Below, in pieces: positions 1 through 64,000 of a stretch of DNA of 64,000 bases (positions are counted from its first letter, which is position 1; every line of letters starts with the position of its first letter). Position numbers and translations under genes: made by a program. The notes under the pieces were generated by a model that was not told the DNA's origin, made no database searches, and saw only the letters and a program-made list of their open reading frames with translations. The stretch comes from Methanococcus voltae (GTDB taxonomy: Archaea; AGJL01; Methanococci; Methanococcales; Methanococcaceae): contig NZ_JANUCR010000001.1 of assembly GCF_024807655.1 (NCBI RefSeq), positions 434,001 through 498,000 on the forward strand. Reading direction: 5' to 3'.

Positions 1-1
1 G

Positions 2-109
2 AAACTTACAGGCGATGAGAAAAAACCACTTGAAGGATACTGTATCCTTTGTTTAAAGTGTATAGAAGCTTGTGCTAAAGCTAAAAGAAATGCTTTAGGA
101 TTACAATAA
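2..109 (+). CDS. C-terminal end of a [4Fe-4S] ferredoxin-type protein (truncated by window start)
   Basis: Only the last 35 residues are present. They contain the cysteine pattern C-x2-C-x2-C-x3-C (sequence CILCLKCIEAC), which is a [4Fe-4S] ligand set, and they end in a lysine-rich tail before TAA. The gene lies about 250 bp upstream of fwuB on the same strand, so an electron-carrying subunit of the formylmethanofuran dehydrogenase system (polyferredoxin type) is plausible. That assignment is inference from position; the fragment alone shows only an iron-sulfur binding end. Confidence 0.6.
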   Translation, partial: KLTGDEKKPLEGYCILCLKCIEACAKAKRNALGLQ

Positions 110-360
110 TTAACTAAATATTATCAATTAAATAAGATAATTTAACATATCAACTAAAATAACCCTGAATCATTTAAATATTTAATATAACGGTTAAATA
201 TTTAAAAAAAATGTTTTAAATATGTATTTTTGACCTTATACATATTTAAATTAATTATTTCATTAAATATCAATTAAATGAATTCAAATTAAATATTAAA
301 CATACTATATTATATAATATATAATTACCGTAAATCTGGTATCCCTTAGGGGTGAATAAA

Positions 361-1668
361 ATGGTAAAAGTGGTTAAAAACGTAGTATGTCCATTTTGTG
401 GAACTCTATGTGATGATATCGAAGTTCTTGTGGAAGACGGCCATATTGTAGGTACAAGAAACGCTTGTAGGATTGGAAATGCTAAATTTATGCATTATGA
501 AGGTTCTGTAAGATACGATAGTCCTTTAATGAGAGAAAATAAAAAGGACGATTTTAAGAAAGTAGACTACGAAACAGCTATCGAAGAAACCGCAAGACTT
601 CTTGTAGAATCAAAACTTCCGTTGATATACGGATGGAGTTCAGCAGAATGTCATGCTCAACAATTAGGTGTATTATTAGGTGAAAAGGTTCACGGTGTAT
701 TAGACAATACAGCGAGTGTATGACACGGACCTTCACTATTGGCAGTACAAGACGTAGGCTATCCAGTAGCCACATTAGGGGAAACTAAAAACAGAGCTGA
801 TACAGTTCTATTCTGGGGTAGCAATCCAATGCACGCTCACCCAAGACATATGAGTAGGTACTCAGTATTTGCAAGAGGGTTCTTCCGTGAAAGAGGGAGA
901 AAAGACAGACAAATGATTGTTGTCGACCCAAGAAAAACAGATACTGCAAAATTAGCAGATATTCACCTTCAGGTTGAACCCCATAAAGATTATGAACTCG
1001 TAAGTGCTATGAGGGCAGCTTTAAAAGGTTTCAAAATTGAAGCTGATTATGTAGCGGGAATTCCTACAGAAACAGTTTATGAAGCTATGGATATTTGTAA
1101 AAATACCCAATTTGGTACATTATTCTTCTCAATGGGTATAACAATGAGTAGAGGAAAGCACAGAATCATCGATAATGCTATCCAGTTAATCGTTGATTTG
1201 AATGCACATACCAAATTTAGTTTAATGCCTATGAGAGGTCATTATAACGTAAACGGATTTAACCAAGTTAGCACGTGGATAACTGGTTATCCATACGGTG
1301 TAGACTTTTCAAGAGGCTATCCAAGATACAATCCTGGAGAAACTGCTTCAAATGATTTATTACAGAGGGGAGAAACAGATATGATGCTAAACATTGCTTC
1401 AGACCCTGGTGCACACTTCCCTCAAAAAGCTCTACAACATATGGTTAAAATTCCATTAGTATGTATTGACCCACACCAAACACCTACAAGTGAGTTAGCT
1501 AACATCGTTATGCCTACTGCACTTACAGGTGTCGAAGTTGCAGGTACTGCATATAGGATGGATGGAGTACCAATCGAACTTAGAAAAGTTGTAGATGTTC
1601 CAGAAGGCTTACTTTCAGATGCTGAAATTATCGGTAAATTATTGAAAGAAGTTGAAAAAATGGAATAA
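361..1668 (+). CDS. fwuB: Formylmethanofuran dehydrogenase subunit B, selenocysteine form (FwuB)
   Basis: Catalytic pterin-binding subunit of the tungsten enzyme that reduces CO2 to formylmethanofuran, the first step of methanogenesis. The frame is interrupted only by TGA at 721-723, which lies exactly in phase (codon 121) and is followed by HGPS and the rest of the family sequence, so it reads as selenocysteine and not as a stop; the family has Cys or Sec at this metal-ligating position. An N-terminal [4Fe-4S] motif is visible (C10, C13, C17, C36). The product is 435 residues, normal for FwdB/FmdB. Start ATG at 361 follows GGGGTGA. A matching archaeal SECIS hairpin lies in the 3' untranslated region at 1787-1814. 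A standard gene caller would split it into two ORFs. Confidence 0.95.
721..723 (+). other. In-frame UGA selenocysteine codon of fwuB
   Basis: TGA in the fwuB frame with family-conserved sequence on both sides (GVLDNTASV before, [14 protein letters not shown] after). Together with the downstream SECIS this supports recoding to Sec. Confidence 0.93.
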
Positions 1669-1786
1669 AAAAATAAATGAGTAGTAAATAAAAATATTAA
1701 ATATTAAATATTAAAAATATGTAAGTTATAAAATTCCCCTTTTATACTTACAAAATACGTCTTGAAGAATTAAACTCAATTATTTG

Positions 1787-1814
1787 TTAAAGGGGAACCT
1801 TTTGGACCCTTTAA
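1787..1814 (+). promoter_or_regulatory. Archaeal SECIS element in the fwuB 3' UTR
   Basis: A hairpin with an 8-bp perfect lower stem (1787-1794 with 1807-1814), an asymmetric internal loop GAA opposite A (1795-1797 / 1806), two C-G pairs (1798-1799 / 1804-1805) and a TTTT apical loop. This is the diagnostic shape of archaeal SECIS elements, which sit in the 3' UTR of most methanococcal selenoprotein genes. It begins 118 bp after the fwuB stop. The rest of the 1669-2008 gap is AT-rich with no gene visible. Confidence 0.93.
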
Positions 1815-2008
1815 TAAAAAATATTTTTTTATAATTTTTTATTGCATATCTAAGATATATCAAACTTTTTTTAAGCATTTAATATCAATTTAATATCAAT
1901 TTTTAATTTATATATATTAAATTATATAATGTATAAAATAATAGAATAATAGAATAGTATCTAAAATATCCAATATAAAATAATATTAATTAATATTAGG
2001 TGGTCTTT

Positions 2009-2740
2009 TTGGAAATAATTCCTGTTTTAGATGTCTTAGAAAAAAATGCGGTTCACGGAAAAAGTGGAAATAGGGAATCGTATAATCCTGTTAAATCAGT
2101 TATTTGTGAATCAAGCGACCCAGTAGCGTTAGCAAATGCATATACAAATTTTGGTGTCAAAAAAATATATATAGCAGACTTAAACGCAATAATTGCTAAA
2201 AATGTTAAAAATAATAAAGAAAATTCAAAATTTTCACAGATTGATGGTGAAAAAAATTTAAAAATTATTGAAAAAATAGAATCTGAAAAAATCGTGGATT
2301 TTGGAATATCTACAATATTTGATTACGAATATTATAAATCTTTTGATTTAAAAAACACTAAATTAATTATTGGTACGGAAACACTTGTGGATTTAGAACT
2401 TGTGAATAAAACAGATGTAATATTAAGTTTAGATTTTAAAAACGGAGAATTACTCAGTAAAGGGTACAGTTTTGAAGAATTAATTAAAAAACTCAACGAA
2501 AATTCGAAAATTCCAATTATTATATTAGACATATCTTCTGTGGGTACATTACAAGGTTTAAATTATCCTTTGATTAAGAAAATCATTCAAAACGTTAAAA
2601 ATCCCGTCTATGTTGGAGGAGGCGTTAAAAATATTGATGACATTAGTAAATGTAAATTTTTAGGTGTTTCAGGGATTTTAATCGGCACTTCGTTGCATAA
2701 TGGCACGCTAAACTTAAAAGAATTAGTCGAAAAATATTAA
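2009..2740 (+). CDS. HisA/HisF-like TIM-barrel protein
   Basis: A 243-residue protein resembling the HisA family: N-terminal EIIPVLDV, a middle DFGISTIFDY stretch, and a C-terminal phosphate-binding VYVGGGVKN ... LGVSGILIGT pattern. It is the divergent methanogen HisA homologue rather than the histidine enzyme: the usual HisA D-x-x-x-G-x-x-V-x-L opening is replaced by DVLEKNAVHGKSG. It also carries an Asn/Lys-rich insert (KNVKNNKENSKF). The start is taken as TTG at 2009 because AGGTGG at 1998-2003 is correctly spaced for it; GTG at 2000 overlaps that site. Specific substrate unknown. Confidence 0.75.
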   Translation: MEIIPVLDVLEKNAVHGKSGNRESYNPVKSVICESSDPVALANAYTNFGVKKIYIADLNAIIAKNVKNNKENSKFSQIDGEKNLKIIEKIESEKIVDFGISTIFDYEYYKSFDLKNTKLIIGTETLVDLELVNKTDVILSLDFKNGELLSKGYSFEELIKKLNENSKIPIIILDISSVGTLQGLNYPLIKKIIQNVKNPVYVGGGVKNIDDISKCKFLGVSGILIGTSLHNGTLNLKELVEKY

Positions 2741-2919
2741 AAAATAAAGATAAAGATAATGATAAAAAAGATAAAAAGATAAAAAGATAATATAATTGTA
2801 AAGGAATTGAAAAATAGATAAAACTCAAAATTATAAATAATATAATAAGGATTATTAATTAATATATATTATACGAATTATACAATTTATCAGTACCAAG
2901 TGCATTGAAAAGTGATAGT

Positions 2920-3489
2920 ATGTTAACAAGATATCAAGTCTTAAAAATTTTAATGGAATATACAAGTGATGAATACATAATATCAAACATAGGGATACCG
3001 AGCAAAGAATTATATGACGTCAAAGACAGGAAAGAAAACTTTTATATGCTTGGTTCTATGGGTTTAGCTTCTTCAATCGGACTTGGGGTAGCATTGGGAA
3101 AAGCACATAAAAATGATAAAAAAACAATTATAATAGATGGAGATGGCTCAGTTTTAATGAATATGGGTTCTTTATCCACCATTGGATATACAAAGCCTAA
3201 AAATATGCTTTTAATAATTATAGATAATTGTGCATATGGCTCTACGGGCAATCAATCAACACAGTGTATAAGCACAGATTTAGAAATGGTGGCTAAAGGT
3301 TGCAAAATTGATGCTGAAACGCTCGTAAAAGAAAAAGAAATTAGAAAAACACTTTCAGCCCTTATGAATGAAAAAGAAACAAAAGTTTTAGTCATAAAAA
3401 CCCGTCCACATAATGAAAAAGTTAAAAATATTGAATTAGACCCAGTTATAATTAAAGAAAGATTTATGGAATCCATATGTTCTAAATAA
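2920..3489 (+). CDS. comE: Sulfopyruvate decarboxylase beta subunit (ComE-like)
   Basis: A 189-residue thiamine-diphosphate-binding half protein. The ThDP motif GDGSVLMNMGSLSTIG is present about one third of the way in, preceded by FYMLGSMGLASSIGLGVALG, typical of the C-terminal (PP-Mg binding) half of ThDP decarboxylases. In methanogens ComD (Pyr half) and ComE (PP half) decarboxylate sulfopyruvate to sulfoacetaldehyde in coenzyme M synthesis. No comD is next to it here. The start is ATG 2920 after AGTGAT; a TTG at 2905 is in frame but lacks a ribosome binding site. Confidence 0.85.
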   Translation: MLTRYQVLKILMEYTSDEYIISNIGIPSKELYDVKDRKENFYMLGSMGLASSIGLGVALGKAHKNDKKTIIIDGDGSVLMNMGSLSTIGYTKPKNMLLIIIDNCAYGSTGNQSTQCISTDLEMVAKGCKIDAETLVKEKEIRKTLSALMNEKETKVLVIKTRPHNEKVKNIELDPVIIKERFMESICSK

Positions 3490-3523
3490 CATCTAAATTT
3501 TCATTTTTTTTAATTTTTAATTT

Positions 3524-4282
3524 TTAATTTTTAAAATATCGTTTAAATAAATTTAAATTTTCAATACTGTAATCTTGATTAATTGGATAACCGATAACTG
3601 AAAAATCTTTATTTTCTTTATTTTTATGAACATAATCATCTATTAAATCTTTATTTATATTTTCAAAATCATTAGTTATATTTAAAAGATAATTTTCCCA
3701 ATTACCATTGTAATTTTCTCTTCTTTTTAAATAATTTTCCATAGAATTTACCAGGTTTTTATCAATATTTTTCATAAAAGGAATATAAACTGCCGTTCTT
3801 TTGTCATACAACTTTTTATATTCATCATTTGATTTTTTACAACCATATACATAATATTTTATTAAATTATCCAAATCAATATCACAATTAGTCGTTATTA
3901 GTAAATCTTCAAGACCTTCTGTCCCTATCCAAATTTTATTTTCATTTACTAAATTTTTTGCTTTGTTTAAGATATCCAATACTGATGATTTAGGCCTATC
4001 TTTTTCAGAATTATCCATATATTTTTTATTACCATAAACAAAACATATATGAAAGTTATAACTACTATAGAGATTTAATAAATCTTCTGCATTCTCCCGC
4101 CTACATTGTATCGTAAGTTGAGAATTCTTATTTAATTGATTCAGGATGTTTTCATCAGTTAATTGGAGTTCCTCAGCATCTATTACGTGCATATCAAAAT
4201 TCTTTGTTATTAACTTATTTAAGTTAATTAATTTATCCATATTGTAATTAAATTTGCTTAATTTTGTTGCAATTCCTATCAT
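3524..4282 (-). CDS. Conserved hypothetical protein
   Basis: A 252-residue soluble protein with no signal peptide or membrane segment. It opens MIGIATKLSKFNYNMDKLI and alternates predicted beta strands and helices (for example FHICFVYG, KIWIGTEGLEDLL, RTAVYIPFM, DFSVIGYP), which is consistent with an alpha/beta barrel, possibly distantly luciferase-like, but I see no family signature that proves this. ATG 4282 follows AAGGGGT; the longer frame starting at 4315 has no ribosome site. It is convergent with comE, with only 34 bp between stops. Confidence 0.55.
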   Translation of the reverse strand: MIGIATKLSKFNYNMDKLINLNKLITKNFDMHVIDAEELQLTDENILNQLNKNSQLTIQCRRENAEDLLNLYSSYNFHICFVYGNKKYMDNSEKDRPKSSVLDILNKAKNLVNENKIWIGTEGLEDLLITTNCDIDLDNLIKYYVYGCKKSNDEYKKLYDKRTAVYIPFMKNIDKNLVNSMENYLKRRENYNGNWENYLLNITNDFENINKDLIDDYVHKNKENKDFSVIGYPINQDYSIENLNLFKRYFKN

Positions 4283-4414
4283 AGTACCCCTTATATAAGT
4301 ATTGTAAATCATCAAAATAATATATAAATTTGAATATTTAATAAAAAGCCACTAAAACAAAATATAACTTAAAACTTATATAATAATATAAAGTATAAGT
4401 AAATTTAATAAAAA

Positions 4415-4618
4415 TTATTCTAAATCTACGTCTATTGCTTGGTCAGGACATTGCAAAACGCATAAATTACAGTGTGTACATTCCTCGGTATTTACAGCTT
4501 TTGGAGGGTATATACCTTTCTTATTTAATTTTTTTGATTTTTCATAAACATTCTTTGGACATACCTGGATACAAATATCGCAACCCTTACAGTATTCTTC
4601 ATTTATTGTAATCTTCAT
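4415..4618 (-). CDS. 2[4Fe-4S] ferredoxin
   Basis: A 67-residue ferredoxin with two complete cluster motifs, CKGCDICIQVCP near residue 9 and CTHCNLCVLQCP near residue 47, separated by a KKGIYPPKAV linker. This spacing resembles the delta subunit (KorD type) of 2-oxoacid:ferredoxin oxidoreductases, but no alpha, beta or gamma subunit gene is adjacent, so it is called a stand-alone ferredoxin. GGTGAAATT precedes the ATG. Confidence 0.88.
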   Translation of the reverse strand: MKITINEEYCKGCDICIQVCPKNVYEKSKKLNKKGIYPPKAVNTEECTHCNLCVLQCPDQAIDVDLE

Positions 4619-4707
4619 AATTTCACCATTATTGATATATTATTATCTAATTAATAATTAATAATTAATACTATTATCTCTTAAAAAATAATTAATAATA
4701 AAATTAT

Positions 4708-5718
4708 TTAAAATTTCTTCTTTTTAGATGATTTCCACATTTTAGGATATATGTTTTTATCCATTATTACTCTTTCAATATCAATAACCAGCTCTTCGTC
4801 AGATTTTAAAATCTTTTTGGTGTTTGCAAGAGTTTTACCAATAGCTACAGCTTCACCTTTTAATGTTTCAACCAGAACGATTTCTTCAGGTCCGATTCCT
4901 TTTTCAATTTTAGAGATACCATTGGCATATAGATTTGCCCCATGACATATTGCATTTACCGCACTATCTTTAATTATAACCTTTTGTAAGTGTTGCAAAC
5001 CGTATTCAACAGGTTTTATAATTTCACGAATATACTCCTCGTTTCCAGTCTCTTTCCAATAGAAATATTCATCTACAAGGTCTTGCAAATAAATTGCTTC
5101 CTCCTCAAAAAATGGACCACTTTTAACCCTTCTCAATTCTTGCATATGTGCAGAAACACCTAAAGCTTCACCAAAATCATCAACTAATTTCCTTAGGTAT
5201 GTTCCTGATTGACATCGCACCCAAAAGAGTACAGAATTTATTTCTTCATTTATTTCTATAAGTTTCAATTCATAAATTTTTCTTACTCTTAACTTTCTTG
5301 CTACAGAAGCCTTTAAAGGAGGTCTTTGATACATCTTTCCAATGAAATTATCGAAAAGTTCCAAAATTTCCTTTTCACCGATTTTTGACTCCTTCATATC
5401 TCGGTGTAATCTCATAATACAAACATATTCTTTAGGAGGAATATGCCAATAAGGTACACATTTTGTTGAGTTTCCGAGTGCTATAGGTAATGCACCGGTC
5501 ACTTTTGGGTCAAGAGTACCACCATGTCCAGCTTTTGAAACTTTCAAAATATCCCTTACCCAGGCAGAAACTTCATGAGATGTTGGACCAGAAGGTTTGT
5601 TTATTATTACAATCCCTGTTTCCAATAAAGACTTTATATCCCTATTGTAAGGATTAGTTCCAAATTCATAATTTGTTTTTGATTCTTCTTTAATCAATAA
5701 TTCTCGTTCCATACTCAT
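4708..5718 (-). CDS. cbf5: H/ACA RNP tRNA/rRNA pseudouridine synthase Cbf5
   Basis: A 336-residue TruB/dyskerin family enzyme, the catalytic subunit of archaeal H/ACA ribonucleoproteins and also able to make Psi55 in tRNA. The sequence shows NKPSGPTSHEVSAWVRDIL, the catalytic-loop motif GHGGTLDPKVTGALPIALG with the conserved Asp, the YVCIMRLH strand and the RCQSGTYLRKLVDDFGEALG motif, then a C-terminal PUA domain (residues about 240-315). Its partner Nop10 is encoded elsewhere in this window at 57759. ATG follows GGTGAATT. Confidence 0.96.
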   Translation of the reverse strand: MSMERELLIKEESKTNYEFGTNPYNRDIKSLLETGIVIINKPSGPTSHEVSAWVRDILKVSKAGHGGTLDPKVTGALPIALGNSTKCVPYWHIPPKEYVCIMRLHRDMKESKIGEKEILELFDNFIGKMYQRPPLKASVARKLRVRKIYELKLIEINEEINSVLFWVRCQSGTYLRKLVDDFGEALGVSAHMQELRRVKSGPFFEEEAIYLQDLVDEYFYWKETGNEEYIREIIKPVEYGLQHLQKVIIKDSAVNAICHGANLYANGISKIEKGIGPEEIVLVETLKGEAVAIGKTLANTKKILKSDEELVIDIERVIMDKNIYPKMWKSSKKKKF

Positions 5719-5953
5719 AATTCACCAAAAATAATAACCAGTAATTTAAACTAATTGACTGATATAATTATATATCATACATATAGTAATTTAAAGTATA
5801 TAAATTTATAAAATTAATTAATATTTTTTTAATAAAACTAAATACTCTCAAAATATAAAAAGAAATATAACAAAATTTATATAATTAGATAAACCATATC
5901 CTTATATAATATAGTTCATTATGTTCGAAAATAATTGAATTAACGGTGTTATT

Positions 5954-6472
5954 ATGTCAACTGAAAAAGAAAAAATTAAGCAAACAATTATGGAATTATA
6001 CGGTGAACTTGCGAGACTTACAAACCTACCAAAATCAATGGGCGAAGTTTATTCTGCAATATACTTGTCAGAAAAACCATTATGTATGGATGAAATTATA
6101 GATTTTTTAAAAATAAGCAAAGGTACTGCAAGTACTACAATACGAAAACTCGAAGAGTTAAAAGCCATAAAAAAAGTATGGGTAGAAGGGGACCGTAAAA
6201 ATTATTATAAGATTAGTGGAAGTATCCCACTTTTAGATTCTATGTTCAAAAGAGATATGATAATTTCAGATGCTTGTGATACATTAAATAAAATCATGGA
6301 TAATCCAATGGATGAAGAAACCAAAAAATATGCTGAAAAAAAGCTTCATGGCATACTTGTTATTAAAGAAATTTCTAAAAAAATTACGGAATCTCTCAAA
6401 ATGTATGATAATGTAGATTATGAAGAAGTATATCGTAAACTACACCAAAATTCTTCAAAAGAAAAAAAATAA
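5954..6472 (+). CDS. GbsR/MarR-type winged-helix transcriptional regulator
   Basis: 172 residues. The N-terminal half is a winged helix: MGEVYSAIYLSEKPLCMDEIIDFLKISKGTAS with recognition helix KISKGTASTTIRKLEEL and wing IKKVWVEGDRKNYYKI; the C-terminal half is helical and should dimerise. This is the GbsR-like branch of the MarR superfamily. It lies directly upstream of an RND exporter and an anchored surface protein on the same strand, so it is the likely regulator of that cassette. ATG follows GGTGTTATT. Confidence 0.85.
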   Translation: MSTEKEKIKQTIMELYGELARLTNLPKSMGEVYSAIYLSEKPLCMDEIIDFLKISKGTASTTIRKLEELKAIKKVWVEGDRKNYYKISGSIPLLDSMFKRDMIISDACDTLNKIMDNPMDEETKKYAEKKLHGILVIKEISKKITESLKMYDNVDYEEVYRKLHQNSSKEKK

Positions 6473-6624
6473 ACGTCATATGGATAATACAATAATTATT
6501 GGCACGTATAATTATGATTCAAAAGAATATGACATAACAAATTATGATTTACAAATTATAGAGTAATAATTAATAAATTGTTGTTAATTTAACTTAAATT
6601 ATCAATTATCAAGTTTGTGATAAG

Positions 6625-7794
6625 ATGATTGAAGAAATGCTGAAAAAAATAGCTAGATTTTCCGAAAAAAGACCCTTACTAATAGTAGTTGTAATTCTAG
6701 TATTAACTATTATTATGGGTTCTATTGCATCAAATATTAGAATGGAAACGGCTTTTGAGAAAATGCTACCTCAAGATGATGAAGCAATTAAAACCTTGTA
6801 CGAAGTGAGGGATAATTTTGGAGGGACGGATATTGTAACTGCAGCAGTTAAAATAATACCCTCAGAGAGTTCTGAAAAAGTCGAAGATATCAGAGACCCC
6901 AGAGTTTTAGAATTAGTAGATTTTTTAGAACGTGATATAAGCAATGTTGAATATGTTACATCGGTGAGTTCACCTACAGACGTATTTAAAGAAAACAATA
7001 ACAATATAATACCTAATGATATCGATACAGTTCGATACATATATAATCAAATCCCTGAAGAATCCCAAAGTAAAATATTCAATAATGATTATACAATGAC
7101 TACATTATATATAACCACAGATTCAGGTTCTGATTCTATTAAAAATACAGTATTGATTAATGAAATTGAAAATAGAGTCAATGAAGCTCCAGTACCTCCT
7201 GGAACAAAAGTTATACTCACAGGAACTCCATCATTGAGAGTTTTAGTATCGAGGCTTATGAACGAAAGTCAATTGATTACTACAGTAGTTGGTTTATTAG
7301 GCGTGTTCTTAGTACTTTTATTTTATTTCAGGAACTTTGTATCGTCATTCATGCCGTTAGCACCCGTGATATTAGCAGTTATATGGACTGCAGGTTCTAT
7401 GACGCTATTGGATATACCATTAGACTTTGCAACGACTGCAATTGCTTCATTGCTGTTAGGTTTAGGTATCGATTATGGTATTCACCTTATGCATCGTTAT
7501 CATGAAGAACGAAAAAAAGGAGAATCAATAGAAGAAGCTCTTGAAACTGCCGTTATAAATACAGGTACTGCAGTTTTGGCCACTACTGCCACCACAACGG
7601 TTGGTTTTGGTGCTTTAATCCTTGCTCCACTACCTACAATGCAAAATTTGGGTAAAAGTTGCTCCTTAGGTATAATTTATTGTATGTTAGCAGTTATAAT
7701 ATTATTACCTTCATTAATCGTATTAAACGATAAATACATAGAGCCATTCAATAAAAAACTCGTATTAAAGATAAAATCTTTAAAACAGGATTAA
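6625..7794 (+). CDS. Half-size RND/MMPL superfamily exporter
   Basis: A 389-residue membrane protein. One transmembrane helix near residues 19-38 is followed by an extracytoplasmic domain (about 40-215) and a block of five helices (about 220-380), giving the six-helix half unit of RND transporters; full-length RND pumps duplicate this unit, so this one probably works as an oligomer. The sterol-sensing/RND motif region LGLGIDYGIHLMHRYHEE is clear. Cargo is unknown. ATG 6625 follows GTGAT. It sits between a GbsR-like regulator and a COG1361-like surface protein. Confidence 0.88.
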   Translation: MIEEMLKKIARFSEKRPLLIVVVILVLTIIMGSIASNIRMETAFEKMLPQDDEAIKTLYEVRDNFGGTDIVTAAVKIIPSESSEKVEDIRDPRVLELVDFLERDISNVEYVTSVSSPTDVFKENNNNIIPNDIDTVRYIYNQIPEESQSKIFNNDYTMTTLYITTDSGSDSIKNTVLINEIENRVNEAPVPPGTKVILTGTPSLRVLVSRLMNESQLITTVVGLLGVFLVLLFYFRNFVSSFMPLAPVILAVIWTAGSMTLLDIPLDFATTAIASLLLGLGIDYGIHLMHRYHEERKKGESIEEALETAVINTGTAVLATTATTTVGFGALILAPLPTMQNLGKSCSLGIIYCMLAVIILLPSLIVLNDKYIEPFNKKLVLKIKSLKQD

Positions 7795-7846
7795 TTGCTA
7801 AAATTAAGAAAAATAATATGTTATTAAAAATCAAATTGGTGAAATC

Positions 7847-9415
7847 ATGAACAAAATTTTAAAAATGGTTTCAATTGTTGGATTATTACTATTAATTGTA
7901 AATTCTTGCTTTGGTTTAGCAATTGAAGAGCCTGAAACTACCCCGAAAATAATTCATCCTGGCGATGATGTAGATATTTGGTTTAAACTAAATAACAATG
8001 AAGTAATAGGCGATAATGAAAGAGTAGAAGATGTCTATGTAGAAATAACCCCGTCATACCCTTTTGAATTATTACAAGTTAATCCCTCAAAAGGTAAAAT
8101 AACATATAACTACTTGGAAGATGGAGTTTCCAAAGATTTACACTTTAAATTTCATGTTGATGACGATGCACGTTCTAATGAATATAAAATGGATGTAAAT
8201 GTAAAATATTATGTAGTAAGATACGAAAACGGGGAAGAAGAGTATAAATATTCGAGAAGTGTCTCAAGAAGTTTCTATATTACAATTTATGGAGATGCCA
8301 ATTTTGAATTAAGCTCCGACGGAGATGTATTAATTCCATCTGAAACAACCCAAATACCCGTAATAATAGCAAATAAAGGTACTGGTGTGGCAAAACAGGT
8401 CAGTTTTTCGGTTGGAAATACAGAATCCGTAAATCCTGTAGATACAACTAAATTTTATATTGGTAGCATATCACCTTCAGAAAGTACTAAAACCTACATA
8501 TCACTACATACTGATGAAAAAGCTACAGAAGGCTCTTATTCAGTACCTATAACCATAGATTGGATTGACCAGGAAGGATTAACAAAACAAGATACCATAA
8601 ATTTAGGTATGATTGTTAAAGGAGATTTAATAATTGGATTATCGAATATAATTACAGAACCCAAAGAAATAAAGCCTAAAGATACTTATGTAAGGATAGA
8701 TGCAAGTGTTTCAAATAATGGACATGGTGAAGCAAAAGATATAAACTTAGAACTAATTGCAAACTATCCATTTAGGGATAGTTGGAGCAGTTCTAATATT
8801 AAAAACATTGGAACATTGACTTCTGGTGAATCAAAGTCTATTACATTTTACATAGACGTAGATAAAGATGCAGAAGCTACACATTATGAAATACCTATTA
8901 ATGTATCCTATTTAGACATATTCAATAAAAAACATTATGAAATTGAATATATCGATATCTATGTAAAACCTAAACCAATATTAGAATTAGAAACTGATGA
9001 AATAACTATTGAAAATAAAGATGGAAATCAAGTTTTATTAAAAATAAAGAACGTTGGCAATGAAAAAGCGGAAAATGTAAAAATTACAGCGGTTAAAAAT
9101 ACAGCACAGCCTTTTGACTATCCAACTAAAACAGACACAATCGGTACATTGAAAATTAATGATTCTGGCGAGGGTCTTTTAGTTATAGATGTTGATAACG
9201 GCGTTGAAAAACAGTACATTATCAATTTAGAAGTTAGAGCTGTTGGAGATTCCGATATGGGCGATGACAAAGTTTATATTTCCACAGTACCTTTAAAAGT
9301 TAATGTGATTGGAGGACATTCAGAACTCAAAATAATTGGTGTCGTAATTATAATAATAATTGCTTTAATCGCAGGATATGTTTTATTAAAAAAAAGGAAA
9401 ATTAAAATTGAATAA
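7847..9415 (+). CDS. COG1361-type secreted surface protein with C-terminal membrane anchor
   Basis: 522 residues. A signal peptide (residues 1-24, ending NSCFGLA) is followed by repeated beta-sandwich domains of the CARDB/NEW3 kind, recognisable as turns such as NKGTGVAKQVSFSV, NNGHGEAKDINLEL and NVGNEKAENVKITA. A single C-terminal transmembrane helix (about 495-515) ends in KKRKIKIE, so the protein should face outward, anchored in the membrane. Its position 52 bp after the RND exporter suggests the two act together. ATG follows GGTGAAATC. Confidence 0.82.
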   Translation: MNKILKMVSIVGLLLLIVNSCFGLAIEEPETTPKIIHPGDDVDIWFKLNNNEVIGDNERVEDVYVEITPSYPFELLQVNPSKGKITYNYLEDGVSKDLHFKFHVDDDARSNEYKMDVNVKYYVVRYENGEEEYKYSRSVSRSFYITIYGDANFELSSDGDVLIPSETTQIPVIIANKGTGVAKQVSFSVGNTESVNPVDTTKFYIGSISPSESTKTYISLHTDEKATEGSYSVPITIDWIDQEGLTKQDTINLGMIVKGDLIIGLSNIITEPKEIKPKDTYVRIDASVSNNGHGEAKDINLELIANYPFRDSWSSSNIKNIGTLTSGESKSITFYIDVDKDAEATHYEIPINVSYLDIFNKKHYEIEYIDIYVKPKPILELETDEITIENKDGNQVLLKIKNVGNEKAENVKITAVKNTAQPFDYPTKTDTIGTLKINDSGEGLLVIDVDNGVEKQYIINLEVRAVGDSDMGDDKVYISTVPLKVNVIGGHSELKIIGVVIIIIIALIAGYVLLKKRKIKIE

Positions 9416-9456
9416 ATATGATTATTTAAGTACTTTCAAACCCTATTTTTATTTTC

Positions 9457-9489
9457 TTATTATTTTCTTATTATTTTCTTATTATTTTT
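9457..9489. repeat. Three 11-bp T-rich tandem repeats in a convergent gap
   Basis: TTATTATTTTC occurs twice exactly (9457-9478) and a third time with one change, between the stop of the plus-strand surface protein and the stop of the minus-strand prenyltransferase. The T-rich plus strand suits archaeal T-tract termination of the upstream gene. Confidence 0.6.
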
Positions 9490-9497
9490 AGTTTAAA

Positions 9498-10340
9498 TTA
9501 TAATATTGAACCAATTATATAACTTAAAAGCACCAAATTCATCGTTAATTTAATATTTTTTGATATTTTTTTAGCATCGATATCTTTTTTACCAAATTTA
9601 GATTTTAAGATTGGATATAATGCTAGTAAAAACAATATATCACAGATTATTATTGCAATTAAATAATAAATTCCAAATATGCCGATTAAATAAGGGATAG
9701 GACTTACTAAAATTGCCAAAATCAATAATAATGTGGCTAATTTTAAAGAAAAAGGTTTATTTTTAATAGGTAATGATATTACACCTTCTAATTCGTCTCC
9801 TTCGATATCTTCATAATCTTTAATAATTTCCCTTGACCAAATTGCTAACAGGGCACTTACGAATAAAATGCCAATATCATAAACATTATTAACCGCAATA
9901 CCCCCAAATAAAAATACTGAACCTGTTAAATACCCCACTAAAACATTACCCACGATTTTATTCTTTTTATACCTTTTTGCATACAAATATAAGACTATTG
10001 CATTAAAAATTGCCAATAAAGTACAATATATGTTAAAAAATGACAAAAATACGCCCAATATTACGATAATGGTTGAAAATATTTTGGCAGATTTTAAACT
10101 AACTCTTCCCGATGGAATGGGTCGCTCAGGCTTATTTATTTTATCAATTTCTAAGTCGCAAATATCATTTATGGCATTCCCATAACCACAAATTAAAAAA
10201 ACAACTAAAAATATCAATATTAATTCTTTTGAATAATTAAACTGAAAGTTAGAAGCTATTAAAGCACTTATTAATGCTCCAATCGATGCAGAAATACAGT
10301 TTTTAGTCCTTAATAATTCGAAATATGCTAAAATATTCAT
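9498..10340 (-). CDS. Digeranylgeranylglyceryl phosphate synthase (UbiA family)
   Basis: A 280-residue polytopic membrane prenyltransferase that adds the second geranylgeranyl chain to geranylgeranylglyceryl phosphate in archaeal ether-lipid synthesis. The first Asp-rich motif NDICDLEIDKINKPERPIPS (residues 58-77) and the second, SREIIKDYEDIEGDELEG (about 175-192), are intact, with about eight hydrophobic helices. The start is taken as ATG 10340, directly after TTGGTGTTTTT; the frame extends to 10373 but has no ribosome site there. Confidence 0.92.
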   Translation of the reverse strand: MNILAYFELLRTKNCISASIGALISALIASNFQFNYSKELILIFLVVFLICGYGNAINDICDLEIDKINKPERPIPSGRVSLKSAKIFSTIIVILGVFLSFFNIYCTLLAIFNAIVLYLYAKRYKKNKIVGNVLVGYLTGSVFLFGGIAVNNVYDIGILFVSALLAIWSREIIKDYEDIEGDELEGVISLPIKNKPFSLKLATLLLILAILVSPIPYLIGIFGIYYLIAIIICDILFLLALYPILKSKFGKKDIDAKKISKNIKLTMNLVLLSYIIGSIL

Positions 10341-10532
10341 AAAAACACCAACAATCCATAATAACAATGACATAAAAATGTCAATAGTAGTATTAATAAT
10401 TTCATAGGATACCTATTAAAAATTAACTTTAATTTTTATATATCATTATTATATCATATAATAAATACTATACTTATTAGTTAATTGACAATAAAAAAAT
10501 ATAATTTCTTCAAAATAATATAACGTGATATT

Positions 10533-11387
10533 GTGATAAAATTCGGAACTGCAGGAATTCCAATAGGTGCAACTACAACAGAAACTTCTTTCGAATACCT
10601 AAAAAAATTAGAGTTAGATGCTATGGAGTTAGAATTCGTTAGAAGTGTCCATTTGAAAGCTGAAAAAGCAAAATACTTAAGTAAATTAACAGGGGGTATT
10701 TCATTAAGTGCTCACGCCCCTTATTATGTGAACTTAAATGCTAAAGAAGACGAAAAAATCAATTCGAGCATTGCAAGAATTTTAAAAAGTTGTGAAATAA
10801 TGGATATTTTCGCAAAAAATAGAATTATAAAAACAGCCTCTTCAAAAATCAGCGTGGTATACCATGCAGGATTTTACCTAAAACAAAAACCTGAAGAGGT
10901 TTATGAAAAAATTAAAAATAATACTCAAAGAATAATCAATTTAATGGATAAAATGAACTATGATGTAATTTTAAGACCTGAAACTACAGGAAAACTTACA
11001 CAATTTGGTACTGTTGAAGAACTAACAAAATTGTCCAATGAATTAGGTAATGAATATATCTTGCCTTGTATTGATTTTTCACACGTTTATGCTCGTAGTT
11101 TAGGCAAAATAAATAATTATGAAGAGTTTTGCAAAATATTAGAATATTTAGATAATCAAATTGGAAAAAAATGTATAAAAAATATGCATATGCACGTTTC
11201 AGGTATTGAATTTGGAAAATCTGGAGAAAAAAAGCACTATCCTTTAGAAAACTCATGTTCTGAATTTAATTACAAAGACTTATTAAAAGCTTTAAAAGAT
11301 TTTAAAGTATCAGGCACTATAATCTGTGAAAGTCCTTGTTTAGAAAAAGATGCGTTAATTTTAAAAAAATATTATAAAAGCTTATAA
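10533..11387 (+). CDS. nfo: Endonuclease IV (AP endonuclease, Nfo family)
   Basis: A 284-residue TIM-barrel DNA repair enzyme that cleaves 5' to abasic sites. Metal-ligand segments in family order are visible: SAHAPYYVN, VVYHAGFY, RPETTGK (Glu), IDFSHVYAR (Asp-His), MHMHVSG (His) and the final ICESP (Glu). The start is GTG at 10533, eight bases after a GTGAT site. It stands alone between divergent and convergent neighbours. Confidence 0.93.
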   Translation: MIKFGTAGIPIGATTTETSFEYLKKLELDAMELEFVRSVHLKAEKAKYLSKLTGGISLSAHAPYYVNLNAKEDEKINSSIARILKSCEIMDIFAKNRIIKTASSKISVVYHAGFYLKQKPEEVYEKIKNNTQRIINLMDKMNYDVILRPETTGKLTQFGTVEELTKLSNELGNEYILPCIDFSHVYARSLGKINNYEEFCKILEYLDNQIGKKCIKNMHMHVSGIEFGKSGEKKHYPLENSCSEFNYKDLLKALKDFKVSGTIICESPCLEKDALILKKYYKSL

Positions 11388-11400
11388 AATTTAAAAATAA

Positions 11401-11436
11401 TTAATCGATTAATTGATTAGTTGATTAATCGATTAA
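11401..11436. terminator. Bidirectional hairpin after nfo
   Basis: A perfect 13-bp inverted repeat (11401-11413 with 11424-11436) with a 10-nt spacer, starting 14 bp after the nfo stop and followed by T-rich sequence. It lies between two convergent genes and can serve both. Confidence 0.6.
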
Positions 11437-11513
11437 ATATTTATTATATTATTTGTTTAGTTATTTTTTATAGTTGATTCCATATTAGATGATTGTTTAT
11501 ACATTTTTAGTAG

Positions 11514-11954
11514 TTAATCTTCCTTAATAGGTTCAATTAAAACTCTTTTCAAAGAATTACCCGCAGGGCATTTTACTTTTGTGCATAAAACAGATACTAT
11601 TTTATATTTTCCATTTTCAATTTGTGGTTTACAGTATTGATAATTTTCGCATAATACATTATCACAAGCCACATCCTTATGAGAAATTGTTAAACCCTCT
11701 AAAGCTTTCTTTGATTCGATATTGATATTCAATTCAGAGGGTACTACTTCGACAACCTTTACGCCCTCTGAATGAATGCTACACGGGTGCGTCGTAGCCC
11801 TAACTTCCGTTATTTTATACTTAACTCCTTTTTCTAAGTTGCCGTGGCACATTTTTTTAAATTTACAGGCATCACACTCGTCTACTGGACCCATATATAC
11901 AAATTCATTACCTTTTATTGCTAATTTATTTCCTATTAATGTTATTTTGGTCAT
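11514..11954 (-). CDS. UPF0179 family protein
   Basis: A 146-residue protein of the archaeal UPF0179 family. It is rich in paired cysteines: CDACKFKKMC near residue 26, CDNVLCENYQYC near residue 97, and VLCTKVKCPAG near residue 122, suggesting metal or Fe-S binding. No function is established. ATG is preceded by GGTGAAATT. Confidence 0.85.
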   Translation of the reverse strand: MTKITLIGNKLAIKGNEFVYMGPVDECDACKFKKMCHGNLEKGVKYKITEVRATTHPCSIHSEGVKVVEVVPSELNINIESKKALEGLTISHKDVACDNVLCENYQYCKPQIENGKYKIVSVLCTKVKCPAGNSLKRVLIEPIKED

Positions 11955-12363
11955 AATTTCACCGATAATAATAAACTTACTTTATTTTTAATTTTTAATT
12001 TTTTATATATTTAGTTGTTTTTGTTATTTGTTTTAATTTTTTTATATATCATAATTATCTAATATTTTATAATATTAAACATTATACTAATATATTGTAA
12101 ATCATATATTAATTTTAATTTTGTTGACCTTATTATAATTATATAAAAATATAAAAATATAATATTTATTTGAAAAATATCATTCTCAAATAAATATCCT
12201 AAGAGATATTATGTTTATCAATAGTATTTTAAATAGATACTATTGATTTTAATCAAAATTAATTCAAAATAACAATTAATTTAAATCATTATTGCAATAT
12301 ACAACTTTATTATAAAAAATAATTATGCAAATTGGTTAATTAATCACAAGTAAGGTGTAAAAA
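11955..12363 (+). promoter_or_regulatory. Long upstream region of glmS with three perfect hairpins
   Basis: This 409-bp gap holds no gene. Three stem-loops occur within 90 bp: H1 12162-12173/12186-12197 (12 bp), H2 12193-12198/12205-12210 (6 bp) and H3 12217-12227/12237-12247 (11 bp). The 3' arm of H1 overlaps the 5' arm of H2, so those two are mutually exclusive. TATA-like sequences occur near 12040 and 12135, so the hairpins may lie in the glmS mRNA leader or in an operator. The AAGGTGT ribosome site precedes the ATG at 12364. Confidence 0.5.
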
Positions 12364-14253
12364 ATGTGTGGTATAATTGGATACATCGGTTCAGGGAATG
12401 CTTCAGAAATATTATTAGATGGGTTAAAAAGGTTAGAGTATAGGGGATACGATAGCTGTGGAATTGGTATCATAACTTCTAATGACATATTAGTTAAAAA
12501 AAATATAGGAAAAGTAAAAGAAGTATCGGAATACGAAAATTTTGAAGAATTCCCCTCCAATATTGGTTTAGGCCATAGTAGATGGGCTACGCACGGGGGA
12601 ATTACAAAAGAAAACTCACATCCCCACACCGATTGCAATAATGAAATCTGTATCGTCCATAATGGAATAATTTCAAATTATAAAGAGTTAAAAAATAAAT
12701 TAGTTAGTAAAGGGCATGTTTTTAAGTCAGAAACAGATACGGAAGTTATACCTCATTTAATAGAAGAAGAAATAAAAGAATTAAAAAATAAAAATAAAAA
12801 TAATAATGAAAATAATAATAACAAATATTCCAAAGAAGACTATATCAATTGTATAAAAAAAGCATTTAAAAAAATTGAAGGTACATATGCAGTCGTTATA
12901 ATCAATAAAAACTTTCCAAACACTTTGATTGGTATACGAAACGAAAGTCCTATGGTTGTTGGACTTGGAAAAGATGATTCAGAGTATTTTATAGGTAGTG
13001 ATGTGTCTGCATTTTTGAAATATACTAATAAGGCTTTACCATTGGAAGATGGAGACTTAATAATTATCGATAAAAATGATAACAAAATTAATAATGAGAA
13101 AAGTAATTCATATAAATTTGAAGTATTTAATTTAAAAAATAATTGTGTAAAAACAAATATTTCAAAAAATATATTAACATTGGATTGGAATATTGAAAAT
13201 GCGGAAAAAAAGGGTTATGAACATTTTATGCTAAAAGAAATAATGGAAGAGCCAGAAATTATTAAGAATTCCATAAAAATATCTCAGGAAGAAATTCAAA
13301 AACTTGCTGGAATGATAAATGATTGTGATAAAATATACGTCATAGCAATGGGTACATCATTACATGCTGGAATGATTGCAGAATATTGGTTCTCAAAACT
13401 TGGTAAACTCGTAATTCCCTGTGATTCATCAGAGTTTTTAATAAAAGGTATTATAGATGAGAAAACGCTAGTTGTAGGAATTACACAAAGTGGTGAAACA
13501 TACGATACTATCAAAGCCATTAAATATGCAAAGAATAAAGGTGCTAAAACTGCATCATTAGTTAATGTTATAGGTAGTACCGCCACAAGAGAATCAGACG
13601 TTACTATTATGATTGGTTCGGGTTTAGAAATATCCGTATGTGCCACCAAAACCTTTATGTCCCAGTTAGTAATCCTTTATAGGTTGTTTATAGAATATGG
13701 TAAATTAATAAATAAAAATATGGAAGTATATGAAAAAGAATTGGAAAAAATTCCTAAATATATATCTAAAACTATTAAAAATAAAGAAAAAATAAAAGAG
13801 ATTTCTGAAAATTTAACTGCTACAAATTATTTATTTATTTCAAAAGGGATTAATTTAGCAAATGCTTACGAAGGAGCGTTAAAATTCAAAGAAATTACAT
13901 ACTTACATGCCGAAGGTATGAGTAGTGGATTCTTAAAACACGGTACAATCTCTTTAATTGACAAAAATATGGACACTTTGGCACTAATTCCACCTTTAGA
14001 ATCCCCATTATTAAGTTCTGTGTTGGCCAACGTGGAAGAAATAAAAGCTCGTGGTGGAAAAGTAATCGCAGTAGGTCCTAAAAACGTTGATTTAGAAGCA
14101 GTTGAATTAATCGAAGTTCCTAATCTAATAGAAGAAGTAAGTCCTTTTGTATATGCCCCAGCTTGTCAATTATTAGCATATTATAAAGCTTTAACTATGG
14201 GTAGAGACGTAGATAAACCTCGAGGTCTTGCAAAAAGCGTAACAGTTGAATAA
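12364..14253 (+). CDS. glmS: Glutamine:fructose-6-phosphate aminotransferase (isomerising)
   Basis: Makes glucosamine-6-phosphate, entry to UDP-GlcNAc and the sugars of S-layer and archaellin glycans. The N-terminal class II glutaminase starts MCGIIGYIGSG with Cys2 as nucleophile; GHSRWATHG and the HNGIISN motif follow. Two SIS domains are seen from about residue 300 (AMGTSLHAGMIAEYW, ITQSGETYDTIKA, SKGINLANAYEGALKFKEITYLHAEG), and the C-terminal tail KSVTVE is canonical. At 629 residues it is slightly long because of an Asn/Lys-rich insert (KNKNKNNNENNNNK, about residue 141) in the glutaminase domain. ATG follows AAGGTGT. Confidence 0.96.
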   Translation: MCGIIGYIGSGNASEILLDGLKRLEYRGYDSCGIGIITSNDILVKKNIGKVKEVSEYENFEEFPSNIGLGHSRWATHGGITKENSHPHTDCNNEICIVHNGIISNYKELKNKLVSKGHVFKSETDTEVIPHLIEEEIKELKNKNKNNNENNNNKYSKEDYINCIKKAFKKIEGTYAVVIINKNFPNTLIGIRNESPMVVGLGKDDSEYFIGSDVSAFLKYTNKALPLEDGDLIIIDKNDNKINNEKSNSYKFEVFNLKNNCVKTNISKNILTLDWNIENAEKKGYEHFMLKEIMEEPEIIKNSIKISQEEIQKLAGMINDCDKIYVIAMGTSLHAGMIAEYWFSKLGKLVIPCDSSEFLIKGIIDEKTLVVGITQSGETYDTIKAIKYAKNKGAKTASLVNVIGSTATRESDVTIMIGSGLEISVCATKTFMSQLVILYRLFIEYGKLINKNMEVYEKELEKIPKYISKTIKNKEKIKEISENLTATNYLFISKGINLANAYEGALKFKEITYLHAEGMSSGFLKHGTISLIDKNMDTLALIPPLESPLLSSVLANVEEIKARGGKVIAVGPKNVDLEAVELIEVPNLIEEVSPFVYAPACQLLAYYKALTMGRDVDKPRGLAKSVTVE

Positions 14254-14445
14254 TTTATAAAATAAATATTATAATTATACTTTTTTAAGTTTTTATTTTT
14301 AATTTTAATTTTTTGTATAGTTATTAGCCAATTTACGATAATACTAAAAATATATAATTTTAAAAATTATATCCCTATTAAAAACATTAACCGTAAGCTT
14401 TATATACTTAATAATTTACTTTATTATTATATTTAATATGTATAA

Positions 14446-14560
14446 GGGAGTATGGTGTAGTCTGGTCTATCATCGGGGACTCCAAGTGCCTATACGGGCT
14501 TGGACCGAAACCCGATGCAGGAGATATCCCTGGACCTGGGTTCAAATCCCAGTACTCCCA
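14446..14560 (+). tRNA. tRNA-Trp (CCA anticodon) with intron
   Basis: Acceptor GGGAGTA (14446-14452) pairs with TACTCCC (14553-14559), followed by discriminator A. T arm CTGGG/CCCAG with TTCAAAT loop. Anticodon stem GGGGA (14475-14479) with TCCCT (14527-14531); anticodon CCA at 14482-14484. An intron of about 40 nt (roughly 14486-14525) follows position 37, the usual archaeal site. CCA is not encoded. A TATA box (TTTATATA) lies at about 14400. No box C/D motifs are evident in the intron. Confidence 0.95.
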
Positions 14561-14692
14561 CTTTTTTTATAATAATATGTCTTAATAATGTTCTATTTTA
14601 GTAGATTAATATGATAACAAATAATTAATTATATATATTGCCATATGTCATAAATATATACAGAGTTATGTAAACTATCTACAATACATATA

Positions 14693-14716
14693 TATAACAT
14701 TGAAATAAATGTTATA
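14693..14716. promoter_or_regulatory. Palindrome next to a TATA-like box upstream of the pilin gene
   Basis: A perfect 9-bp inverted repeat (14693-14701 / 14708-14716, 6-nt spacer) overlaps a TATA-like stretch (CATATATATAA) about 75-95 bp upstream of the class III pilin start. This is an operator-like arrangement; its function is inference. Confidence 0.35.
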
Positions 14717-14789
14717 ATACATAATAAAGTTTTTAATAATCGAATACTATAAGGCATAGATAAATTACTCTTATGAACGGGTGATGAGC

Positions 14790-14990
14790 ATGTTAATGAA
14801 AAAATTAAAATCAACAAAAGGGCAAATTTCCATGGAAGTAGGTATTTTAATTGCTGCAGCAGTTGCAGTAGCAGCAGTTGCAGGATATTTCTACTTAACA
14901 AATGTAAAGAGCGTATCATCAGATACTGCAACTACAGCAAACAACGTAATTGCTAACTTCACTGGTGAAGCTAACAATACCGTAAACTAA
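14790..14990 (+). CDS. Class III signal peptide type IV pilin-like protein (EppA substrate)
   Basis: 66 residues. A short basic leader MLMKKLKSTKG is followed by QISMEVGIL and a hydrophobic Ala/Val-rich helix to about residue 33; cleavage before Gln with Glu at +5 matches the class III (DUF361) signal processed by the prepilin peptidase EppA in methanococci, as distinct from archaellin leaders cut by FlaK. The mature part is small, Thr/Asn-rich and ends in ANNTVN with N-glycosylation sequons (NFT, NNT). Size and form resemble the small major pilin EpdE of M. maripaludis. It stands alone. ATG 14790 follows GGGTGATG. Confidence 0.8.
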   Translation: MLMKKLKSTKGQISMEVGILIAAAVAVAAVAGYFYLTNVKSVSSDTATTANNVIANFTGEANNTVN

Positions 14991-15051
14991 ATAATTAGTT
15001 TAATAATATAAATTACATTTTTAATTTTTTTATTGTTATTTTTGTGAAATT

Positions 15052-15741
15052 ATGAGAATTATTGGATTAACTGATTTACACAATCGTATTATAAATTTTT
15101 CGAAGATTTTAAAGTTAAAACCCGACTTAATATTAATTTCAGGAGATATAGTTAAAACCAACGACTATAGAATTTTAAACATTTTAAAAGAATTAAATAA
15201 AACAGTCCCCATTTTTACGGTTTGTGGTAATTGGGATTGTCAAGTTTCTTCAGATATAATGACCAGCTACGGGATAAATATTGATGGTCGACTGGTTAAT
15301 TTCAAAGGCGTGAATATAATTGGTTTAGGCGGAAGTACCTATACACCATTTAATACACCCAATGAATATTCGGAAGAACAAATATATTCTAATTTTATAG
15401 ATATTTTACAAAATAATATAAATAATTTGAATAATCCAAAATTTAACAATAATAATAGATTAGATAGTTTAAAAGAAGAATTAAAAGACAATTTTATATT
15501 ACTTTCACATATGCCTCCAAAATATACAATGGCTGATTTAACAGAAATAGGTTATCTTGGTAGTTCAAGTATTCGTAAAATTATTGAAGAATACAATCCA
15601 TTGTTATGTGCTTGTGGACATATTCACCAAAACAAAGTTATTGATAAAATAGGAAATACATTAATCGTTAACCCATCTTACAATGGCTTTTACATTTACG
15701 ATACATTTTCAAAAGATTTAGAAGTGTATGATTTAGAATAA
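15052..15741 (+). CDS. Calcineurin-like metallophosphoesterase
   Basis: A 229-residue phosphodiesterase/phosphatase. The metal-binding motifs are in family order: TDLHN (residue 7), ISGDIV (about 32), CGNWD (about 61), LSHMPP (about 155) and CGHIHQN (about 189). A low-complexity Asn-rich insert (NNINNLNNPKFNNNN) interrupts the middle. Substrate unknown. ATG follows GTGAAATT. Confidence 0.88.
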   Translation: MRIIGLTDLHNRIINFSKILKLKPDLILISGDIVKTNDYRILNILKELNKTVPIFTVCGNWDCQVSSDIMTSYGINIDGRLVNFKGVNIIGLGGSTYTPFNTPNEYSEEQIYSNFIDILQNNINNLNNPKFNNNNRLDSLKEELKDNFILLSHMPPKYTMADLTEIGYLGSSSIRKIIEEYNPLLCACGHIHQNKVIDKIGNTLIVNPSYNGFYIYDTFSKDLEVYDLE

Positions 15742-15945
15742 CCATTATTTTTAAAAATATATTTTCAATTTAAGCTTTTTTTTAGATTAATATTTTTTAG
15801 ATAATATTTTTTTAGATTAATAGGTATTTTAAATGAAATTAGTTTTAATAATGTTTACTTTTTTAATTTCGTTTTATCTAAATTAAATAATTATAAAAAT
15901 TAGTAAATCATATATTACTATCGTAAAGTATTTAGTGGTGTTTCT

Positions 15946-17352
15946 ATGGAATATTTATCAAATATGCAAAAAGCAACAAATGAAATATTGAATCACAAAT
16001 ATGACAATATAATCGTTTATACACATATTGATACAGACGGTCTTAATTCAAGGGCAGTGTTGGAAGAAACTTTATCAAGACAGGGTATTTTTCCAGAATA
16101 CAGATTTTTAAGACAAATTGATTATGGGACTATTGGCGATATACCATTTGGAGATTACGATTTAGTGATATTTGCAGACTTAGGGAGTGGTCAAATCGAT
16201 ATGATAGATGCTCAAATAAAATCTATGAATATAAAACCTCCAAAAATAGTGATTTTTGACCACCACCTGTGTCAATTTAAGAAGATGCCTGAATATATTA
16301 CTAATGTTAACCCTTCACAGGACGGGTTAAATGGTAGTATAGAACTTTGTGGGGCAGGTGTTTGCTATTTATTTGCAAGAGGACTAAGTTTAGATAATAG
16401 AGACTTATCAAAATATGCTTTGCTTGGTGCAATAGGGGACGTACAAAATTTAAATGGAAAATTGGAAGGATTAAATAGAAATGTAATTTTAAAAGATGCT
16501 CTCGATTTAAATTTAGTTTCAAAATCTCCCGATTTACAATTTTACGGAAAACATACAAGACCGCTATTTACTTCAATAAAATACTTTACAGATGTTAGAA
16601 CAGATTTAACAGATAATGATTCTCGAATTATAAACTTTATAAATCACGTAAATAAAAAGTACGATTCGGAAATAACAAATACAAATTATATTTATCAATT
16701 AAGCGAGACTCAAAAAAGAGCCGTAGGTTCGGAATTCTTTAAAAAATGCGTAAGATATGTGCCAAAAGAATGGATACCTTACTTACCAAAAGTAATATTT
16801 GGGGAAAGCTATGAACTTTTAAATCATGAAACAGGTACGAGTTTCAGAAGCCTTGAAGAGTATTCTACTTGCATAAATGCTTGCTCTCGATACAGTGAAT
16901 ATGAAGTGCCTTTAGAAATATTAAAAGGTAATATGAGTTATGAATCAAAAATGCTCAAAATGTTAAGAAAACACAAACGAAATCTTGCTAAATCAATGGA
17001 TACTATTAAAAATGACGTAGAAGTAGTCCAAAAAGATAAATTTCAGTATTTTGAGGTATCAAATAACGAAATACAGGGCAATATCGTAGGTATTATTGCA
17101 GGGATGTCTTATTCAATAGAAAAAGTTGATTGGAAAAAACCTATCTTTGCAATATCTGAACTCGATGAGGGCTATAAAATATCAGCAAGATGTCCAAAAT
17201 TATTATCATTTGCTGAAGATATCAATTTAGCAAAAGCCATAAATTATGCCTCTGAAAAAGTTGGAGGTACGGGAGGGGGCCATAAGTTCGCTTGTGGTGC
17301 TTATATACCAGATAAAAAGGATTTTGTGAAGTACTTAGTTGAAAAAGTATAA
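15946..17352 (+). CDS. DHH-family RecJ-like phosphoesterase
   Basis: A 468-residue archaeal RecJ-type DHH protein. Motifs: VYTHIDTDGLNS (motif I, residue about 26), FADLGSG (motif II), IFDHHLC (motif III, DHH, about 106) and the C-terminal DHHA1 substrate-binding GGTGGGHKFACGAYIP. Relatives act as single-strand exonucleases, some in association with GINS; a GINS subunit is encoded at 55159 in this window. ATG follows GGTGTTTCT. Confidence 0.87.
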   Translation: MEYLSNMQKATNEILNHKYDNIIVYTHIDTDGLNSRAVLEETLSRQGIFPEYRFLRQIDYGTIGDIPFGDYDLVIFADLGSGQIDMIDAQIKSMNIKPPKIVIFDHHLCQFKKMPEYITNVNPSQDGLNGSIELCGAGVCYLFARGLSLDNRDLSKYALLGAIGDVQNLNGKLEGLNRNVILKDALDLNLVSKSPDLQFYGKHTRPLFTSIKYFTDVRTDLTDNDSRIINFINHVNKKYDSEITNTNYIYQLSETQKRAVGSEFFKKCVRYVPKEWIPYLPKVIFGESYELLNHETGTSFRSLEEYSTCINACSRYSEYEVPLEILKGNMSYESKMLKMLRKHKRNLAKSMDTIKNDVEVVQKDKFQYFEVSNNEIQGNIVGIIAGMSYSIEKVDWKKPIFAISELDEGYKISARCPKLLSFAEDINLAKAINYASEKVGGTGGGHKFACGAYIPDKKDFVKYLVEKV

Positions 17353-17517
17353 TAATTAAACAACGATTTATTTGATTAATATTGCAAAAATATATATGTA
17401 TATATATTTAAAAATCCATTCTATTTTAATTAAAATATTTATTTAATAATTTAATTAATAATTTAATTAATCTTAATTTTAGTCGTAATTATAATTTTAC
17501 AAGTTAAAAGGGATAAT

Positions 17518-19191
17518 ATGAAAAAAAGATTTGGTAGTGTATTAAATATATCCAGAAAAGTCTCGGAAACACGTAGTTCCTCAAGAAAATGGGAAAAAGA
17601 GGATAAAAAAAGAGATGAAGAGAAAAATAAAAAATCTCAAAATAAAAATGATAGTAAATCAAATAGTAATCGATTTGATTTAGATACATACATTAAAGAT
17701 GAAAAAAAGGGCGAAAAATCTAAAAAAGAATTTAAAAAGAATAATACGAATAATAAGAATAATAAGAATAATCATAAAACCAACAAAGATAAAAGAAATA
17801 CCAAAAATAAAGATAATAATACTACAATAGTAAATAAAAACATTGAATCAAGGGAATTGTTGCAAAAAAAATTGAATCTAAAAACTAATTTAGAAAATTG
17901 GTACCCTGAGTATTATTATAAACAAGATGCCAAATTTGCATCACCCCATGAACTAAAAATACTATCAGAACTTACAAACATTGATTTTAAAGATAATGTA
18001 GTGATATTAGAACGATTAAGTGGTATGGACTATAGAAAAAGAGTAATATATGGCAAAAAACAGCTTGGAATATTAGAGTATAATCTAAAAGAATTGAATT
18101 GGCAATTTGTACCCAATCCTGAATATTATATGTATCTCAATCACTATGATATAGAATTAAAACCAAGTAAAATGAGATTAAAAGGTAAATGGATAAAAGA
18201 AGAGTACCTTTTAGATGAAAAATCTAATTTAAAAACATATGGTAAAATTGTAAATTCTGAAGAAAACCCGAATAACCCATTATGTAATGATGTGGGCATA
18301 AAAATGGGCAATTTTATTGGTCATGGCGTTAAATCAGATAATCGTATAAAATTAAAGGATTTATCAAAAATATCAGAATTTGAAGAAGAAAAATTAAGTG
18401 AATATATTGAAAAACGTTCAAAATATGTTGAAATACTAAAAAATAATTCTTTAAAATTATTAAAGCACTTTATTGAAAAATATAAAAATAAAGGATATGT
18501 TATAAATGCCTCATTTAGCGGGGGTAAAGATAGCTCTGTATCCACATTGTTGGCTAAAGAAGTAATGCCCGATATTGAAGTAATTTCAATAGATACAGGC
18601 TTAGAATATCCTGAAACTATCGAATATATAAAAAAATTCTCAAAAGAATATGACTTAAATGTGGATATAATCGATGGAAATAACTTTTGGGAAGATATCT
18701 TAAGAAATGGGGTACCTACTAAAGATAATAGATGGTGTAATAGCTCTTGTAAATTAAATCCTTTAAAAAATTACCTAAAAAAGAAATATCCTGGTAAAAA
18801 AGTATTAACCATAGATGGTTCACGTCAATTTGAAAGTTTCACTCGTTCAAATTTAGATTATGAACGAAATAGTAGTTTTATAGACTTCCAAACTACTGCA
18901 TTTCCGATTTTAGATTGGAATGCATTGGATATTTGGACCTATATTTACAAAAACAATGTAATTTATAATCCATTATACGATGAAGGATTTGAAAGAATTG
19001 GTTGTTATCTATGTCCTTCAGCATTAAATAGCGAATTTAACAGGGTTAAAGAACTTTATCCCGAATATTACAAACGTTGGAGTAAATACCTATCTAAAAG
19101 ATATAGTAAAGATGAAATAGATAGGGGATTCTGGAGATGGGATAATTTACCACCTAAAATGAAAGAATTAAAAAAAGAAATGGATATTTAA
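17518..19191 (+). CDS. PAPS reductase/ATP sulfurylase-fold protein with Lys/Asn-rich linker
   Basis: 557 residues. A charged, low-complexity N-terminal region (about 20-110, rich in K, N and E) precedes a domain of unknown role (about 120-260) and a PP-loop ATP pyrophosphatase domain with SFSGGKDSSVSTLLAKEV (about residue 335). WCNSSCKLNPLKNYL and the later IGCYLCPSALNSEF supply Cys pairs, typical of the archaeal PAPS-reductase-like family. Whether it reduces sulfate or modifies RNA is unknown. ATG follows AAGGGATAAT. Confidence 0.8.
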   Translation: MKKRFGSVLNISRKVSETRSSSRKWEKEDKKRDEEKNKKSQNKNDSKSNSNRFDLDTYIKDEKKGEKSKKEFKKNNTNNKNNKNNHKTNKDKRNTKNKDNNTTIVNKNIESRELLQKKLNLKTNLENWYPEYYYKQDAKFASPHELKILSELTNIDFKDNVVILERLSGMDYRKRVIYGKKQLGILEYNLKELNWQFVPNPEYYMYLNHYDIELKPSKMRLKGKWIKEEYLLDEKSNLKTYGKIVNSEENPNNPLCNDVGIKMGNFIGHGVKSDNRIKLKDLSKISEFEEEKLSEYIEKRSKYVEILKNNSLKLLKHFIEKYKNKGYVINASFSGGKDSSVSTLLAKEVMPDIEVISIDTGLEYPETIEYIKKFSKEYDLNVDIIDGNNFWEDILRNGVPTKDNRWCNSSCKLNPLKNYLKKKYPGKKVLTIDGSRQFESFTRSNLDYERNSSFIDFQTTAFPILDWNALDIWTYIYKNNVIYNPLYDEGFERIGCYLCPSALNSEFNRVKELYPEYYKRWSKYLSKRYSKDEIDRGFWRWDNLPPKMKELKKEMDI

Positions 19192-19236
19192 ATATCTAAA
19201 TTATTTTTTATTTTTATTCATATTATTTTTATTTTA

Positions 19237-19268
19237 TTTATTTGTTTATTTGTTTATTTGTTTATTTG
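19237..19268. repeat. Four 8-bp tandem repeats (TTTATTTG)
   Basis: Four exact copies plus a degenerate fifth, in the short gap between the convergent PAPS-reductase-like gene and flaJ. T-rich on the plus strand, so probably part of a terminator. Confidence 0.6.
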
Positions 19269-19306
19269 TTTATTTATTATTTATATTATTTTTTATCATA
19301 TTCATT

Positions 19307-20983
19307 TTAAACCGGTATTGTAGCATTTAATAAGCTATTTGTAACCATTTCTGTAACTACAGCAACTATTGAAGCTATCCAAACCATTGTACTGAAATGA
19401 AGCAATGAAACTTGATAATGTCCGCCATCCATTAATTTTATTAAATAGGATGAACATAATGAATAGATTATCAAAGTTCCATACATCATATATGAAATAA
19501 ATCCAAAGTCAGATGGTGCTACAACGTGTACCATACTGAGCATTGTGTCAGGTATGTCTAAACTGGAGTATAATCCATTAACCATTGATGCTACACCATA
19601 TGAAGCAAATAAAGTTAAAGCCATACCGCCGGATAAACCATACATAACCCCTGCAAACTGATTAACGTTCTGGTATTTAGAACGTCTTAATTGCAATATT
19701 TTACGGAAGTTTCTACCTATAATATGGGACGCTTGACCAGAATTACCGCCTAAATAGGTACATCGTTCATACATCTCTGAAAAGAGCTGTATCATATAAC
19801 TACAAGTATCATGTCCAAAGTATTTCCAAGATTTTTGACCATCTATCCTAATAGATAGCCTCCTGTGTAATGCAACGAGGTCTTTGGTAAGTGGTCCAAA
19901 ATCATTTGTACACAAATAGCCCAAGGATTCTAAGGTTCCACCACCTTTTGCACTTACTGAATCACCCAATGACCTTAAAAAGTCTGGAAAGTTATTTTCT
20001 TTACGAATAACTAACGATTCCTCACGTTGTGCAATATACCCGCCTATCATTAGTGGAGTCATTGCTATTGAGAATATTATTTCATAAGGTATACTCAATA
20101 ATTGGGGTGCCTCATAGATGTATTTTCCCCAAAACAGTGCAAGTGATAAAACTAAAGTCAAAAACACTGAAATTATAAGCCATTTTTTTAATTTCCTATC
20201 AATTGCAGTTGGTTTTTCACCAGTGTGCCATAATCTATCATATGGCAATTTATTCTTAATACTGTATATTAGAATAACTTCTATTATCATAAATATGAAA
20301 ATTGCAACGGTTACCATCGTTATAAAATCATAAGGCAATAAAAATGGTGCGATAATTGCAAACGTCACAAAGAAAGATACAGAGGTTATTGCACTCACAT
20401 ACATTTCTTTAAAGTTATCTAAGGAATATAAGGCTCTTTCATAGAAACCAGCATATTCTTCCATTACAATATCTTGCTCCCCTGCCAAAAATTCCTTTAA
20501 TTCCTGACCGCTGTCTATAGAATATGCCATTCTATCTAAAAAATCACCAAATTGACTGCTTGGTGTCCTGTTTGCTAAAAATCTACAAGATTCTGCTAAA
20601 GACTGATTCCAACGTTTTACTAAAACATAAATTTTACGTGATTCTTCTGCAAGTTGTCCTAATTCTTCTTTTTCAACAGCCAATAATTCTAAAAGTGCCT
20701 TATTGTCTAAATCAGTGATAGATAATACCCCAAATTTAGTGATATAAACATGTAATCTTTCATTTATTTTCTGTTTTTGGGAATCTAATTCAATATAGGG
20801 ATATCCTAAAGCCCCGCCCAAAAGAAGTAGGGGTAGTGCCAAAACCAAAAGTCTTGTAATTCCATCAAAGTATATGAAGCCCAAAACTACCATAAATAAT
20901 GAAGCAACTACTGCAGGAAGTACAAATTTTAAGAAATAATCTTTTGGTTTTAATCCTACTCTTGGTAGTATATCTAAAATCAT
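19307..20983 (-). CDS. flaJ: Archaellum platform protein FlaJ (ArlJ)
   Basis: A 558-residue polytopic membrane protein of the TadC/GspF-like family that anchors the archaellum motor. Hydrophobic segments near the N-terminus (about 22-60), in the middle (about 200-310) and at the end (about 450-550) flank two cytoplasmic helical domains, which carry the GGTLESLGYLC and GGNSGQASHIIG regions. It is the last gene of the archaellum operon, 9 bp after the flaI stop. ATG follows AAGGTGG. Confidence 0.95.
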   Translation of the reverse strand: MILDILPRVGLKPKDYFLKFVLPAVVASLFMVVLGFIYFDGITRLLVLALPLLLLGGALGYPYIELDSQKQKINERLHVYITKFGVLSITDLDNKALLELLAVEKEELGQLAEESRKIYVLVKRWNQSLAESCRFLANRTPSSQFGDFLDRMAYSIDSGQELKEFLAGEQDIVMEEYAGFYERALYSLDNFKEMYVSAITSVSFFVTFAIIAPFLLPYDFITMVTVAIFIFMIIEVILIYSIKNKLPYDRLWHTGEKPTAIDRKLKKWLIISVFLTLVLSLALFWGKYIYEAPQLLSIPYEIIFSIAMTPLMIGGYIAQREESLVIRKENNFPDFLRSLGDSVSAKGGGTLESLGYLCTNDFGPLTKDLVALHRRLSIRIDGQKSWKYFGHDTCSYMIQLFSEMYERCTYLGGNSGQASHIIGRNFRKILQLRRSKYQNVNQFAGVMYGLSGGMALTLFASYGVASMVNGLYSSLDIPDTMLSMVHVVAPSDFGFISYMMYGTLIIYSLCSSYLIKLMDGGHYQVSLLHFSTMVWIASIVAVVTEMVTNSLLNATIPV

Positions 20984-20992
20984 TTAACCACC

Positions 20993-22651
20993 TTATATTG
21001 GGAAAGGTAATCCCTCCAATCCATTTTCATAAAATTTCCAAATTATATCTAATACATCATGATAATCATAAATTTCTCTTGCAATCATTTCTTCAAGAAT
21101 TCTAACCCTTAAATTTAATTCGTCATAAATTTCTCTTGGGTCTTCATAACCTGCAACAGTCGCAATTTTATCCTCTAAGATATAACTGTTATTTAAACCA
21201 GTGAAGTTATGGATATCTTTTTGAGGGTCCCATTCAAAAACACCCCTTGTAATAACCCCATCAACTTCTTTATAATATCCTTCAATCTCTTCGACAGATA
21301 CTACTCTTCTTAAAAATTTACCCCGAGTATAAACTGCCAACTGGAATAATGCAATATTCAAGTTATCCATAAACGTTTGAGGTATGTTAATTGGGTCACC
21401 AGTAAGCCTTTGAATCATTTTCCTTACGTTTGCTGCGTGGAAAGTAGATAATACAGGGTGTCCTGTTTGCATAGCTTGGAAAGCTACTGCTCCCTCTACC
21501 GACCTGATTTCACCTACGATAATGTAATTAGGTCTGGACCTTAAAGCTGCCCTTAACAAATCAAATAAAGTAACCCTACTCTCTTCAGGCCCTCTTTCTC
21601 TGGTAAGTAATTGCTGCCATACTGGATTAGGTGGCTTAACCTCTGCAGTATCCTCACAAGAAAATACCTTAGATTTAGGCTTTATAAATGGCATTATTGC
21701 ATTTAAAGTAGTAGTTTTACCAGAAGCTGTTTCTCCACATACAAATATGCTCATACCATATTCGAGACATAACCACAAATATGCTGCAATTTCCGGAGAC
21801 ATTGTACCCCAGCTGATAATTTGAGTAATACTTGTAGGTGTGTCGGAAAATTTCCTTATTGTAAATGAAGGACCTTTTAATGAAACATCGTTAGAGTATA
21901 GAATGTTAATCCTTGAACCGTCCGGCATTGAACCATCAACAATTGGGGTAGCATCAGACACCGGTCTACCCATCCTCTCACATAAATTTTTCAAATAACT
22001 GGACATATCCCCGTCATCTTCCCATACGATGTTTGTAGGCAACATATCAAAAGTTTTATGAACAAGTTGGGTATTCTTTGGACCTATAACGTGAATATCT
22101 TCGATTGTAGGGTCTCTTTTAATAGGCTCTAAATTTCCAATTCCTATTAAATCTCTCCTTAAAAGATAAACAAATTTATCCCTTTGAACTTTTGTAATAG
22201 GAATTGCACTTGAATTTGTTAATTTATCAACGAATCCAAATTTAGATTTTTTAGTGGCCTTATTTGCATTTTTATCAACTTTTGTTACAGTATCAAAAAT
22301 GTCAATTAATACTTTTGAAAATTCATCATCACTTTCAGGAATTTCACTATAAGGAGCATATTCTAAAATTTTATCTAAAATTTCAAAATATTTCGCTCTT
22401 TCAGTTGCAGTATCTAATTTAGGCTCTATTGCAATATATCGAGTCCTTTGATTTGCAGAACCGTAAACATGTATGAATAAAGGGTCTCCAATTGGATAAA
22501 TAACATTTGGATATTTTATTCCCTTTATATCACCTAATCCTCCAATATCAGTGATATAATCAGGAACTTTCATATATGTTTTCTTAAATCTTTCAACGTA
22601 TTTCTTTAAATGGGGATTTTTCTTTTGTGCAGTGTTAAAATCATCAGCCAT
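20993..22651 (-). CDS. flaI: Archaellum assembly and rotation ATPase FlaI (ArlI)
   Basis: A 552-residue type II/IV secretion-family ATPase that drives archaellum assembly and rotation. The N-terminal domain (1-200) is followed by the RecA-like core: Walker A GETASGKTTTLNA, Asp box region CEDTAE, Walker B YIIVGEIRSVE and His box TGHPVLSTFHAANV. The length is normal. It lies between flaH and flaJ, with a GGTGATATA ribosome site. Confidence 0.97.
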   Translation of the reverse strand: MADDFNTAQKKNPHLKKYVERFKKTYMKVPDYITDIGGLGDIKGIKYPNVIYPIGDPLFIHVYGSANQRTRYIAIEPKLDTATERAKYFEILDKILEYAPYSEIPESDDEFSKVLIDIFDTVTKVDKNANKATKKSKFGFVDKLTNSSAIPITKVQRDKFVYLLRRDLIGIGNLEPIKRDPTIEDIHVIGPKNTQLVHKTFDMLPTNIVWEDDGDMSSYLKNLCERMGRPVSDATPIVDGSMPDGSRINILYSNDVSLKGPSFTIRKFSDTPTSITQIISWGTMSPEIAAYLWLCLEYGMSIFVCGETASGKTTTLNAIMPFIKPKSKVFSCEDTAEVKPPNPVWQQLLTRERGPEESRVTLFDLLRAALRSRPNYIIVGEIRSVEGAVAFQAMQTGHPVLSTFHAANVRKMIQRLTGDPINIPQTFMDNLNIALFQLAVYTRGKFLRRVVSVEEIEGYYKEVDGVITRGVFEWDPQKDIHNFTGLNNSYILEDKIATVAGYEDPREIYDELNLRVRILEEMIAREIYDYHDVLDIIWKFYENGLEGLPFPI

Positions 22652-22666
22652 TATATCACCTACTCA

Positions 22667-23359
22667 TTATGCCACTGAGGATATCTCTACTGCAATTCCA
22701 AGTCCTGGGTCAACTCTAAATACCATTACCTTTTGGAATGGTCCTGCAGCCATATTATATTTCACTATTTTGGCAGAATTTTTAAGATTGCCACCAAAAG
22801 CGTATGTTTCGGTCTTTATAACCATTGTAGCAGCGGTTCTTAACATTGTTACTACTTGATCGGAAAGTTCTTTGGGATTTATTGTATATATTATAATTTT
22901 ATTCATTGATGCAATTCTCTTCAAAAATGACATTAAATCGCCCACCTGAACCTCACTTGCATCATTAGATATTAAGGTAGATAGGGAATCAAAAATAATA
23001 ATATCTTTTTCATAAAAAGCTCTTGTAGTCATTGACTTCTTAATAAAATCATCTTTCTGAGTATTATCTGAAATCAACGGATAAACAGGAATATATAACA
23101 AATTACCATTTAGTAATCTCTTATTTATCATATATTTTAAAGAAGTCATTTGTTTAACAAACTCTGTGGTGGTCGATTGTGTGGAAATGTATGATAATGA
23201 ATATGAATTTTGTAAAAAGCCATAGCTAAGCCTTTGTGAAAGTATTGACTTACCAGAAGATTCTTCACCTTCTATATGTATAATACTTCCGTATGGGATT
23301 CCTCCCCCAAAACGCTTATGGACATCGTCTCTTTCAAGCTCTATTTTAGCATATTTCAT
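22667..23359 (-). CDS. flaH: Archaellum motor regulatory ATPase FlaH (ArlH)
   Basis: 230 residues, RecA/KaiC-like fold. Walker A EGEESSGKSILSQRL (about residue 27) and Walker B DIIIFDSLSTLIS are visible. FlaH binds ATP and forms a ring with FlaI at the motor base. ATG 23359 follows CGGTGGTCCTA; the frame reaches 23368 without a ribosome site. A 226-bp gap containing a perfect hairpin separates it from flaG. Confidence 0.95.
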   Translation of the reverse strand: MKYAKIELERDDVHKRFGGGIPYGSIIHIEGEESSGKSILSQRLSYGFLQNSYSLSYISTQSTTTEFVKQMTSLKYMINKRLLNGNLLYIPVYPLISDNTQKDDFIKKSMTTRAFYEKDIIIFDSLSTLISNDASEVQVGDLMSFLKRIASMNKIIIYTINPKELSDQVVTMLRTAATMVIKTETYAFGGNLKNSAKIVKYNMAAGPFQKVMVFRVDPGLGIAVEISSVA

Positions 23360-23525
23360 TAGGACCACCGATATGTGTAAATTTTAATAAAAACTAAATT
23401 CTATAAATTATTTTAATAAATATAAACAATTTGACAATATTTATTTTTTAAACCGAATAATTAATAATTAATAATTATAAAATTATACTACTAAAAATTG
23501 ATTACCCGAATAGAATTAAAATGAA

Positions 23526-23559
23526 TATTATTTAATCAGTTACCTATGATTAAATAATA
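23526..23559 (-). promoter_or_regulatory. Intra-operon hairpin between flaG and flaH
   Basis: A perfect 13-bp stem (23526-23538 / 23547-23559) with an 8-nt loop, 27 bp downstream of the flaG stop on the minus strand and about 165 bp before the flaH start. No strong T tract follows, so transcript processing or stabilisation, or partial termination, are all possible. Confidence 0.5.
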
Positions 23560-23585
23560 AATCTATTGTAATCTTTTAAATTTAA

Positions 23586-24038
23586 TTAAACTATTTCTCC
23601 AGTGAAAGTTCTTGCAATACCATCACTAATTACAACCTTAAACCTGTGGTATCCACTGGTATTATAGGTAATATGTAATTTTCCAACTTTGGAGCTACCC
23701 AATACTTTAACAGAGCTGTCGCCTTCAACATATGTGTTAGATATTTCTACAGGATTTCCATCAACTAACACGCTTATAACTTCTTTATCAAAAGTTATAG
23801 GAGATTTACCCGTATTTTTTAGATATATCATTGTAGTATCTGTTGTATTCTTGAGAACATATCCAGGATCGTTTATTATTTCAAAATCCTTAGTAAGTTG
23901 AGACGAAAGAGAATCACCTCTTTGTTCTAACCCCAATGAAATTTTATGAGTGCTCGTTGCAAGAATTCCAGATACTGCTGCTGTGATTATCAAAACACTA
24001 ACAAATAAAATGATTTCTGAAAATACATTCGAAGCCAT
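23586..24038 (-). CDS. flaG: Archaellum stator-type protein FlaG (ArlG)
   Basis: 150 residues. An N-terminal hydrophobic helix (about 8-30, IILFVSVLIITAAVSGILA) is followed by an archaellin-like beta-sandwich domain (FEIINDPGYVLKN through the end), matching FlaG, which with FlaF links the motor to the S-layer. The start is ATG 24038 after AAAGGTGATTAT; the frame extends upstream to 24062 without support. Confidence 0.9.
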   Translation of the reverse strand: MASNVFSEIILFVSVLIITAAVSGILATSTHKISLGLEQRGDSLSSQLTKDFEIINDPGYVLKNTTDTTMIYLKNTGKSPITFDKEVISVLVDGNPVEISNTYVEGDSSVKVLGSSKVGKLHITYNTSGYHRFKVVISDGIARTFTGEIV

Positions 24039-24214
24039 ATAATCACCTTTGACAGCAGTCAAATAAAATAATTATTTTTATTTTTATTAGCCTAAATAGT
24101 GTAAATAATTATAAATTTTTATAATATTTTTAATTTTTACGCATATACAAATCTATTAATTTAATATATAATTGTTTGTATGACAACAATCTAACTATAT
24201 TATATCTTTGTATA

Positions 24215-24613
24215 TTACAATTTATAATAATATTTATTACCATATTCCGAAATTAAGGAAATTCTACAAGGTGTCGATCCATTGATTGTTATTTCAACCT
24301 TATTTAGTGGCGTTATATAACTTTGATTTGCAATATAGACTTTAGGCGTCCCATTGTACATAACAGTCCAATGTTCAGAATTTAATGTTTCTGTACCGTT
24401 GTTGGACAGTTTCAAAACTATATCATCACCTAATTTGGTTATATTAATCAATTCTAAATTTTCATTCATCTTACTCTGCAAATTTTCAGTATGATCAGAA
24501 TAAGCATTTGTAAATTTAGAAGATACAACATCTACTGAACTGTAAAGATAAACAGAACAAATCAGTAGTGTTGTTAGTATCAAAACCGATCCTACAGTAG
24601 AACTAAATCCCAT
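24215..24613 (-). CDS. flaF: Archaellum stator-type protein FlaF (ArlF)
   Basis: 132 residues with an N-terminal membrane helix (VGSVLILTTLLICSVYLYSS, about 7-26) and a beta-rich extracytoplasmic domain. FlaF binds the S-layer and partners with FlaG. The start overlaps the flaE stop by 11 bp, indicating translational coupling. A 176-bp gap to flaG contains a small inverted repeat (ATTGTT ... AACAAT). Confidence 0.9.
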   Translation of the reverse strand: MGFSSTVGSVLILTTLLICSVYLYSSVDVVSSKFTNAYSDHTENLQSKMNENLELINITKLGDDIVLKLSNNGTETLNSEHWTVMYNGTPKVYIANQSYITPLNKVEITINGSTPCRISLISEYGNKYYYKL

Positions 24614-25010
24614 AGTATTGCTCTGCTCCTTTCTTGATTCTTCTAATTTCCCACTCTAATTTGTCTAAAGCTTCAGAAGATACTTTTTTACCATTTAATC
24701 TTTCGATAAATAATAAAGATACCAAGTGGTCAGCAATGGTCAATTTTCCTACTGATGTTTCAATGTCGTCGTCATCTAATCCAATTCCTTTTGAGAATTT
24801 TAATAATTTAGCGATAGCTTTATCTGAAACCCATCCTAAATTATAGTAGAATTCTAAAACATCTGGAACGTTTGAATGACCTACTCTTTCACATAAGTAT
24901 TCTAACCATTTGAATACGAAGATTGATGAATATGAATCTTCAGGGATTGTTTCTAATTTTGCAGGTTTGTGGCTTTCAAGCAAGATTGACGATAATGTAG
25001 CAGTGTTCAT
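24603..25010 (-). CDS. flaE: Archaellum cytoplasmic ring/switch protein FlaE (ArlE)
   Basis: 135 residues, homologous to the C-terminal domain of FlaD: both contain FKWLEYL/FKWLEFL, a VLDYYY/VLEFYY stretch, and end with an EIRRIKKGA or EITRIKKWA helix. FlaC, D and E form the cytoplasmic complex that receives chemotaxis input. ATG 25010 follows GGAGTGAATTAT; the frame extends upstream to 25049 but lacks a ribosome site. Confidence 0.92.
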   Translation of the reverse strand: MNTATLSSILLESHKPAKLETIPEDSYSSIFVFKWLEYLCERVGHSNVPDVLEFYYNLGWVSDKAIAKLLKFSKGIGLDDDDIETSVGKLTIADHLVSLLFIERLNGKKVSSEALDKLEWEIRRIKKGAEQYYGI

Positions 25011-25068
25011 ATAATTCACTCCATTAATCCTATTATTGTTAATAATCATTTTTGGATATTTTTAATAA

Positions 25069-26148
25069 TTATAATGTTTGTAATTCAGTTGCCCATTTTT
25101 TAATTCTTGTAATTTCTCTTTCCATTTCTTCAAGTTCATCTACTGAAATTGGTCTTCCAGCTAACTTTTCAATGTATAATAATGAAACCACGTGATCCTC
25201 AGGGGTCATTGATTTACTTGCTTTCCACTCCATATCTTCGTGGAAATATTTCATATTTTTGGATATTTTTAATAATTTATTCACTGATTTACCAGAAATC
25301 CATTTTAACGAATAATAGTAGTCTAAAACGTCTACTAAATTGTTAGTACCAACTCTACTAATTAAAAATTCTAACCATTTAAATATAAGCATTGTTGATA
25401 AGGTATCTTCTGGCAATTCTTGAAGTCTGGTATTTTCACTAATGTTGGCAATTTCTGACTCCATATTTCTTACCTCCACATAATCCATAGGAATTTTAAC
25501 TTCATTTTCAAGACCGGCAGATTTATTTAACTCTTTTTTATCTTCTGGTAAGGATTCGACTTTTGCTGAATTATCAATTACTACATCATTATTGTATTCT
25601 TTTGAATCGATTTCTTGAATTTTAGGATTTTCAATCAATTCAATTTCAGGAATTAATTCTTCTTCAGTAATTGGAATACTATCATCAGTGTCAATTTCAG
25701 AAAGTTCTATTTCATCGATTTCTTCAATTTTCTGAATCTCTTCTAAAGATTTTGGGCTTTCTAAGATTTCAGGAGATTCATTAGTTAAATCCAATTCATC
25801 CAAATTATCAATTTCTTTTTTAATATCATCCGAAACCTTTGTTGCAGATGAAACTGTAGCTACTTTCATCAATGCGTCTAATTTATGACTTAAATCATTG
25901 ATTTTATTAGTTAATTCGGCAGCTTTTTTATCTTCTGGTCTCTTACCAAAATAAAGGTCTGAAACTCTATTTACTATTTTGTTTAACTGATTTCGGGTCA
26001 GATTTCTATTTTTTAAATTATTTTTCAATAATTCTACAATAAATGATGGAATCTTATGTCTTAATTCATCGAGATAGTCTTCCATCTCACTTTCTGTCAT
26101 GTACTCTTCTTCAAGAGAAGCGTAATCCATATCTACTTTACCAATCAT
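25069..26148 (-). CDS. flaD: Archaellum cytoplasmic ring/switch protein FlaD (ArlD)
   Basis: 359 residues. An acidic N-terminal helical region (1-110), a low-complexity Glu/Ile/Asp-rich linker (about 115-215) and a C-terminal FlaE-like domain (about 230-359). The start overlaps the flaC stop by 11 bp. In M. voltae FlaD is also reported as a shorter internal product; that cannot be judged from this sequence. Confidence 0.93.
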   Translation of the reverse strand: MIGKVDMDYASLEEEYMTESEMEDYLDELRHKIPSFIVELLKNNLKNRNLTRNQLNKIVNRVSDLYFGKRPEDKKAAELTNKINDLSHKLDALMKVATVSSATKVSDDIKKEIDNLDELDLTNESPEILESPKSLEEIQKIEEIDEIELSEIDTDDSIPITEEELIPEIELIENPKIQEIDSKEYNNDVVIDNSAKVESLPEDKKELNKSAGLENEVKIPMDYVEVRNMESEIANISENTRLQELPEDTLSTMLIFKWLEFLISRVGTNNLVDVLDYYYSLKWISGKSVNKLLKISKNMKYFHEDMEWKASKSMTPEDHVVSLLYIEKLAGRPISVDELEEMEREITRIKKWATELQTL

Positions 26149-26704
26149 CGGAATCCTCTCCTAATATCGCTTTGGAGAATTCTTCTTCTGCGAGTATTTC
26201 ATTAATTACTCCATCTAAGTCAATATCATGTTGTTGTAAGTATACATTTGCAAGAATTACTACATCATTTTGTAACTCTTCAACTCTTTTCTTAAGATTC
26301 GTAGATTCATGTTCAATTTTTTCCACTTTTTCCATACTAGTTGCAGTAACTTTGGAAATTCCAATAAATGGATTTATTTGATTTGAAACCACTTCATAGA
26401 GAGCCATCATGTCTTGAAAATTCTCGTTTATGTTATGAATGTCACTTCTAAGATTTTCATTTTCTTTTCTTAGATTAGTAACCATCATTTCAATCTTCGG
26501 AAACTTGGATTCAAGTTCACCCATTTTGGCAAGAAGTTCTTCATTTGCAGCTACTAAATCATTATTTGATTCGGCTGTGGTTTCCTCATCTAGTACGAAG
26601 CTGAATTCGTCTTCAGAATCATCTTCAAGAGGTGTAGTATCATTCTTCTTGCCCAATTTGATCTTCTGTTTTATATCATCGATTATTTCAGAGATATTGG
26701 GCAT
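26138..26704 (-). CDS. flaC: Archaellum cytoplasmic ring/switch protein FlaC (ArlC)
   Basis: 188 residues, acidic, largely helical with coiled-coil character (LLAKMGELESKFPKIEMMVTNL and MEKVEKIEHESTNLKKRVEEL). It lies directly after the last archaellin gene (10-bp gap) and overlaps flaD. ATG follows CGGTGATAGT. Confidence 0.93.
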   Translation of the reverse strand: MPNISEIIDDIKQKIKLGKKNDTTPLEDDSEDEFSFVLDEETTAESNNDLVAANEELLAKMGELESKFPKIEMMVTNLRKENENLRSDIHNINENFQDMMALYEVVSNQINPFIGISKVTATSMEKVEKIEHESTNLKKRVEELQNDVVILANVYLQQHDIDLDGVINEILAEEEFSKAILGEDSDDW

Positions 26705-26714
26705 ACTATCACCG

Positions 26715-27410
26715 TTATTGGAGCGCTATAACGTTATTGTTGTATACAGGCGGTGTTGTAAAGTCTATTATACCAGAAGCACCAAATTCAGGAATTACTT
26801 CCCCTTGGATTCTTATTCTGTTACCAATATCGTCCCCAACAATTTCACCAATGTTGATAGCCAATAACACTTTGTCTCCATAATTAACTGTTGGATGGTC
26901 TCCAGAAACTGATTTATCCATATCTTGGAGTACAATGATACCAAATTTCTTTTCACCATTACCACTACCATATGCATCGTCAAATGGCCATGCACCTTCG
27001 TCGTAATTACCATTTTTTTCAAAGATATTATTTGTACCAGTTGCATTTTCCAATCTTGCATTAGAACTATCATTTTCATACAATAATGAGATTTTATTTT
27101 CTTTTGTAGAGAATGTAACAACAGTAGTTGATAAATCGATTTCATCTCCAATATTTGGAGAAACCATTATGGCTATTTTATCCATATTATATTTGTCAAC
27201 GGCATGACCGGAAACTTTCATTACCTGTAAGCCACTTGCAACTTGTTGTGTACTTTCCTGACCAACTACTGCAGCTTTATGTTGTAATTTACCTGCTGTA
27301 TTTATAATAACCGAAGCAGCTACGGCAGCTACTAAAACGAGTGCGATAAAAATTATCAAAGTACCAATACCCACCGCACCTTTTTTATTATTCATAAAAC
27401 TTTTTAACAT
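26715..27410 (-). CDS. flaB3: Archaellin FlaB3 (probable hook-proximal type)
   Basis: 231 residues. Leader [11 protein letters not shown] is cut before [18 protein letters not shown]. Unlike the other archaellins its N-terminal helix continues [26 protein letters not shown], the variant found in FlaB3, which in M. voltae and M. maripaludis forms the cell-proximal, hook-like segment. It is the longest archaellin here, in keeping with the M. voltae FlaB3. It follows a stem-loop and a T tract (27430-27459). ATG follows GAGGTGG. Confidence 0.92.
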
Positions 27411-27429
27411 GTGCCATCCACCTCAATAT

Positions 27430-27459
27430 AAAAAATAAATTAAGATATACTTAATTTAT
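27430..27459 (-). terminator. Intercistronic stem-loop with T tract before flaB3
   Basis: A perfect 10-bp stem (27435-27444 / 27450-27459), 5-nt loop, followed on the minus strand by a short T run, starting at the base after the upstream archaellin stop. It matches in type and position the stem-loop described between flaB2 and flaB3 of M. voltae, which protects upstream archaellin mRNA and reduces read-through. Confidence 0.8.
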
Positions 27460-28110
27460 CTATTGTAATTGAACTACTTTGGCATCATCTAAGTAAGTAG
27501 CAGGTGTTGTGAATGATATAACTCCTGGTGCACCGAATTCTGGTTGTACAGTTCCTGAGATTGCAGTTCTTGCAGTTGCTGTGAATGATGTTGTGTTAAC
27601 TGTGATAGCTACAATGTCACCTTTGTTGATAACTGGGGTAGCAGCAGCACATGAACCATCAGCATCTTGAATAACTGCAACACCGAATTTTGTTGCAGAT
27701 AATGTTTTCCAACCTACTGTAGCATCGGCAAACATATCTCCACCATCTGTTAAGTCTTTGTGGAATGTTGAATCGTATTTGTAAACTCTTTTATTTGCAC
27801 CATCTGAAAGCATTACTACAGCTTGACTTAAATCAATTGCTGAGCTTCCTGCGTTAGGTGATATGTAAATTGCTGTTTTGTTTATATTAGCACCATTGTG
27901 CATTCCCATAACTTGTGCAATTTGTAAACCGCTTGCAACTTGTTCAGTACTTTCTTTTCCTGTTGTTGAAGCTTTTTGTTGTAAAAAGCCACTTGTGTTA
28001 ATTAAAACACTTGCAGCTACTGCTGCAACTAATACCATTGCTATGAATACGATTAAGGTACCTATACCTGAAGCACCTTTTTTGTTATTCATAAATTCTG
28101 TTATTTTCAT
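27460..28110 (-). CDS. flaB: Archaellin FlaB (copy directly before flaB3; FlaB2 position)
   Basis: 216 residues. Leader [12 protein letters not shown], mature start [19 protein letters not shown]. The first 64 residues are identical to those of the next upstream archaellin, and the last part ([22 protein letters not shown]) is also shared; only the surface-exposed middle differs (HNGANINKTAIYISP ... GGDMFADATVGWK). It has sequons for N-glycosylation (NKT, NTT). It occupies the position of flaB2 in M. voltae. ATG follows GAGAGGTTATATTT. Confidence 0.9.
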   Translation of the reverse strand: MKITEFMNNKKGASGIGTLIVFIAMVLVAAVAASVLINTSGFLQQKASTTGKESTEQVASGLQIAQVMGMHNGANINKTAIYISPNAGSSAIDLSQAVVMLSDGANKRVYKYDSTFHKDLTDGGDMFADATVGWKTLSATKFGVAVIQDADGSCAAATPVINKGDIVAITVNTTSFTATARTAISGTVQPEFGAPGVISFTTPATYLDDAKVVQLQ

Positions 28111-28200
28111 AAATATAACCTCTCAAATTTTTTAAAATGAGGTAAATTTTGATAATCCTAATATTAGTAATTAAATATTAAAATACACAATTTAATTTAA

Positions 28201-28869
28201 TTATTGTAATTGTACAATTTTTGAACCAGTTAAGTATGTAGCAGGTGTTGTGAATGAGATAACTCCTGGTGCACCGAATTCTGGTTGTACAGTTCCTGAG
28301 ATTGCAGTTCTTGGTGTTGTAGCAAATGTAGTCGTATTAATTGCAATAGCTACAATGTCACCTTTGTTGATAACTGGGGTAGCAGCAGCTACTGAATCAT
28401 CAGCATCTTGAATTACAATTAAACCAACGGTAGTACCGTTTAATTTTGACCAGTCTGCTATTGAACTAAATGCATCAGCTACACCAGCTGAAGCATCCAC
28501 AAATCTTCCATTTGCAGCTGCTCCTGTAGCATTATATTTGTAAACAACTTTTTTATCGCCATTTGCAAGCATTACCACCATTTGACTTAAGTCAATTGCT
28601 GAGCTTCCTGCGTTAGGTGATATATAGATTAAAGTTTGGTTAATATTTGCAGTATTATGTTTACCAAGTATTTGGGTAATTTGTAAACCGCTTGCAACTT
28701 GTTCAGTACTTTCTTTTCCTGTTGTTGAAGCTTTTTGTTGTAAAAAGCCACTTGTGTTAATTAAAACACTTGCAGCTACTGCTGCAACTAATACCATTGC
28801 TATGAATACTATCAAGGTACCTATACCTGAAGCACCTTTTTTGTTATTCATAAATTCTGTTATTTTCAT
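28201..28869 (-). CDS. flaB: Archaellin FlaB (additional tandem copy)
   Basis: 222 residues with the same leader and the same first 64 residues as its downstream neighbour, differing in the exposed middle ([20 protein letters not shown]). Three flaB genes are described in M. voltae; with this one there are four in tandem, so this or the adjacent copy is a recent duplication. A 203-bp block over its 5' end differs from that of the neighbour at only two positions that I can find. Sequons NIT-type and NTT are present. ATG follows GAGAGGTTATATTT. Confidence 0.9.
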
Positions 28870-28978
28870 AAATATAACCTCTCGGTTTTTTTTGAGGTTG
28901 TTACTTATTAATTATTTAAATATTTCAAAAAATTCGATAATAAAAATTAATATCGATAATTTAGCATTTTATACTAAA

Positions 28979-29635
28979 TTATTGTAATTCTACAACTTTT
29001 GTTGTGAATGTAGCAGGTGTTGTGAATTCTAAGATACCTGGTGCACCGAATTCTGGTTGTAATTTACCTGAAACTGATGCTCTATTAGGGATACCTGTTG
29101 TTGTTGAGAATATTGCACCTGTGTTGATTGCGATAGCTACTAAATCACCTTTGTTGATAACCTGGTTTTTAGCTACTGAGCCATCGAAGTCTTGTAATGA
29201 TACAACTTGGAATTTTGTTGCTGTTGTATTTGTTAATAATGTAGCGCTTAATACGTCAGGTGTTCCTGATGTACCATCGATTGCACTTGTATTTGCTTTT
29301 AATACAGCACTTACGCCGTTGTATGTAATGAATAATTTAGCTTGGCTTAAATCAATTGCTGAGCTTCCTGCGTTAGGGGTGATGTATGCTACTAAGTGAG
29401 TAATGTTTTCACTTGTTGTGCTGTTAACACCGGTTACGCCGGTTACTTGTAAACCGCTTGCAACTTGTTCAGTACTTTCTTTTCCTGTTGTTGAAGCTTT
29501 TTGTTGTAAAAATCCACTTGTGTTAATTAAAACACTTGCAGCTACTGCTGCAACTAATACCATTGCTATGAATACTATCAAGGTACCTATACCTGAAGCA
29601 CCTTTTTTATTAGTTAAAAAGTCTTTTATGTTCAT
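28979..29635 (-). CDS. flaB1: Major archaellin FlaB1
   Basis: 218 residues; first gene of the archaellum operon. Leader MNIKDFLTNKKG and mature [19 protein letters not shown], then a Thr/Ser/Asn-rich exposed domain with several sequons (NST, NIT, NTS, NTT) and a conserved end [19 protein letters not shown]. The start is ATG 29635, directly after GGAGGTATAGT. The frame is open up to 29866, but that extension is the regulatory repeat array and leader, not protein: its apparent 4-residue periodicity is the 12-bp repeat read as codons. Confidence 0.95.
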   Translation of the reverse strand: MNIKDFLTNKKGASGIGTLIVFIAMVLVAAVAASVLINTSGFLQQKASTTGKESTEQVASGLQVTGVTGVNSTTSENITHLVAYITPNAGSSAIDLSQAKLFITYNGVSAVLKANTSAIDGTSGTPDVLSATLLTNTTATKFQVVSLQDFDGSVAKNQVINKGDLVAIAINTGAIFSTTTGIPNRASVSGKLQPEFGAPGILEFTTPATFTTKVVELQ

Positions 29636-29729
29636 ACTATACCTCCGAGGTATTTTAGTAAGTCTACTTATGCATAGTTGTATATTTACCCCTGGGGGAT
29701 GTTCCCGAATAAATATGTTGTTTTTTGTT

Positions 29730-29746
29730 ATTATATACTTTTTTTG
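29730..29746 (-). promoter_or_regulatory. Core promoter (BRE + TATA) of the flaB1 operon
   Basis: On the minus strand CAAAAAAAG (29746-29738) is followed by TATATAAT (29737-29730). A start site about 25 bp downstream would fall near 29708, giving a leader of about 70 nt. The same A-rich BRE + TATA pattern occurs at flaA. Confidence 0.8.
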
Positions 29747-29844
29747 CACTTCTTTAAGCATATGGTTTTGTATATGGCTATGTATATGATATTGTAGATA
29801 CTTATGTAGTTTTTTATGTAGCCATTTATGTAGGTAAACTTGTA
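29737..29844 (-). promoter_or_regulatory. Array of 12-bp repeats (EarA-type sites) upstream of flaB1
   Basis: Read on the minus strand from 29844, the sequence divides without slippage into nine 12-bp units beginning TACAAG, TACATA, TACATA, TACATA, TACAAT, TACATA, TACAAA, TGCTTA and TGCAAA; the last unit is the BRE itself. TACATA is the element I recall for the Methanococcus archaellum activator EarA. The helical-turn-scale spacing suggests cooperative binding along the DNA. Confidence 0.8.
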
Positions 29845-29993
29845 TATAAAAACTAAAAATAAACACGAAATAGAACCCAATTTACAGATAAAACACAAAT
29901 TAACAAGATTAAAATTACCAATTATTGAAAAAAACTATTATTAGTAATTACATTGACAATTAAAGGTTAGAACTATTGTTTTAGAATATCTCA

Positions 29994-30044
29994 TTTTTGA
30001 AATATTAATTATTTAGATATTCAAATACTACAATATTTCAAAAA
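29994..30044. repeat. 13-bp inverted repeat between flaA and the flaB1 promoter
   Basis: A perfect inverted repeat (29994-30006 / 30032-30044, 25-nt spacer), with a second overlapping 8-bp pair (29984-29991 / 30015-30022). It lies about 240 bp beyond the flaA stop and may end flaA read-through. The 29636-30279 gap otherwise holds the flaB1 leader, promoter and repeats and AT-rich DNA. Confidence 0.5.
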
Positions 30045-30279
30045 AAAAACAAATTTTTTGGACAAGGTACAAAATCCCAAATTAAAAAAATTACTAATTA
30101 TAATATAATATTTTAAAAAATATCTAACAATAGTATTGCATAGGATACATACCAAATTACATAATATATCAAAATACGTCATAAAAATTAAATAATAAAC
30201 ATAATAAACAAAACAACATAATTTAATAATAAATCATTAAAAATATAAGGTAAAAAATTAAAAATATGTAATATATTTT

Positions 30280-30936
30280 TTAGTGTAGTATTATCACATC
30301 TTCTGTTTTACCATAAGCATTTGGCAATATATATGTAAATTGTGTTTTAAATCCTACTTCAGATTGTAAATAACCATTTAATCTTGTTTTAGGAGCTAAA
30401 GTTAAACTTGTGCAATTTACAGTTAGGACTGCCATATCACCTTTTCCAAGAACTGGTGAATTAGCAGTACATGAACCATCGTCATCTTGAACATTAATAA
30501 TTCCAAAGTTATAATTTGGTAATGTTGTTGAGTTATACCAAGCTTTAGAACCTGTTGCATCAAATATTTGTGCATTTGTAGCTTCAAAGTATTCTACATT
30601 ATAAGAAACTATTGATGTAGCATGTCCATCAGACAATAATATTTTGGTATTCCTTAAATCTACTGGTTTACTACCTGCAGATGGGGTAATATATATAGCA
30701 AGCTTATCAATTTTGTTTCCATTTAGCTTACCACATGTTTGAATAATCTTTAGACCAGTTGAAACTTGTTCAGTACTTTCTTTTCCTGTTGTTGAAGCTT
30801 TTTGTTGTAAAAATCCGCTTGTGTTAATTAAAACACTTGCAGCTACTGCTGCAACTAATACCATTGCTATGAATATTATCAAAGTGCCTACACCAGTCGC
30901 ACCTTTTTTGTTTTTCATGAATTGATTTAATTTCAT
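30280..30936 (-). CDS. flaA: Archaellin FlaA (minor archaellin)
   Basis: 218 residues. Leader MKLNQFMKNKKG, mature [19 protein letters not shown], and the shared [19 protein letters not shown], then a divergent middle and an unusual end (YLQSEVGFKTQFTYILPNAYGKTEDVIILH) lacking the QPEFGAPG segment of the FlaB proteins. It is separate from and 644 bp upstream of flaB1, as in M. voltae, where flaA is a low-level separate transcript. ATG follows GGCGGAGGG. Confidence 0.94.
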   Translation of the reverse strand: MKLNQFMKNKKGATGVGTLIIFIAMVLVAAVAASVLINTSGFLQQKASTTGKESTEQVSTGLKIIQTCGKLNGNKIDKLAIYITPSAGSKPVDLRNTKILLSDGHATSIVSYNVEYFEATNAQIFDATGSKAWYNSTTLPNYNFGIINVQDDDGSCTANSPVLGKGDMAVLTVNCTSLTLAPKTRLNGYLQSEVGFKTQFTYILPNAYGKTEDVIILH

Positions 30937-31198
30937 GATTTCCCTCCGCCAAACTAATACTATAATTAATACATTTTATAGCATTATTAATCGTAAATAT
31001 CGTGATTATTAGAGTATATAAGGGACAGTATGAACTATAATATGTAAATTAACAATAAAATATGAAATATACAAAGGTAAACACTTTTAGCAGCCATAAA
31101 TGACCAACAAAAAGGTAATTCTATTAAATGTACCAAGTGTTAATTACTAAAAATATTAACAAGTACAAATCTGAATATTATAGAATAGCTTTTTTTTA

Positions 31199-31215
31199 AT
31201 AATATACTTTTTTTG
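31199..31215 (-). promoter_or_regulatory. Distal core promoter (BRE + TATA) of flaA
   Basis: Minus-strand CAAAAAAAG (31215-31207) then TATATTAT (31206-31199), nearly identical to the flaB1 core. The start site would be near 31175, giving an approximately 240-nt leader. A second TATA-like element (CCCTTATATACTC, 31013-31025) lies closer to flaA and could give a leader of about 60 nt. Confidence 0.65.
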
Positions 31216-31277
31216 TAGTTTATTAAGCACTTGATTAAGTATTTAATTAAGTACTTAAATAAGCAGGTAATTATGTA
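31206..31277 (-). promoter_or_regulatory. Array of 12-bp repeats (EarA-type, degenerate) upstream of flaA
   Basis: From 31277 on the minus strand, six 12-bp units begin TACATA, TGCTTA, TACTTA, TACTTA, TGCTTA and TACAAA, the last being the BRE. Only one unit is an exact TACATA, against four at flaB1, consistent with the weak flaA expression known in M. voltae. Confidence 0.75.
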
Positions 31278-31297
31278 GGTAATCTATAAAAATAACC

Positions 31298-31333
31298 TAC
31301 ATAAGCATATGCAAAAAAACTATATTATATAAG
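31298..31333 (+). promoter_or_regulatory. Divergent EarA-type promoter facing the HEAT-repeat gene
   Basis: On the plus strand a TACATAAGCATA unit (31298-31309) is followed in the same 12-bp phase by TGCAAAAAAACT (BRE, 31310-31321) and ATATTATATAAG (TATA, 31322-31333). This copies the architecture at flaB1 and flaA but points to the gene at 31365. A 10-bp perfect inverted repeat (31271-31280 / 31295-31304) presents TACATA to both directions. Confidence 0.75.
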
Positions 31334-31364
31334 ATAACCAAGATTTACGTGTAAGCGTGATAGT

Positions 31365-33155
31365 ATGATGAATGGATATAAAAATGATGATAAGTATTTT
31401 GATATGAAAGTTAACTTAAATCTGAATAATATTGAAGAATTCAAAAATTTCAGAGAGATATTATTTTCAGGAAAATTCTGTATCGAAAATCCGAAAATAA
31501 TTAACAAAGTATTGCCAGAATACAAAAAATCATTGCAAAAAGATTTCAAATTTAAATGGGCCACATTAAAAGCTATGTCTATAATAGTTACTGCATACCC
31601 CGAACATTTGAAGACGTTAATGCCCATAACAGTTGAAATGTTAAAGGATTCTGATTGGAGAACTCGTAAAAATTCTCTGGAATTCTTGGGTGATGCAGGA
31701 TTAGTATGTTATGAGCTTGTTAATGAGTACATGGACCATATAATAGCAATGTTAGATGATGAAAACCCTAATGTTGTATGTTCGTCAGCTTACACAATTT
31801 CAAAAATATCATTGAACCCAAAATGTAATAATACGAAAAAACTTATAAACTTACTAAATACTAAAATAAAATCTAAATTATTGTTGATTGAAATATTAAA
31901 AAATATGAGTAATATAAATCCCGAAATACTCAAAGATAGTTCAAATAATCTTTTTGGATATTTGGACGATGAAAATCCCGAAATAGTAATAAAAACCCTT
32001 GAAATAATACATAATATTAAACCCGAAAATATTTCATATGATAATGCCGAAAAAATAATTTCAAAAACAGATTCAAAAAATAAGGATATTAAAACTTCTG
32101 CCTTAAACGCATTAGTTGAAATATCTAAAGTAGAATCTGAAAAATTTCGGAATATAATGCCCAAAATTATCGAATTTGTAAAATATGAAGAAAGGGATAT
32201 AAAAATCCCATCAATATATATATTAAATAACTTATGTCATCTAAACCCGAGTATAGTAAACGAATTAGATTTAAACTATTACATAATTACAGAAGATTAC
32301 GACTTAAAATACTCTGTAATGAATTTATTACAAACATTGTCTAACTTAGAGTCAAAAACAGCTCAAAAATACAAAAAAATTATCGAAAAGACCGTTGAAG
32401 ACGATAATAGTTCTATAATTACGAAATCGATTGCCATTATGGGAAATTTCGGAAAATTCGATAAATATTGTAAAGATAAATATATTCCAATATTAAAGTC
32501 TAAATTTTTAGATTTAAAATATAGGAAAGAATCTACATTATCGTTAATTAAATTAGGTTATGTAGATAATAAAATCGTAGAATTAATATTTAATTGTATT
32601 AAAAATATTAATTTAGAAATAAAATTCTTAAAGTGTGTATTTGAACAATATCCTTATGAATTATTGGATGATTTGAAGAAACATACTATTAAAATAAAAG
32701 ATAGTTTACACTTAAAATTAAAAAATACAAAAAATAAATTAATTAACTCTACTGAATATAATGAGAAAATTATTACAGCCCAAAATATTCAGAATTCTGA
32801 AATTGAAACATTGAACAATTTTGAAGAATTGATATCAATAGCAGATTACAGAATAAATGAATATCAGAATACGAATACAAATAATACAAATGTAAAACTT
32901 GGTCAGAGTCTGAAAATTCCTGACGACGAATGTGTTGTGCTCGCACTTAAATCTGAATGTATGGAAGTTGAGCTTGAAGATGGTAAGCAGGTTTATATTG
33001 TCCCAAAAGATAAATCAATGCATACAATATTATCTAATGAATTATTGGAATTTGTTGACAATAATCAAGATAATGAATTTGATTTATACAAAATATCTCA
33101 TGAAATAATGATACAATCATTAATTGAGACTGCTTTAAAAGATAAAAATATATAA
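31365..33155 (+). CDS. HEAT-repeat protein divergent from flaA
   Basis: A 596-residue soluble protein built of helical HEAT-like repeats from about residue 60 to 460 (examples: WRTRKNSLEFLGDAGLV, NPNVVCSSAYTISKISL, NPEIVIKTLEIIHNI, NKDIKTSALNALVEIS). The last 130 residues contain a different domain with VVLALKSECMEVELEDGKQVYIVP. There are no membrane or catalytic motifs, so a scaffold or interaction role is likely. It shares the flaA intergenic region and has an archaellum-type promoter. ATG follows GCGTGATAGT. Confidence 0.8.
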   Translation: MMNGYKNDDKYFDMKVNLNLNNIEEFKNFREILFSGKFCIENPKIINKVLPEYKKSLQKDFKFKWATLKAMSIIVTAYPEHLKTLMPITVEMLKDSDWRTRKNSLEFLGDAGLVCYELVNEYMDHIIAMLDDENPNVVCSSAYTISKISLNPKCNNTKKLINLLNTKIKSKLLLIEILKNMSNINPEILKDSSNNLFGYLDDENPEIVIKTLEIIHNIKPENISYDNAEKIISKTDSKNKDIKTSALNALVEISKVESEKFRNIMPKIIEFVKYEERDIKIPSIYILNNLCHLNPSIVNELDLNYYIITEDYDLKYSVMNLLQTLSNLESKTAQKYKKIIEKTVEDDNSSIITKSIAIMGNFGKFDKYCKDKYIPILKSKFLDLKYRKESTLSLIKLGYVDNKIVELIFNCIKNINLEIKFLKCVFEQYPYELLDDLKKHTIKIKDSLHLKLKNTKNKLINSTEYNEKIITAQNIQNSEIETLNNFEELISIADYRINEYQNTNTNNTNVKLGQSLKIPDDECVVLALKSECMEVELEDGKQVYIVPKDKSMHTILSNELLEFVDNNQDNEFDLYKISHEIMIQSLIETALKDKNI

Positions 33156-33259
33156 AGAGTATTACTAAATAATATAAGACTAAAACTAAAAAACTAAATA
33201 AATATATTAAAATTAAATAAAAATATTGTTTTACAACTTATTTTTATTATAATACATTA

Positions 33260-34186
33260 TTAACCTTCTATTTTAACAATAACTACAGGACTATGCTCCA
33301 TATCGCTTAAAACTTTCTCAGTAATCGTATAGGTATTATATTTTTTCATTAAATCGTGTATCGATTTTGTATAGGGTACCTGCGAAGTGTCTGCAAGATT
33401 TGCAATATATAATAATAATTCCATTGAGTATTTTTTATAAACGTTATTTCCGGTTATGGCTAAAGGCGTAGCTCCATATAATCCACCCATATTTAACAGA
33501 TTTCCTATTTTACCTAATATATAACCAAAAACTCCTATTTTAGCGATTATACCATCTATCGCATAAGGTAAAGCCGTAATATACCACTTATAAAACTTAT
33601 AGGTTGCATCAGTGTCAATTAACATAACAGTTAAATCCACGTCGAACTCTTTTTTTATTGCGTTATATAACTTATCCATAGTTTCTTTTGGCTTTGAAGG
33701 CAATAATGACGCATAAGTTCCAGGTACATTTGTTAAATCGATTCCACCTTCAGAAGCAGGTTTTAAAGCATATATAAAACCCACATTATCGATTACCACT
33801 TGTTTATGTTTCAAAGTCTCTGGTTTTGGCATTTTTCTAAGATTTAATACCCTATCACTTCTTGTTTTTAACAAAGGTCCTAATATATAGCCCCAAATAT
33901 ATTTACTCCAATAATAACAAAAATAAGCACTCAATTTTGGTTTAGACTTATTTTCATCTACAAAATTACCCTGACTTGTAGAAACAAACTTTTCACTAAC
34001 AACTAAAATATCTCCGTCATTTAATGAAATAGTACCTGCATTTAATTCCCTTCTTAACGAATGCAATGTTTCAAATATGAAATCATCACCACTGTATAAA
34101 TAATTAGTTTTAATGGGTTTAGCGGTTATTTTATTTTTTAATTCATCAGAAATTTCATAATTAATTTTATAATTTACTTTTGCCAT
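33260..34186 (-). CDS. CofE-family (F420 gamma-glutamyl ligase domain) protein
   Basis: 308 residues. The N-terminal segment NDGDILVVSEKFVSTSQGNFVD and the later TNVPGTYASLLP, VMLIDTDATYKFY and GATPLAITG match the F420-0:gamma-glutamyl ligase (CofE) fold. It is longer than true CofE (about 250) and the segment around AYFCYYWSKYIWGYILGPLLKTRSDRV is distinctive, so this is the paralogous family and not certainly the F420 enzyme. ATG follows GATGAGATT. Confidence 0.72.
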   Translation of the reverse strand: MAKVNYKINYEISDELKNKITAKPIKTNYLYSGDDFIFETLHSLRRELNAGTISLNDGDILVVSEKFVSTSQGNFVDENKSKPKLSAYFCYYWSKYIWGYILGPLLKTRSDRVLNLRKMPKPETLKHKQVVIDNVGFIYALKPASEGGIDLTNVPGTYASLLPSKPKETMDKLYNAIKKEFDVDLTVMLIDTDATYKFYKWYITALPYAIDGIIAKIGVFGYILGKIGNLLNMGGLYGATPLAITGNNVYKKYSMELLLYIANLADTSQVPYTKSIHDLMKKYNTYTITEKVLSDMEHSPVVIVKIEG

Positions 34187-34381
34187 AATCTCATCAATAA
34201 TTCAATTTTTTAACAAATAATATCGTATAATCTATTTAGTCATAATTTAAAATATAGTTGTAATAAATATTTAAAAGTGCTTAATATAATAACTATAATA
34301 TAATACAAAGATACAATTGAATAATATAACTATTATATAATTAATATTTGTTAAAGATATTAAATTTAAAAGGGTGTAATT

Positions 34382-35656
34382 TTGTATTTAACGAATGAAG
34401 AAGAAAAAATATACAATGGCGAATATGGGGAAACTCTGGAAATGTGTATGAACCTAATTGTATCTCTCGGAGATATATACGGTGCTGAAAAATTAATCGA
34501 TGTCACATCAGCACAGGTTTCTGGTGTTTCCTACAAAACTATTGGCGAAAAAGGTTTGGAATTCTTAAGGGATATGTCCGATAGTGGTTTAAAAGTTTCA
34601 GTACCTACAACATTAAATCCTGCAGGTATGGATTTAATAGAATATGAAGCACTTAAATTTCCGGCAGATTTTGCAAAAAAACAGCTTGAAATAATTGATT
34701 ATTTTGAAAAACTTGGAATTGAATTGGGTTGTACCTGCACACCATACTTATCCGGAAATGTACCACGATTTAGAGACCATATTTCCTGGGCAGAATCATC
34801 TGCCGTATGCTACTCAAACTCAGTTCTTGGAGCATACACTAACCGAGAAGGAGGTCCTTCTGCTTTAGCGAGTGCTATTTTAGGTAAAACCTCATATTAT
34901 GGATATCATTTGGATGAAAATAGGATACCTAATTTTAAAATTAATTTAGACTTGGATTTTGAAAAAATTGGTTTAAAATGCAATAATAAAATTAATAATA
35001 TGGCATCATATGGTTTAATCGGTAGATATGTAGGAAGAATTGTAAAAAATGGTATACCATACTTTAATTTTACAAATGAAAATAATAATAATTCATTAAA
35101 CCTTAAAAGCGAATGTTTAAAAGGACTTGGTGCTGCTTTAGCTGCGAGTGGAGGCATTGCTTTGTATCATTTTAAAGGAATTACGCCAGAAGCAATTTGT
35201 ACATATGACAATGACGTCATAAACGGTAATTTAAAATTTGACGATGAAATTACAATTACAAATGATATGATTGAAGAAGAACTTTCAAAATTTGATAATG
35301 AACAGAAGATAGATTTAATATGTATAGGTTGTCCACATAGTGGAATAAGCGAAATAAAAACTGTTGTAGACATACTTCTCGAAGAAAAAAAATCACTCAA
35401 AACAGACTTATGGATTTGTACCTCCATATATACCAAAGCAATAGCTGATAGAATGGGATATACAAAAATTATTGAAGACGCTGGCGGTAAAATAGTTGTA
35501 GATACTTGTATGGTTGTTGCACCAATTGAAAAAATGGGTTATAAGTACGTAGCTACAAATTCAGGGAAAGCTGCTACATATTTACCAAATTTCTGCAATA
35601 GTGAAGTAATATATGGCTCTATTGAAGAATTAATTAGAAAAGGTTTGAATCAGTAA
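34382..35656 (+). CDS. Aconitase X family: phosphomevalonate dehydratase large subunit
   Basis: A 424-residue aconitase X (DUF521) catalytic subunit. In archaea this family dehydrates 5-phosphomevalonate to trans-anhydromevalonate phosphate in the modified mevalonate pathway, feeding isoprenoid lipids. Family sequence includes SAQVSGVSYKTIGEKG, LGCTCTPYLSGNVPRF, WAESSAVCYSNSVLGAYTNREGG and IGCPHSGISEI, with conserved Cys. The small subunit is not adjacent. Start TTG 34382 follows AGGGTGTAAT. Confidence 0.87.
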   Translation: MYLTNEEEKIYNGEYGETLEMCMNLIVSLGDIYGAEKLIDVTSAQVSGVSYKTIGEKGLEFLRDMSDSGLKVSVPTTLNPAGMDLIEYEALKFPADFAKKQLEIIDYFEKLGIELGCTCTPYLSGNVPRFRDHISWAESSAVCYSNSVLGAYTNREGGPSALASAILGKTSYYGYHLDENRIPNFKINLDLDFEKIGLKCNNKINNMASYGLIGRYVGRIVKNGIPYFNFTNENNNNSLNLKSECLKGLGAALAASGGIALYHFKGITPEAICTYDNDVINGNLKFDDEITITNDMIEEELSKFDNEQKIDLICIGCPHSGISEIKTVVDILLEEKKSLKTDLWICTSIYTKAIADRMGYTKIIEDAGGKIVVDTCMVVAPIEKMGYKYVATNSGKAATYLPNFCNSEVIYGSIEELIRKGLNQ

Positions 35657-35904
35657 ACCTTAAAAACATTTCTTAACATTACAAATTAAACTTAAACCCA
35701 TATTTAAATTTAAAAAATTATATCTATAATCTTTTTATATGAAATTTTTATACATATTATTTGGTATAAATATGTTGAATTAAATACAAGTTTATTTTAA
35801 TTAATTTAGGTTATTTTTAATTATAATATATTACATCCATATTAAAAAATAAAATAATCTAAAAGAATTATGCAAATAATATAGAGTATGTGCAAGGTGT
35901 TTTT

Positions 35905-36672
35905 ATGAATAAATTAACAATAATTGGTGCAGGTTCTGGAGACAAAGAATTAATAACTGTCAAAGGAGCTAAAGCAATTGAAAATGCGGATATTATTATA
36001 TATGCAGGTTCGTTGGTTAATCCTGAAGTTTTAACCTACAATACGAAAGGAGCTCAAATATATAATAGTGCTTCTATGAATTTAGAAGAAGTTTTGGAAG
36101 TAATTGTAAAAGGAATTAAAGAAGATAAAAATGTAGTTAGGGTTCATACTGGAGACCCTTCATTATATGGTGCAATAAAAGAGCAGATTGATGAATTAAA
36201 AAAACAAAATATTGATGTGAATATAATACCTGGCGTAACTTCGCTATTTGCAGCTGCAGCTACCTTAAAATCTGAATTAACTTTGCCAGACGTTTCACAA
36301 ACTGTTATTATTACTCGTCCAGTCGGTAGAACACCAAAACCAAGTTCTGAAAGCTTAAAATCATTAGCTAAACATCAAGCAACTATGGCAATATATTTAG
36401 GTACTGGAATGATTGAAAAAGTTTGTAATGAATTAATAGAAGGTGGATACCCTAAAGATACAGCCGTAGGAGTTGTATACCATGCTTCTTGGGAAGACGA
36501 GAAAAAAATCATTGGTAATCTTGAAAATATAGCTCAAAAAGTTAAAGACGAGGGAATTACAAAAACAGCTTTAATAATTGTTGGCGACGTAATAAACCCA
36601 AAATATTACGATTACTCAAAATTATACGACAAAAAATTTGAACACGAATATAGAAAAGCTAAAACTGATTAA
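35905..36672 (+). CDS. cbiF: Cobalt-precorrin-4 C11-methyltransferase
   Basis: A 255-residue tetrapyrrole methylase of the anaerobic cobamide pathway. Visible: IIGAGSGDKELITVKGAKAIENAD, IIYAGSLVNPE, VRVHTGDPSLYGAI, NIIPGVTSLFAAAA and the LPDVSQTVIITRPVGRTP segment characteristic of CbiF. The ATG at 35905 follows AAGGTGTTTTT; the frame begins at 35890 without a ribosome site. Other cob genes are not nearby. Confidence 0.95.
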   Translation: MNKLTIIGAGSGDKELITVKGAKAIENADIIIYAGSLVNPEVLTYNTKGAQIYNSASMNLEEVLEVIVKGIKEDKNVVRVHTGDPSLYGAIKEQIDELKKQNIDVNIIPGVTSLFAAAATLKSELTLPDVSQTVIITRPVGRTPKPSSESLKSLAKHQATMAIYLGTGMIEKVCNELIEGGYPKDTAVGVVYHASWEDEKKIIGNLENIAQKVKDEGITKTALIIVGDVINPKYYDYSKLYDKKFEHEYRKAKTD

Positions 36673-36736
36673 ATTAATTATTTTAATTATTTTAATCATA
36701 TAATTATTTTAAAAAGTATAAAATAGTTTAATAAAT

Positions 36737-36946
36737 TTATTTTGATTGCTCTGTTAATTTTTCATAGAGTATTTTTAAATCTGTTTTTATGGATAAATCA
36801 GTGTCTGTATTTAACAATTTTGATACATTTTTAGTTAATTCATCTACATTACTTGCATTATTTATTAATTCAGAAATATAGTCCATATTTTGAATATAAG
36901 GCATTATATATAATTTTATATCTTCTTTTTGTTCGTCCGATATCAT
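36737..36946 (-). CDS. Small acidic hypothetical protein
   Basis: 69 residues, predicted all-helical, acidic, no Cys. A strong TTGGTGATAAT ribosome site before the ATG at 36946 supports it as a real gene. It lies alone between cbiF (convergent) and pyrB (divergent). No family recognised. Confidence 0.6.
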   Translation of the reverse strand: MISDEQKEDIKLYIMPYIQNMDYISELINNASNVDELTKNVSKLLNTDTDLSIKTDLKILYEKLTEQSK

Positions 36947-37177
36947 ATTATCACCAATAAATTGTATATAAATAATATATTGCCTTTACATATTAATAAT
37001 ATTATTAAATTGTCTCACTTATTTTTCTAATTATTTTCTAATTATTTTTTAACCATTATTTTAAGCATATTTTCAAATCTATTTAATATAATATGTATCC
37101 ATAATTATATATAAAAATTATATTATATATTTTAAAAATTAAATAAAACCGATAACCGATAATAATTTGGTGATTTT

Positions 37178-38086
37178 ATGAACCATTTAATATCTACAAG
37201 GGATGTAAGCAAAGCTGAAATAAGCAATATTTTAAAAACTGCTGAAGAAATGGAAAAATTGCTTGAAGAAAAAAAACCTTGCGAATTTATGAAAGGTAAG
37301 CTTTTAGCCACATTATTTTATGAACCATCTACAAGAACCAGATTATCCTTTGAAACAGCTGTGAAAAGACTCGGCGGTAATGTAATTGGTTTTACAGATG
37401 CCAAAAGTACTTCGGTCACAAAAGGAGAAACTTTAAGAGATACTATTTCAGTAATTGGAGGATATGCGGATTTAATAGTTATAAGACATCCTTATGAAGG
37501 AGCCTCAAGACTTGCAAGTGAATGTTCCAAAATTCCGGTAATAAATGCGGGAGATGGTTCAAATCAACACCCTACTCAGACTCTTTTAGATTTATATACG
37601 ATAAAACGAGAAATTGGCAAAATAGATAAATTAAATATTGCTTTTGTTGGGGATTTAAAATACGGTAGAACCGTTCATTCATTATGTCAAGCTTTATCAC
37701 TATTTGACGATGTAAATATTAGATTAATATCTCCAAAAGAATTAAAAATGCCTCAAGAGATAATTGAAGACATAAAATCTAAGGTAAATTTAGAAGAAAT
37801 GGAAGAGATGGATTTAGAAGAAATTGATTGCATATACATGACAAGAATTCAAAAAGAAAGATTTCCTGACCCTAACGAATATCACAAAGTTAAGGGAATA
37901 TATAAATTAACCAAATCACAAGTTGAAAATAAAAAAGTTATTGTAATGCACCCATTACCTCGTGTTGATGAAATAGAACAAGATATGGATTTATTAGAAC
38001 AGTCTGTATACTTTAAACAATCATTTTATGGAATACCTGTCAGAATGGCGATATTAAAATTGTTATATGAATCAAATAATCAATAA
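37178..38086 (+). CDS. pyrB: Aspartate carbamoyltransferase catalytic subunit
   Basis: 302 residues, full length. It catalyses the committed step of pyrimidine synthesis. The carbamoyl-phosphate motif FYEPSTRTRLSFETA (about residues 46-60), KGETLRDT, HPTQTLLDLYTI and the aspartate-site HPLPRVDEI are all intact. The regulatory subunit gene pyrI is not adjacent. ATG follows TTGGTGATTTT. Confidence 0.97.
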   Translation: MNHLISTRDVSKAEISNILKTAEEMEKLLEEKKPCEFMKGKLLATLFYEPSTRTRLSFETAVKRLGGNVIGFTDAKSTSVTKGETLRDTISVIGGYADLIVIRHPYEGASRLASECSKIPVINAGDGSNQHPTQTLLDLYTIKREIGKIDKLNIAFVGDLKYGRTVHSLCQALSLFDDVNIRLISPKELKMPQEIIEDIKSKVNLEEMEEMDLEEIDCIYMTRIQKERFPDPNEYHKVKGIYKLTKSQVENKKVIVMHPLPRVDEIEQDMDLLEQSVYFKQSFYGIPVRMAILKLLYESNNQ

Positions 38087-38333
38087 ATTAATCAATAACA
38101 TATATTATCATAGATAATTTTTTATACCATAATGTATTAACATTGTATAGATACTCGCATGCTCTCTCATTATTATCGGAAGTATTGTAATTATTTAAAA
38201 TGTTAAATGGTTGATTTATTACAGGGATAATTAAAGTAATAAATAACTTAAAAACGAACAAAATAATTAAAATTTAAAAAAATCAAAAATAATATAAAAA
38301 TGAATTAAAAATAATATAAAATAAGGTGTAATT

Positions 38334-38720
38334 ATGGCAGTATGGCAAGGAAGAAGCGGTAGAAAATCTACTGGTGCAAAATTAAGAAGAATCGTTAAAA
38401 AACATAAAAGAGAAATGGGTAATTCACCTGTAGAAACCCACTTAACCGATTCAGTTAAAATTAAAATATTAAGAGGAAGAGGCGGAAGCAAAAAAGTTAA
38501 ATTAGAAAGAACAAACTACGCTAACGTTTTCAACCAAGAAACAAAAACCTGTAAAAAAGTTACAATTACAAACGTAATTGACAACGTAGCAAACAAACAC
38601 TACATCAGAAGAAATGTTGTTACAAAAGGAGCTATCGTTGAAACCGAAATGGGTAAAGCAAAAGTTACATCAAGACCTGGTCAAGATGGTATTGTAAACG
38701 CTATTTTAATTAAAGAATAA
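38334..38720 (+). CDS. rps8e: 30S ribosomal protein S8e
   Basis: 128 residues, archaeal/eukaryal-type small-subunit protein. It opens MAVWQGRSGRKSTGAKLRR, followed by RGRGGSKKVKLERTNYANVF and VTSRPGQDGIVNAILI. Highly basic. ATG follows AAGGTGTAATT. Confidence 0.97.
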   Translation: MAVWQGRSGRKSTGAKLRRIVKKHKREMGNSPVETHLTDSVKIKILRGRGGSKKVKLERTNYANVFNQETKTCKKVTITNVIDNVANKHYIRRNVVTKGAIVETEMGKAKVTSRPGQDGIVNAILIKE

Positions 38721-38868
38721 TTAAAACTATTAAATTATTCAAAAACTTTTTTTCTTTTTAATATTCAATTTAGTATTTCAATTATATTTAGCATATTTTT
38801 AAAAATTTATAATTAAAAGGGTATAATTAAAATGGTATAATTAATATAATATATCATAATATATGGGG

Positions 38869-40077
38869 TTAATCTCTTAATTTACTTCTTTTAATCATAT
38901 AAAATTTATTTCCTTTACAATCACAAGACAAATCTTCTATTCTTTTAATTTTACCCCCTACTTCATAGATTTTCCCACATTTTTGACATTTATAATATCT
39001 TAACACAGGTTTTACTTGTCCAGTGTATATTTTATCACTTTTTTCTTCCAATTTTACAAGATTTTTGCCTACGAGCCTTGCTAAAAATGTTGTATTGCCA
39101 ATAATTTCAGTACCTTCGTAAAAATTGAAACCAGGCAACATTTCGGCAATTAAAAAATTCATAGAGAGTATATTTTTTTGTAGTTGAATATGTTCATCAA
39201 TAGGTTTATGAGATACTGCCAAATATAGAACCCCTTCGGAACCTAATGCTTCAATACCCCTATTCATAAATAATTTTACGCCTTCTAACGTATAAGGAGG
39301 GTCTGTAAACACTACATCAAATTTATCAGTCAAATTTTTAGGTAAACTATTTCTAAAATCCTGTTTTACTGTTTTAATATGAAGTTTATTTTGCTTTGAA
39401 AAATATTTTATCATATCCAAAAGTCTCTCATCGATATCTGCGACTACTACTTCTTTGCATAAACCACTCATAGCTACAGGAATTGATGTTAAATCATCGT
39501 CACCAACAAATAAAACTCTTTTACCTTCCAAATCGCCCCTATCTGCCATAATTGTTGCCCTATATGTAGCTGTTTCGGGTGTTGCGAATGATTGGTCAAT
39601 TAACGTATTTACAGCAGGTCTTTGCTTAGCTATTTCTTTGTGTCTTTTATATATCTTCTCAAATTTTTCATCAAAGACTATTGTCTTACCCTTACAAAGC
39701 GGGCATTTTAAATCGTTTTTTAAAGACAAACCCAAGTTTTTTTCCACAAAAGTTAAACCTTCTTTTGTATATATTGCCCCACGGTCATCTCTTTTTAAAA
39801 CTTTATCTCCTTCTAACATAGTCCTAACTTTTGAAACGATAGGAAGTGGTAATTTAGTATATTGACCAATTTTTTTAGTAGAAATTGGTTGATTACGGTA
39901 TATACATCTTAATATATCGTAAATCGCCAATTCACCCTCTGCTATTTTTGTTTTTTGAACAATTCTTCTTATCAATATTTTAAATTCCTTATTAGATGCT
40001 GAATCATCAACATTTTCTTTCATATTTTTTTTAGCTTTTTGAGTATTCCTTTTACCCATTTTTCCTATTACATTCAA
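38869..40077 (-). CDS. bpsA: Branched-chain polyamine synthase (BpsA, DUF43)
   Basis: 402 residues. An N-terminal winged-helix-like part (about 40-115) precedes a central zinc-knuckle-like CPLCKG and a SAM-fold aminopropyltransferase core (RVLFVGDDDLTS, VVADIDERLLDMI, VVFTDPPYTLEG), which attaches aminopropyl groups to form N4-branched polyamines in thermophilic and some mesophilic archaea. A C-terminal zinc ribbon (YYKCQKCGKIYEV ... LSCDCKGNKF) follows. The start is taken as TTG 40077 after CGGAGTGAAATT; ATG codons at 40098 and 40056 are alternatives. Confidence 0.82.
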   Translation of the reverse strand: MNVIGKMGKRNTQKAKKNMKENVDDSASNKEFKILIRRIVQKTKIAEGELAIYDILRCIYRNQPISTKKIGQYTKLPLPIVSKVRTMLEGDKVLKRDDRGAIYTKEGLTFVEKNLGLSLKNDLKCPLCKGKTIVFDEKFEKIYKRHKEIAKQRPAVNTLIDQSFATPETATYRATIMADRGDLEGKRVLFVGDDDLTSIPVAMSGLCKEVVVADIDERLLDMIKYFSKQNKLHIKTVKQDFRNSLPKNLTDKFDVVFTDPPYTLEGVKLFMNRGIEALGSEGVLYLAVSHKPIDEHIQLQKNILSMNFLIAEMLPGFNFYEGTEIIGNTTFLARLVGKNLVKLEEKSDKIYTGQVKPVLRYYKCQKCGKIYEVGGKIKRIEDLSCDCKGNKFYMIKRSKLRD

Positions 40078-40254
40078 AATTTCACTCCGAATAATCATAA
40101 AATTATGCAATATATAAATATAAAATAAATTATAATCAATATTATGTTTTAAAGTATTAAGTATTTAAAATTATATTTTATTGAAATATTAAAAAAAGAA
40201 AAAGATAAACCATATATTTAAATTTACAAATTAATTTGTCCAAAATAAAAAACA

Positions 40255-40328
40255 TGCCAAGGGGGTGATTCGAACACCCGACAACTGGATCTTCAGTCCA
40301 GCGTTCTCCCAGGCTGAACTACCTTGGC
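40255..40328 (-). tRNA. tRNA-Phe (GAA)
   Basis: Minus strand: acceptor GCCAAGG / CCTTGGC with discriminator A, anticodon stem CTGGA/TCCAG around CTGAAGA (anticodon GAA), T arm GGGTG TTCGAAT CACCC. 74 nt, no encoded CCA. Its TATA box (TTTATATATT on the minus strand, 40380-40371) diverges from that of the plus-strand tRNA cluster. Confidence 0.97.
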
Positions 40329-40407
40329 AATATTATATTTCATAAGTTACGTAATAAGGATAGGTCTTATAATATATAAATGTTTCGTTAAGGGAGTGAT
40401 AGAAACC

Positions 40408-40417
40408 TTTATATATT
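40408..40417 (+). promoter_or_regulatory. TATA box of the five-tRNA cluster
   Basis: TTTATATATT at 40408-40417 is a near-perfect methanogen TATA box, 63 bp before tRNA-Asn. The divergent tRNA-Phe has the same decamer on the other strand at 40371-40380. Confidence 0.75.
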
Positions 40418-40470
40418 ATAACGTGTATTGTTATTGTGCTGACAAGATGTGAAGCAAAACATAATAAAGA

Positions 40471-40547
40471 GCCTCCTTAGCTCAGTAGGTAGTAGCGACG
40501 GACTGTTAATCCGTAGGTCGCAGGTTCGAGCCCTGCAGGAGGCGCCA
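40471..40547 (+). tRNA. tRNA-Asn (GTT), CCA encoded
   Basis: Acceptor GCCTCCT / AGGAGGC with discriminator G and encoded CCA (40545-40547). Anticodon stem CGGA/TCCG around anticodon GTT; T arm GCAGG TTCGAGC CCTGC. First of five tandem plus-strand tRNAs. Confidence 0.97.
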
Positions 40548-40603
40548 TTTTTCTAAAAATTATTAACTCATTTTAAGTGCATTAGTAACGGACATTACAT
40601 TAT

Positions 40604-40678
40604 GGGCCCGTAGCTCAGGCTGGTTAGAGTGCTCGGCTCATAACCGAGTGGTCATGGGTTCAAATCCCATCGGGCCCA
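40604..40678 (+). tRNA. tRNA with CAU anticodon (elongator Met or Ile2)
   Basis: Acceptor GGGCCCG / CGGGCCC, discriminator A, anticodon stem CTCGG/CCGAG around CTCATAA (anticodon CAT), T arm ATGGG TTCAAAT CCCAT. It lacks the three G-C pairs in the anticodon stem of the initiator. The GGGCCC acceptor resembles archaeal tRNA-Ile, so an agmatidine-modified tRNA-Ile2 reading AUA is possible. Confidence 0.9.
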
Positions 40679-40693
40679 CTTGTTTATAATATT

Positions 40694-40768
40694 GCTCCAG
40701 TGGTGTAGTCCGGCCAATCATGCGGGCCTTTCGAGCCCGCGACTCGGGTTCAAATCCCGGCTGGAGCA
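40694..40768 (+). tRNA. tRNA-Glu (TTC)
   Basis: Acceptor GCTCCAG / CTGGAGC, discriminator A, anticodon stem CGGGC/GCCCG around CTTTCGA (anticodon TTC), T arm TCGGG TTCAAAT CCCGG. No encoded CCA. Confidence 0.96.
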
Positions 40769-40787
40769 CTTTATTTTTATATCGTGT

Positions 40788-40872
40788 GCAGGGGTTGTCA
40801 AGCCTGGCCAAAGACGCAGGACTTAGAATCCTGTCCAGTAGTGGTTCCAGGGTTCAAATCCCTGCCCCTGCA
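40788..40872 (+). tRNA. tRNA-Leu (TAG)
   Basis: Acceptor GCAGGGG / CCCCTGC, discriminator A, anticodon arm GCAGGA CTTAGAA TCCTGT (anticodon TAG), a long class II variable arm, T arm CAGGG TTCAAAT CCCTG. No encoded CCA. Confidence 0.96.
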
Positions 40873-40890
40873 TTATTGGATATGTTATGT

Positions 40891-40966
40891 GGCCGAGGTA
40901 GGGTAGTGGCTATCCTGAGGGACTGTGGATCCCTCGACCCGGGTTCAATTCTCGGTCTCGGCCCCA
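40891..40966 (+). tRNA. tRNA-His (GTG), with G-1 and CCA encoded
   Basis: Acceptor GCCGAGG (40892-40898) with TCTCGGC (40956-40962); G-1 at 40891 opposes C73 at 40963, the His identity pair, and CCA is encoded (40964-40966). Anticodon arm AGGGA CTGTGGA TCCCT gives GTG. Last tRNA of the cluster; a T-rich run follows. Confidence 0.96.
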
Positions 40967-41193
40967 TTTTTTTAAAATCTAAATCTTATTATGTGCTAAG
41001 TACATAGTTTTTATTTTTTATTTTTAGAGCATATATTTGTATAATTTAATGTATTGATTTATAGCTTTATGTATTTATATATTACTGCAAAATTTAGCAT
41101 ATTTTTTTATAGTACTATTAATTATGAATAATTATAAAAATAAAATTGTAAAATATACGAATTAAAAATTAAATAACAATTAAAGGTTAAATT

Positions 41194-41772
41194 ATGACTA
41201 AAACCAAAAAAATAGGAATTTTAGGAATACAAGGCGATGTAGAAGAACATATCGATTCAATTTTAAAATTAGGTTATGAAGCTAAAAGGGTAAGAACACT
41301 TTCTGAACTCGAAGATATTGATGCTTTAATAATTCCAGGTGGTGAAAGCACCACAATGGGAAAAATAATGGATAAATATGGGTTCATCAATAAAATAAGG
41401 GAACTTAATATTAATAAAAACATTCCTATATTGGGAACTTGTGCAGGAATGGTTTTATTATCAAAAGAAACTGGTGTCGAACAGCCCCTTTTAGAATTAA
41501 TGGATGTTTCGATTGATAGAAATGCTTATGGGGGACAAGTAGAAAGCTTTGAAAAAGAAATCGAATTAAATGGGAATATTGTTCATGCAGTATTTATAAG
41601 AGCCCCACTCGTAAAAAAACTAATGAACGATAAAATAGAAATAATTTCTAAAAATGAGGACAGAATTGTAGGAATTATTCAAAATAACTGTATGGCAATT
41701 TCTTTCCACCCTGAATTATCCGAAGATGGAATTATTGTTTACAAATATTTCTTTGACAGATTTTTAAAATAA
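41194..41772 (+). CDS. pdxT: Pyridoxal 5'-phosphate synthase glutaminase subunit
   Basis: 192 residues, class I glutamine amidotransferase that supplies ammonia to PdxS. The nucleophile motif [11 protein letters not shown], the oxyanion segment [10 protein letters not shown], and FHPELSED with the catalytic His/Glu are intact. pdxS is not adjacent. ATG follows AAAGGTTAAATT. Confidence 0.96.
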
Positions 41773-41983
41773 TATATAAATTATTTTATTTTAAACTATT
41801 ATGGTATATAATATTATAATATATTAAAAATTATTAAACTATTTTAAAATTTTTTAGAATTATTACGTTTTCACCAGGATATAACAATATTTATTAATAT
41901 ATATTACCTTAAAATAATATCGTAATATTTATATATTAACTAAATCATGTATTAGTTATTGCATATTTTATATATCAAACTAA

Positions 41984-43063
<1,080 letters not shown>

Positions 43064-43268
43064 TTAAAAATAATTAATTTCTTTTTTCTATTTTTTTATT
43101 TTTTAAATTAACAAGTATAAGTTTAAATTATAAGTTTATTTTCACATTGTTATCATATTATTTAATCTAAAAAAAATAAAAAATAAAATGAATATGAAAT
43201 ATAAAATAATAAAATTATTTAAAAATAAATAATAAAAAAAGAGATATAAAAAATACCGCATATTATTT

Positions 43269-44501
43269 TTAATTAATCCCTAACTTATTAAGATGGGCTA
43301 AAACTTCAAGTACACTCAAAGCGACACCTTCAACTTCAATACCACCTTTTCCTTTTACCCCGTCGCCAACTAAGTAAAATCTATCGTTAATTACAGGTTT
43401 TACATCGGTCCCGTTTGATGCGTGATTAACAGGACATTCATCACGGTAGGTTTGTATTGCAAGTATTTTATAACCTTCTTTTTTATGACCTACAAACTCA
43501 TTTGCAAAGATATCATCAATATCTTCTAAAACCAAATCTATTTCATCATTTACGTTGTTTTTTATCTGAGTAGCGTGTGCCATTATCAAATTATGCCCTT
43601 CTTTAGCTAAAGACTTATCTACGTTAGAAGGTTGATTAAAACCATTTAAACGCTCTGATTCTGTAGTAAATACTACACTATTGTGATTTATTAGCTTATT
43701 TTTAGACCCTATACTGATTTTAATACCTTTTGAAGGTATTGGCATATTTTCATTGTCAATAAATTTTAAATTACTAATTTTTTGAGTAATTAATGGGGAT
43801 GCATTACTTATAAGTATATCAAATTCGTTATCATCATTTATTGAACATTTTTCTCCAGGATTTTCTGGAACATATATTTTATCAACATTGTAATTTGTAT
43901 AGATTTTTCCGCCGTTTTTTAAGATTACAGTTTCTAAAGCATCAATTATACCTTTACAGCCACCCATTGGTATACCCGGCCCACCAAATTTATGATAATG
44001 TTTACTAATGGCAATTACTTCATCTATGGGGGTATCATAAGAAGATAAACTTAAAGCCCATCCTGTGAATGAATTTCCCACTTTTTCAGCTATGGGTATG
44101 CCTTCCAAGAAAGTTCCAAATGACATATTTTTATCAATAGTCCCAAGTTTTAAGTCAGTCAACATTTTTAAAGCTTTTAATTTATCTTTAAAACTTACAA
44201 GCTTTTTCAACTCTTCAAATCCATAGTTAGTATTATTAATCCTAAAAAGTCCGTCAGGATTTGAATTAATTATCTTTGCACCACAGTTTGATTGTTCGAC
44301 CAACTGTCCAAAAAAACCATTTGCACCGTGTGGTACCATATGTAAAGCACCAGTTGTTAATTGATAACCTTTATAATTTAAATTTGTAAACCTTCCGCCA
44401 ATGTAGGGGAGTTTTTCATAAATAGTTATTTGATGATTTTTTGATAATATTGCTGCACTAAATAATCCACCCAATCCAGCACCGATAATTCCTATTTTCA
44501 T
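43269..44501 (-). CDS. Phytoene desaturase-like FAD-dependent oxidoreductase
   Basis: 410 residues. The N-terminal dinucleotide fold IGIIGAGLGGLFSAAILSKN and the FAD-binding GGRFTNL, with C-terminal FYLVGDGVKGKGGIEVEGVALS, identify the carotenoid desaturase/isomerase family. Methanogens use relatives in saturating isoprenoid chains, but the substrate cannot be read here. ATG 44501 follows GGGTGTAATT. Confidence 0.85.
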   Translation of the reverse strand: MKIGIIGAGLGGLFSAAILSKNHQITIYEKLPYIGGRFTNLNYKGYQLTTGALHMVPHGANGFFGQLVEQSNCGAKIINSNPDGLFRINNTNYGFEELKKLVSFKDKLKALKMLTDLKLGTIDKNMSFGTFLEGIPIAEKVGNSFTGWALSLSSYDTPIDEVIAISKHYHKFGGPGIPMGGCKGIIDALETVILKNGGKIYTNYNVDKIYVPENPGEKCSINDDNEFDILISNASPLITQKISNLKFIDNENMPIPSKGIKISIGSKNKLINHNSVVFTTESERLNGFNQPSNVDKSLAKEGHNLIMAHATQIKNNVNDEIDLVLEDIDDIFANEFVGHKKEGYKILAIQTYRDECPVNHASNGTDVKPVINDRFYLVGDGVKGKGGIEVEGVALSVLEVLAHLNKLGIN

Positions 44502-44721
44502 AATTACACCCATAAATTTAAAATTTAATTTTAAAAATTTGATTAACTAAATTAAACACTTTTTGTTATTATTTATTGTATATCTATAATTTATAAATAA
44601 CTTATACATTTTAAAAATAAAATTGAAAAATAGGGGAATAATATAAAATCTAAAAAAAAGAAATAACCGAAATAAAAGAAATAAAAGAAATTTATGCAGT
44701 ATTTGTATTTTTATTTATATA

Positions 44722-46536
44722 TTACATATTCTCATTTGCAAACTTTAAATAATATTTACCATTTTCTAATTTTGGAGCAGATACAGATTTAGTTTCATTG
44801 TCATAACATGTAATCTGAGGTTTTCTGTTTGAATTTGTAGTTAATACAATATATCCATCCGTTAATCCCATATTTGTCGTATAATAATTCTTAGTCCAAT
44901 AGGAATATTCTTCAAAAGAACAAATCCATACTCTATTAGATTTTGTCAAATTTTTCAATACATTTTTATCGAAATAAACTGAATCACTTACATAAACTCC
45001 AAATTCTTCATCTTCTGGTTCTTTATAATAACTTTGAACATATGAAATTAAATTTTTAGTTTCCAAGAAATTTGGAACTTGTAATATTGACACATTATTT
45101 TTAATATAGTAATTATTCTCACCAGGGACTACGATATATGTGATACCATTATCGGAGTTAACAACCGTAGACCTCCAAAATATATCGTCATTATATTTGT
45201 TATCAAATAACATATCTGTTAAATTTTCATCCGAGGAAGGTAATATGATAGCATTTACTCCATTCGTAGTTAAATAACCATAATTCTTACAGTACCAGTA
45301 GTTAAATACGTCATATATGTTATTTAATTCATTTTCTTGCCTTAAAGAAACTTGTTCATCGCCTAATGTCCAGGTTTGTCTTGATATATCGGAATAACTA
45401 ACATCTTCAAGAATTTCGTCATCATAATATCTGAAATAACCAGTTTCAGAAGCTCTTGAATTCATCCAATAATCCCCATTTGATAAATATTGGTAATCAT
45501 AATTTGTAGGGTAATAACCGCCCATTGGGTCATTTCTAATTGAATCAGGGCTTTTATCTAAATATATCATAGGATAAAAACTAAAAGCCAATAAATCATG
45601 CTTTTTAAGATAGTTATTATCATACCCATTTCCACCCCCATAACGAGAATATATATTATCGTTTCGGGTTTCTTGTCTTAAAAATTCTTCAATTATATAA
45701 AACTCGTGATATTTAGAAATAGGTTCTTTTGTATTGATATCTAAGACATTTAAGTTTTCAGCACCTGTAGATATATAAGTATAATTTGACTTAATCTCAT
45801 TAGAATATTCATCAATTATTTTCAATTTTTTTAATATTAAATCGGAATCAATCACATCTACAATCATATTGTATCCGGAAATCTGAATAACCCCATCACC
45901 GGTGTTATCTGGCATAACATTTTGTACAGCAACACCCCAAATTAAACTTTCATTGTATCCGTTTGGAACTTTGTTTAAATATGCAAATTTCAAACCATAT
46001 GAAGATACATAAGTTCCTAAGAAATCCATAAATTTCTTACTTTCAAAATCTGGTTCTTTTGGCAAAAATATTTTTTTAGGTGCTACTTCCACATAATCTT
46101 CATAATATATCTTCTGCCTATCAAATACTTTTAAAACATAATATTCTTCGTTATCTAATTTAAATAATGCATTAGGATTATCCATCGACCCACCAACATA
46201 GTTGGCATACTCAATACTTGTATAAATCCCAAGTTTTTTCAGAAATTCTTCTCCCTCATTATTTACTCTAAAATTTTCATCCAAATAAAATACAATCAAA
46301 TCGTCAGAATTTAAATATTTTTCCAATTCATACTCTGATTGAATATTTGAAAGTGCGATAAATTTAATAGGTTCTTCACTTACCCATTTGTAAGCTACTT
46401 CAGAACTTACAGAACCCATCAAACCAAAAAAAACTGTAAAAAGTATAAGCACAAAACTTACACTCCTAAGTTTACAGCTGTATCCACTACGCATTTTAAA
46501 AAGATTTTTTAAATTACGTTTGATTTCCGATGTCAT
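44722..46536 (-). CDS. Large exported Tyr/Asn-rich protein of unknown function
   Basis: 604 residues. A long positively charged N-terminus (LKNLFKMRSGYSCKLR) precedes one hydrophobic helix (about residues 22-44, SFVLILFTVFFGLMGSVSS), so it is a secreted or signal-anchored protein. The rest is hydrophilic, rich in Tyr, Asn and Asp, with several N-glycosylation sequons (NES, NYT, NLT, NVS, NET) and no repeats or known domains that I recognise. ATG 46536 follows TTGGGTGAACAA. It is divergent from another large exported protein. Confidence 0.7.
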   Translation of the reverse strand: MTSEIKRNLKNLFKMRSGYSCKLRSVSFVLILFTVFFGLMGSVSSEVAYKWVSEEPIKFIALSNIQSEYELEKYLNSDDLIVFYLDENFRVNNEGEEFLKKLGIYTSIEYANYVGGSMDNPNALFKLDNEEYYVLKVFDRQKIYYEDYVEVAPKKIFLPKEPDFESKKFMDFLGTYVSSYGLKFAYLNKVPNGYNESLIWGVAVQNVMPDNTGDGVIQISGYNMIVDVIDSDLILKKLKIIDEYSNEIKSNYTYISTGAENLNVLDINTKEPISKYHEFYIIEEFLRQETRNDNIYSRYGGGNGYDNNYLKKHDLLAFSFYPMIYLDKSPDSIRNDPMGGYYPTNYDYQYLSNGDYWMNSRASETGYFRYYDDEILEDVSYSDISRQTWTLGDEQVSLRQENELNNIYDVFNYWYCKNYGYLTTNGVNAIILPSSDENLTDMLFDNKYNDDIFWRSTVVNSDNGITYIVVPGENNYYIKNNVSILQVPNFLETKNLISYVQSYYKEPEDEEFGVYVSDSVYFDKNVLKNLTKSNRVWICSFEEYSYWTKNYYTTNMGLTDGYIVLTTNSNRKPQITCYDNETKSVSAPKLENGKYYLKFANENM

Positions 46537-46745
46537 TTGTTCACCCAATCTAAATAATATAATAATTATTACCTGTTATTAACAATAAATTTAATAATAA
46601 TTTTTGTATAGTTTAACAATAATCCCTAAATAATATCAACAGCTTGAAAAATTACAAATTTGATTATATATAATATATTATATTGCTTTTTAAATTTTTA
46701 TAGCTTTTCAATTTATAAATATTACGTTCAGTTTTAAAGGTTATA

Positions 46746-46775
46746 TACATAAACACTTACACAAAAAAATATTAA
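46746..46775 (+). promoter_or_regulatory. Short EarA-type promoter candidate for the 905-residue exported protein
   Basis: TACATA (46746) and TACACA (46758) are exactly 12 bp apart and run into seven A residues and a TATTAAAT TATA-like box. This is the same order as at the archaellin promoters but with only two units. The start site would fall near 46797, 28 bp before the gene. It may be chance in AT-rich DNA. Confidence 0.45.
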
Positions 46776-46824
46776 ATAATGGATTACAAATTTACAATAT
46801 TTAAAAATTAAAAAATGGGATAGT

Positions 46825-49542
46825 ATGAAGATAAAATTTAAAGCAGTTTTAACTCTTTTTTTATTGCTAATTTCAATTACCTCCGGATTTTGCGAAGATG
46901 AAGAAGGGGTAAAAATTAGTAAAATATGGAATCAAGGACAAAATCCTATGGAGGGAGGTCCTATGATTGATACAAGTTCCCCTATAATTTATTTAAGTTT
47001 GGTAAATTACGATGAATACCAACAAAACGTGAAAGTGATTGCAACTTGGGATGAAAATACTTGGGAATCACCCTACATACCAATACCTCCTAATAAACAC
47101 GTTGAAAAAATTGTGGAAGTTCAACCTAAATTTACAGAAATAGGCGAAAATGACTTGGATATCGAATTAATTAATGATAATGGCGAAAATGTAGGTTCTG
47201 AATCTATAACCATAGATGTTAGAAGTCCCATTGACGTAAAATATATTAATTGTAGTGATAGTTATTCCAAAGAAGATAAAAAAAATGTAGAATATTGTGC
47301 AGGAAATTGGTTTACTACAACTTTAGAAAGCAATCCCTATGCACAGTCGGATTATGAAGTAATAACTTGGATAAGTGCAGTATCTACGGATTATGACGAT
47401 GATTCAAGTGAAGCTGACGAAAATGACGAAAATGTATATTATAACGGAGTTAATGATAAAAAAACATTATATATTTCGTTGAACTCCGAAAAAGAAGTGA
47501 GTTTTAAAATTCCAAAAATAGAATGTGAAGATAATCAATTTAAAATACAAGTTCACACTCAAACGATGGGATTACATAGTTATACTACAAATGAACAGGA
47601 AACTGTTAAGAAAAAAGTAGATGAATATATCACTTATGACCTTGAAGAAACTGAAAAATTATTTTCATTCCCCGTCATATTGAATAATTTTGAAGTATTA
47701 ACTACTATAAATGATAGTTATGATGATTTAATTAAAGATTATTATTCTAAATATCAAATACAAGACAAAGAAATTATGGATTATCTAAATAGTGGCATAT
47801 ATGGAAATTCCAATATGATGCCAAGAGCATATCTTAAAAATGAAAGATACCCTGTAGTTTTAAAATTAAATTATACCAATAATTATGATGAAGATTTATC
47901 ATTAAATGTACAAATAAAAGATAATGATGGATATATTATATATGATAAATCATCTAAATTTGAAGAATCTGAAGATACTACGCAGTATGTGGTTGCAAAC
48001 GTAATGCCTGATAAAACTACATTAAACATAATTACGGAATTAAAAACTTCGTCAGGTTATTTAATAAATAATCCAGAAGAAGATATTGATGGCGAATACA
48101 TAGAAGTTCCGCCAGTTTCAATTAAAAATGTAGAATATCCTAATGATGATGATGTTCAAAGAATATCTGACCATTCAGGAAATATATTAGTAGGTAAAAC
48201 TTATCCTTTAAAAATTACTCTTAAAAATATATATAATAAAACAATTAACGGTACTTTAGAGTTTTCTGATGAATTTGTAGATGGTGCTGTTAATTATAGT
48301 GAAAAAGAAATTAAATTTAGATTATCTGCTCATGAAACAAAAACTTATACCATAAATATTAGTTTTGACAGGGAAATAAATGGAGATATAGACGTAAAAG
48401 CCATAATTCCAAATAAAATAACAGAAGAAGACCACGGATTAAAATTACATTTCAATGTATTCAATATCTTCAAAGTGGGTGAAGTAAAATATAACAATAC
48501 AGTATTACCAAGAGCTACAGTTGTGGGCGATACAGGCGGATTATTTGTACCTCAACCGGTTGCAGGATTTGAAAATGAAGCATATATAACTATAAGAAAT
48601 AAATTATCTGTTCCAGTAGATTGCACCATGCAAATTGAAACGTATGATTTAAAAGGGAACTTAAGAGCAGAAAGTAATCTTATAAATACCCAGTTAGCTC
48701 CTGGTTATTCAACATTAGATTATGAAACTTTCAATTTCCAAATAAAATATGACGAAGGATTTAATGGATATACATTACTAAGAATAAAACCATTTAATGA
48801 ATTTAAAGATTTTGAATATTGCTATTTCATAGGTTCTACGTCAACCATTGACCCCCAAATGAACGCCAAAATAGGCAGATTCTCAAATATAGACATTTTA
48901 AGTAAAATTAAAAGTAATACTATAGAGTCAACCACCGTTTTAGCACCTATAAATATATATGACTTTGAAACTCAGGAAAATGGACTATCTTTAAAATTAT
49001 CTTCGGGATTAGTAAGTGTATATCCAGTCGACCTTAACTTAGAATACTGGATAACTATATACAAAGACGATGAAGAAATTTATGAAAGTACGCCTAAAAA
49101 TATATATCTTCATTCTATGGAAGTAAAACCTATCACATTGAACTTCAATGATAAATTAAACGATGGAAAAGTATATACTGTAGAAATAAATACTAAAATT
49201 CCAGATTTTGTTAGTGAAAATGGAGTTTTAAAACCAATCGTCTTAAAAAAATCTATCAAAGTAAAATATGAAAATGGAGTTAATTCCATAATTGAAGATG
49301 ATGAGCTAGACACTGAGGAAACTGGGGATAATAAACCCACTGAAAACGAAAATAATAGAAATAATGAGGATGGAAATAGTCAGACATCTACAGAAAATCA
49401 GTACGATAATGAAGATAGTAATAATACGACTAATGACGAACAAAATGAAGACAATAACTCTGACGATTTAGTCTCAAATATATTCAATTCAATAACTGGT
49501 GCAATAAAATCAATACCATTTATTGGCGGATTTATAAATTAA
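46825..49542 (+). CDS. Large secreted beta-rich protein of unknown function
   Basis: 905 residues. A signal peptide (1-23, ending TSGFCED) is followed by a long extracellular region with several beta-sandwich-like stretches (for example IYLSLVNYDEYQQNVKVIATW, YPLKITLKNIYNKTINGTLEF, AYITIRNKLSVPVDCTMQIE) that resemble COG1361/CARDB folds. Near the C-terminus an Asn/Asp/Glu-rich linker (about 825-880) leads to an amphipathic end, SNIFNSITGAIKSIPFIGGF. No membrane anchor is evident beyond that. ATG follows ATGGGATAGT. Confidence 0.72.
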   Translation: MKIKFKAVLTLFLLLISITSGFCEDEEGVKISKIWNQGQNPMEGGPMIDTSSPIIYLSLVNYDEYQQNVKVIATWDENTWESPYIPIPPNKHVEKIVEVQPKFTEIGENDLDIELINDNGENVGSESITIDVRSPIDVKYINCSDSYSKEDKKNVEYCAGNWFTTTLESNPYAQSDYEVITWISAVSTDYDDDSSEADENDENVYYNGVNDKKTLYISLNSEKEVSFKIPKIECEDNQFKIQVHTQTMGLHSYTTNEQETVKKKVDEYITYDLEETEKLFSFPVILNNFEVLTTINDSYDDLIKDYYSKYQIQDKEIMDYLNSGIYGNSNMMPRAYLKNERYPVVLKLNYTNNYDEDLSLNVQIKDNDGYIIYDKSSKFEESEDTTQYVVANVMPDKTTLNIITELKTSSGYLINNPEEDIDGEYIEVPPVSIKNVEYPNDDDVQRISDHSGNILVGKTYPLKITLKNIYNKTINGTLEFSDEFVDGAVNYSEKEIKFRLSAHETKTYTINISFDREINGDIDVKAIIPNKITEEDHGLKLHFNVFNIFKVGEVKYNNTVLPRATVVGDTGGLFVPQPVAGFENEAYITIRNKLSVPVDCTMQIETYDLKGNLRAESNLINTQLAPGYSTLDYETFNFQIKYDEGFNGYTLLRIKPFNEFKDFEYCYFIGSTSTIDPQMNAKIGRFSNIDILSKIKSNTIESTTVLAPINIYDFETQENGLSLKLSSGLVSVYPVDLNLEYWITIYKDDEEIYESTPKNIYLHSMEVKPITLNFNDKLNDGKVYTVEINTKIPDFVSENGVLKPIVLKKSIKVKYENGVNSIIEDDELDTEETGDNKPTENENNRNNEDGNSQTSTENQYDNEDSNNTTNDEQNEDNNSDDLVSNIFNSITGAIKSIPFIGGFIN

Positions 49543-50131
49543 ATAATACTTATAATAATTTATTTTTTAAAAATTTTTTAGAGTTTTTTGATGTTTTTTG
49601 TAATATAAATTTTGATTTTTGTAATATTAAATAATACAATATATTAAATATGAACAAAATATAAGCACATTATATCATATTTTATGCTTATTTATCAGGT
49701 TATGAAAGATAATTATAAAATATAACGACTAAATATTATTAAAATATCAAATAAGGTATTTAAAGACTACTATTTAAAAAATAGACTTTTTTAAATAATT
49801 TTGTATTAATACTATATAAATCATTGGTGTCCAACATTTATACTATATAACAGTTTCGATATATACCCCAAATATTGTCCATTAATAAATCTAATATTTA
49901 GTTCTTTTAAATAGGTTATATTTATATATCATAAACAATACAACTATAATATAGTTTATTTAGTAATACGACCCTTTGTAAATATTTAGAATAAATATTG
50001 TTTCAATATTAAATAATAAAACTTATTTCTTATCGATAATGTTGTTAAGATTTTGTAGTAATTTAGTAATAGTTTATAAGTTAAATAAGTCCCTTTAAAA
50101 GGGTTTTAGACAATCCTCCGAGGTGTCATAA
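49543..50131 (+). promoter_or_regulatory. 589-bp gene-free region upstream of the winged-helix gene
   Basis: No coding potential seen. TATA-like sequences occur near 49920 (TTATATTTATATATC). A short hairpin CCCTTTAAAAGGG followed by TTTT (50091-50107) and a CCTCCGAGG palindrome covering the ribosome site (50116-50124) lie just before the start, so the leader of the next gene may be regulated. Confidence 0.4.
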
Positions 50132-50464
50132 GTGGGTTCTCATGACATGATGTTTATAAATCCTACAATTATTAGGTCTTTAAACAAAAGTAAACTTCGA
50201 AAACGAATAGTGTACTTCCTATACGATGTCCACCCCCACGGAACTTACTTATCTGAATTATCTCGAAGAGTTAAATCAGATCCAAGTAATGTTTTAGGGT
50301 GTTTAAAAGGCATGGGCAATCGGTATAATGGCAGTTCTTCGCTTATTGAATTAGGTTTAGTATCTTGCGATGGAAGAGAAGGTATGAAAATATACCAAAT
50401 GACGGAATATGGAAAGACTGTTGTAGAATATTTAAAAGATTATGATTCTTCTGATAAATGGTGA
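50132..50464 (+). CDS. earA: Winged-helix DNA-binding protein, candidate archaellum activator EarA
   Basis: 110 residues. After an N-terminal SLNKSKLRKRIVYFLYD helix comes a winged helix: THGTYLSELSRRV-type helix (YLSELSRRVKSDPSNVLGCL, recognition helix SDPSNVLGCLKGM), a wing with LIELGLVSCDGREGMKIYQM, and a final TEYGKTVVEYLKDY helix. Size and fold fit EarA, the small winged-helix activator of the fla operon of M. maripaludis, and the window carries TACATA arrays it would bind. Identity is inferred, not proven by a unique motif. GTG 50132 follows GAGGTGTCATAA; the downstream methyltransferase starts 4 bp after its stop. Confidence 0.62.
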   Translation: MGSHDMMFINPTIIRSLNKSKLRKRIVYFLYDVHPHGTYLSELSRRVKSDPSNVLGCLKGMGNRYNGSSSLIELGLVSCDGREGMKIYQMTEYGKTVVEYLKDYDSSDKW

Positions 50465-50468
50465 AATC

Positions 50469-51539
50469 ATGGATAGATTTGATTATACAAGTGATTTAGA
50501 AGATGGTAAGATGAATACAGAAGTTGGGTACTATAACGATATTTCAATAATAGAGGAAGAAGAATATATGAAAAAATTTAGATGTATGGATTATGCCGTA
50601 GAATATCTAAATAATGAATTATTAGGCACATTTTTTAGACAAGGTCTAAAATTTGGAATATATAAAATAATTGATTTACATATGCCTACAAAAGAAAATT
50701 TGCTTTCTATGGTGGAATATCCAAATAAAGATTTTATATTGAAGTATGTAAATACCGCAATTAGCTTGGGGCTTATCCGAGAAAATTACGATGACAATAC
50801 CCTTGAATTAAATAATGAATTTAAGTATTCGTCTATTCATCCAAAATATCAAGATTTAATGGATGATTACATTGCACAATATGATTTCAGAACGAGTCTA
50901 TTCCAATATGCTTTAATAGGCTACAATCATCCAGAAATATTATTAAACTTTAAAAAAGATGCAGATATATGGGATATGCTTTTAAATACTGAATTTATGG
51001 ACATTACCCGAAGTGCAGCTTCTGAAGTTTTAGAAATTAAAAAAGGAGATTATATTTTAGACGTAGGTTGTGGTTCTCGTTCACCATTATACTTTAGCTC
51101 CAAAATAGCGCCAAATGGTCAATATACAGGAGTGGACATATCTAAAAAGCTAATAACAATGGCAGAAAATAGATTGGAAAGAAATGGTATCGAATGTGCA
51201 AAATTGAAAACCTTAGATTTTGGCGAAACCATACCTAAAACTAAGTATGATAGCGTAATATGTACTCATACTCTTAGTTATGCGAAGTCTCCGAGATTAT
51301 TCTTAAGAAAAATGATGGATTCATTGAAAAAGAATGGAAAATTAATAATTATTGAAGAATTTTTCAAAGATTCTGCTAATGTAAACGTAGAATTATTTGA
51401 ATTCTATCAAAGTTTAAATAAATATTTCATAGGATATCTTTCAAGGTCTGAAGTAATAGACACACTTGAATTATTGGGCTATGGATTTAAATATAAATTC
51501 TTAGGAAATTGTGGACTATTAATTGAAAAAATTAATTAA
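50469..51539 (+). CDS. SAM-dependent methyltransferase coupled to the winged-helix gene
   Basis: 356 residues. A winged-helix-like N-terminal part (about 25-120) precedes a class I methyltransferase domain: ILDVGCGSRSPLYFSSKI (motif I), YTGVDISKKLI (acidic loop), DSVICTHTLSYA (motif II) and LRKMMDSLKKNGKLIIIEEFF. This layout resembles O-methyltransferases with a dimerisation domain. ATG 50469 uses a GGTGAAATC site inside the end of the upstream gene, so the two are translationally coupled. Substrate unknown. Confidence 0.78.
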   Translation: MDRFDYTSDLEDGKMNTEVGYYNDISIIEEEEYMKKFRCMDYAVEYLNNELLGTFFRQGLKFGIYKIIDLHMPTKENLLSMVEYPNKDFILKYVNTAISLGLIRENYDDNTLELNNEFKYSSIHPKYQDLMDDYIAQYDFRTSLFQYALIGYNHPEILLNFKKDADIWDMLLNTEFMDITRSAASEVLEIKKGDYILDVGCGSRSPLYFSSKIAPNGQYTGVDISKKLITMAENRLERNGIECAKLKTLDFGETIPKTKYDSVICTHTLSYAKSPRLFLRKMMDSLKKNGKLIIIEEFFKDSANVNVELFEFYQSLNKYFIGYLSRSEVIDTLELLGYGFKYKFLGNCGLLIEKIN

Positions 51540-51566
51540 ATTATTTTTTATTTTTATTATTCTTAT

Positions 51567-52604
51567 TTAGTGTATTTGTTTTGATATCTCGTTTATAACA
51601 TTTGATATTTCATCTAAAATTTCTATATTAATATAGTTTAAATCTAATTTTTTTATTTCTAAAACTACTCCGTCTTTTAATATTCGATTTTGATTTGGAC
51701 ATTTTGTAATTATAGATTTACCATTTGACAATTTAATATGTTCATTTATTTGTTTTGAAAATTTATTCGGATTTTTAGATGATATAAATAAAGAAATACC
51801 CTCTTCATTTAAAAATTCTGAATCTTTTATCTTTTCTTTTAAATAATTACCATATTCAACGTATTTTTCATATGTTTTTTTTGCATTTAACGCCTCATAC
51901 ATTATCGAACCATAAATATTTGGAATTTTGTAGGTTTTCTGCACTTTTTTAATATTATCTTTTATTTTCTTTGAATTATCTGAACTATTTATTAAATTCA
52001 TAAATTCATCTGAAAGGCCTAAAAAACCACCATATTCGCAATTTATAATCTTAGGGGAGCCTGTAGAACATACTATTATATCCCCATATCCACAATCGCC
52101 ACCTACTTTTCCAGAAATATCTTCAAATAATAAAATATTGTAATTATTGCACATATTACGTATTTCTTTTATATTTTGACTTTGCAAATACCCTGCAGAA
52201 GAAGTAATAAACAAAACATTTAAAATATTTTTTGGAGTCGATTCATTGCTCTTTTCATAGTTCAAATTTTCGAAAAATGTTTTTAAATATTTGGGATTTA
52301 TTACGCCGTCTTCGGTTTTTAAAATATTTATGTCAAAATCTAAAAGTTCTGCATAAGTTTCAAATCCTTTCCAAGCCCCCATATCAGGTATTATTGCATT
52401 TACACAAGTTTCCACACCCAAATCATTAGCATAGAATTTTAGAATATTGCAAGCCATATATATTGAAGCGTCTCCCGAAGGCAAATAATGGATATTATAA
52501 TTATTTTTAAGAATTGAATTAATTATTAACGAAGTTTCTTGTTCACTTCCTTCTTTCGCTAATAATGCCTCATTACAGGGTTTTCTATAGGGTAATACTA
52601 TCAT
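51567..52604 (-). CDS. PLP-dependent fold type I (aminotransferase-like) protein
   Basis: 345 residues. The layout of a DegT/aminotransferase-like fold is visible: YLPSGDASIYMACNIL near the N-terminus, IIPDMGAWKGFETYAELL, LFITSSAGYLQSQNIKEIRNMC, ILLFEDISGKVGG (Asp for the pyridine nitrogen) and the candidate PLP lysine in CSTGSPKIINCEYGGFLG. The assignment is by fold pattern; the reaction is unknown. The start is ATG 52604 (ATG 52610 also possible), after GGAGGGGGAGAT. Confidence 0.68.
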   Translation of the reverse strand: MIVLPYRKPCNEALLAKEGSEQETSLIINSILKNNYNIHYLPSGDASIYMACNILKFYANDLGVETCVNAIIPDMGAWKGFETYAELLDFDINILKTEDGVINPKYLKTFFENLNYEKSNESTPKNILNVLFITSSAGYLQSQNIKEIRNMCNNYNILLFEDISGKVGGDCGYGDIIVCSTGSPKIINCEYGGFLGLSDEFMNLINSSDNSKKIKDNIKKVQKTYKIPNIYGSIMYEALNAKKTYEKYVEYGNYLKEKIKDSEFLNEEGISLFISSKNPNKFSKQINEHIKLSNGKSIITKCPNQNRILKDGVVLEIKKLDLNYINIEILDEISNVINEISKQIH

Positions 52605-52862
52605 TATCATCTCCCCCTCCAATTTAAAAATTTAATAAATGTTAAATCATTTTAAAAATTATTATACTATTCATTAATAAATACAATATTATCCATTATG
52701 GTATTAAATTATTTATTTAGTATATTCCATATTTAGATTAATTATATATATTAGTTTTTTTAATATGTATTATTAGTTTAATATAACTATACTATCAAAT
52801 TGATTGATACATAAAATATTATAAATTAATACATATTTAAGATTATATCAAAATTGTTAAAA

Positions 52863-52898
52863 TTATTAAGATTATTAAGATTATTAAGCTTATTAAGA
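52863..52898. repeat. Four 9-bp tandem repeats upstream of the LysR gene
   Basis: TTATTAAG plus A/C repeated four times exactly in phase (52863-52871, 52872-52880, 52881-52889, 52890-52898), ending 93 bp before the regulator start. Repeated operator or simple slippage are both possible. The rest of the 52605-52991 gap is AT-rich and empty. Confidence 0.6.
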
Positions 52899-52991
52899 GT
52901 ATATTAGCAATAAAATGAAAATATACCAACATAAAATAATATAATAAGTTATTTCAGTAATTAAAAGTAAAAAGAATAATGTAGTGATATT

Positions 52992-53882
52992 ATGGACCCA
53001 AAAATAAGTTATTTTCAAACTTTTTTATATGCTGCAAAAACTAAAAGCTTTTCGAAAGCTGCTAAAAGATTGGGTGTAACCCAAGGTACTGTTAGCAATC
53101 ACATCTCCGTACTTGAGAAGTTTTTTGATGCACAATTATTCTTAAGAACTCCCGAAGGCGTTGATTTAACCGTTGAAGGTACTATCTTATTAGAAAATGC
53201 GGAAAAAGTATTGGAATATATTAACAATTCAAAGCAACAAATGAAAATGTTGCATGAAAATCCTGAAGGTATTATTAGAATTGCTGCGAGTACGACACCT
53301 GGTGAGTACTTAATACCAAGTATTATTAAAGAATATAAAAAAGAATACAAAGATGTCAACTTTGAAATTCAAATTACCGATTCAGAAAAATGTTTCAAAT
53401 TGCTTGAAGAAAGAAATGTGGATATTGTTGCAGTCGGTAATCTATACGACAAAAATTATGATAATATTGTAATCGGCAAAGATAGGTTAGTTTTAGTAGT
53501 TCCAAATGACCATTCATTAGCTAAAAAACCAATTGCAAAATTATCTGACGTATTAAAGGAAGACTATGTCGATAGAGAAGTTGGTTCTGGAACTCGTGAG
53601 ATACTAATAGATGCTTTAAATAAAAAGGGATACTCAATGATGGATTTACACACCGTTATGAGTTTAGGAAGTACTTCTTCAATAATTACCGCTGTTTCAG
53701 AAGGTTATGGAGTAAGTATCATCTCAGAAATCCCTGCAAAAAAATCAGCAGATGCTGGATTTTTGAAAATAGTTCCAATAGAAGACTTGGACCTTACAAG
53801 ATACTTATACTTGGTTAGAGGCAAAAGACCTAAAAATCCAAGTGCAATAAAATCTTTCTGGGATTTTGTAAAAGGAGACTAA
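52992..53882 (+). CDS. LysR-family transcriptional regulator
   Basis: 296 residues. The N-terminal helix-turn-helix FLYAAKTKSFSKAAKRLGVTQGTVSNHISVLEKFFDAQLF (about 10-50) is canonical for LysR, followed by a two-lobed type 2 periplasmic-binding-like effector domain (IIRIAASTTPGEYLIPSIIKEY to the end). LysR proteins are uncommon in archaea but known in methanogens. Effector and targets unknown. ATG follows GTAGTGATATT. Confidence 0.93.
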   Translation: MDPKISYFQTFLYAAKTKSFSKAAKRLGVTQGTVSNHISVLEKFFDAQLFLRTPEGVDLTVEGTILLENAEKVLEYINNSKQQMKMLHENPEGIIRIAASTTPGEYLIPSIIKEYKKEYKDVNFEIQITDSEKCFKLLEERNVDIVAVGNLYDKNYDNIVIGKDRLVLVVPNDHSLAKKPIAKLSDVLKEDYVDREVGSGTREILIDALNKKGYSMMDLHTVMSLGSTSSIITAVSEGYGVSIISEIPAKKSADAGFLKIVPIEDLDLTRYLYLVRGKRPKNPSAIKSFWDFVKGD

Positions 53883-54045
53883 TTTAATAACTATAATTTA
53901 AATTTATGCTATTTATTTTATTTTTTTGAATAATTTAAAAATTTTCATTTTCATTAGGATATTTATTATATATTAAAATTATATCTATAACTCATATTAT
54001 TATTTAAAAAAAAAATTAATATAAAATCAAAAACAAATCATTATC

Positions 54046-54073
54046 TACATATAGTTATTTACATATAGTTATT
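54046..54073. repeat. 14-bp exact tandem duplication with TACATA, upstream of pcn
   Basis: TACATATAGTTATT occurs twice head to tail (54046-54059, 54060-54073) and runs into AAAATATAATAA. The spacing is 14 bp, not 12, and another TATA-like element lies nearer the gene at about 54110. The 53883-54245 gap shows no gene. Confidence 0.5.
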
Positions 54074-54245
54074 AAAATATAATAAAAAATGTTTAAATTT
54101 GATTATATAATTATATAATTTATAGCCATATGGATTATAATTACATTAAGTATCTATTGTATTGTTAATATATTGTTAATAAATTTACAATCGAATTTTT
54201 AAATACTAAACAAAACGTATTATTTAAAAAAATAGTGGTGAGCAA

Positions 54246-55055
54246 ATGTTTAAAGCAGTTTGTGATGCAAAAGACTTCAAAAAGATAATTAATGCTACAA
54301 GTAATTTAGTAGATGAAATATGTTTCGAAGTAGACGAAGAAGGAATTAGGGCAAGTGCTATGGACCCTTCGCACGTGGCTTTAGTTAGCTTAAACATTCC
54401 TAAAACTGTGTTTTCAGAATATATGAGTGGAATACATGATTTAGGTATTGATTTGGAAGCCCTAAAAAAGATAATGGCAAGGTCTAAAAGCAATGATAAA
54501 ATAATTATAGAGTTTGATGAAGAAAAAAATAAGTTGCTTACTACATTTAAAAATAACGTTACAAGAAACTTCTCAATGGCCTTATACGACATATCATCAA
54601 ATAATTTAAAAGTTCCAGATATAGAATATCCTAATAAAGTATCTATAAAAGCAGGTGCATTTGTAGAAGCTTTAAAGGACTCAGAATTAGTTAACGACCA
54701 CATTATTTTAAGTGTTAATTCAAGTGATAATCAGTTTGTTATATCTTCAAAAGGAGACTTAAACTACAGTGAAACCATATTTTCACTTTCAAAATCAGAA
54801 ACCGAAGTTGTAAATACTGAAGAGTCTGAAAACAATGGAAATGAAGAAGTAATAAACAATGTTATGGTTGATTACAAAGTATTGGAAAACTCAAAAAGTA
54901 CATTTAATCTTGCATATTTAAAAGATATTACAAAATCTACAGCTTCAGATGATGTTTTAGACATATACCTTGGCGAAGATATGCCAGTTAAAGTAGAATA
55001 CAATATTGGTGGCGCAAAATTAGTATTTTTACTTGCTCCAAGAATTGAATCTTAA
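54246..55055 (+). CDS. pcn: DNA sliding clamp PCNA
   Basis: 269 residues; ring clamp for replicative polymerases. [52 protein letters not shown] is canonical, as are the interdomain connector region and the C-terminal [20 protein letters not shown]. It is about 20 residues longer than usual because of an acidic loop ([15 protein letters not shown], about 195-210). First gene of a replication/translation cluster. ATG follows AGTGGTGAGCAA. Confidence 0.97.
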
Positions 55056-55158
55056 TTAATCGATTAAATTAAATCAAAAAAATCAAAATATACAATTTTT
55101 TAATTTTTTTATGTTAACAGTGTTTAAAGAATAATATAAAATAAAAATAAGTGAAAAT

Positions 55159-55932
55159 ATGTACAATAAAGCTAAAAATGCTTTTTTTGATGAAATAGCC
55201 TCTCCAAAATTGCTTAAAATATCAGATACGATGTATTCAGATGTTAAAAAGTATGTTGAGAGCATTTCTAAAAAAGACAATGTCAATGAATTTGATATAA
55301 AAAAAATCAATCGTTTAAAATATTACTCATCTTCATTATTAAAAATAAGATTATACAAAATTATTATTTTAAATGAAAATCCCGAATTATTGATTGAAGA
55401 TGAAAAGGAAATTTATAAGATTATCAATAATCTTATAGATAATACTTTATTTAGTGATAACCCAAATTTTTTGAACAATTTTGAAACTATAATCGATAAT
55501 TCAGTGCAAAAATTTGATATTATTGGTACAAAAAGTACAAAAACTGAACAAGAAAAAAGTATACCTCAGTCTAATCCTATATCAAATGGCTCTACAGAAT
55601 TATCCGATGATTTAAAAGAAAATTTTGGAAAATCAAGTGAAAATTTTGGAAAAAATGAACTTAAAAATGATTATTCTTTAAATTTAAACCCTGATTTTCA
55701 AGATAATGTTAATAAAAATATGAATGATGAAATACCAAAAGTTATAAATACTGAAAGAGATATTCATATTGTAAGAGTCAATCATAAATTTCCATATTTT
55801 ACTGATGGAAATTGTGTTTATGGTTTAAATAAAAATGATATAATTTCTTTAGATGGGAGATTTTCAAAAATTTTAGAGAAACACAATATAGTGGAACAGG
55901 TGAATATTTATGAAAATGAAAAAGAAAATTAA
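55159..55932 (+). CDS. Archaeal GINS complex subunit (Gins51-type)
   Basis: 257 residues. A helical N-terminal A-domain (about 1-115, including [28 protein letters not shown]) is joined by a long low-complexity linker (about 120-195, Asn/Ser/Lys-rich) to a small C-terminal beta domain with [27 protein letters not shown], the typical GINS51 arrangement. GINS activates MCM in the replicative helicase; PCNA upstream and L44e/S27e downstream match the conserved archaeal order. Its 3' end overlaps rpl44e by 23 bp. Confidence 0.82.
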
Positions 55933-56191
55933 AAGATATTGCCCATACTGTAAAAAACATACCGTTCATACAGTTGAAAGAGCTAAAAAGAGAAAAGCAA
56001 GTGAATTGAGAAGAGGTCAGAGGTTATTCAGAAGAGTAACTGCAGGTTACGGGGGTTACCCAAGACCATTACCTGGTGGAGCAAAACCAATTAAAAAATT
56101 GGATTTAAGATACAAATGTGCAGAATGTGGAAAAATGCACACAAGAAGCAACGGTGGATTCAGAGCAAGAATGTTTGAATTAGTTGAATAA
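55910..56191 (+). CDS. rpl44e: 50S ribosomal protein L44e
   Basis: 93 residues, archaeal/eukaryal-type with two zinc Cys pairs, [11 protein letters not shown] near the N-terminus and [11 protein letters not shown] near residue 73, and the [20 protein letters not shown] core. ATG 55910 follows AGGTGAATATTT and overlaps the end of the GINS gene. Confidence 0.97.
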
Positions 56192-56259
56192 GTAAAATTC
56201 AACATATTTTTACATTTAATTTTTTAAATTTTATATATTATGAAATAAAGGTGAGAAAC

Positions 56260-56445
56260 ATGGAATTGATACCAAGACCAAAAAGCAGATTTTTAAAAGT
56301 ACAATGTACAGACTGCAACAACCAACAAGTTTTATTTGGATGTCCTTCAACAGTTGTTAAATGTACTGCATGCGGTAAAACAATTGCAGAACCTAAAGCT
56401 TCAAAAGGTTCAATAAAAGCTAAAATACTCGAAGTATTACAATAA
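56260..56445 (+). CDS. rps27e: 30S ribosomal protein S27e
   Basis: 61 residues with a C4 zinc ribbon (VQCTDCNNQQVLFGCPSTVV then KCTACGKTI). ATG 56260 (MELIPRPKSRF) follows AAGGTGAGAAAC; the frame opens slightly upstream but without a ribosome site. Confidence 0.97.
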   Translation: MELIPRPKSRFLKVQCTDCNNQQVLFGCPSTVVKCTACGKTIAEPKASKGSIKAKILEVLQ

Positions 56446-56838
56446 ATTATACAATTGTATAATATTGTAATCATAAGACTCTTCTTTTTTATCATTAAAA
56501 TTTGACATTGTTTTATATTATTTTATCAATTGTGTAAAATTATTGTATAACTTTATATATTATACATTAATATTATATAATATAGTATAACTTTAATTTT
56601 GTAATTTATAACCTTGCTAAATTTATATTATTATTTTTATTATTTCGAAAAATATATAATATGAAATGTAGATTAGGAAAATAAAACTTATTAACCTAAA
56701 TTAAAAAGAATGTTAAAATAAACTAAAATAAACTAAAATAAAAGTAAAAATAAAAACGTAATTAAAAAAGTAAAAAAGAATATTTCATCTAATTAAGGCT
56801 AATTAACTTTTTTACTATAAAATTTAAGGTGTAATATC
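56446..56838. other. 393-bp gene-free AT-rich gap between rps27e and the aIF2-alpha gene
   Basis: Nothing coding. It contains AT microrepeats such as AAAATAAACT repeated near 56715 and TATA-like stretches near 56550-56580. A promoter for the aIF2-alpha gene is probable but not pinpointed. Confidence 0.4.
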
Positions 56839-57630
56839 ATGAAATCTAATTTTCCCGAAGAAGGCGATATCGTAATAGGAAATGTAAGTGATGTTAAGTC
56901 ATTTGGTGCATTTGTTGAGTTATTAGAATACCCTAAAAAAGAAGGTATGGTCCACATTTCTGAAGTTTCATCAGGTTGGATTAAAAACATAAGAGACCAC
57001 ATCAAAAAAGGTCAGAGAGTTGTTGCAAAAGTTGTAAGGGTAAACCCTAACAAAAATCAGATTGATTTATCATTAAAAAGAGTTACCGACCAACAAAAAA
57101 GGGCAAAAGTTCAAGAATGGAAAAGATTCCAAAGAGCTGAAAAATTATTACAATTTGCATCCGAAAAAATGGGTAAATCAATGGATGAAGCTTGGAAAGA
57201 AGTTGGGCATACAATTGTAGAAGAATTTGGAGAATTATATGTCGCTTTTGAATCCTTAGTTATAGAAGGAGAAGAAGCTTTTGAAGATTTAGACGTACCT
57301 GCTAAATGGACCAAAGAATTAGAGAAAATTGCAAAAGAAAACATCGAACTTTCAAATGTTAAAGTAGATGGCATTTTAACACTTTCGACCACTGAACCAG
57401 ACGGAATAAAAGTAATTAAAAAAGTAATTAAAAAAGCAATCAAAGCTAACCCGTACGAAGATGTTCAAGTTGAAGTATCATATGTTGGAGCTCCAAAATA
57501 TAGGATTGAAGTAATTGCACCAGATTACAAAAGCGGTGAAGAAGTCTTAAGAAGTGTGGCTAATGAAGCTATAACTGACATTGGCACATATTTAAACGGA
57601 ACAGGCGACTTCGTAAGACTTGAAGAATAA
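56839..57630 (+). CDS. Translation initiation factor aIF2 subunit alpha
   Basis: 263 residues. An N-terminal S1 domain (about 9-83: GDIVIGNVSDVKSFGAFVELLEYPKKEGMVHISEVSSG ... NKNQIDLSLKRV), a helical middle domain (about 90-170) and a C-terminal alpha/beta domain that contacts the gamma subunit (PYEDVQVEVSYVGAPKYRIEV). Full length. ATG follows AAGGTGTAATATC. Confidence 0.96.
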   Translation: MKSNFPEEGDIVIGNVSDVKSFGAFVELLEYPKKEGMVHISEVSSGWIKNIRDHIKKGQRVVAKVVRVNPNKNQIDLSLKRVTDQQKRAKVQEWKRFQRAEKLLQFASEKMGKSMDEAWKEVGHTIVEEFGELYVAFESLVIEGEEAFEDLDVPAKWTKELEKIAKENIELSNVKVDGILTLSTTEPDGIKVIKKVIKKAIKANPYEDVQVEVSYVGAPKYRIEVIAPDYKSGEEVLRSVANEAITDIGTYLNGTGDFVRLEE

Positions 57631-57710
57631 TAATAAAAATAATAATAAAAAATAAAAATAATAATAAAAAATAAAAATAATAATAAAAAATAAAAATAAT
57701 AATAGTAATA
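57631..57710. repeat. AT-rich 19-bp tandem repeat after the aIF2-alpha gene
   Basis: A 19-bp unit made of AATAATAATAAAAAATAA-type sequence is repeated about three to four times directly after the aIF2-alpha stop and before nop10. It is A-rich on the transcribed-sense strand, so not a typical T-tract terminator. Confidence 0.6.
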
Positions 57711-57758
57711 ACAATAGTAATAAATTAACATAATATCCATACTCACAAAGGTGAGATA

Positions 57759-57914
57759 ATGCAATTAAAAAAATGCACGTCATGTGGTGAATATACAATG
57801 AAAAACGTTTGTAAATGTGGGGGTAACGCTATAACGGTTAAACCTCCAAGATATTCACCCTTGGATAAATATGGGGCTTATAGAAGAGCTTTAAAGTTTA
57901 ATGAAAGAAAATAA
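57759..57914 (+). CDS. nop10: H/ACA RNP protein Nop10
   Basis: A 51-residue protein too short for routine callers. It starts MQLKKCTSCGEYTMKNVC, has the four zinc Cys (C6, C9, C18, C20) and the conserved PPRYSPLDKYGAYRRA segment that contacts Cbf5. Nop10 is a core subunit of archaeal H/ACA ribonucleoproteins. ATG 57759 follows AAAGGTGAGATA. In archaea it commonly follows the aIF2-alpha gene, as here. Confidence 0.95.
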   Translation: MQLKKCTSCGEYTMKNVCKCGGNAITVKPPRYSPLDKYGAYRRALKFNERK

Positions 57915-58129
57915 CTAAAAAATAACATAAATTATTAGTATATTATATTATATTATATTATATATTATTATACTATATTGTAAATTATAATGTATAATAT
58001 ATTAGATACATTTTTTTAAATACAAAACTCTATTTTTTTTAAATCTTATATAAGATGGATTACAAAAATTAATATAAAACTATTATCGTATATATTACTC
58101 TATTAAATTACAAATTTTATTGTGATAAT

Positions 58130-58912
58130 ATGGATAACTTTGAGTTAAGACTAAATTCAGGAAAATTAATCGATAATGACAGTAAAGTTCATGAAATAGG
58201 CGTTATTGCAATGGGTTCTTATTTGGAAAATCATGGTTCTGCATTGCCTATAGATACAGACATAAAAATAGCTTCATATGTAGCTTTAAATGTAGCTTTA
58301 ACGACAGGAGCTAAATTCTTAGGTACTGTTTGTACTGCCACAGAATATGACTATATTAAACATGGCATCCACAATTCTTTAGAGGATATTTTAGAAGAAT
58401 TGGAAGAAATAATTATTAAATATTCAAAGATAGGAGTAAACAAATTTTTAATAATTAATTGTCATGGCGGTAATTCAGACGTTTCTAAAAAAATAGAACA
58501 GTTGCAAGAAAAAATTAGAAATAATTTTAAAGAATATGGAACTACTGAAAAAGAATTAGAATACATTAAAAAAATAAAATATAACTTTAAAGAGTATGGA
58601 AATACTGAAAAAATTAATATTAAAATAAAATCCTTTGGATATATCCACGCATATAGTGAAGAGTTATCTATCGGTAAATGTATTGGAATTTATGATGAAA
58701 CAAAATTTAATAAACATACACCTGAGAATTATGGCGAAATAGGAATGGTTGGACTACCAGAAGCACGTTTAAACAATAAATACATTGATAAAGAAGCTAA
58801 AATGGTTGAAAGCATCCCTGCAGTTGTTAATGAACAGTACGGGGAAGAATTAATTAAAAAGATGGTAAATGAAAGTATTGAATACATTAGGGAATTCCTA
58901 ATGTTAAAATAA
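58130..58912 (+). CDS. arfB: ArfB: formylaminopyrimidine-ribosyl-phosphate deformylase
   Basis: 260 residues, creatininase fold. It removes formate from the GTP-derived formylaminopyrimidine in the archaeal riboflavin/F420 pathway. Metal-site motifs are GSYLENHGSALPIDTDIKIA (with Glu/His/Asp), CHGGNSDV and the His in YIHAYSEELSIG. The protein is longer than usual because of an in-frame internal duplication of about 20 residues (NNFKEYGTTEK and YNFKEYGNTEK, 58520-58612). ATG follows GTGATAAT. Confidence 0.88.
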   Translation: MDNFELRLNSGKLIDNDSKVHEIGVIAMGSYLENHGSALPIDTDIKIASYVALNVALTTGAKFLGTVCTATEYDYIKHGIHNSLEDILEELEEIIIKYSKIGVNKFLIINCHGGNSDVSKKIEQLQEKIRNNFKEYGTTEKELEYIKKIKYNFKEYGNTEKINIKIKSFGYIHAYSEELSIGKCIGIYDETKFNKHTPENYGEIGMVGLPEARLNNKYIDKEAKMVESIPAVVNEQYGEELIKKMVNESIEYIREFLMLK

Positions 58913-59064
58913 ATTAAAAAATAATTGAATAACAAAATAAACTAATAAACTAATAATATAAAATGCAGTTTTAAATATTAGTTTCAAATGTAAATTAATA
59001 AATAATAAAACACTAAAATAAAATATAACTGAAATAGATAGTCTAAATAGTATATGGTGATAGA

Positions 59065-59541
59065 ATGGTATGGGAAAATTCCCCTTCGCATATCTGTAGA
59101 GGCGGAGATTTTAGAGGTCTTGCATTTTGCTGTCCTCCAGTTAAATATTGTCCATTGCATAAAGCAATTGAAGTACTCGGAATAACCCCCGATGAGTTTT
59201 CAAAACTCAAAGAAGATTTTGGAAAAAAAACAAGGCTCGGAGAAGGTAAAAACACTTGCTTTGGTAGTTTAGTTTGGTGTTGTAAAATAACAAAACCTTG
59301 CCCATTCAGAGATAGTGAAATGCTAAAAATAGGAATGGGAGAAGATGAATACATGGAATTAAAACAGAAACTCTCTGAAGAAATATTGAAAAGTTCCAAA
59401 GTAATCCAAGCTACAATTGAAAAATTTGTCGAAAAAGGAATTCCAAGAGAAATTGCTGAAAAAGCTATTCTCGACACTGGAGATTTAGTAGAAGCATACA
59501 AAGAAGCTCAAAAAATCGTTGCAATTAGCGAAAATAAGTAA
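59065..59541 (+). CDS. Methanogenesis marker 9-type Cys-rich protein
   Basis: 158 residues. The N-terminal segment HICRGGDFRGLAFCCPPVKYCPL and the later CFGSLVWCCKITKPCPF give eight or so cysteines in CC and CxxxxxC arrangements that point to metal or Fe-S binding; this pattern is that of the methanogen-restricted marker 9 family, whose role is unknown. The C-terminal part resembles a UBA-like helix bundle (IEKFVEKGIPREIAEKAILDTGDLVEAYK). ATG follows ATGGTGATAGA. Confidence 0.72.
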   Translation: MVWENSPSHICRGGDFRGLAFCCPPVKYCPLHKAIEVLGITPDEFSKLKEDFGKKTRLGEGKNTCFGSLVWCCKITKPCPFRDSEMLKIGMGEDEYMELKQKLSEEILKSSKVIQATIEKFVEKGIPREIAEKAILDTGDLVEAYKEAQKIVAISENK

Positions 59542-59624
59542 TTACACAAAAATAAATTATAAAATAATAAAATAAAAATAATAAATAAAATAGTTAAAAT
59601 AGTTAAATAAAATAATCATTAAAC

Positions 59625-60335
59625 TTAAATTCTTTTTTTAATACCTTCATATAAATCAATTGAATTTCCATTTAAAAAGGCCGACATGGTGTATATAACT
59701 CCTGGAGGCATTATTTCTATTGCAGAACCTTTTTTAACATAATAAACATTATCAAAAGCAAGCAATCCTCCATATATCATTCCTGCAATTTTTTTAAGGT
59801 CTTTAACATCTTTTAATGTAATAATAACTACGGGGTCATCTGTTGCAATTCCCGAATAACCAATACCGTGAATTTCCTTTGGTACACTTGAAACACTTGA
59901 AGAACAGTCATATCCATATTTTTTACCGATTTCTTCAACAAATAAAGCTACTTCGTCCACAAAACTTTCACCACAATAAGTATCAAAGGATACTATAATA
60001 GAATCGCCATATTGTGATTCAGTTTTAGCTATTGCATATGAAACACCTTCATCTGCATCTTCGGGATTTTCAGAAACTCCGTTTAAATCGTCATAACTTT
60101 CCGCATACTTATGTAGTAGTTTGAATATGGACTTATTAACTTCATTAACAAGACCCTCAGGAACTTGTGAGGTTATCACAATATCGTCCCCCGTTATGTT
60201 AGTAATAGTCGATTTTACATCCATATCTTTAAACAAATGTTGCAATTCCCTATTTATTTTTGAATTAACTTCTGGATTAGTATTTACATCATTTGAAGAT
60301 ATGTCCACACTTATAGACGATATATAATTTACCAT
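59625..60335 (-). CDS. Conserved hypothetical protein
   Basis: 236 residues, acidic, soluble. The N-terminal half has alternating strands and helices (NRELQHLFKDMDVKSTITNITGDDIVITSQVP), and the C-terminal half contains VVIITLKDVKDLKKIAGMIYGGLLAFDNVYYVKKGSAIEIMPPGVIYTMSAFLNG, which looks conserved. I do not recognise the family; methanogen-specific distribution is a guess. ATG follows AGGATGTGAATTT. Confidence 0.6.
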   Translation of the reverse strand: MVNYISSISVDISSNDVNTNPEVNSKINRELQHLFKDMDVKSTITNITGDDIVITSQVPEGLVNEVNKSIFKLLHKYAESYDDLNGVSENPEDADEGVSYAIAKTESQYGDSIIVSFDTYCGESFVDEVALFVEEIGKKYGYDCSSSVSSVPKEIHGIGYSGIATDDPVVIITLKDVKDLKKIAGMIYGGLLAFDNVYYVKKGSAIEIMPPGVIYTMSAFLNGNSIDLYEGIKKRI

Positions 60336-60595
60336 AAATTCACATCCTAAATTTTAAATTATAGAATATATTCGTAAAAATCTATTGTATTAAACCATAA
60401 CTTTGATATTTTGATATTTGAAATTAACATATTTTATGTTTTTATGTTTTTATGTTTATTATGTTTATTATATTTTATTTAATATATAATGTATAAGACT
60501 TTGAATTCTTGTTAAAATACTAATTTAATAATAAAAATAAATTATCACATAATAATATAATGAAATAATTAAAAATAACAAATTAAAAATAAAAT

Positions 60596-61411
60596 TTAAA
60601 GAGTGTCAGAATATTCATTCATAGATTCATATACACCAAATCTTCGAATCTTTTTATTTTTAATACGTGTTATATCTTCTTTAAATTTCTTTAAAACATA
60701 TTGATTATATTTAAAATCAATGTTTGTTTTTGCTTCGACTAATACAAGACCCTCTGCAGAACTAATCGGAGAACCTACTTTTATAGAGGGATTAAATACT
60801 TTATCCATATATTCTTCAATTTCTTCGTTAGTCATTTCTGAAATACCAACATTTGAAATTAAACCGATGATTTTTCGAACCATATTCCATAAAAAACTCT
60901 TTCCATAAATGTTTAAAGTTATAAAATATTCATTATCCTCTACTGTAATGTCATAAATTGTTCGGACAGGGTCTCGATTTTTTGTTTTATCTCGTTTAGA
61001 TAAGTTGTGAAATGAGTGAGTCCCAATTAAGCACTCTGAAACTTTTTTAATTTTATCCATATCGTGAAAATTGCCATATGCGTCAACTTTTGGCAAGATG
61101 TATCGATAGTGCCTGTATTCAACGTTAGGAAACTCATTTATTTTTTGATATCCCAAAACCCATATCCCAAAACCCTTACATTTTGAATAAATGTGTGTTA
61201 ATATGGGCTCTTTATCCAAGTCATAAATTACAAAATTTCCAAGTGCTGAAACGCCTAAGTCAGTTCTACCCCCATAGTACAAAGGCTTCTTAAATTCAGA
61301 CAAATAACCGCAGTCTACCAATATATTTGTTAATATATCACATACTGTCTTTTCGTGAGGTTGTAATTGAAAACTATATCTTCCATCGTATGCTACTTTA
61401 AATATGTACAT
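60596..61411 (-). CDS. truA: tRNA pseudouridine synthase A
   Basis: 271 residues. It makes pseudouridine at positions 38-40 of the anticodon arm. The catalytic Asp is in YYGGRTDLGVSALGNFV; FHNLSKRD and the FLWNMVRKIIGLI helix are typical. The divergent N-terminal (MYIFKVAYDGRYSFQLQPHEKTV) lacks the usual F-x-G-W-Q-x-Q but keeps YDG. ATG 61411 follows GGAGATATT; an upstream ATG at 61429 is less well placed. Confidence 0.9.
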   Translation of the reverse strand: MYIFKVAYDGRYSFQLQPHEKTVCDILTNILVDCGYLSEFKKPLYYGGRTDLGVSALGNFVIYDLDKEPILTHIYSKCKGFGIWVLGYQKINEFPNVEYRHYRYILPKVDAYGNFHDMDKIKKVSECLIGTHSFHNLSKRDKTKNRDPVRTIYDITVEDNEYFITLNIYGKSFLWNMVRKIIGLISNVGISEMTNEEIEEYMDKVFNPSIKVGSPISSAEGLVLVEAKTNIDFKYNQYVLKKFKEDITRIKNKKIRRFGVYESMNEYSDTL

Positions 61412-61675
61412 AATATCTCCATAATTCATATTGAAGTCAAATTATTAAATTACTATAAAAATAATACAATTATGGTTATTATAGAATTACTATAAAATGT
61501 ATTAAAGTTATAATTATTATCAAATATAATTATTATATGAATTAATAATTTATTAAATTATCTTTTGTAATAATTAACTAAAAAATAAATAACTAAATAA
61601 AATCAAATTAAAATATATAATTACTTAAAATAAATAAAATAAATAAAACCAAATTAAAATTAAAAAGGTGTAATT

Positions 61676-62929
61676 TTGAAATATTTGCTTATTGACCCTA
61701 AAATATCAGGTATTTCAGGAGATATGTTAATAAATTCACTTTTGGATATAACGGAACGTTATGACCTTATTGAAGATGTAATTAGTAAAATAAATGAATT
61801 AGATAATTGCAAATGTATTTCCATAAATATCATAAATAAGAAAAAATTAGGCATAATGTCAAAATATATGGAAATTGAATTAAACGAAGAAAAATTTCAT
61901 AACCCTGAAATGCTTAAAAAATGTATTTTGAAAGTATGTAATAAATTGAATATGTCTGATAAGAGTATTTCAATTTGTGAGAACATTGCTGATGACTTAA
62001 TATATGCTGAAAAAAACATACACGGTGACCATTTTCATTTACATGAAGTAGCTTCATTAGATACAGTTTTAGACGTAGTAGGTAGCTTATATATATTGGA
62101 AAAATGTGGATATCTATCAAATCAGATAATTTCGACATATCCTGTATTAGGTAGTGGTTATGTAAACATAGACCATGGTATATTACCTGTTCCAGTCCCT
62201 GCAGTTTTAGAAATACTTAAAAAACATAATACTCCGTTTCAACAAACCCCTTCATTAAAAAATGAAAATTTTGAAGACTCAGACGTGGGAGAACTTACCA
62301 CCCCCACAGGAATTGCTATTCTATGCAATATTACGTCTGAATTTTGTAGAAACTACCCCTCTTCAAAAATCTTAAAAATTGGATATGGTGCAGGTACTAA
62401 AGACTTAAAAAATACGCCAAATGTATTGAGAATCTTAGAAATTAATAATTTAGATTTTGAAAATGTTTCTGAAGAAAAAATGGCATTATTGGAAACTAAC
62501 GTTGATGATATTTCCGGAGAAATCCTTGGTCATGTGATAAATAAAGTAATGGACGAAGGAGCTTCAGATATATTTATAACCCCAGTAATTGGTAAAAAAA
62601 ACAGACCTGCCAATAAAATAACCGTTATTTGTAAATATGCGGAATTTGAAAAATATACGAAGATTTTAATGGAAGAAACTGGCACTTTAGGAGTCAGAAT
62701 AACTGAATTTAACCGATATATTGCAAATAGAAAATTATTACATATGTTAGTTGAAGTTAAAGAAAAAAAATTCCAAATAAATGTTAAATATTCATATATA
62801 AACAATAAATTGATAAATATTAAACCAGAATACGAAGATTTAAAAAGAATATCTCAAGAACTCAAAATGCCATTGAAAAATATTTCAGAAATCGTAAGAA
62901 AACAGATTGATGAAAAAAAATTATTTTAA
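61676..62929 (+). CDS. larC: LarC-type nickel insertion protein (UPF0272)
   Basis: 417 residues. LarC inserts nickel into the pincer cofactor of lactate racemase; homologues are common in methanogens, where the client is unclear. Features: IDPKISGISGDMLINSLLDI at the N-terminus, HGDHFHLHEVASLDTVLDVVGS (His-rich metal region, about residue 115), TPTGIAIL, and the C-terminal ETNVDDISGEILGHVINKVMDEGASDIFITPVIGKKNRP. Start TTG 61676 follows AAGGTGTAATT. Confidence 0.93.
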   Translation: MKYLLIDPKISGISGDMLINSLLDITERYDLIEDVISKINELDNCKCISINIINKKKLGIMSKYMEIELNEEKFHNPEMLKKCILKVCNKLNMSDKSISICENIADDLIYAEKNIHGDHFHLHEVASLDTVLDVVGSLYILEKCGYLSNQIISTYPVLGSGYVNIDHGILPVPVPAVLEILKKHNTPFQQTPSLKNENFEDSDVGELTTPTGIAILCNITSEFCRNYPSSKILKIGYGAGTKDLKNTPNVLRILEINNLDFENVSEEKMALLETNVDDISGEILGHVINKVMDEGASDIFITPVIGKKNRPANKITVICKYAEFEKYTKILMEETGTLGVRITEFNRYIANRKLLHMLVEVKEKKFQINVKYSYINNKLINIKPEYEDLKRISQELKMPLKNISEIVRKQIDEKKLF

Positions 62930-63033
62930 AACTTTAAAAATATTTTATATGTTAATTTTATAATACATATTATATTTCAAAATATATTCCATTATTTTCA
63001 CAAATAGTTTTTTTAATTTATTATTTTTATTAT

Positions 63034-63732
63034 TTACCAAACTTTTAAATCAATTCCTTCAATTAACACCCTATTGCCTTCAGCCTCTACAATTACACCA
63101 CTGTGGACTTTCTGCATCATACAGTGCGTGGGGATAAATCTTACAGTTTTTCCAATTTCCGGCATCTTACCTTTTGAAACTACCCCTTCAAAAGCCACTA
63201 CAATAGCCACCCCTACATTAATGTAATCTTTTTTCTCACCCGTTATTCTATGACAAGGTCCTTCTACGTGTATCACGTGCATACCGTGGGAAATTTCTAT
63301 TATTTTGGCAAAATGGGGTAATGGACAACCCAATGGCCTATATTGGATATAATCATTAATTTTTAAATCCTTAGCAAGGGGGCTTGTAATTAATAACGTT
63401 TCTCTACAAGAATGTTCGTTTTCAAGAGGGTCCAGTAAGAAATCTGCATTATATCCATCAATTAGACCAATAAATTCTGCATTACCAGATTTATCAATAT
63501 TTTTAGTAGATTTACAAACTATTATCTTATTTTCAGTTAATAAGTTATTTAATTCATCAAAATTTAGTTTAAAATCCTCTTTTAAAAGAAAAGGACATTT
63601 TCTAATATCTTCACCACATAATATGCTCTCAGCAAATAAATCACATCTTTTAAAACCACAAGCCCCACAATTATACTTGGGCAATAACTCATTAATTTTA
63701 GACTCCAACGTTTCCCTATCCAAATTAGTCAT
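63034..63732 (-). CDS. 4Fe-4S domain protein of methanogens, function unknown
   Basis: 232 residues. The N-terminal CGACGFKRCDLFAESILCGEDIRKCPF matches the C-x2-C-x4-C-x15-C [4Fe-4S] domain found in redox proteins and corrinoid-protein activators. The remaining two thirds is beta-rich with RPLGCPLPHFAKIIEISHGMHVIHVEGPCHR and a C-terminal GVIVEAEGNRVLIEGIDLKVW. ATG follows TTGGTGAAAAA. No specific role known to me. Confidence 0.72.
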   Translation of the reverse strand: MTNLDRETLESKINELLPKYNCGACGFKRCDLFAESILCGEDIRKCPFLLKEDFKLNFDELNNLLTENKIIVCKSTKNIDKSGNAEFIGLIDGYNADFLLDPLENEHSCRETLLITSPLAKDLKINDYIQYRPLGCPLPHFAKIIEISHGMHVIHVEGPCHRITGEKKDYINVGVAIVVAFEGVVSKGKMPEIGKTVRFIPTHCMMQKVHSGVIVEAEGNRVLIEGIDLKVW

Positions 63733-63780
63733 TTTTTCACCAATAATAAAGATATTAAATTTTAATCTTAAATTTTAAGT

Positions 63781-64000
63781 TTATTCTCCCACATACTTCG
63801 TAAATCCATCAATTCTCCTTAAAACTCCCCTGTGATACTTTTTAGCGATTCTTGTTTCACCTACGCATAATGTACATACTGAAAGTGGTGCATTGTGTCT
63901 TAAAAGTTCATTTTCTAAGTCAATTATCTCCTTAGCTTCAGTTATCTCCTCAGCAACTTCTGCACAGCCTTGTCCACTTAATCCGTTTACATCGTATATC
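63781..64000 (-). CDS. C-terminal part of an uncharacterised protein with CxxC motif (truncated by window end)
   Basis: The last 73 codons of a minus-strand frame are present, ending in TAA at 63781-63783. The translation includes [20 protein letters not shown], then [16 protein letters not shown] and [17 protein letters not shown]. The CxxC pair suggests metal binding. I cannot name the family from this fragment. Confidence 0.6.

Follow-up and report, generated by a model that had tools for sequence, protein, structure and literature searches.

The segment at 31271-31333 of this Methanococcus voltae DNA is, as read from its sequence, a bidirectional EarA-type control region in which two opposed ACCTACAYA sites would serve two divergent promoters, one facing the archaellin gene flaA and the other a gene for a HEAT-repeat protein. 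On balance, this region and its HEAT product are probably part of the chemotactic control of the archaellum in Methanococcaceae, the protein serving as a cytoplasmic solenoid adaptor. Understanding of how bacterial-type chemotaxis output reaches the unrelated archaellum motor is still partial; outside the haloarchaea, CheF is the only described adaptor found in the literature searched. The HEAT protein offers a candidate that is conserved, apparently co-regulated and found in a genus that is genetically tractable, which allows a direct test. Within the window, i.e. the whole 64-kb stretch of DNA that was analysed, the relevant features are:

19307-29635, minus strand: fla operon, flaB1 to flaJ (open reading frames and translations; flaB1 by Pfam)
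29734-29835, minus strand: flaB1 promoter, a 12-bp TACATA array leading to TGCAAAAAAAGTATA; the reference layout for the HEAT promoter
30280-30936, minus strand: flaA-type archaellin gene, the first archaellin facing HEAT (Pfam Arch_flagellin, E=7.9e-43)
31203-31217, minus strand: flaA-side putative weak BRE and TATA, TACAAAAAAAGTATA (sequence)
31218-31270, minus strand: degenerate 12-bp array TGCTTATTTAAG TACTTAATTAAA TACTTAATCAAG TGCTTAATAAAC, in register from the minus-strand site to the flaA-side BRE
31271-31304, no strand assigned: back-to-back element TTATGTAGGT-N14-ACCTACATAA, a perfect 10-bp inverted repeat
31272-31280, minus strand: EarA-type site ACCTACATA pointing toward flaA (conservation, motif scan)
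31295-31303, plus strand: EarA-type site ACCTACATA of the HEAT promoter (ACCTACAYA in 12/12 orthologous regions)
31310-31321, plus strand: putative weak BRE TGCAAAAAAACT of the HEAT promoter, with seven adenines, matching the published hallmark of EarA-dependent fla promoters (PMC5512572)
31322-31333, plus strand: putative TATA element ATATTATATAAG of the HEAT promoter (sequence, register)
31365-33155, plus strand: gene for the HEAT-repeat protein, 596 aa (open reading frame; Pfam HEAT PF02985, E=2.3e-10)

The strings on which the first-pass annotation had built its proposal are exact in sequence and position, namely TACATAAGCATA (31298-31309, plus strand), TGCAAAAAAACT, ATATTATATAAG and the inverted repeat with arms TTATGTAGGT (31271-31280) and ACCTACATAA (31295-31304), which matches at 92% when extended to 13 nt. 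Its description of plus-strand elements in 12-bp phase holds for the register leading to the HEAT gene but not for a repeated array, the plus strand having a single EarA-type site followed by BRE and TATA. Tandem arrays of sites are found in the flaB1 promoter, where a clear 12-bp array of the same elements terminates in TGCAAAAAAAGTATATA, and in degenerate form at flaA. Both divergent promoters carry a poly-A BRE and a TATA box of the kind found in EarA-dependent fla promoters, and ACCTACACA is the plus-strand candidate EarA site in the HEAT-fla intergenic DNA. Judging from the position of the TATA element, HEAT transcription would start at ~31354. The flaA-side promoter (31203-31280, minus strand) lies ~270 bp 5' of the start codon of flaA, which would give the transcript a leader of ~240 nt if no closer promoter (TATA near 31015) serves.

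The HEAT gene is present in 12 of the 22 Methanococcaceae genomes covered by the family search, and its synteny with fla loci, which the first-pass annotation had proposed to examine, proved invariant, with HEAT placed head-to-head with the first archaellin gene in all 12. The orthologues are 33-36% identical to the window copy, except for two close relatives at 84%. All 12 orthologous intergenic regions contain the back-to-back arrangement TRTGTAGGT...ACCTACAYA, which none of 36,000 dinucleotide shuffles of them reproduces. Across the 36 genomes of the order scan, the pattern TGTAGGT-N8..38-ACCTACAYA picks out this junction alone, in 11 genomes; in the twelfth HEAT genome, G004, 69 bp separates the two sites. 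On the HEAT side, the register of TACAYA-N6, TGCAAAAAA... and ATAT is maintained in genera g1 and g3, and a plus-strand poly-A BRE is found in 8 of the 12 regions; three genomes of genus g2 (G007, G013 and G014) and G009 keep the plus-strand site and have the poly-A BRE replaced by other sequence. We regard the conservation of the back-to-back element as the decisive evidence that the predicted control element is real. A scan of genome contigs gave a single relative, in a Methanothermococcus okinawensis MAG, and the wider 'phylum' search covered the 36 genomes of the order search again, to which its absences apply. The gene downstream of HEAT (33260-34186, minus strand), a neighbour kept across the genus, encodes an F420_ligase domain (PF01996) scoring far under the CofE equivalog cut-off.

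Motif counts were compared with chance expectation. For bare TACATA, the AT-rich window shows no enrichment (86 occurrences vs 81.5 expected), and the loose pattern TACAYA-A6-TATA is not in excess in the whole genome (6 matches vs 5 for the reversed control); such counts and loose patterns, not significant against controls, were rejected as evidence by themselves. The longer ACCTACAYA occurs four times in the window against 0.95 expected, a number reached in one of 100 shuffles, and three of the four occurrences are the control sites of flaB1, flaA and HEAT. Of the weak-BRE/TATA string TGCAAAAAAANTATA, the window contains just two perfect copies, one at flaB1 and one at HEAT; the flaA side has a copy with one mismatch. 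A looser CCTACAYA...TATA scan of nine genomes returned mostly noise, except for the promoters of HEAT, the che locus and a chemoreceptor (MCP) gene; matches at PEP-synthase-like and AMP-binding-enzyme-like genes (identities as read from the sequences) were put down to chance because they do not recur across genomes.

The EarA site in Methanococcus is TACATA, and the motif enriched in Thermococcales is A(C/G)(C/G)TACA(T/C) (PMC5512572, PMC10665913). EarA is needed because the fla promoter has a weak BRE of seven adenines, and EarA homologues have been reported in several Methanococcales (PMC5512572). The HEAT promoter, in which a TACATA/ACCTACAYA site precedes a weak poly-A BRE and a TATA, has the sequence expected of the EarA regulon. 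It shares ACCTACAYA/TACATA site(s) 5' of a poly-adenine BRE and TATA with the EarA-dependent fla (arl) promoter of M. maripaludis and Pyrococcus furiosus, but differs in driving a non-archaellum gene, in the opposite direction to the archaellin and from a single plus-strand site. The placement of the HEAT gene in the archaellum regulon, already made in the first-pass annotation, is borne out at the sequence level by the fixed synteny, the conserved bidirectional promoter and the absence of the gene from 11 genomes in which ArlG was not detected. Co-regulation of HEAT with the archaellins is thus strongly supported by comparative data, and we infer that EarA acts at the HEAT promoter. No EarA targets outside the fla operon were found in the literature searched, and HEAT is probably a new target of this kind.

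Sites of the same type lie in front of other genes. A genome-wide search with the promoter pattern led to a gene for a 201-aa predicted coiled-coil protein outside the window, near the che cluster (G000:C1:85071-85676; L061:1072-1677) and upstream of a dapB-like gene and cheW-cheB-cheA. This protein is undescribed; the family has homologues of it in 14 genomes, i.e. the 12 with HEAT together with G012 and G015, and 12 of the 14 genes are preceded by (C)CTACACA and then a TATA-like element. The sequence ACCTACATAAAA is found between cheF and cheY, upstream of the latter, in 7/7 genomes of the same genus, and in two genomes CCTACAYA and AAAAACAATATAT form a putative promoter in front of an MCP gene:

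L047:2911; L048-L050, L052, L054 and L058: ACCTACATAAAA upstream of cheY
L086:2742-2773, minus strand; L087:757-788, plus strand: putative MCP-gene promoter

With ACCTACAYA-type sites before cheY, the MCP gene and the coiled-coil gene, the inferred regulon takes in chemotaxis, which suggests that EarA-type control extends to chemotaxis genes including cheY. The promoter evidence thus predicts EarA control of chemotaxis genes besides the fla operon. For M. maripaludis, an earA deletion strain exists, and published RNA-seq data cover cells depleted of aCPSF1, in which earA and fla are raised (PMC7515710).

The distribution of HEAT was compared with that of ArlG, marking archaellated genomes, CheA (PF02895) and CheF (PF04283). 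All 12 HEAT-bearing Methanococcaceae genomes have ArlG, CheA and CheF, and Fisher p values for co-occurrence with HEAT in the family, with kinship ignored, are 7e-4 for ArlG, 1.4e-4 for CheA and 2e-5 for CheF. Homologues in genomes lacking archaella, which the first-pass annotation had named as counter-evidence to its own proposal, were not encountered as orthologues in any of the order's 11 genomes in which no ArlG was detected; the one exception is a stretch of ~57 residues in G021, which is without archaellum genes. There, a 57-residue open frame (L107:1742-1912) resembles the HEAT C-terminus (E=1.8e-4) and is probably the remnant of a lost HEAT gene in decay. The archaellum occurs without Che in one genome, G008, which has archaellum genes and is without CheA, CheF, HEAT and the 201-aa protein. 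Upstream of fla in G008 (L029/L096) there is no EarA-type array or poly-A BRE, the space being taken by a tRNA and other non-orthologous sequence; control of its archaellum may be different or the locus rearranged, and in the latter case the loss of HEAT could be a by-product of the rearrangement. In G012 and G015, archaellum genes and CheA are present and no HEAT match was found, an uninformative absence because the fla contigs stop at the archaellins, beside the expected position of HEAT. No HEAT orthologue occurs in six Methanocaldococcaceae genomes that carry ArlG, CheA and CheF, nor was a candidate replacement identified. HEAT would therefore be an accessory rather than a universal part, and switching does not as a rule need it. 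In several Methanocaldococcaceae, a conserved protein is encoded directly 5' of the archaellins in the same orientation:

L063:3786-5195, minus strand; L066:3594-5003; L068:3620-5038, minus strand; L070:3035-4486: conserved ~470-aa protein

The HEAT protein is soluble, with no transmembrane segment in its 596 residues. A Pfam scan returned HEAT (PF02985, above cut-off), HEAT_EZ and HEAT_2, and AlphaFold2 with 12 sequences (mean pLDDT 81.9) predicts a solenoid at ~29-460, with pLDDT mostly >85, followed by a long helix (466-503) and, at ~520-596, a C-terminal region of small size. Tandem bihelical repeats forming a solenoid, seen by Pfam, in the predicted structure and by Foldseek, place the protein in the HEAT superfamily, and its structure (Foldseek) and profile matches are generic HEAT/ARM solenoids. 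By structure and by profile, the protein is best matched by eukaryotic scaffolds such as beta-catenin, karyopherin-beta and adaptins, a result that any right-handed helical solenoid would give, but with TM-scores of <=0.50 among the matches listed and 9-15% identity they share the generic repeat fold only. Conservation among the 12 orthologues peaks in the C-terminal region (16 residues invariant within 521-560), for which neither Pfam nor NCBIfam gives a match; predicted alone, this region has a low-confidence fold (mean pLDDT 60.5). The protein represents a new family in a system of known kind.

No papers connecting the HEAT gene with archaella were found in the literature searched. In the reading that we favour, HEAT is specific to the lineage and serves as an adaptor, or a tuner, placed between the chemotaxis output (CheY-P/CheF) and the switch of the archaellum. 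EarA bound to the plus-strand site would bring TFB to the weak BRE, and the HEAT gene would thereby be expressed when archaella are made. The cytoplasmic adaptor would most likely contact CheF, CheY-P, CheC/CheD or the ArlCDE switch ring, and these contacts, made via the solenoid and the C-terminal region, would couple or tune rotational switching in Methanococcaceae. HEAT folds are generic binders, and the fold indicates no particular partner. The first-pass annotation had suggested either a structural scaffold or a chemotaxis-interface component; the latter fits better, as a plausible predicted role, because HEAT tracks both the archaellum and CheA/CheF in the family and because ACCTACAYA promoters occur at chemotaxis genes. 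CheF and CheY-P of M. maripaludis bind directly in vitro (PMC9126983), and a HEAT adaptor is thus unneeded for that step and would act beside CheF rather than replace it. A broader version, of which we are slightly less than half persuaded, holds that HEAT, with its family-less conserved C-terminus, is an undescribed switch or adaptor component from an EarA regulon reaching cheY, MCP, the coiled-coil protein and HEAT, which would make EarA a motility-and-taxis master regulator rather than an activator of the archaellum operon.

HEAT could instead be a cytoplasmic accessory of archaellum assembly or of the switch ring, working with ArlC/D/E/H and supplied in step with motor building. Its promoter is physically joined to that of the first archaellin and not to the che cluster, and the family is tied to the presence of the archaellum, both in favour of such an accessory; however, the archaellum gene sets of Methanocaldococcaceae and G008 do without HEAT, and within Methanococcaceae the protein follows CheA/CheF at least as closely, and we consider this reading unlikely, although it deserves some weight. 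Many regulators sit divergent from their target, and HEAT-type solenoids are general protein-binding scaffolds. The divergent placement, the common control region and the solenoid would all suit a protein that locally regulates archaellum gene expression or the level of assembly, for instance by binding EarA or a kinase/phosphatase. Such a regulator is improbable, given that domain searches and the predicted structure revealed no DNA-binding domain, that the tie to CheA/CheF is not predicted by it, and that published work accounts for fla activation by EarA alone (PMC5512572).

That HEAT is a mere neighbour, with no motility role and a promoter likeness stemming from duplication or AT-rich DNA, would agree with the unenriched bare TACATA and with loose patterns that equal their controls. 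Site, spacing and synteny are conserved though the proteins are only ~35% identical, the element is unique genome-wide and no intact HEAT copy occurs in genomes without archaella, all of which makes a neighbour of this kind very improbable.

The adaptor role that we favour has its nearest functional precedent in H. salinarum, where the HEAT_PBS protein OE2401F interacts with CheD and with OE2402F, a DUF439 (CheF) protein, and where switching is abolished without it (PMC2666748). OE2401F and the window protein are both HEAT-repeat proteins encoded beside archaellin genes in clades with CheF and archaella, and both are proposed to link Che and the archaellum; the authors of the OE2401F study did not decide whether other archaea use similar proteins from genes at other loci (PMC2666748). 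OE2401F has HEAT_PBS repeats only, and its gene, between the che region and the flagellins, adjoins one of the cheF family (DUF439) (PMC2666748), whereas the HEAT protein has Pfam HEAT repeats and an extra conserved C-terminal region, and its gene lies ~370 kb from the che cluster (cheF at C1:96066, HEAT at C1:465365). The Pfam scan detected no HEAT_PBS (PF03130) repeats in it. With both these repeats and cheF adjacency missing, assignment to the OE2401F type was rejected, and orthology of the two proteins appears unsupported. CheF (DUF439) resembles the HEAT protein in being archaea-specific, in its place at the Che-archaellum interface and in co-occurring with HEAT in the family. However, PH-like and CheY-binding domains are found in CheF, which occurs throughout archaea (PMC9126983), while the HEAT protein is a predicted solenoid confined, as far as searched, to one family.
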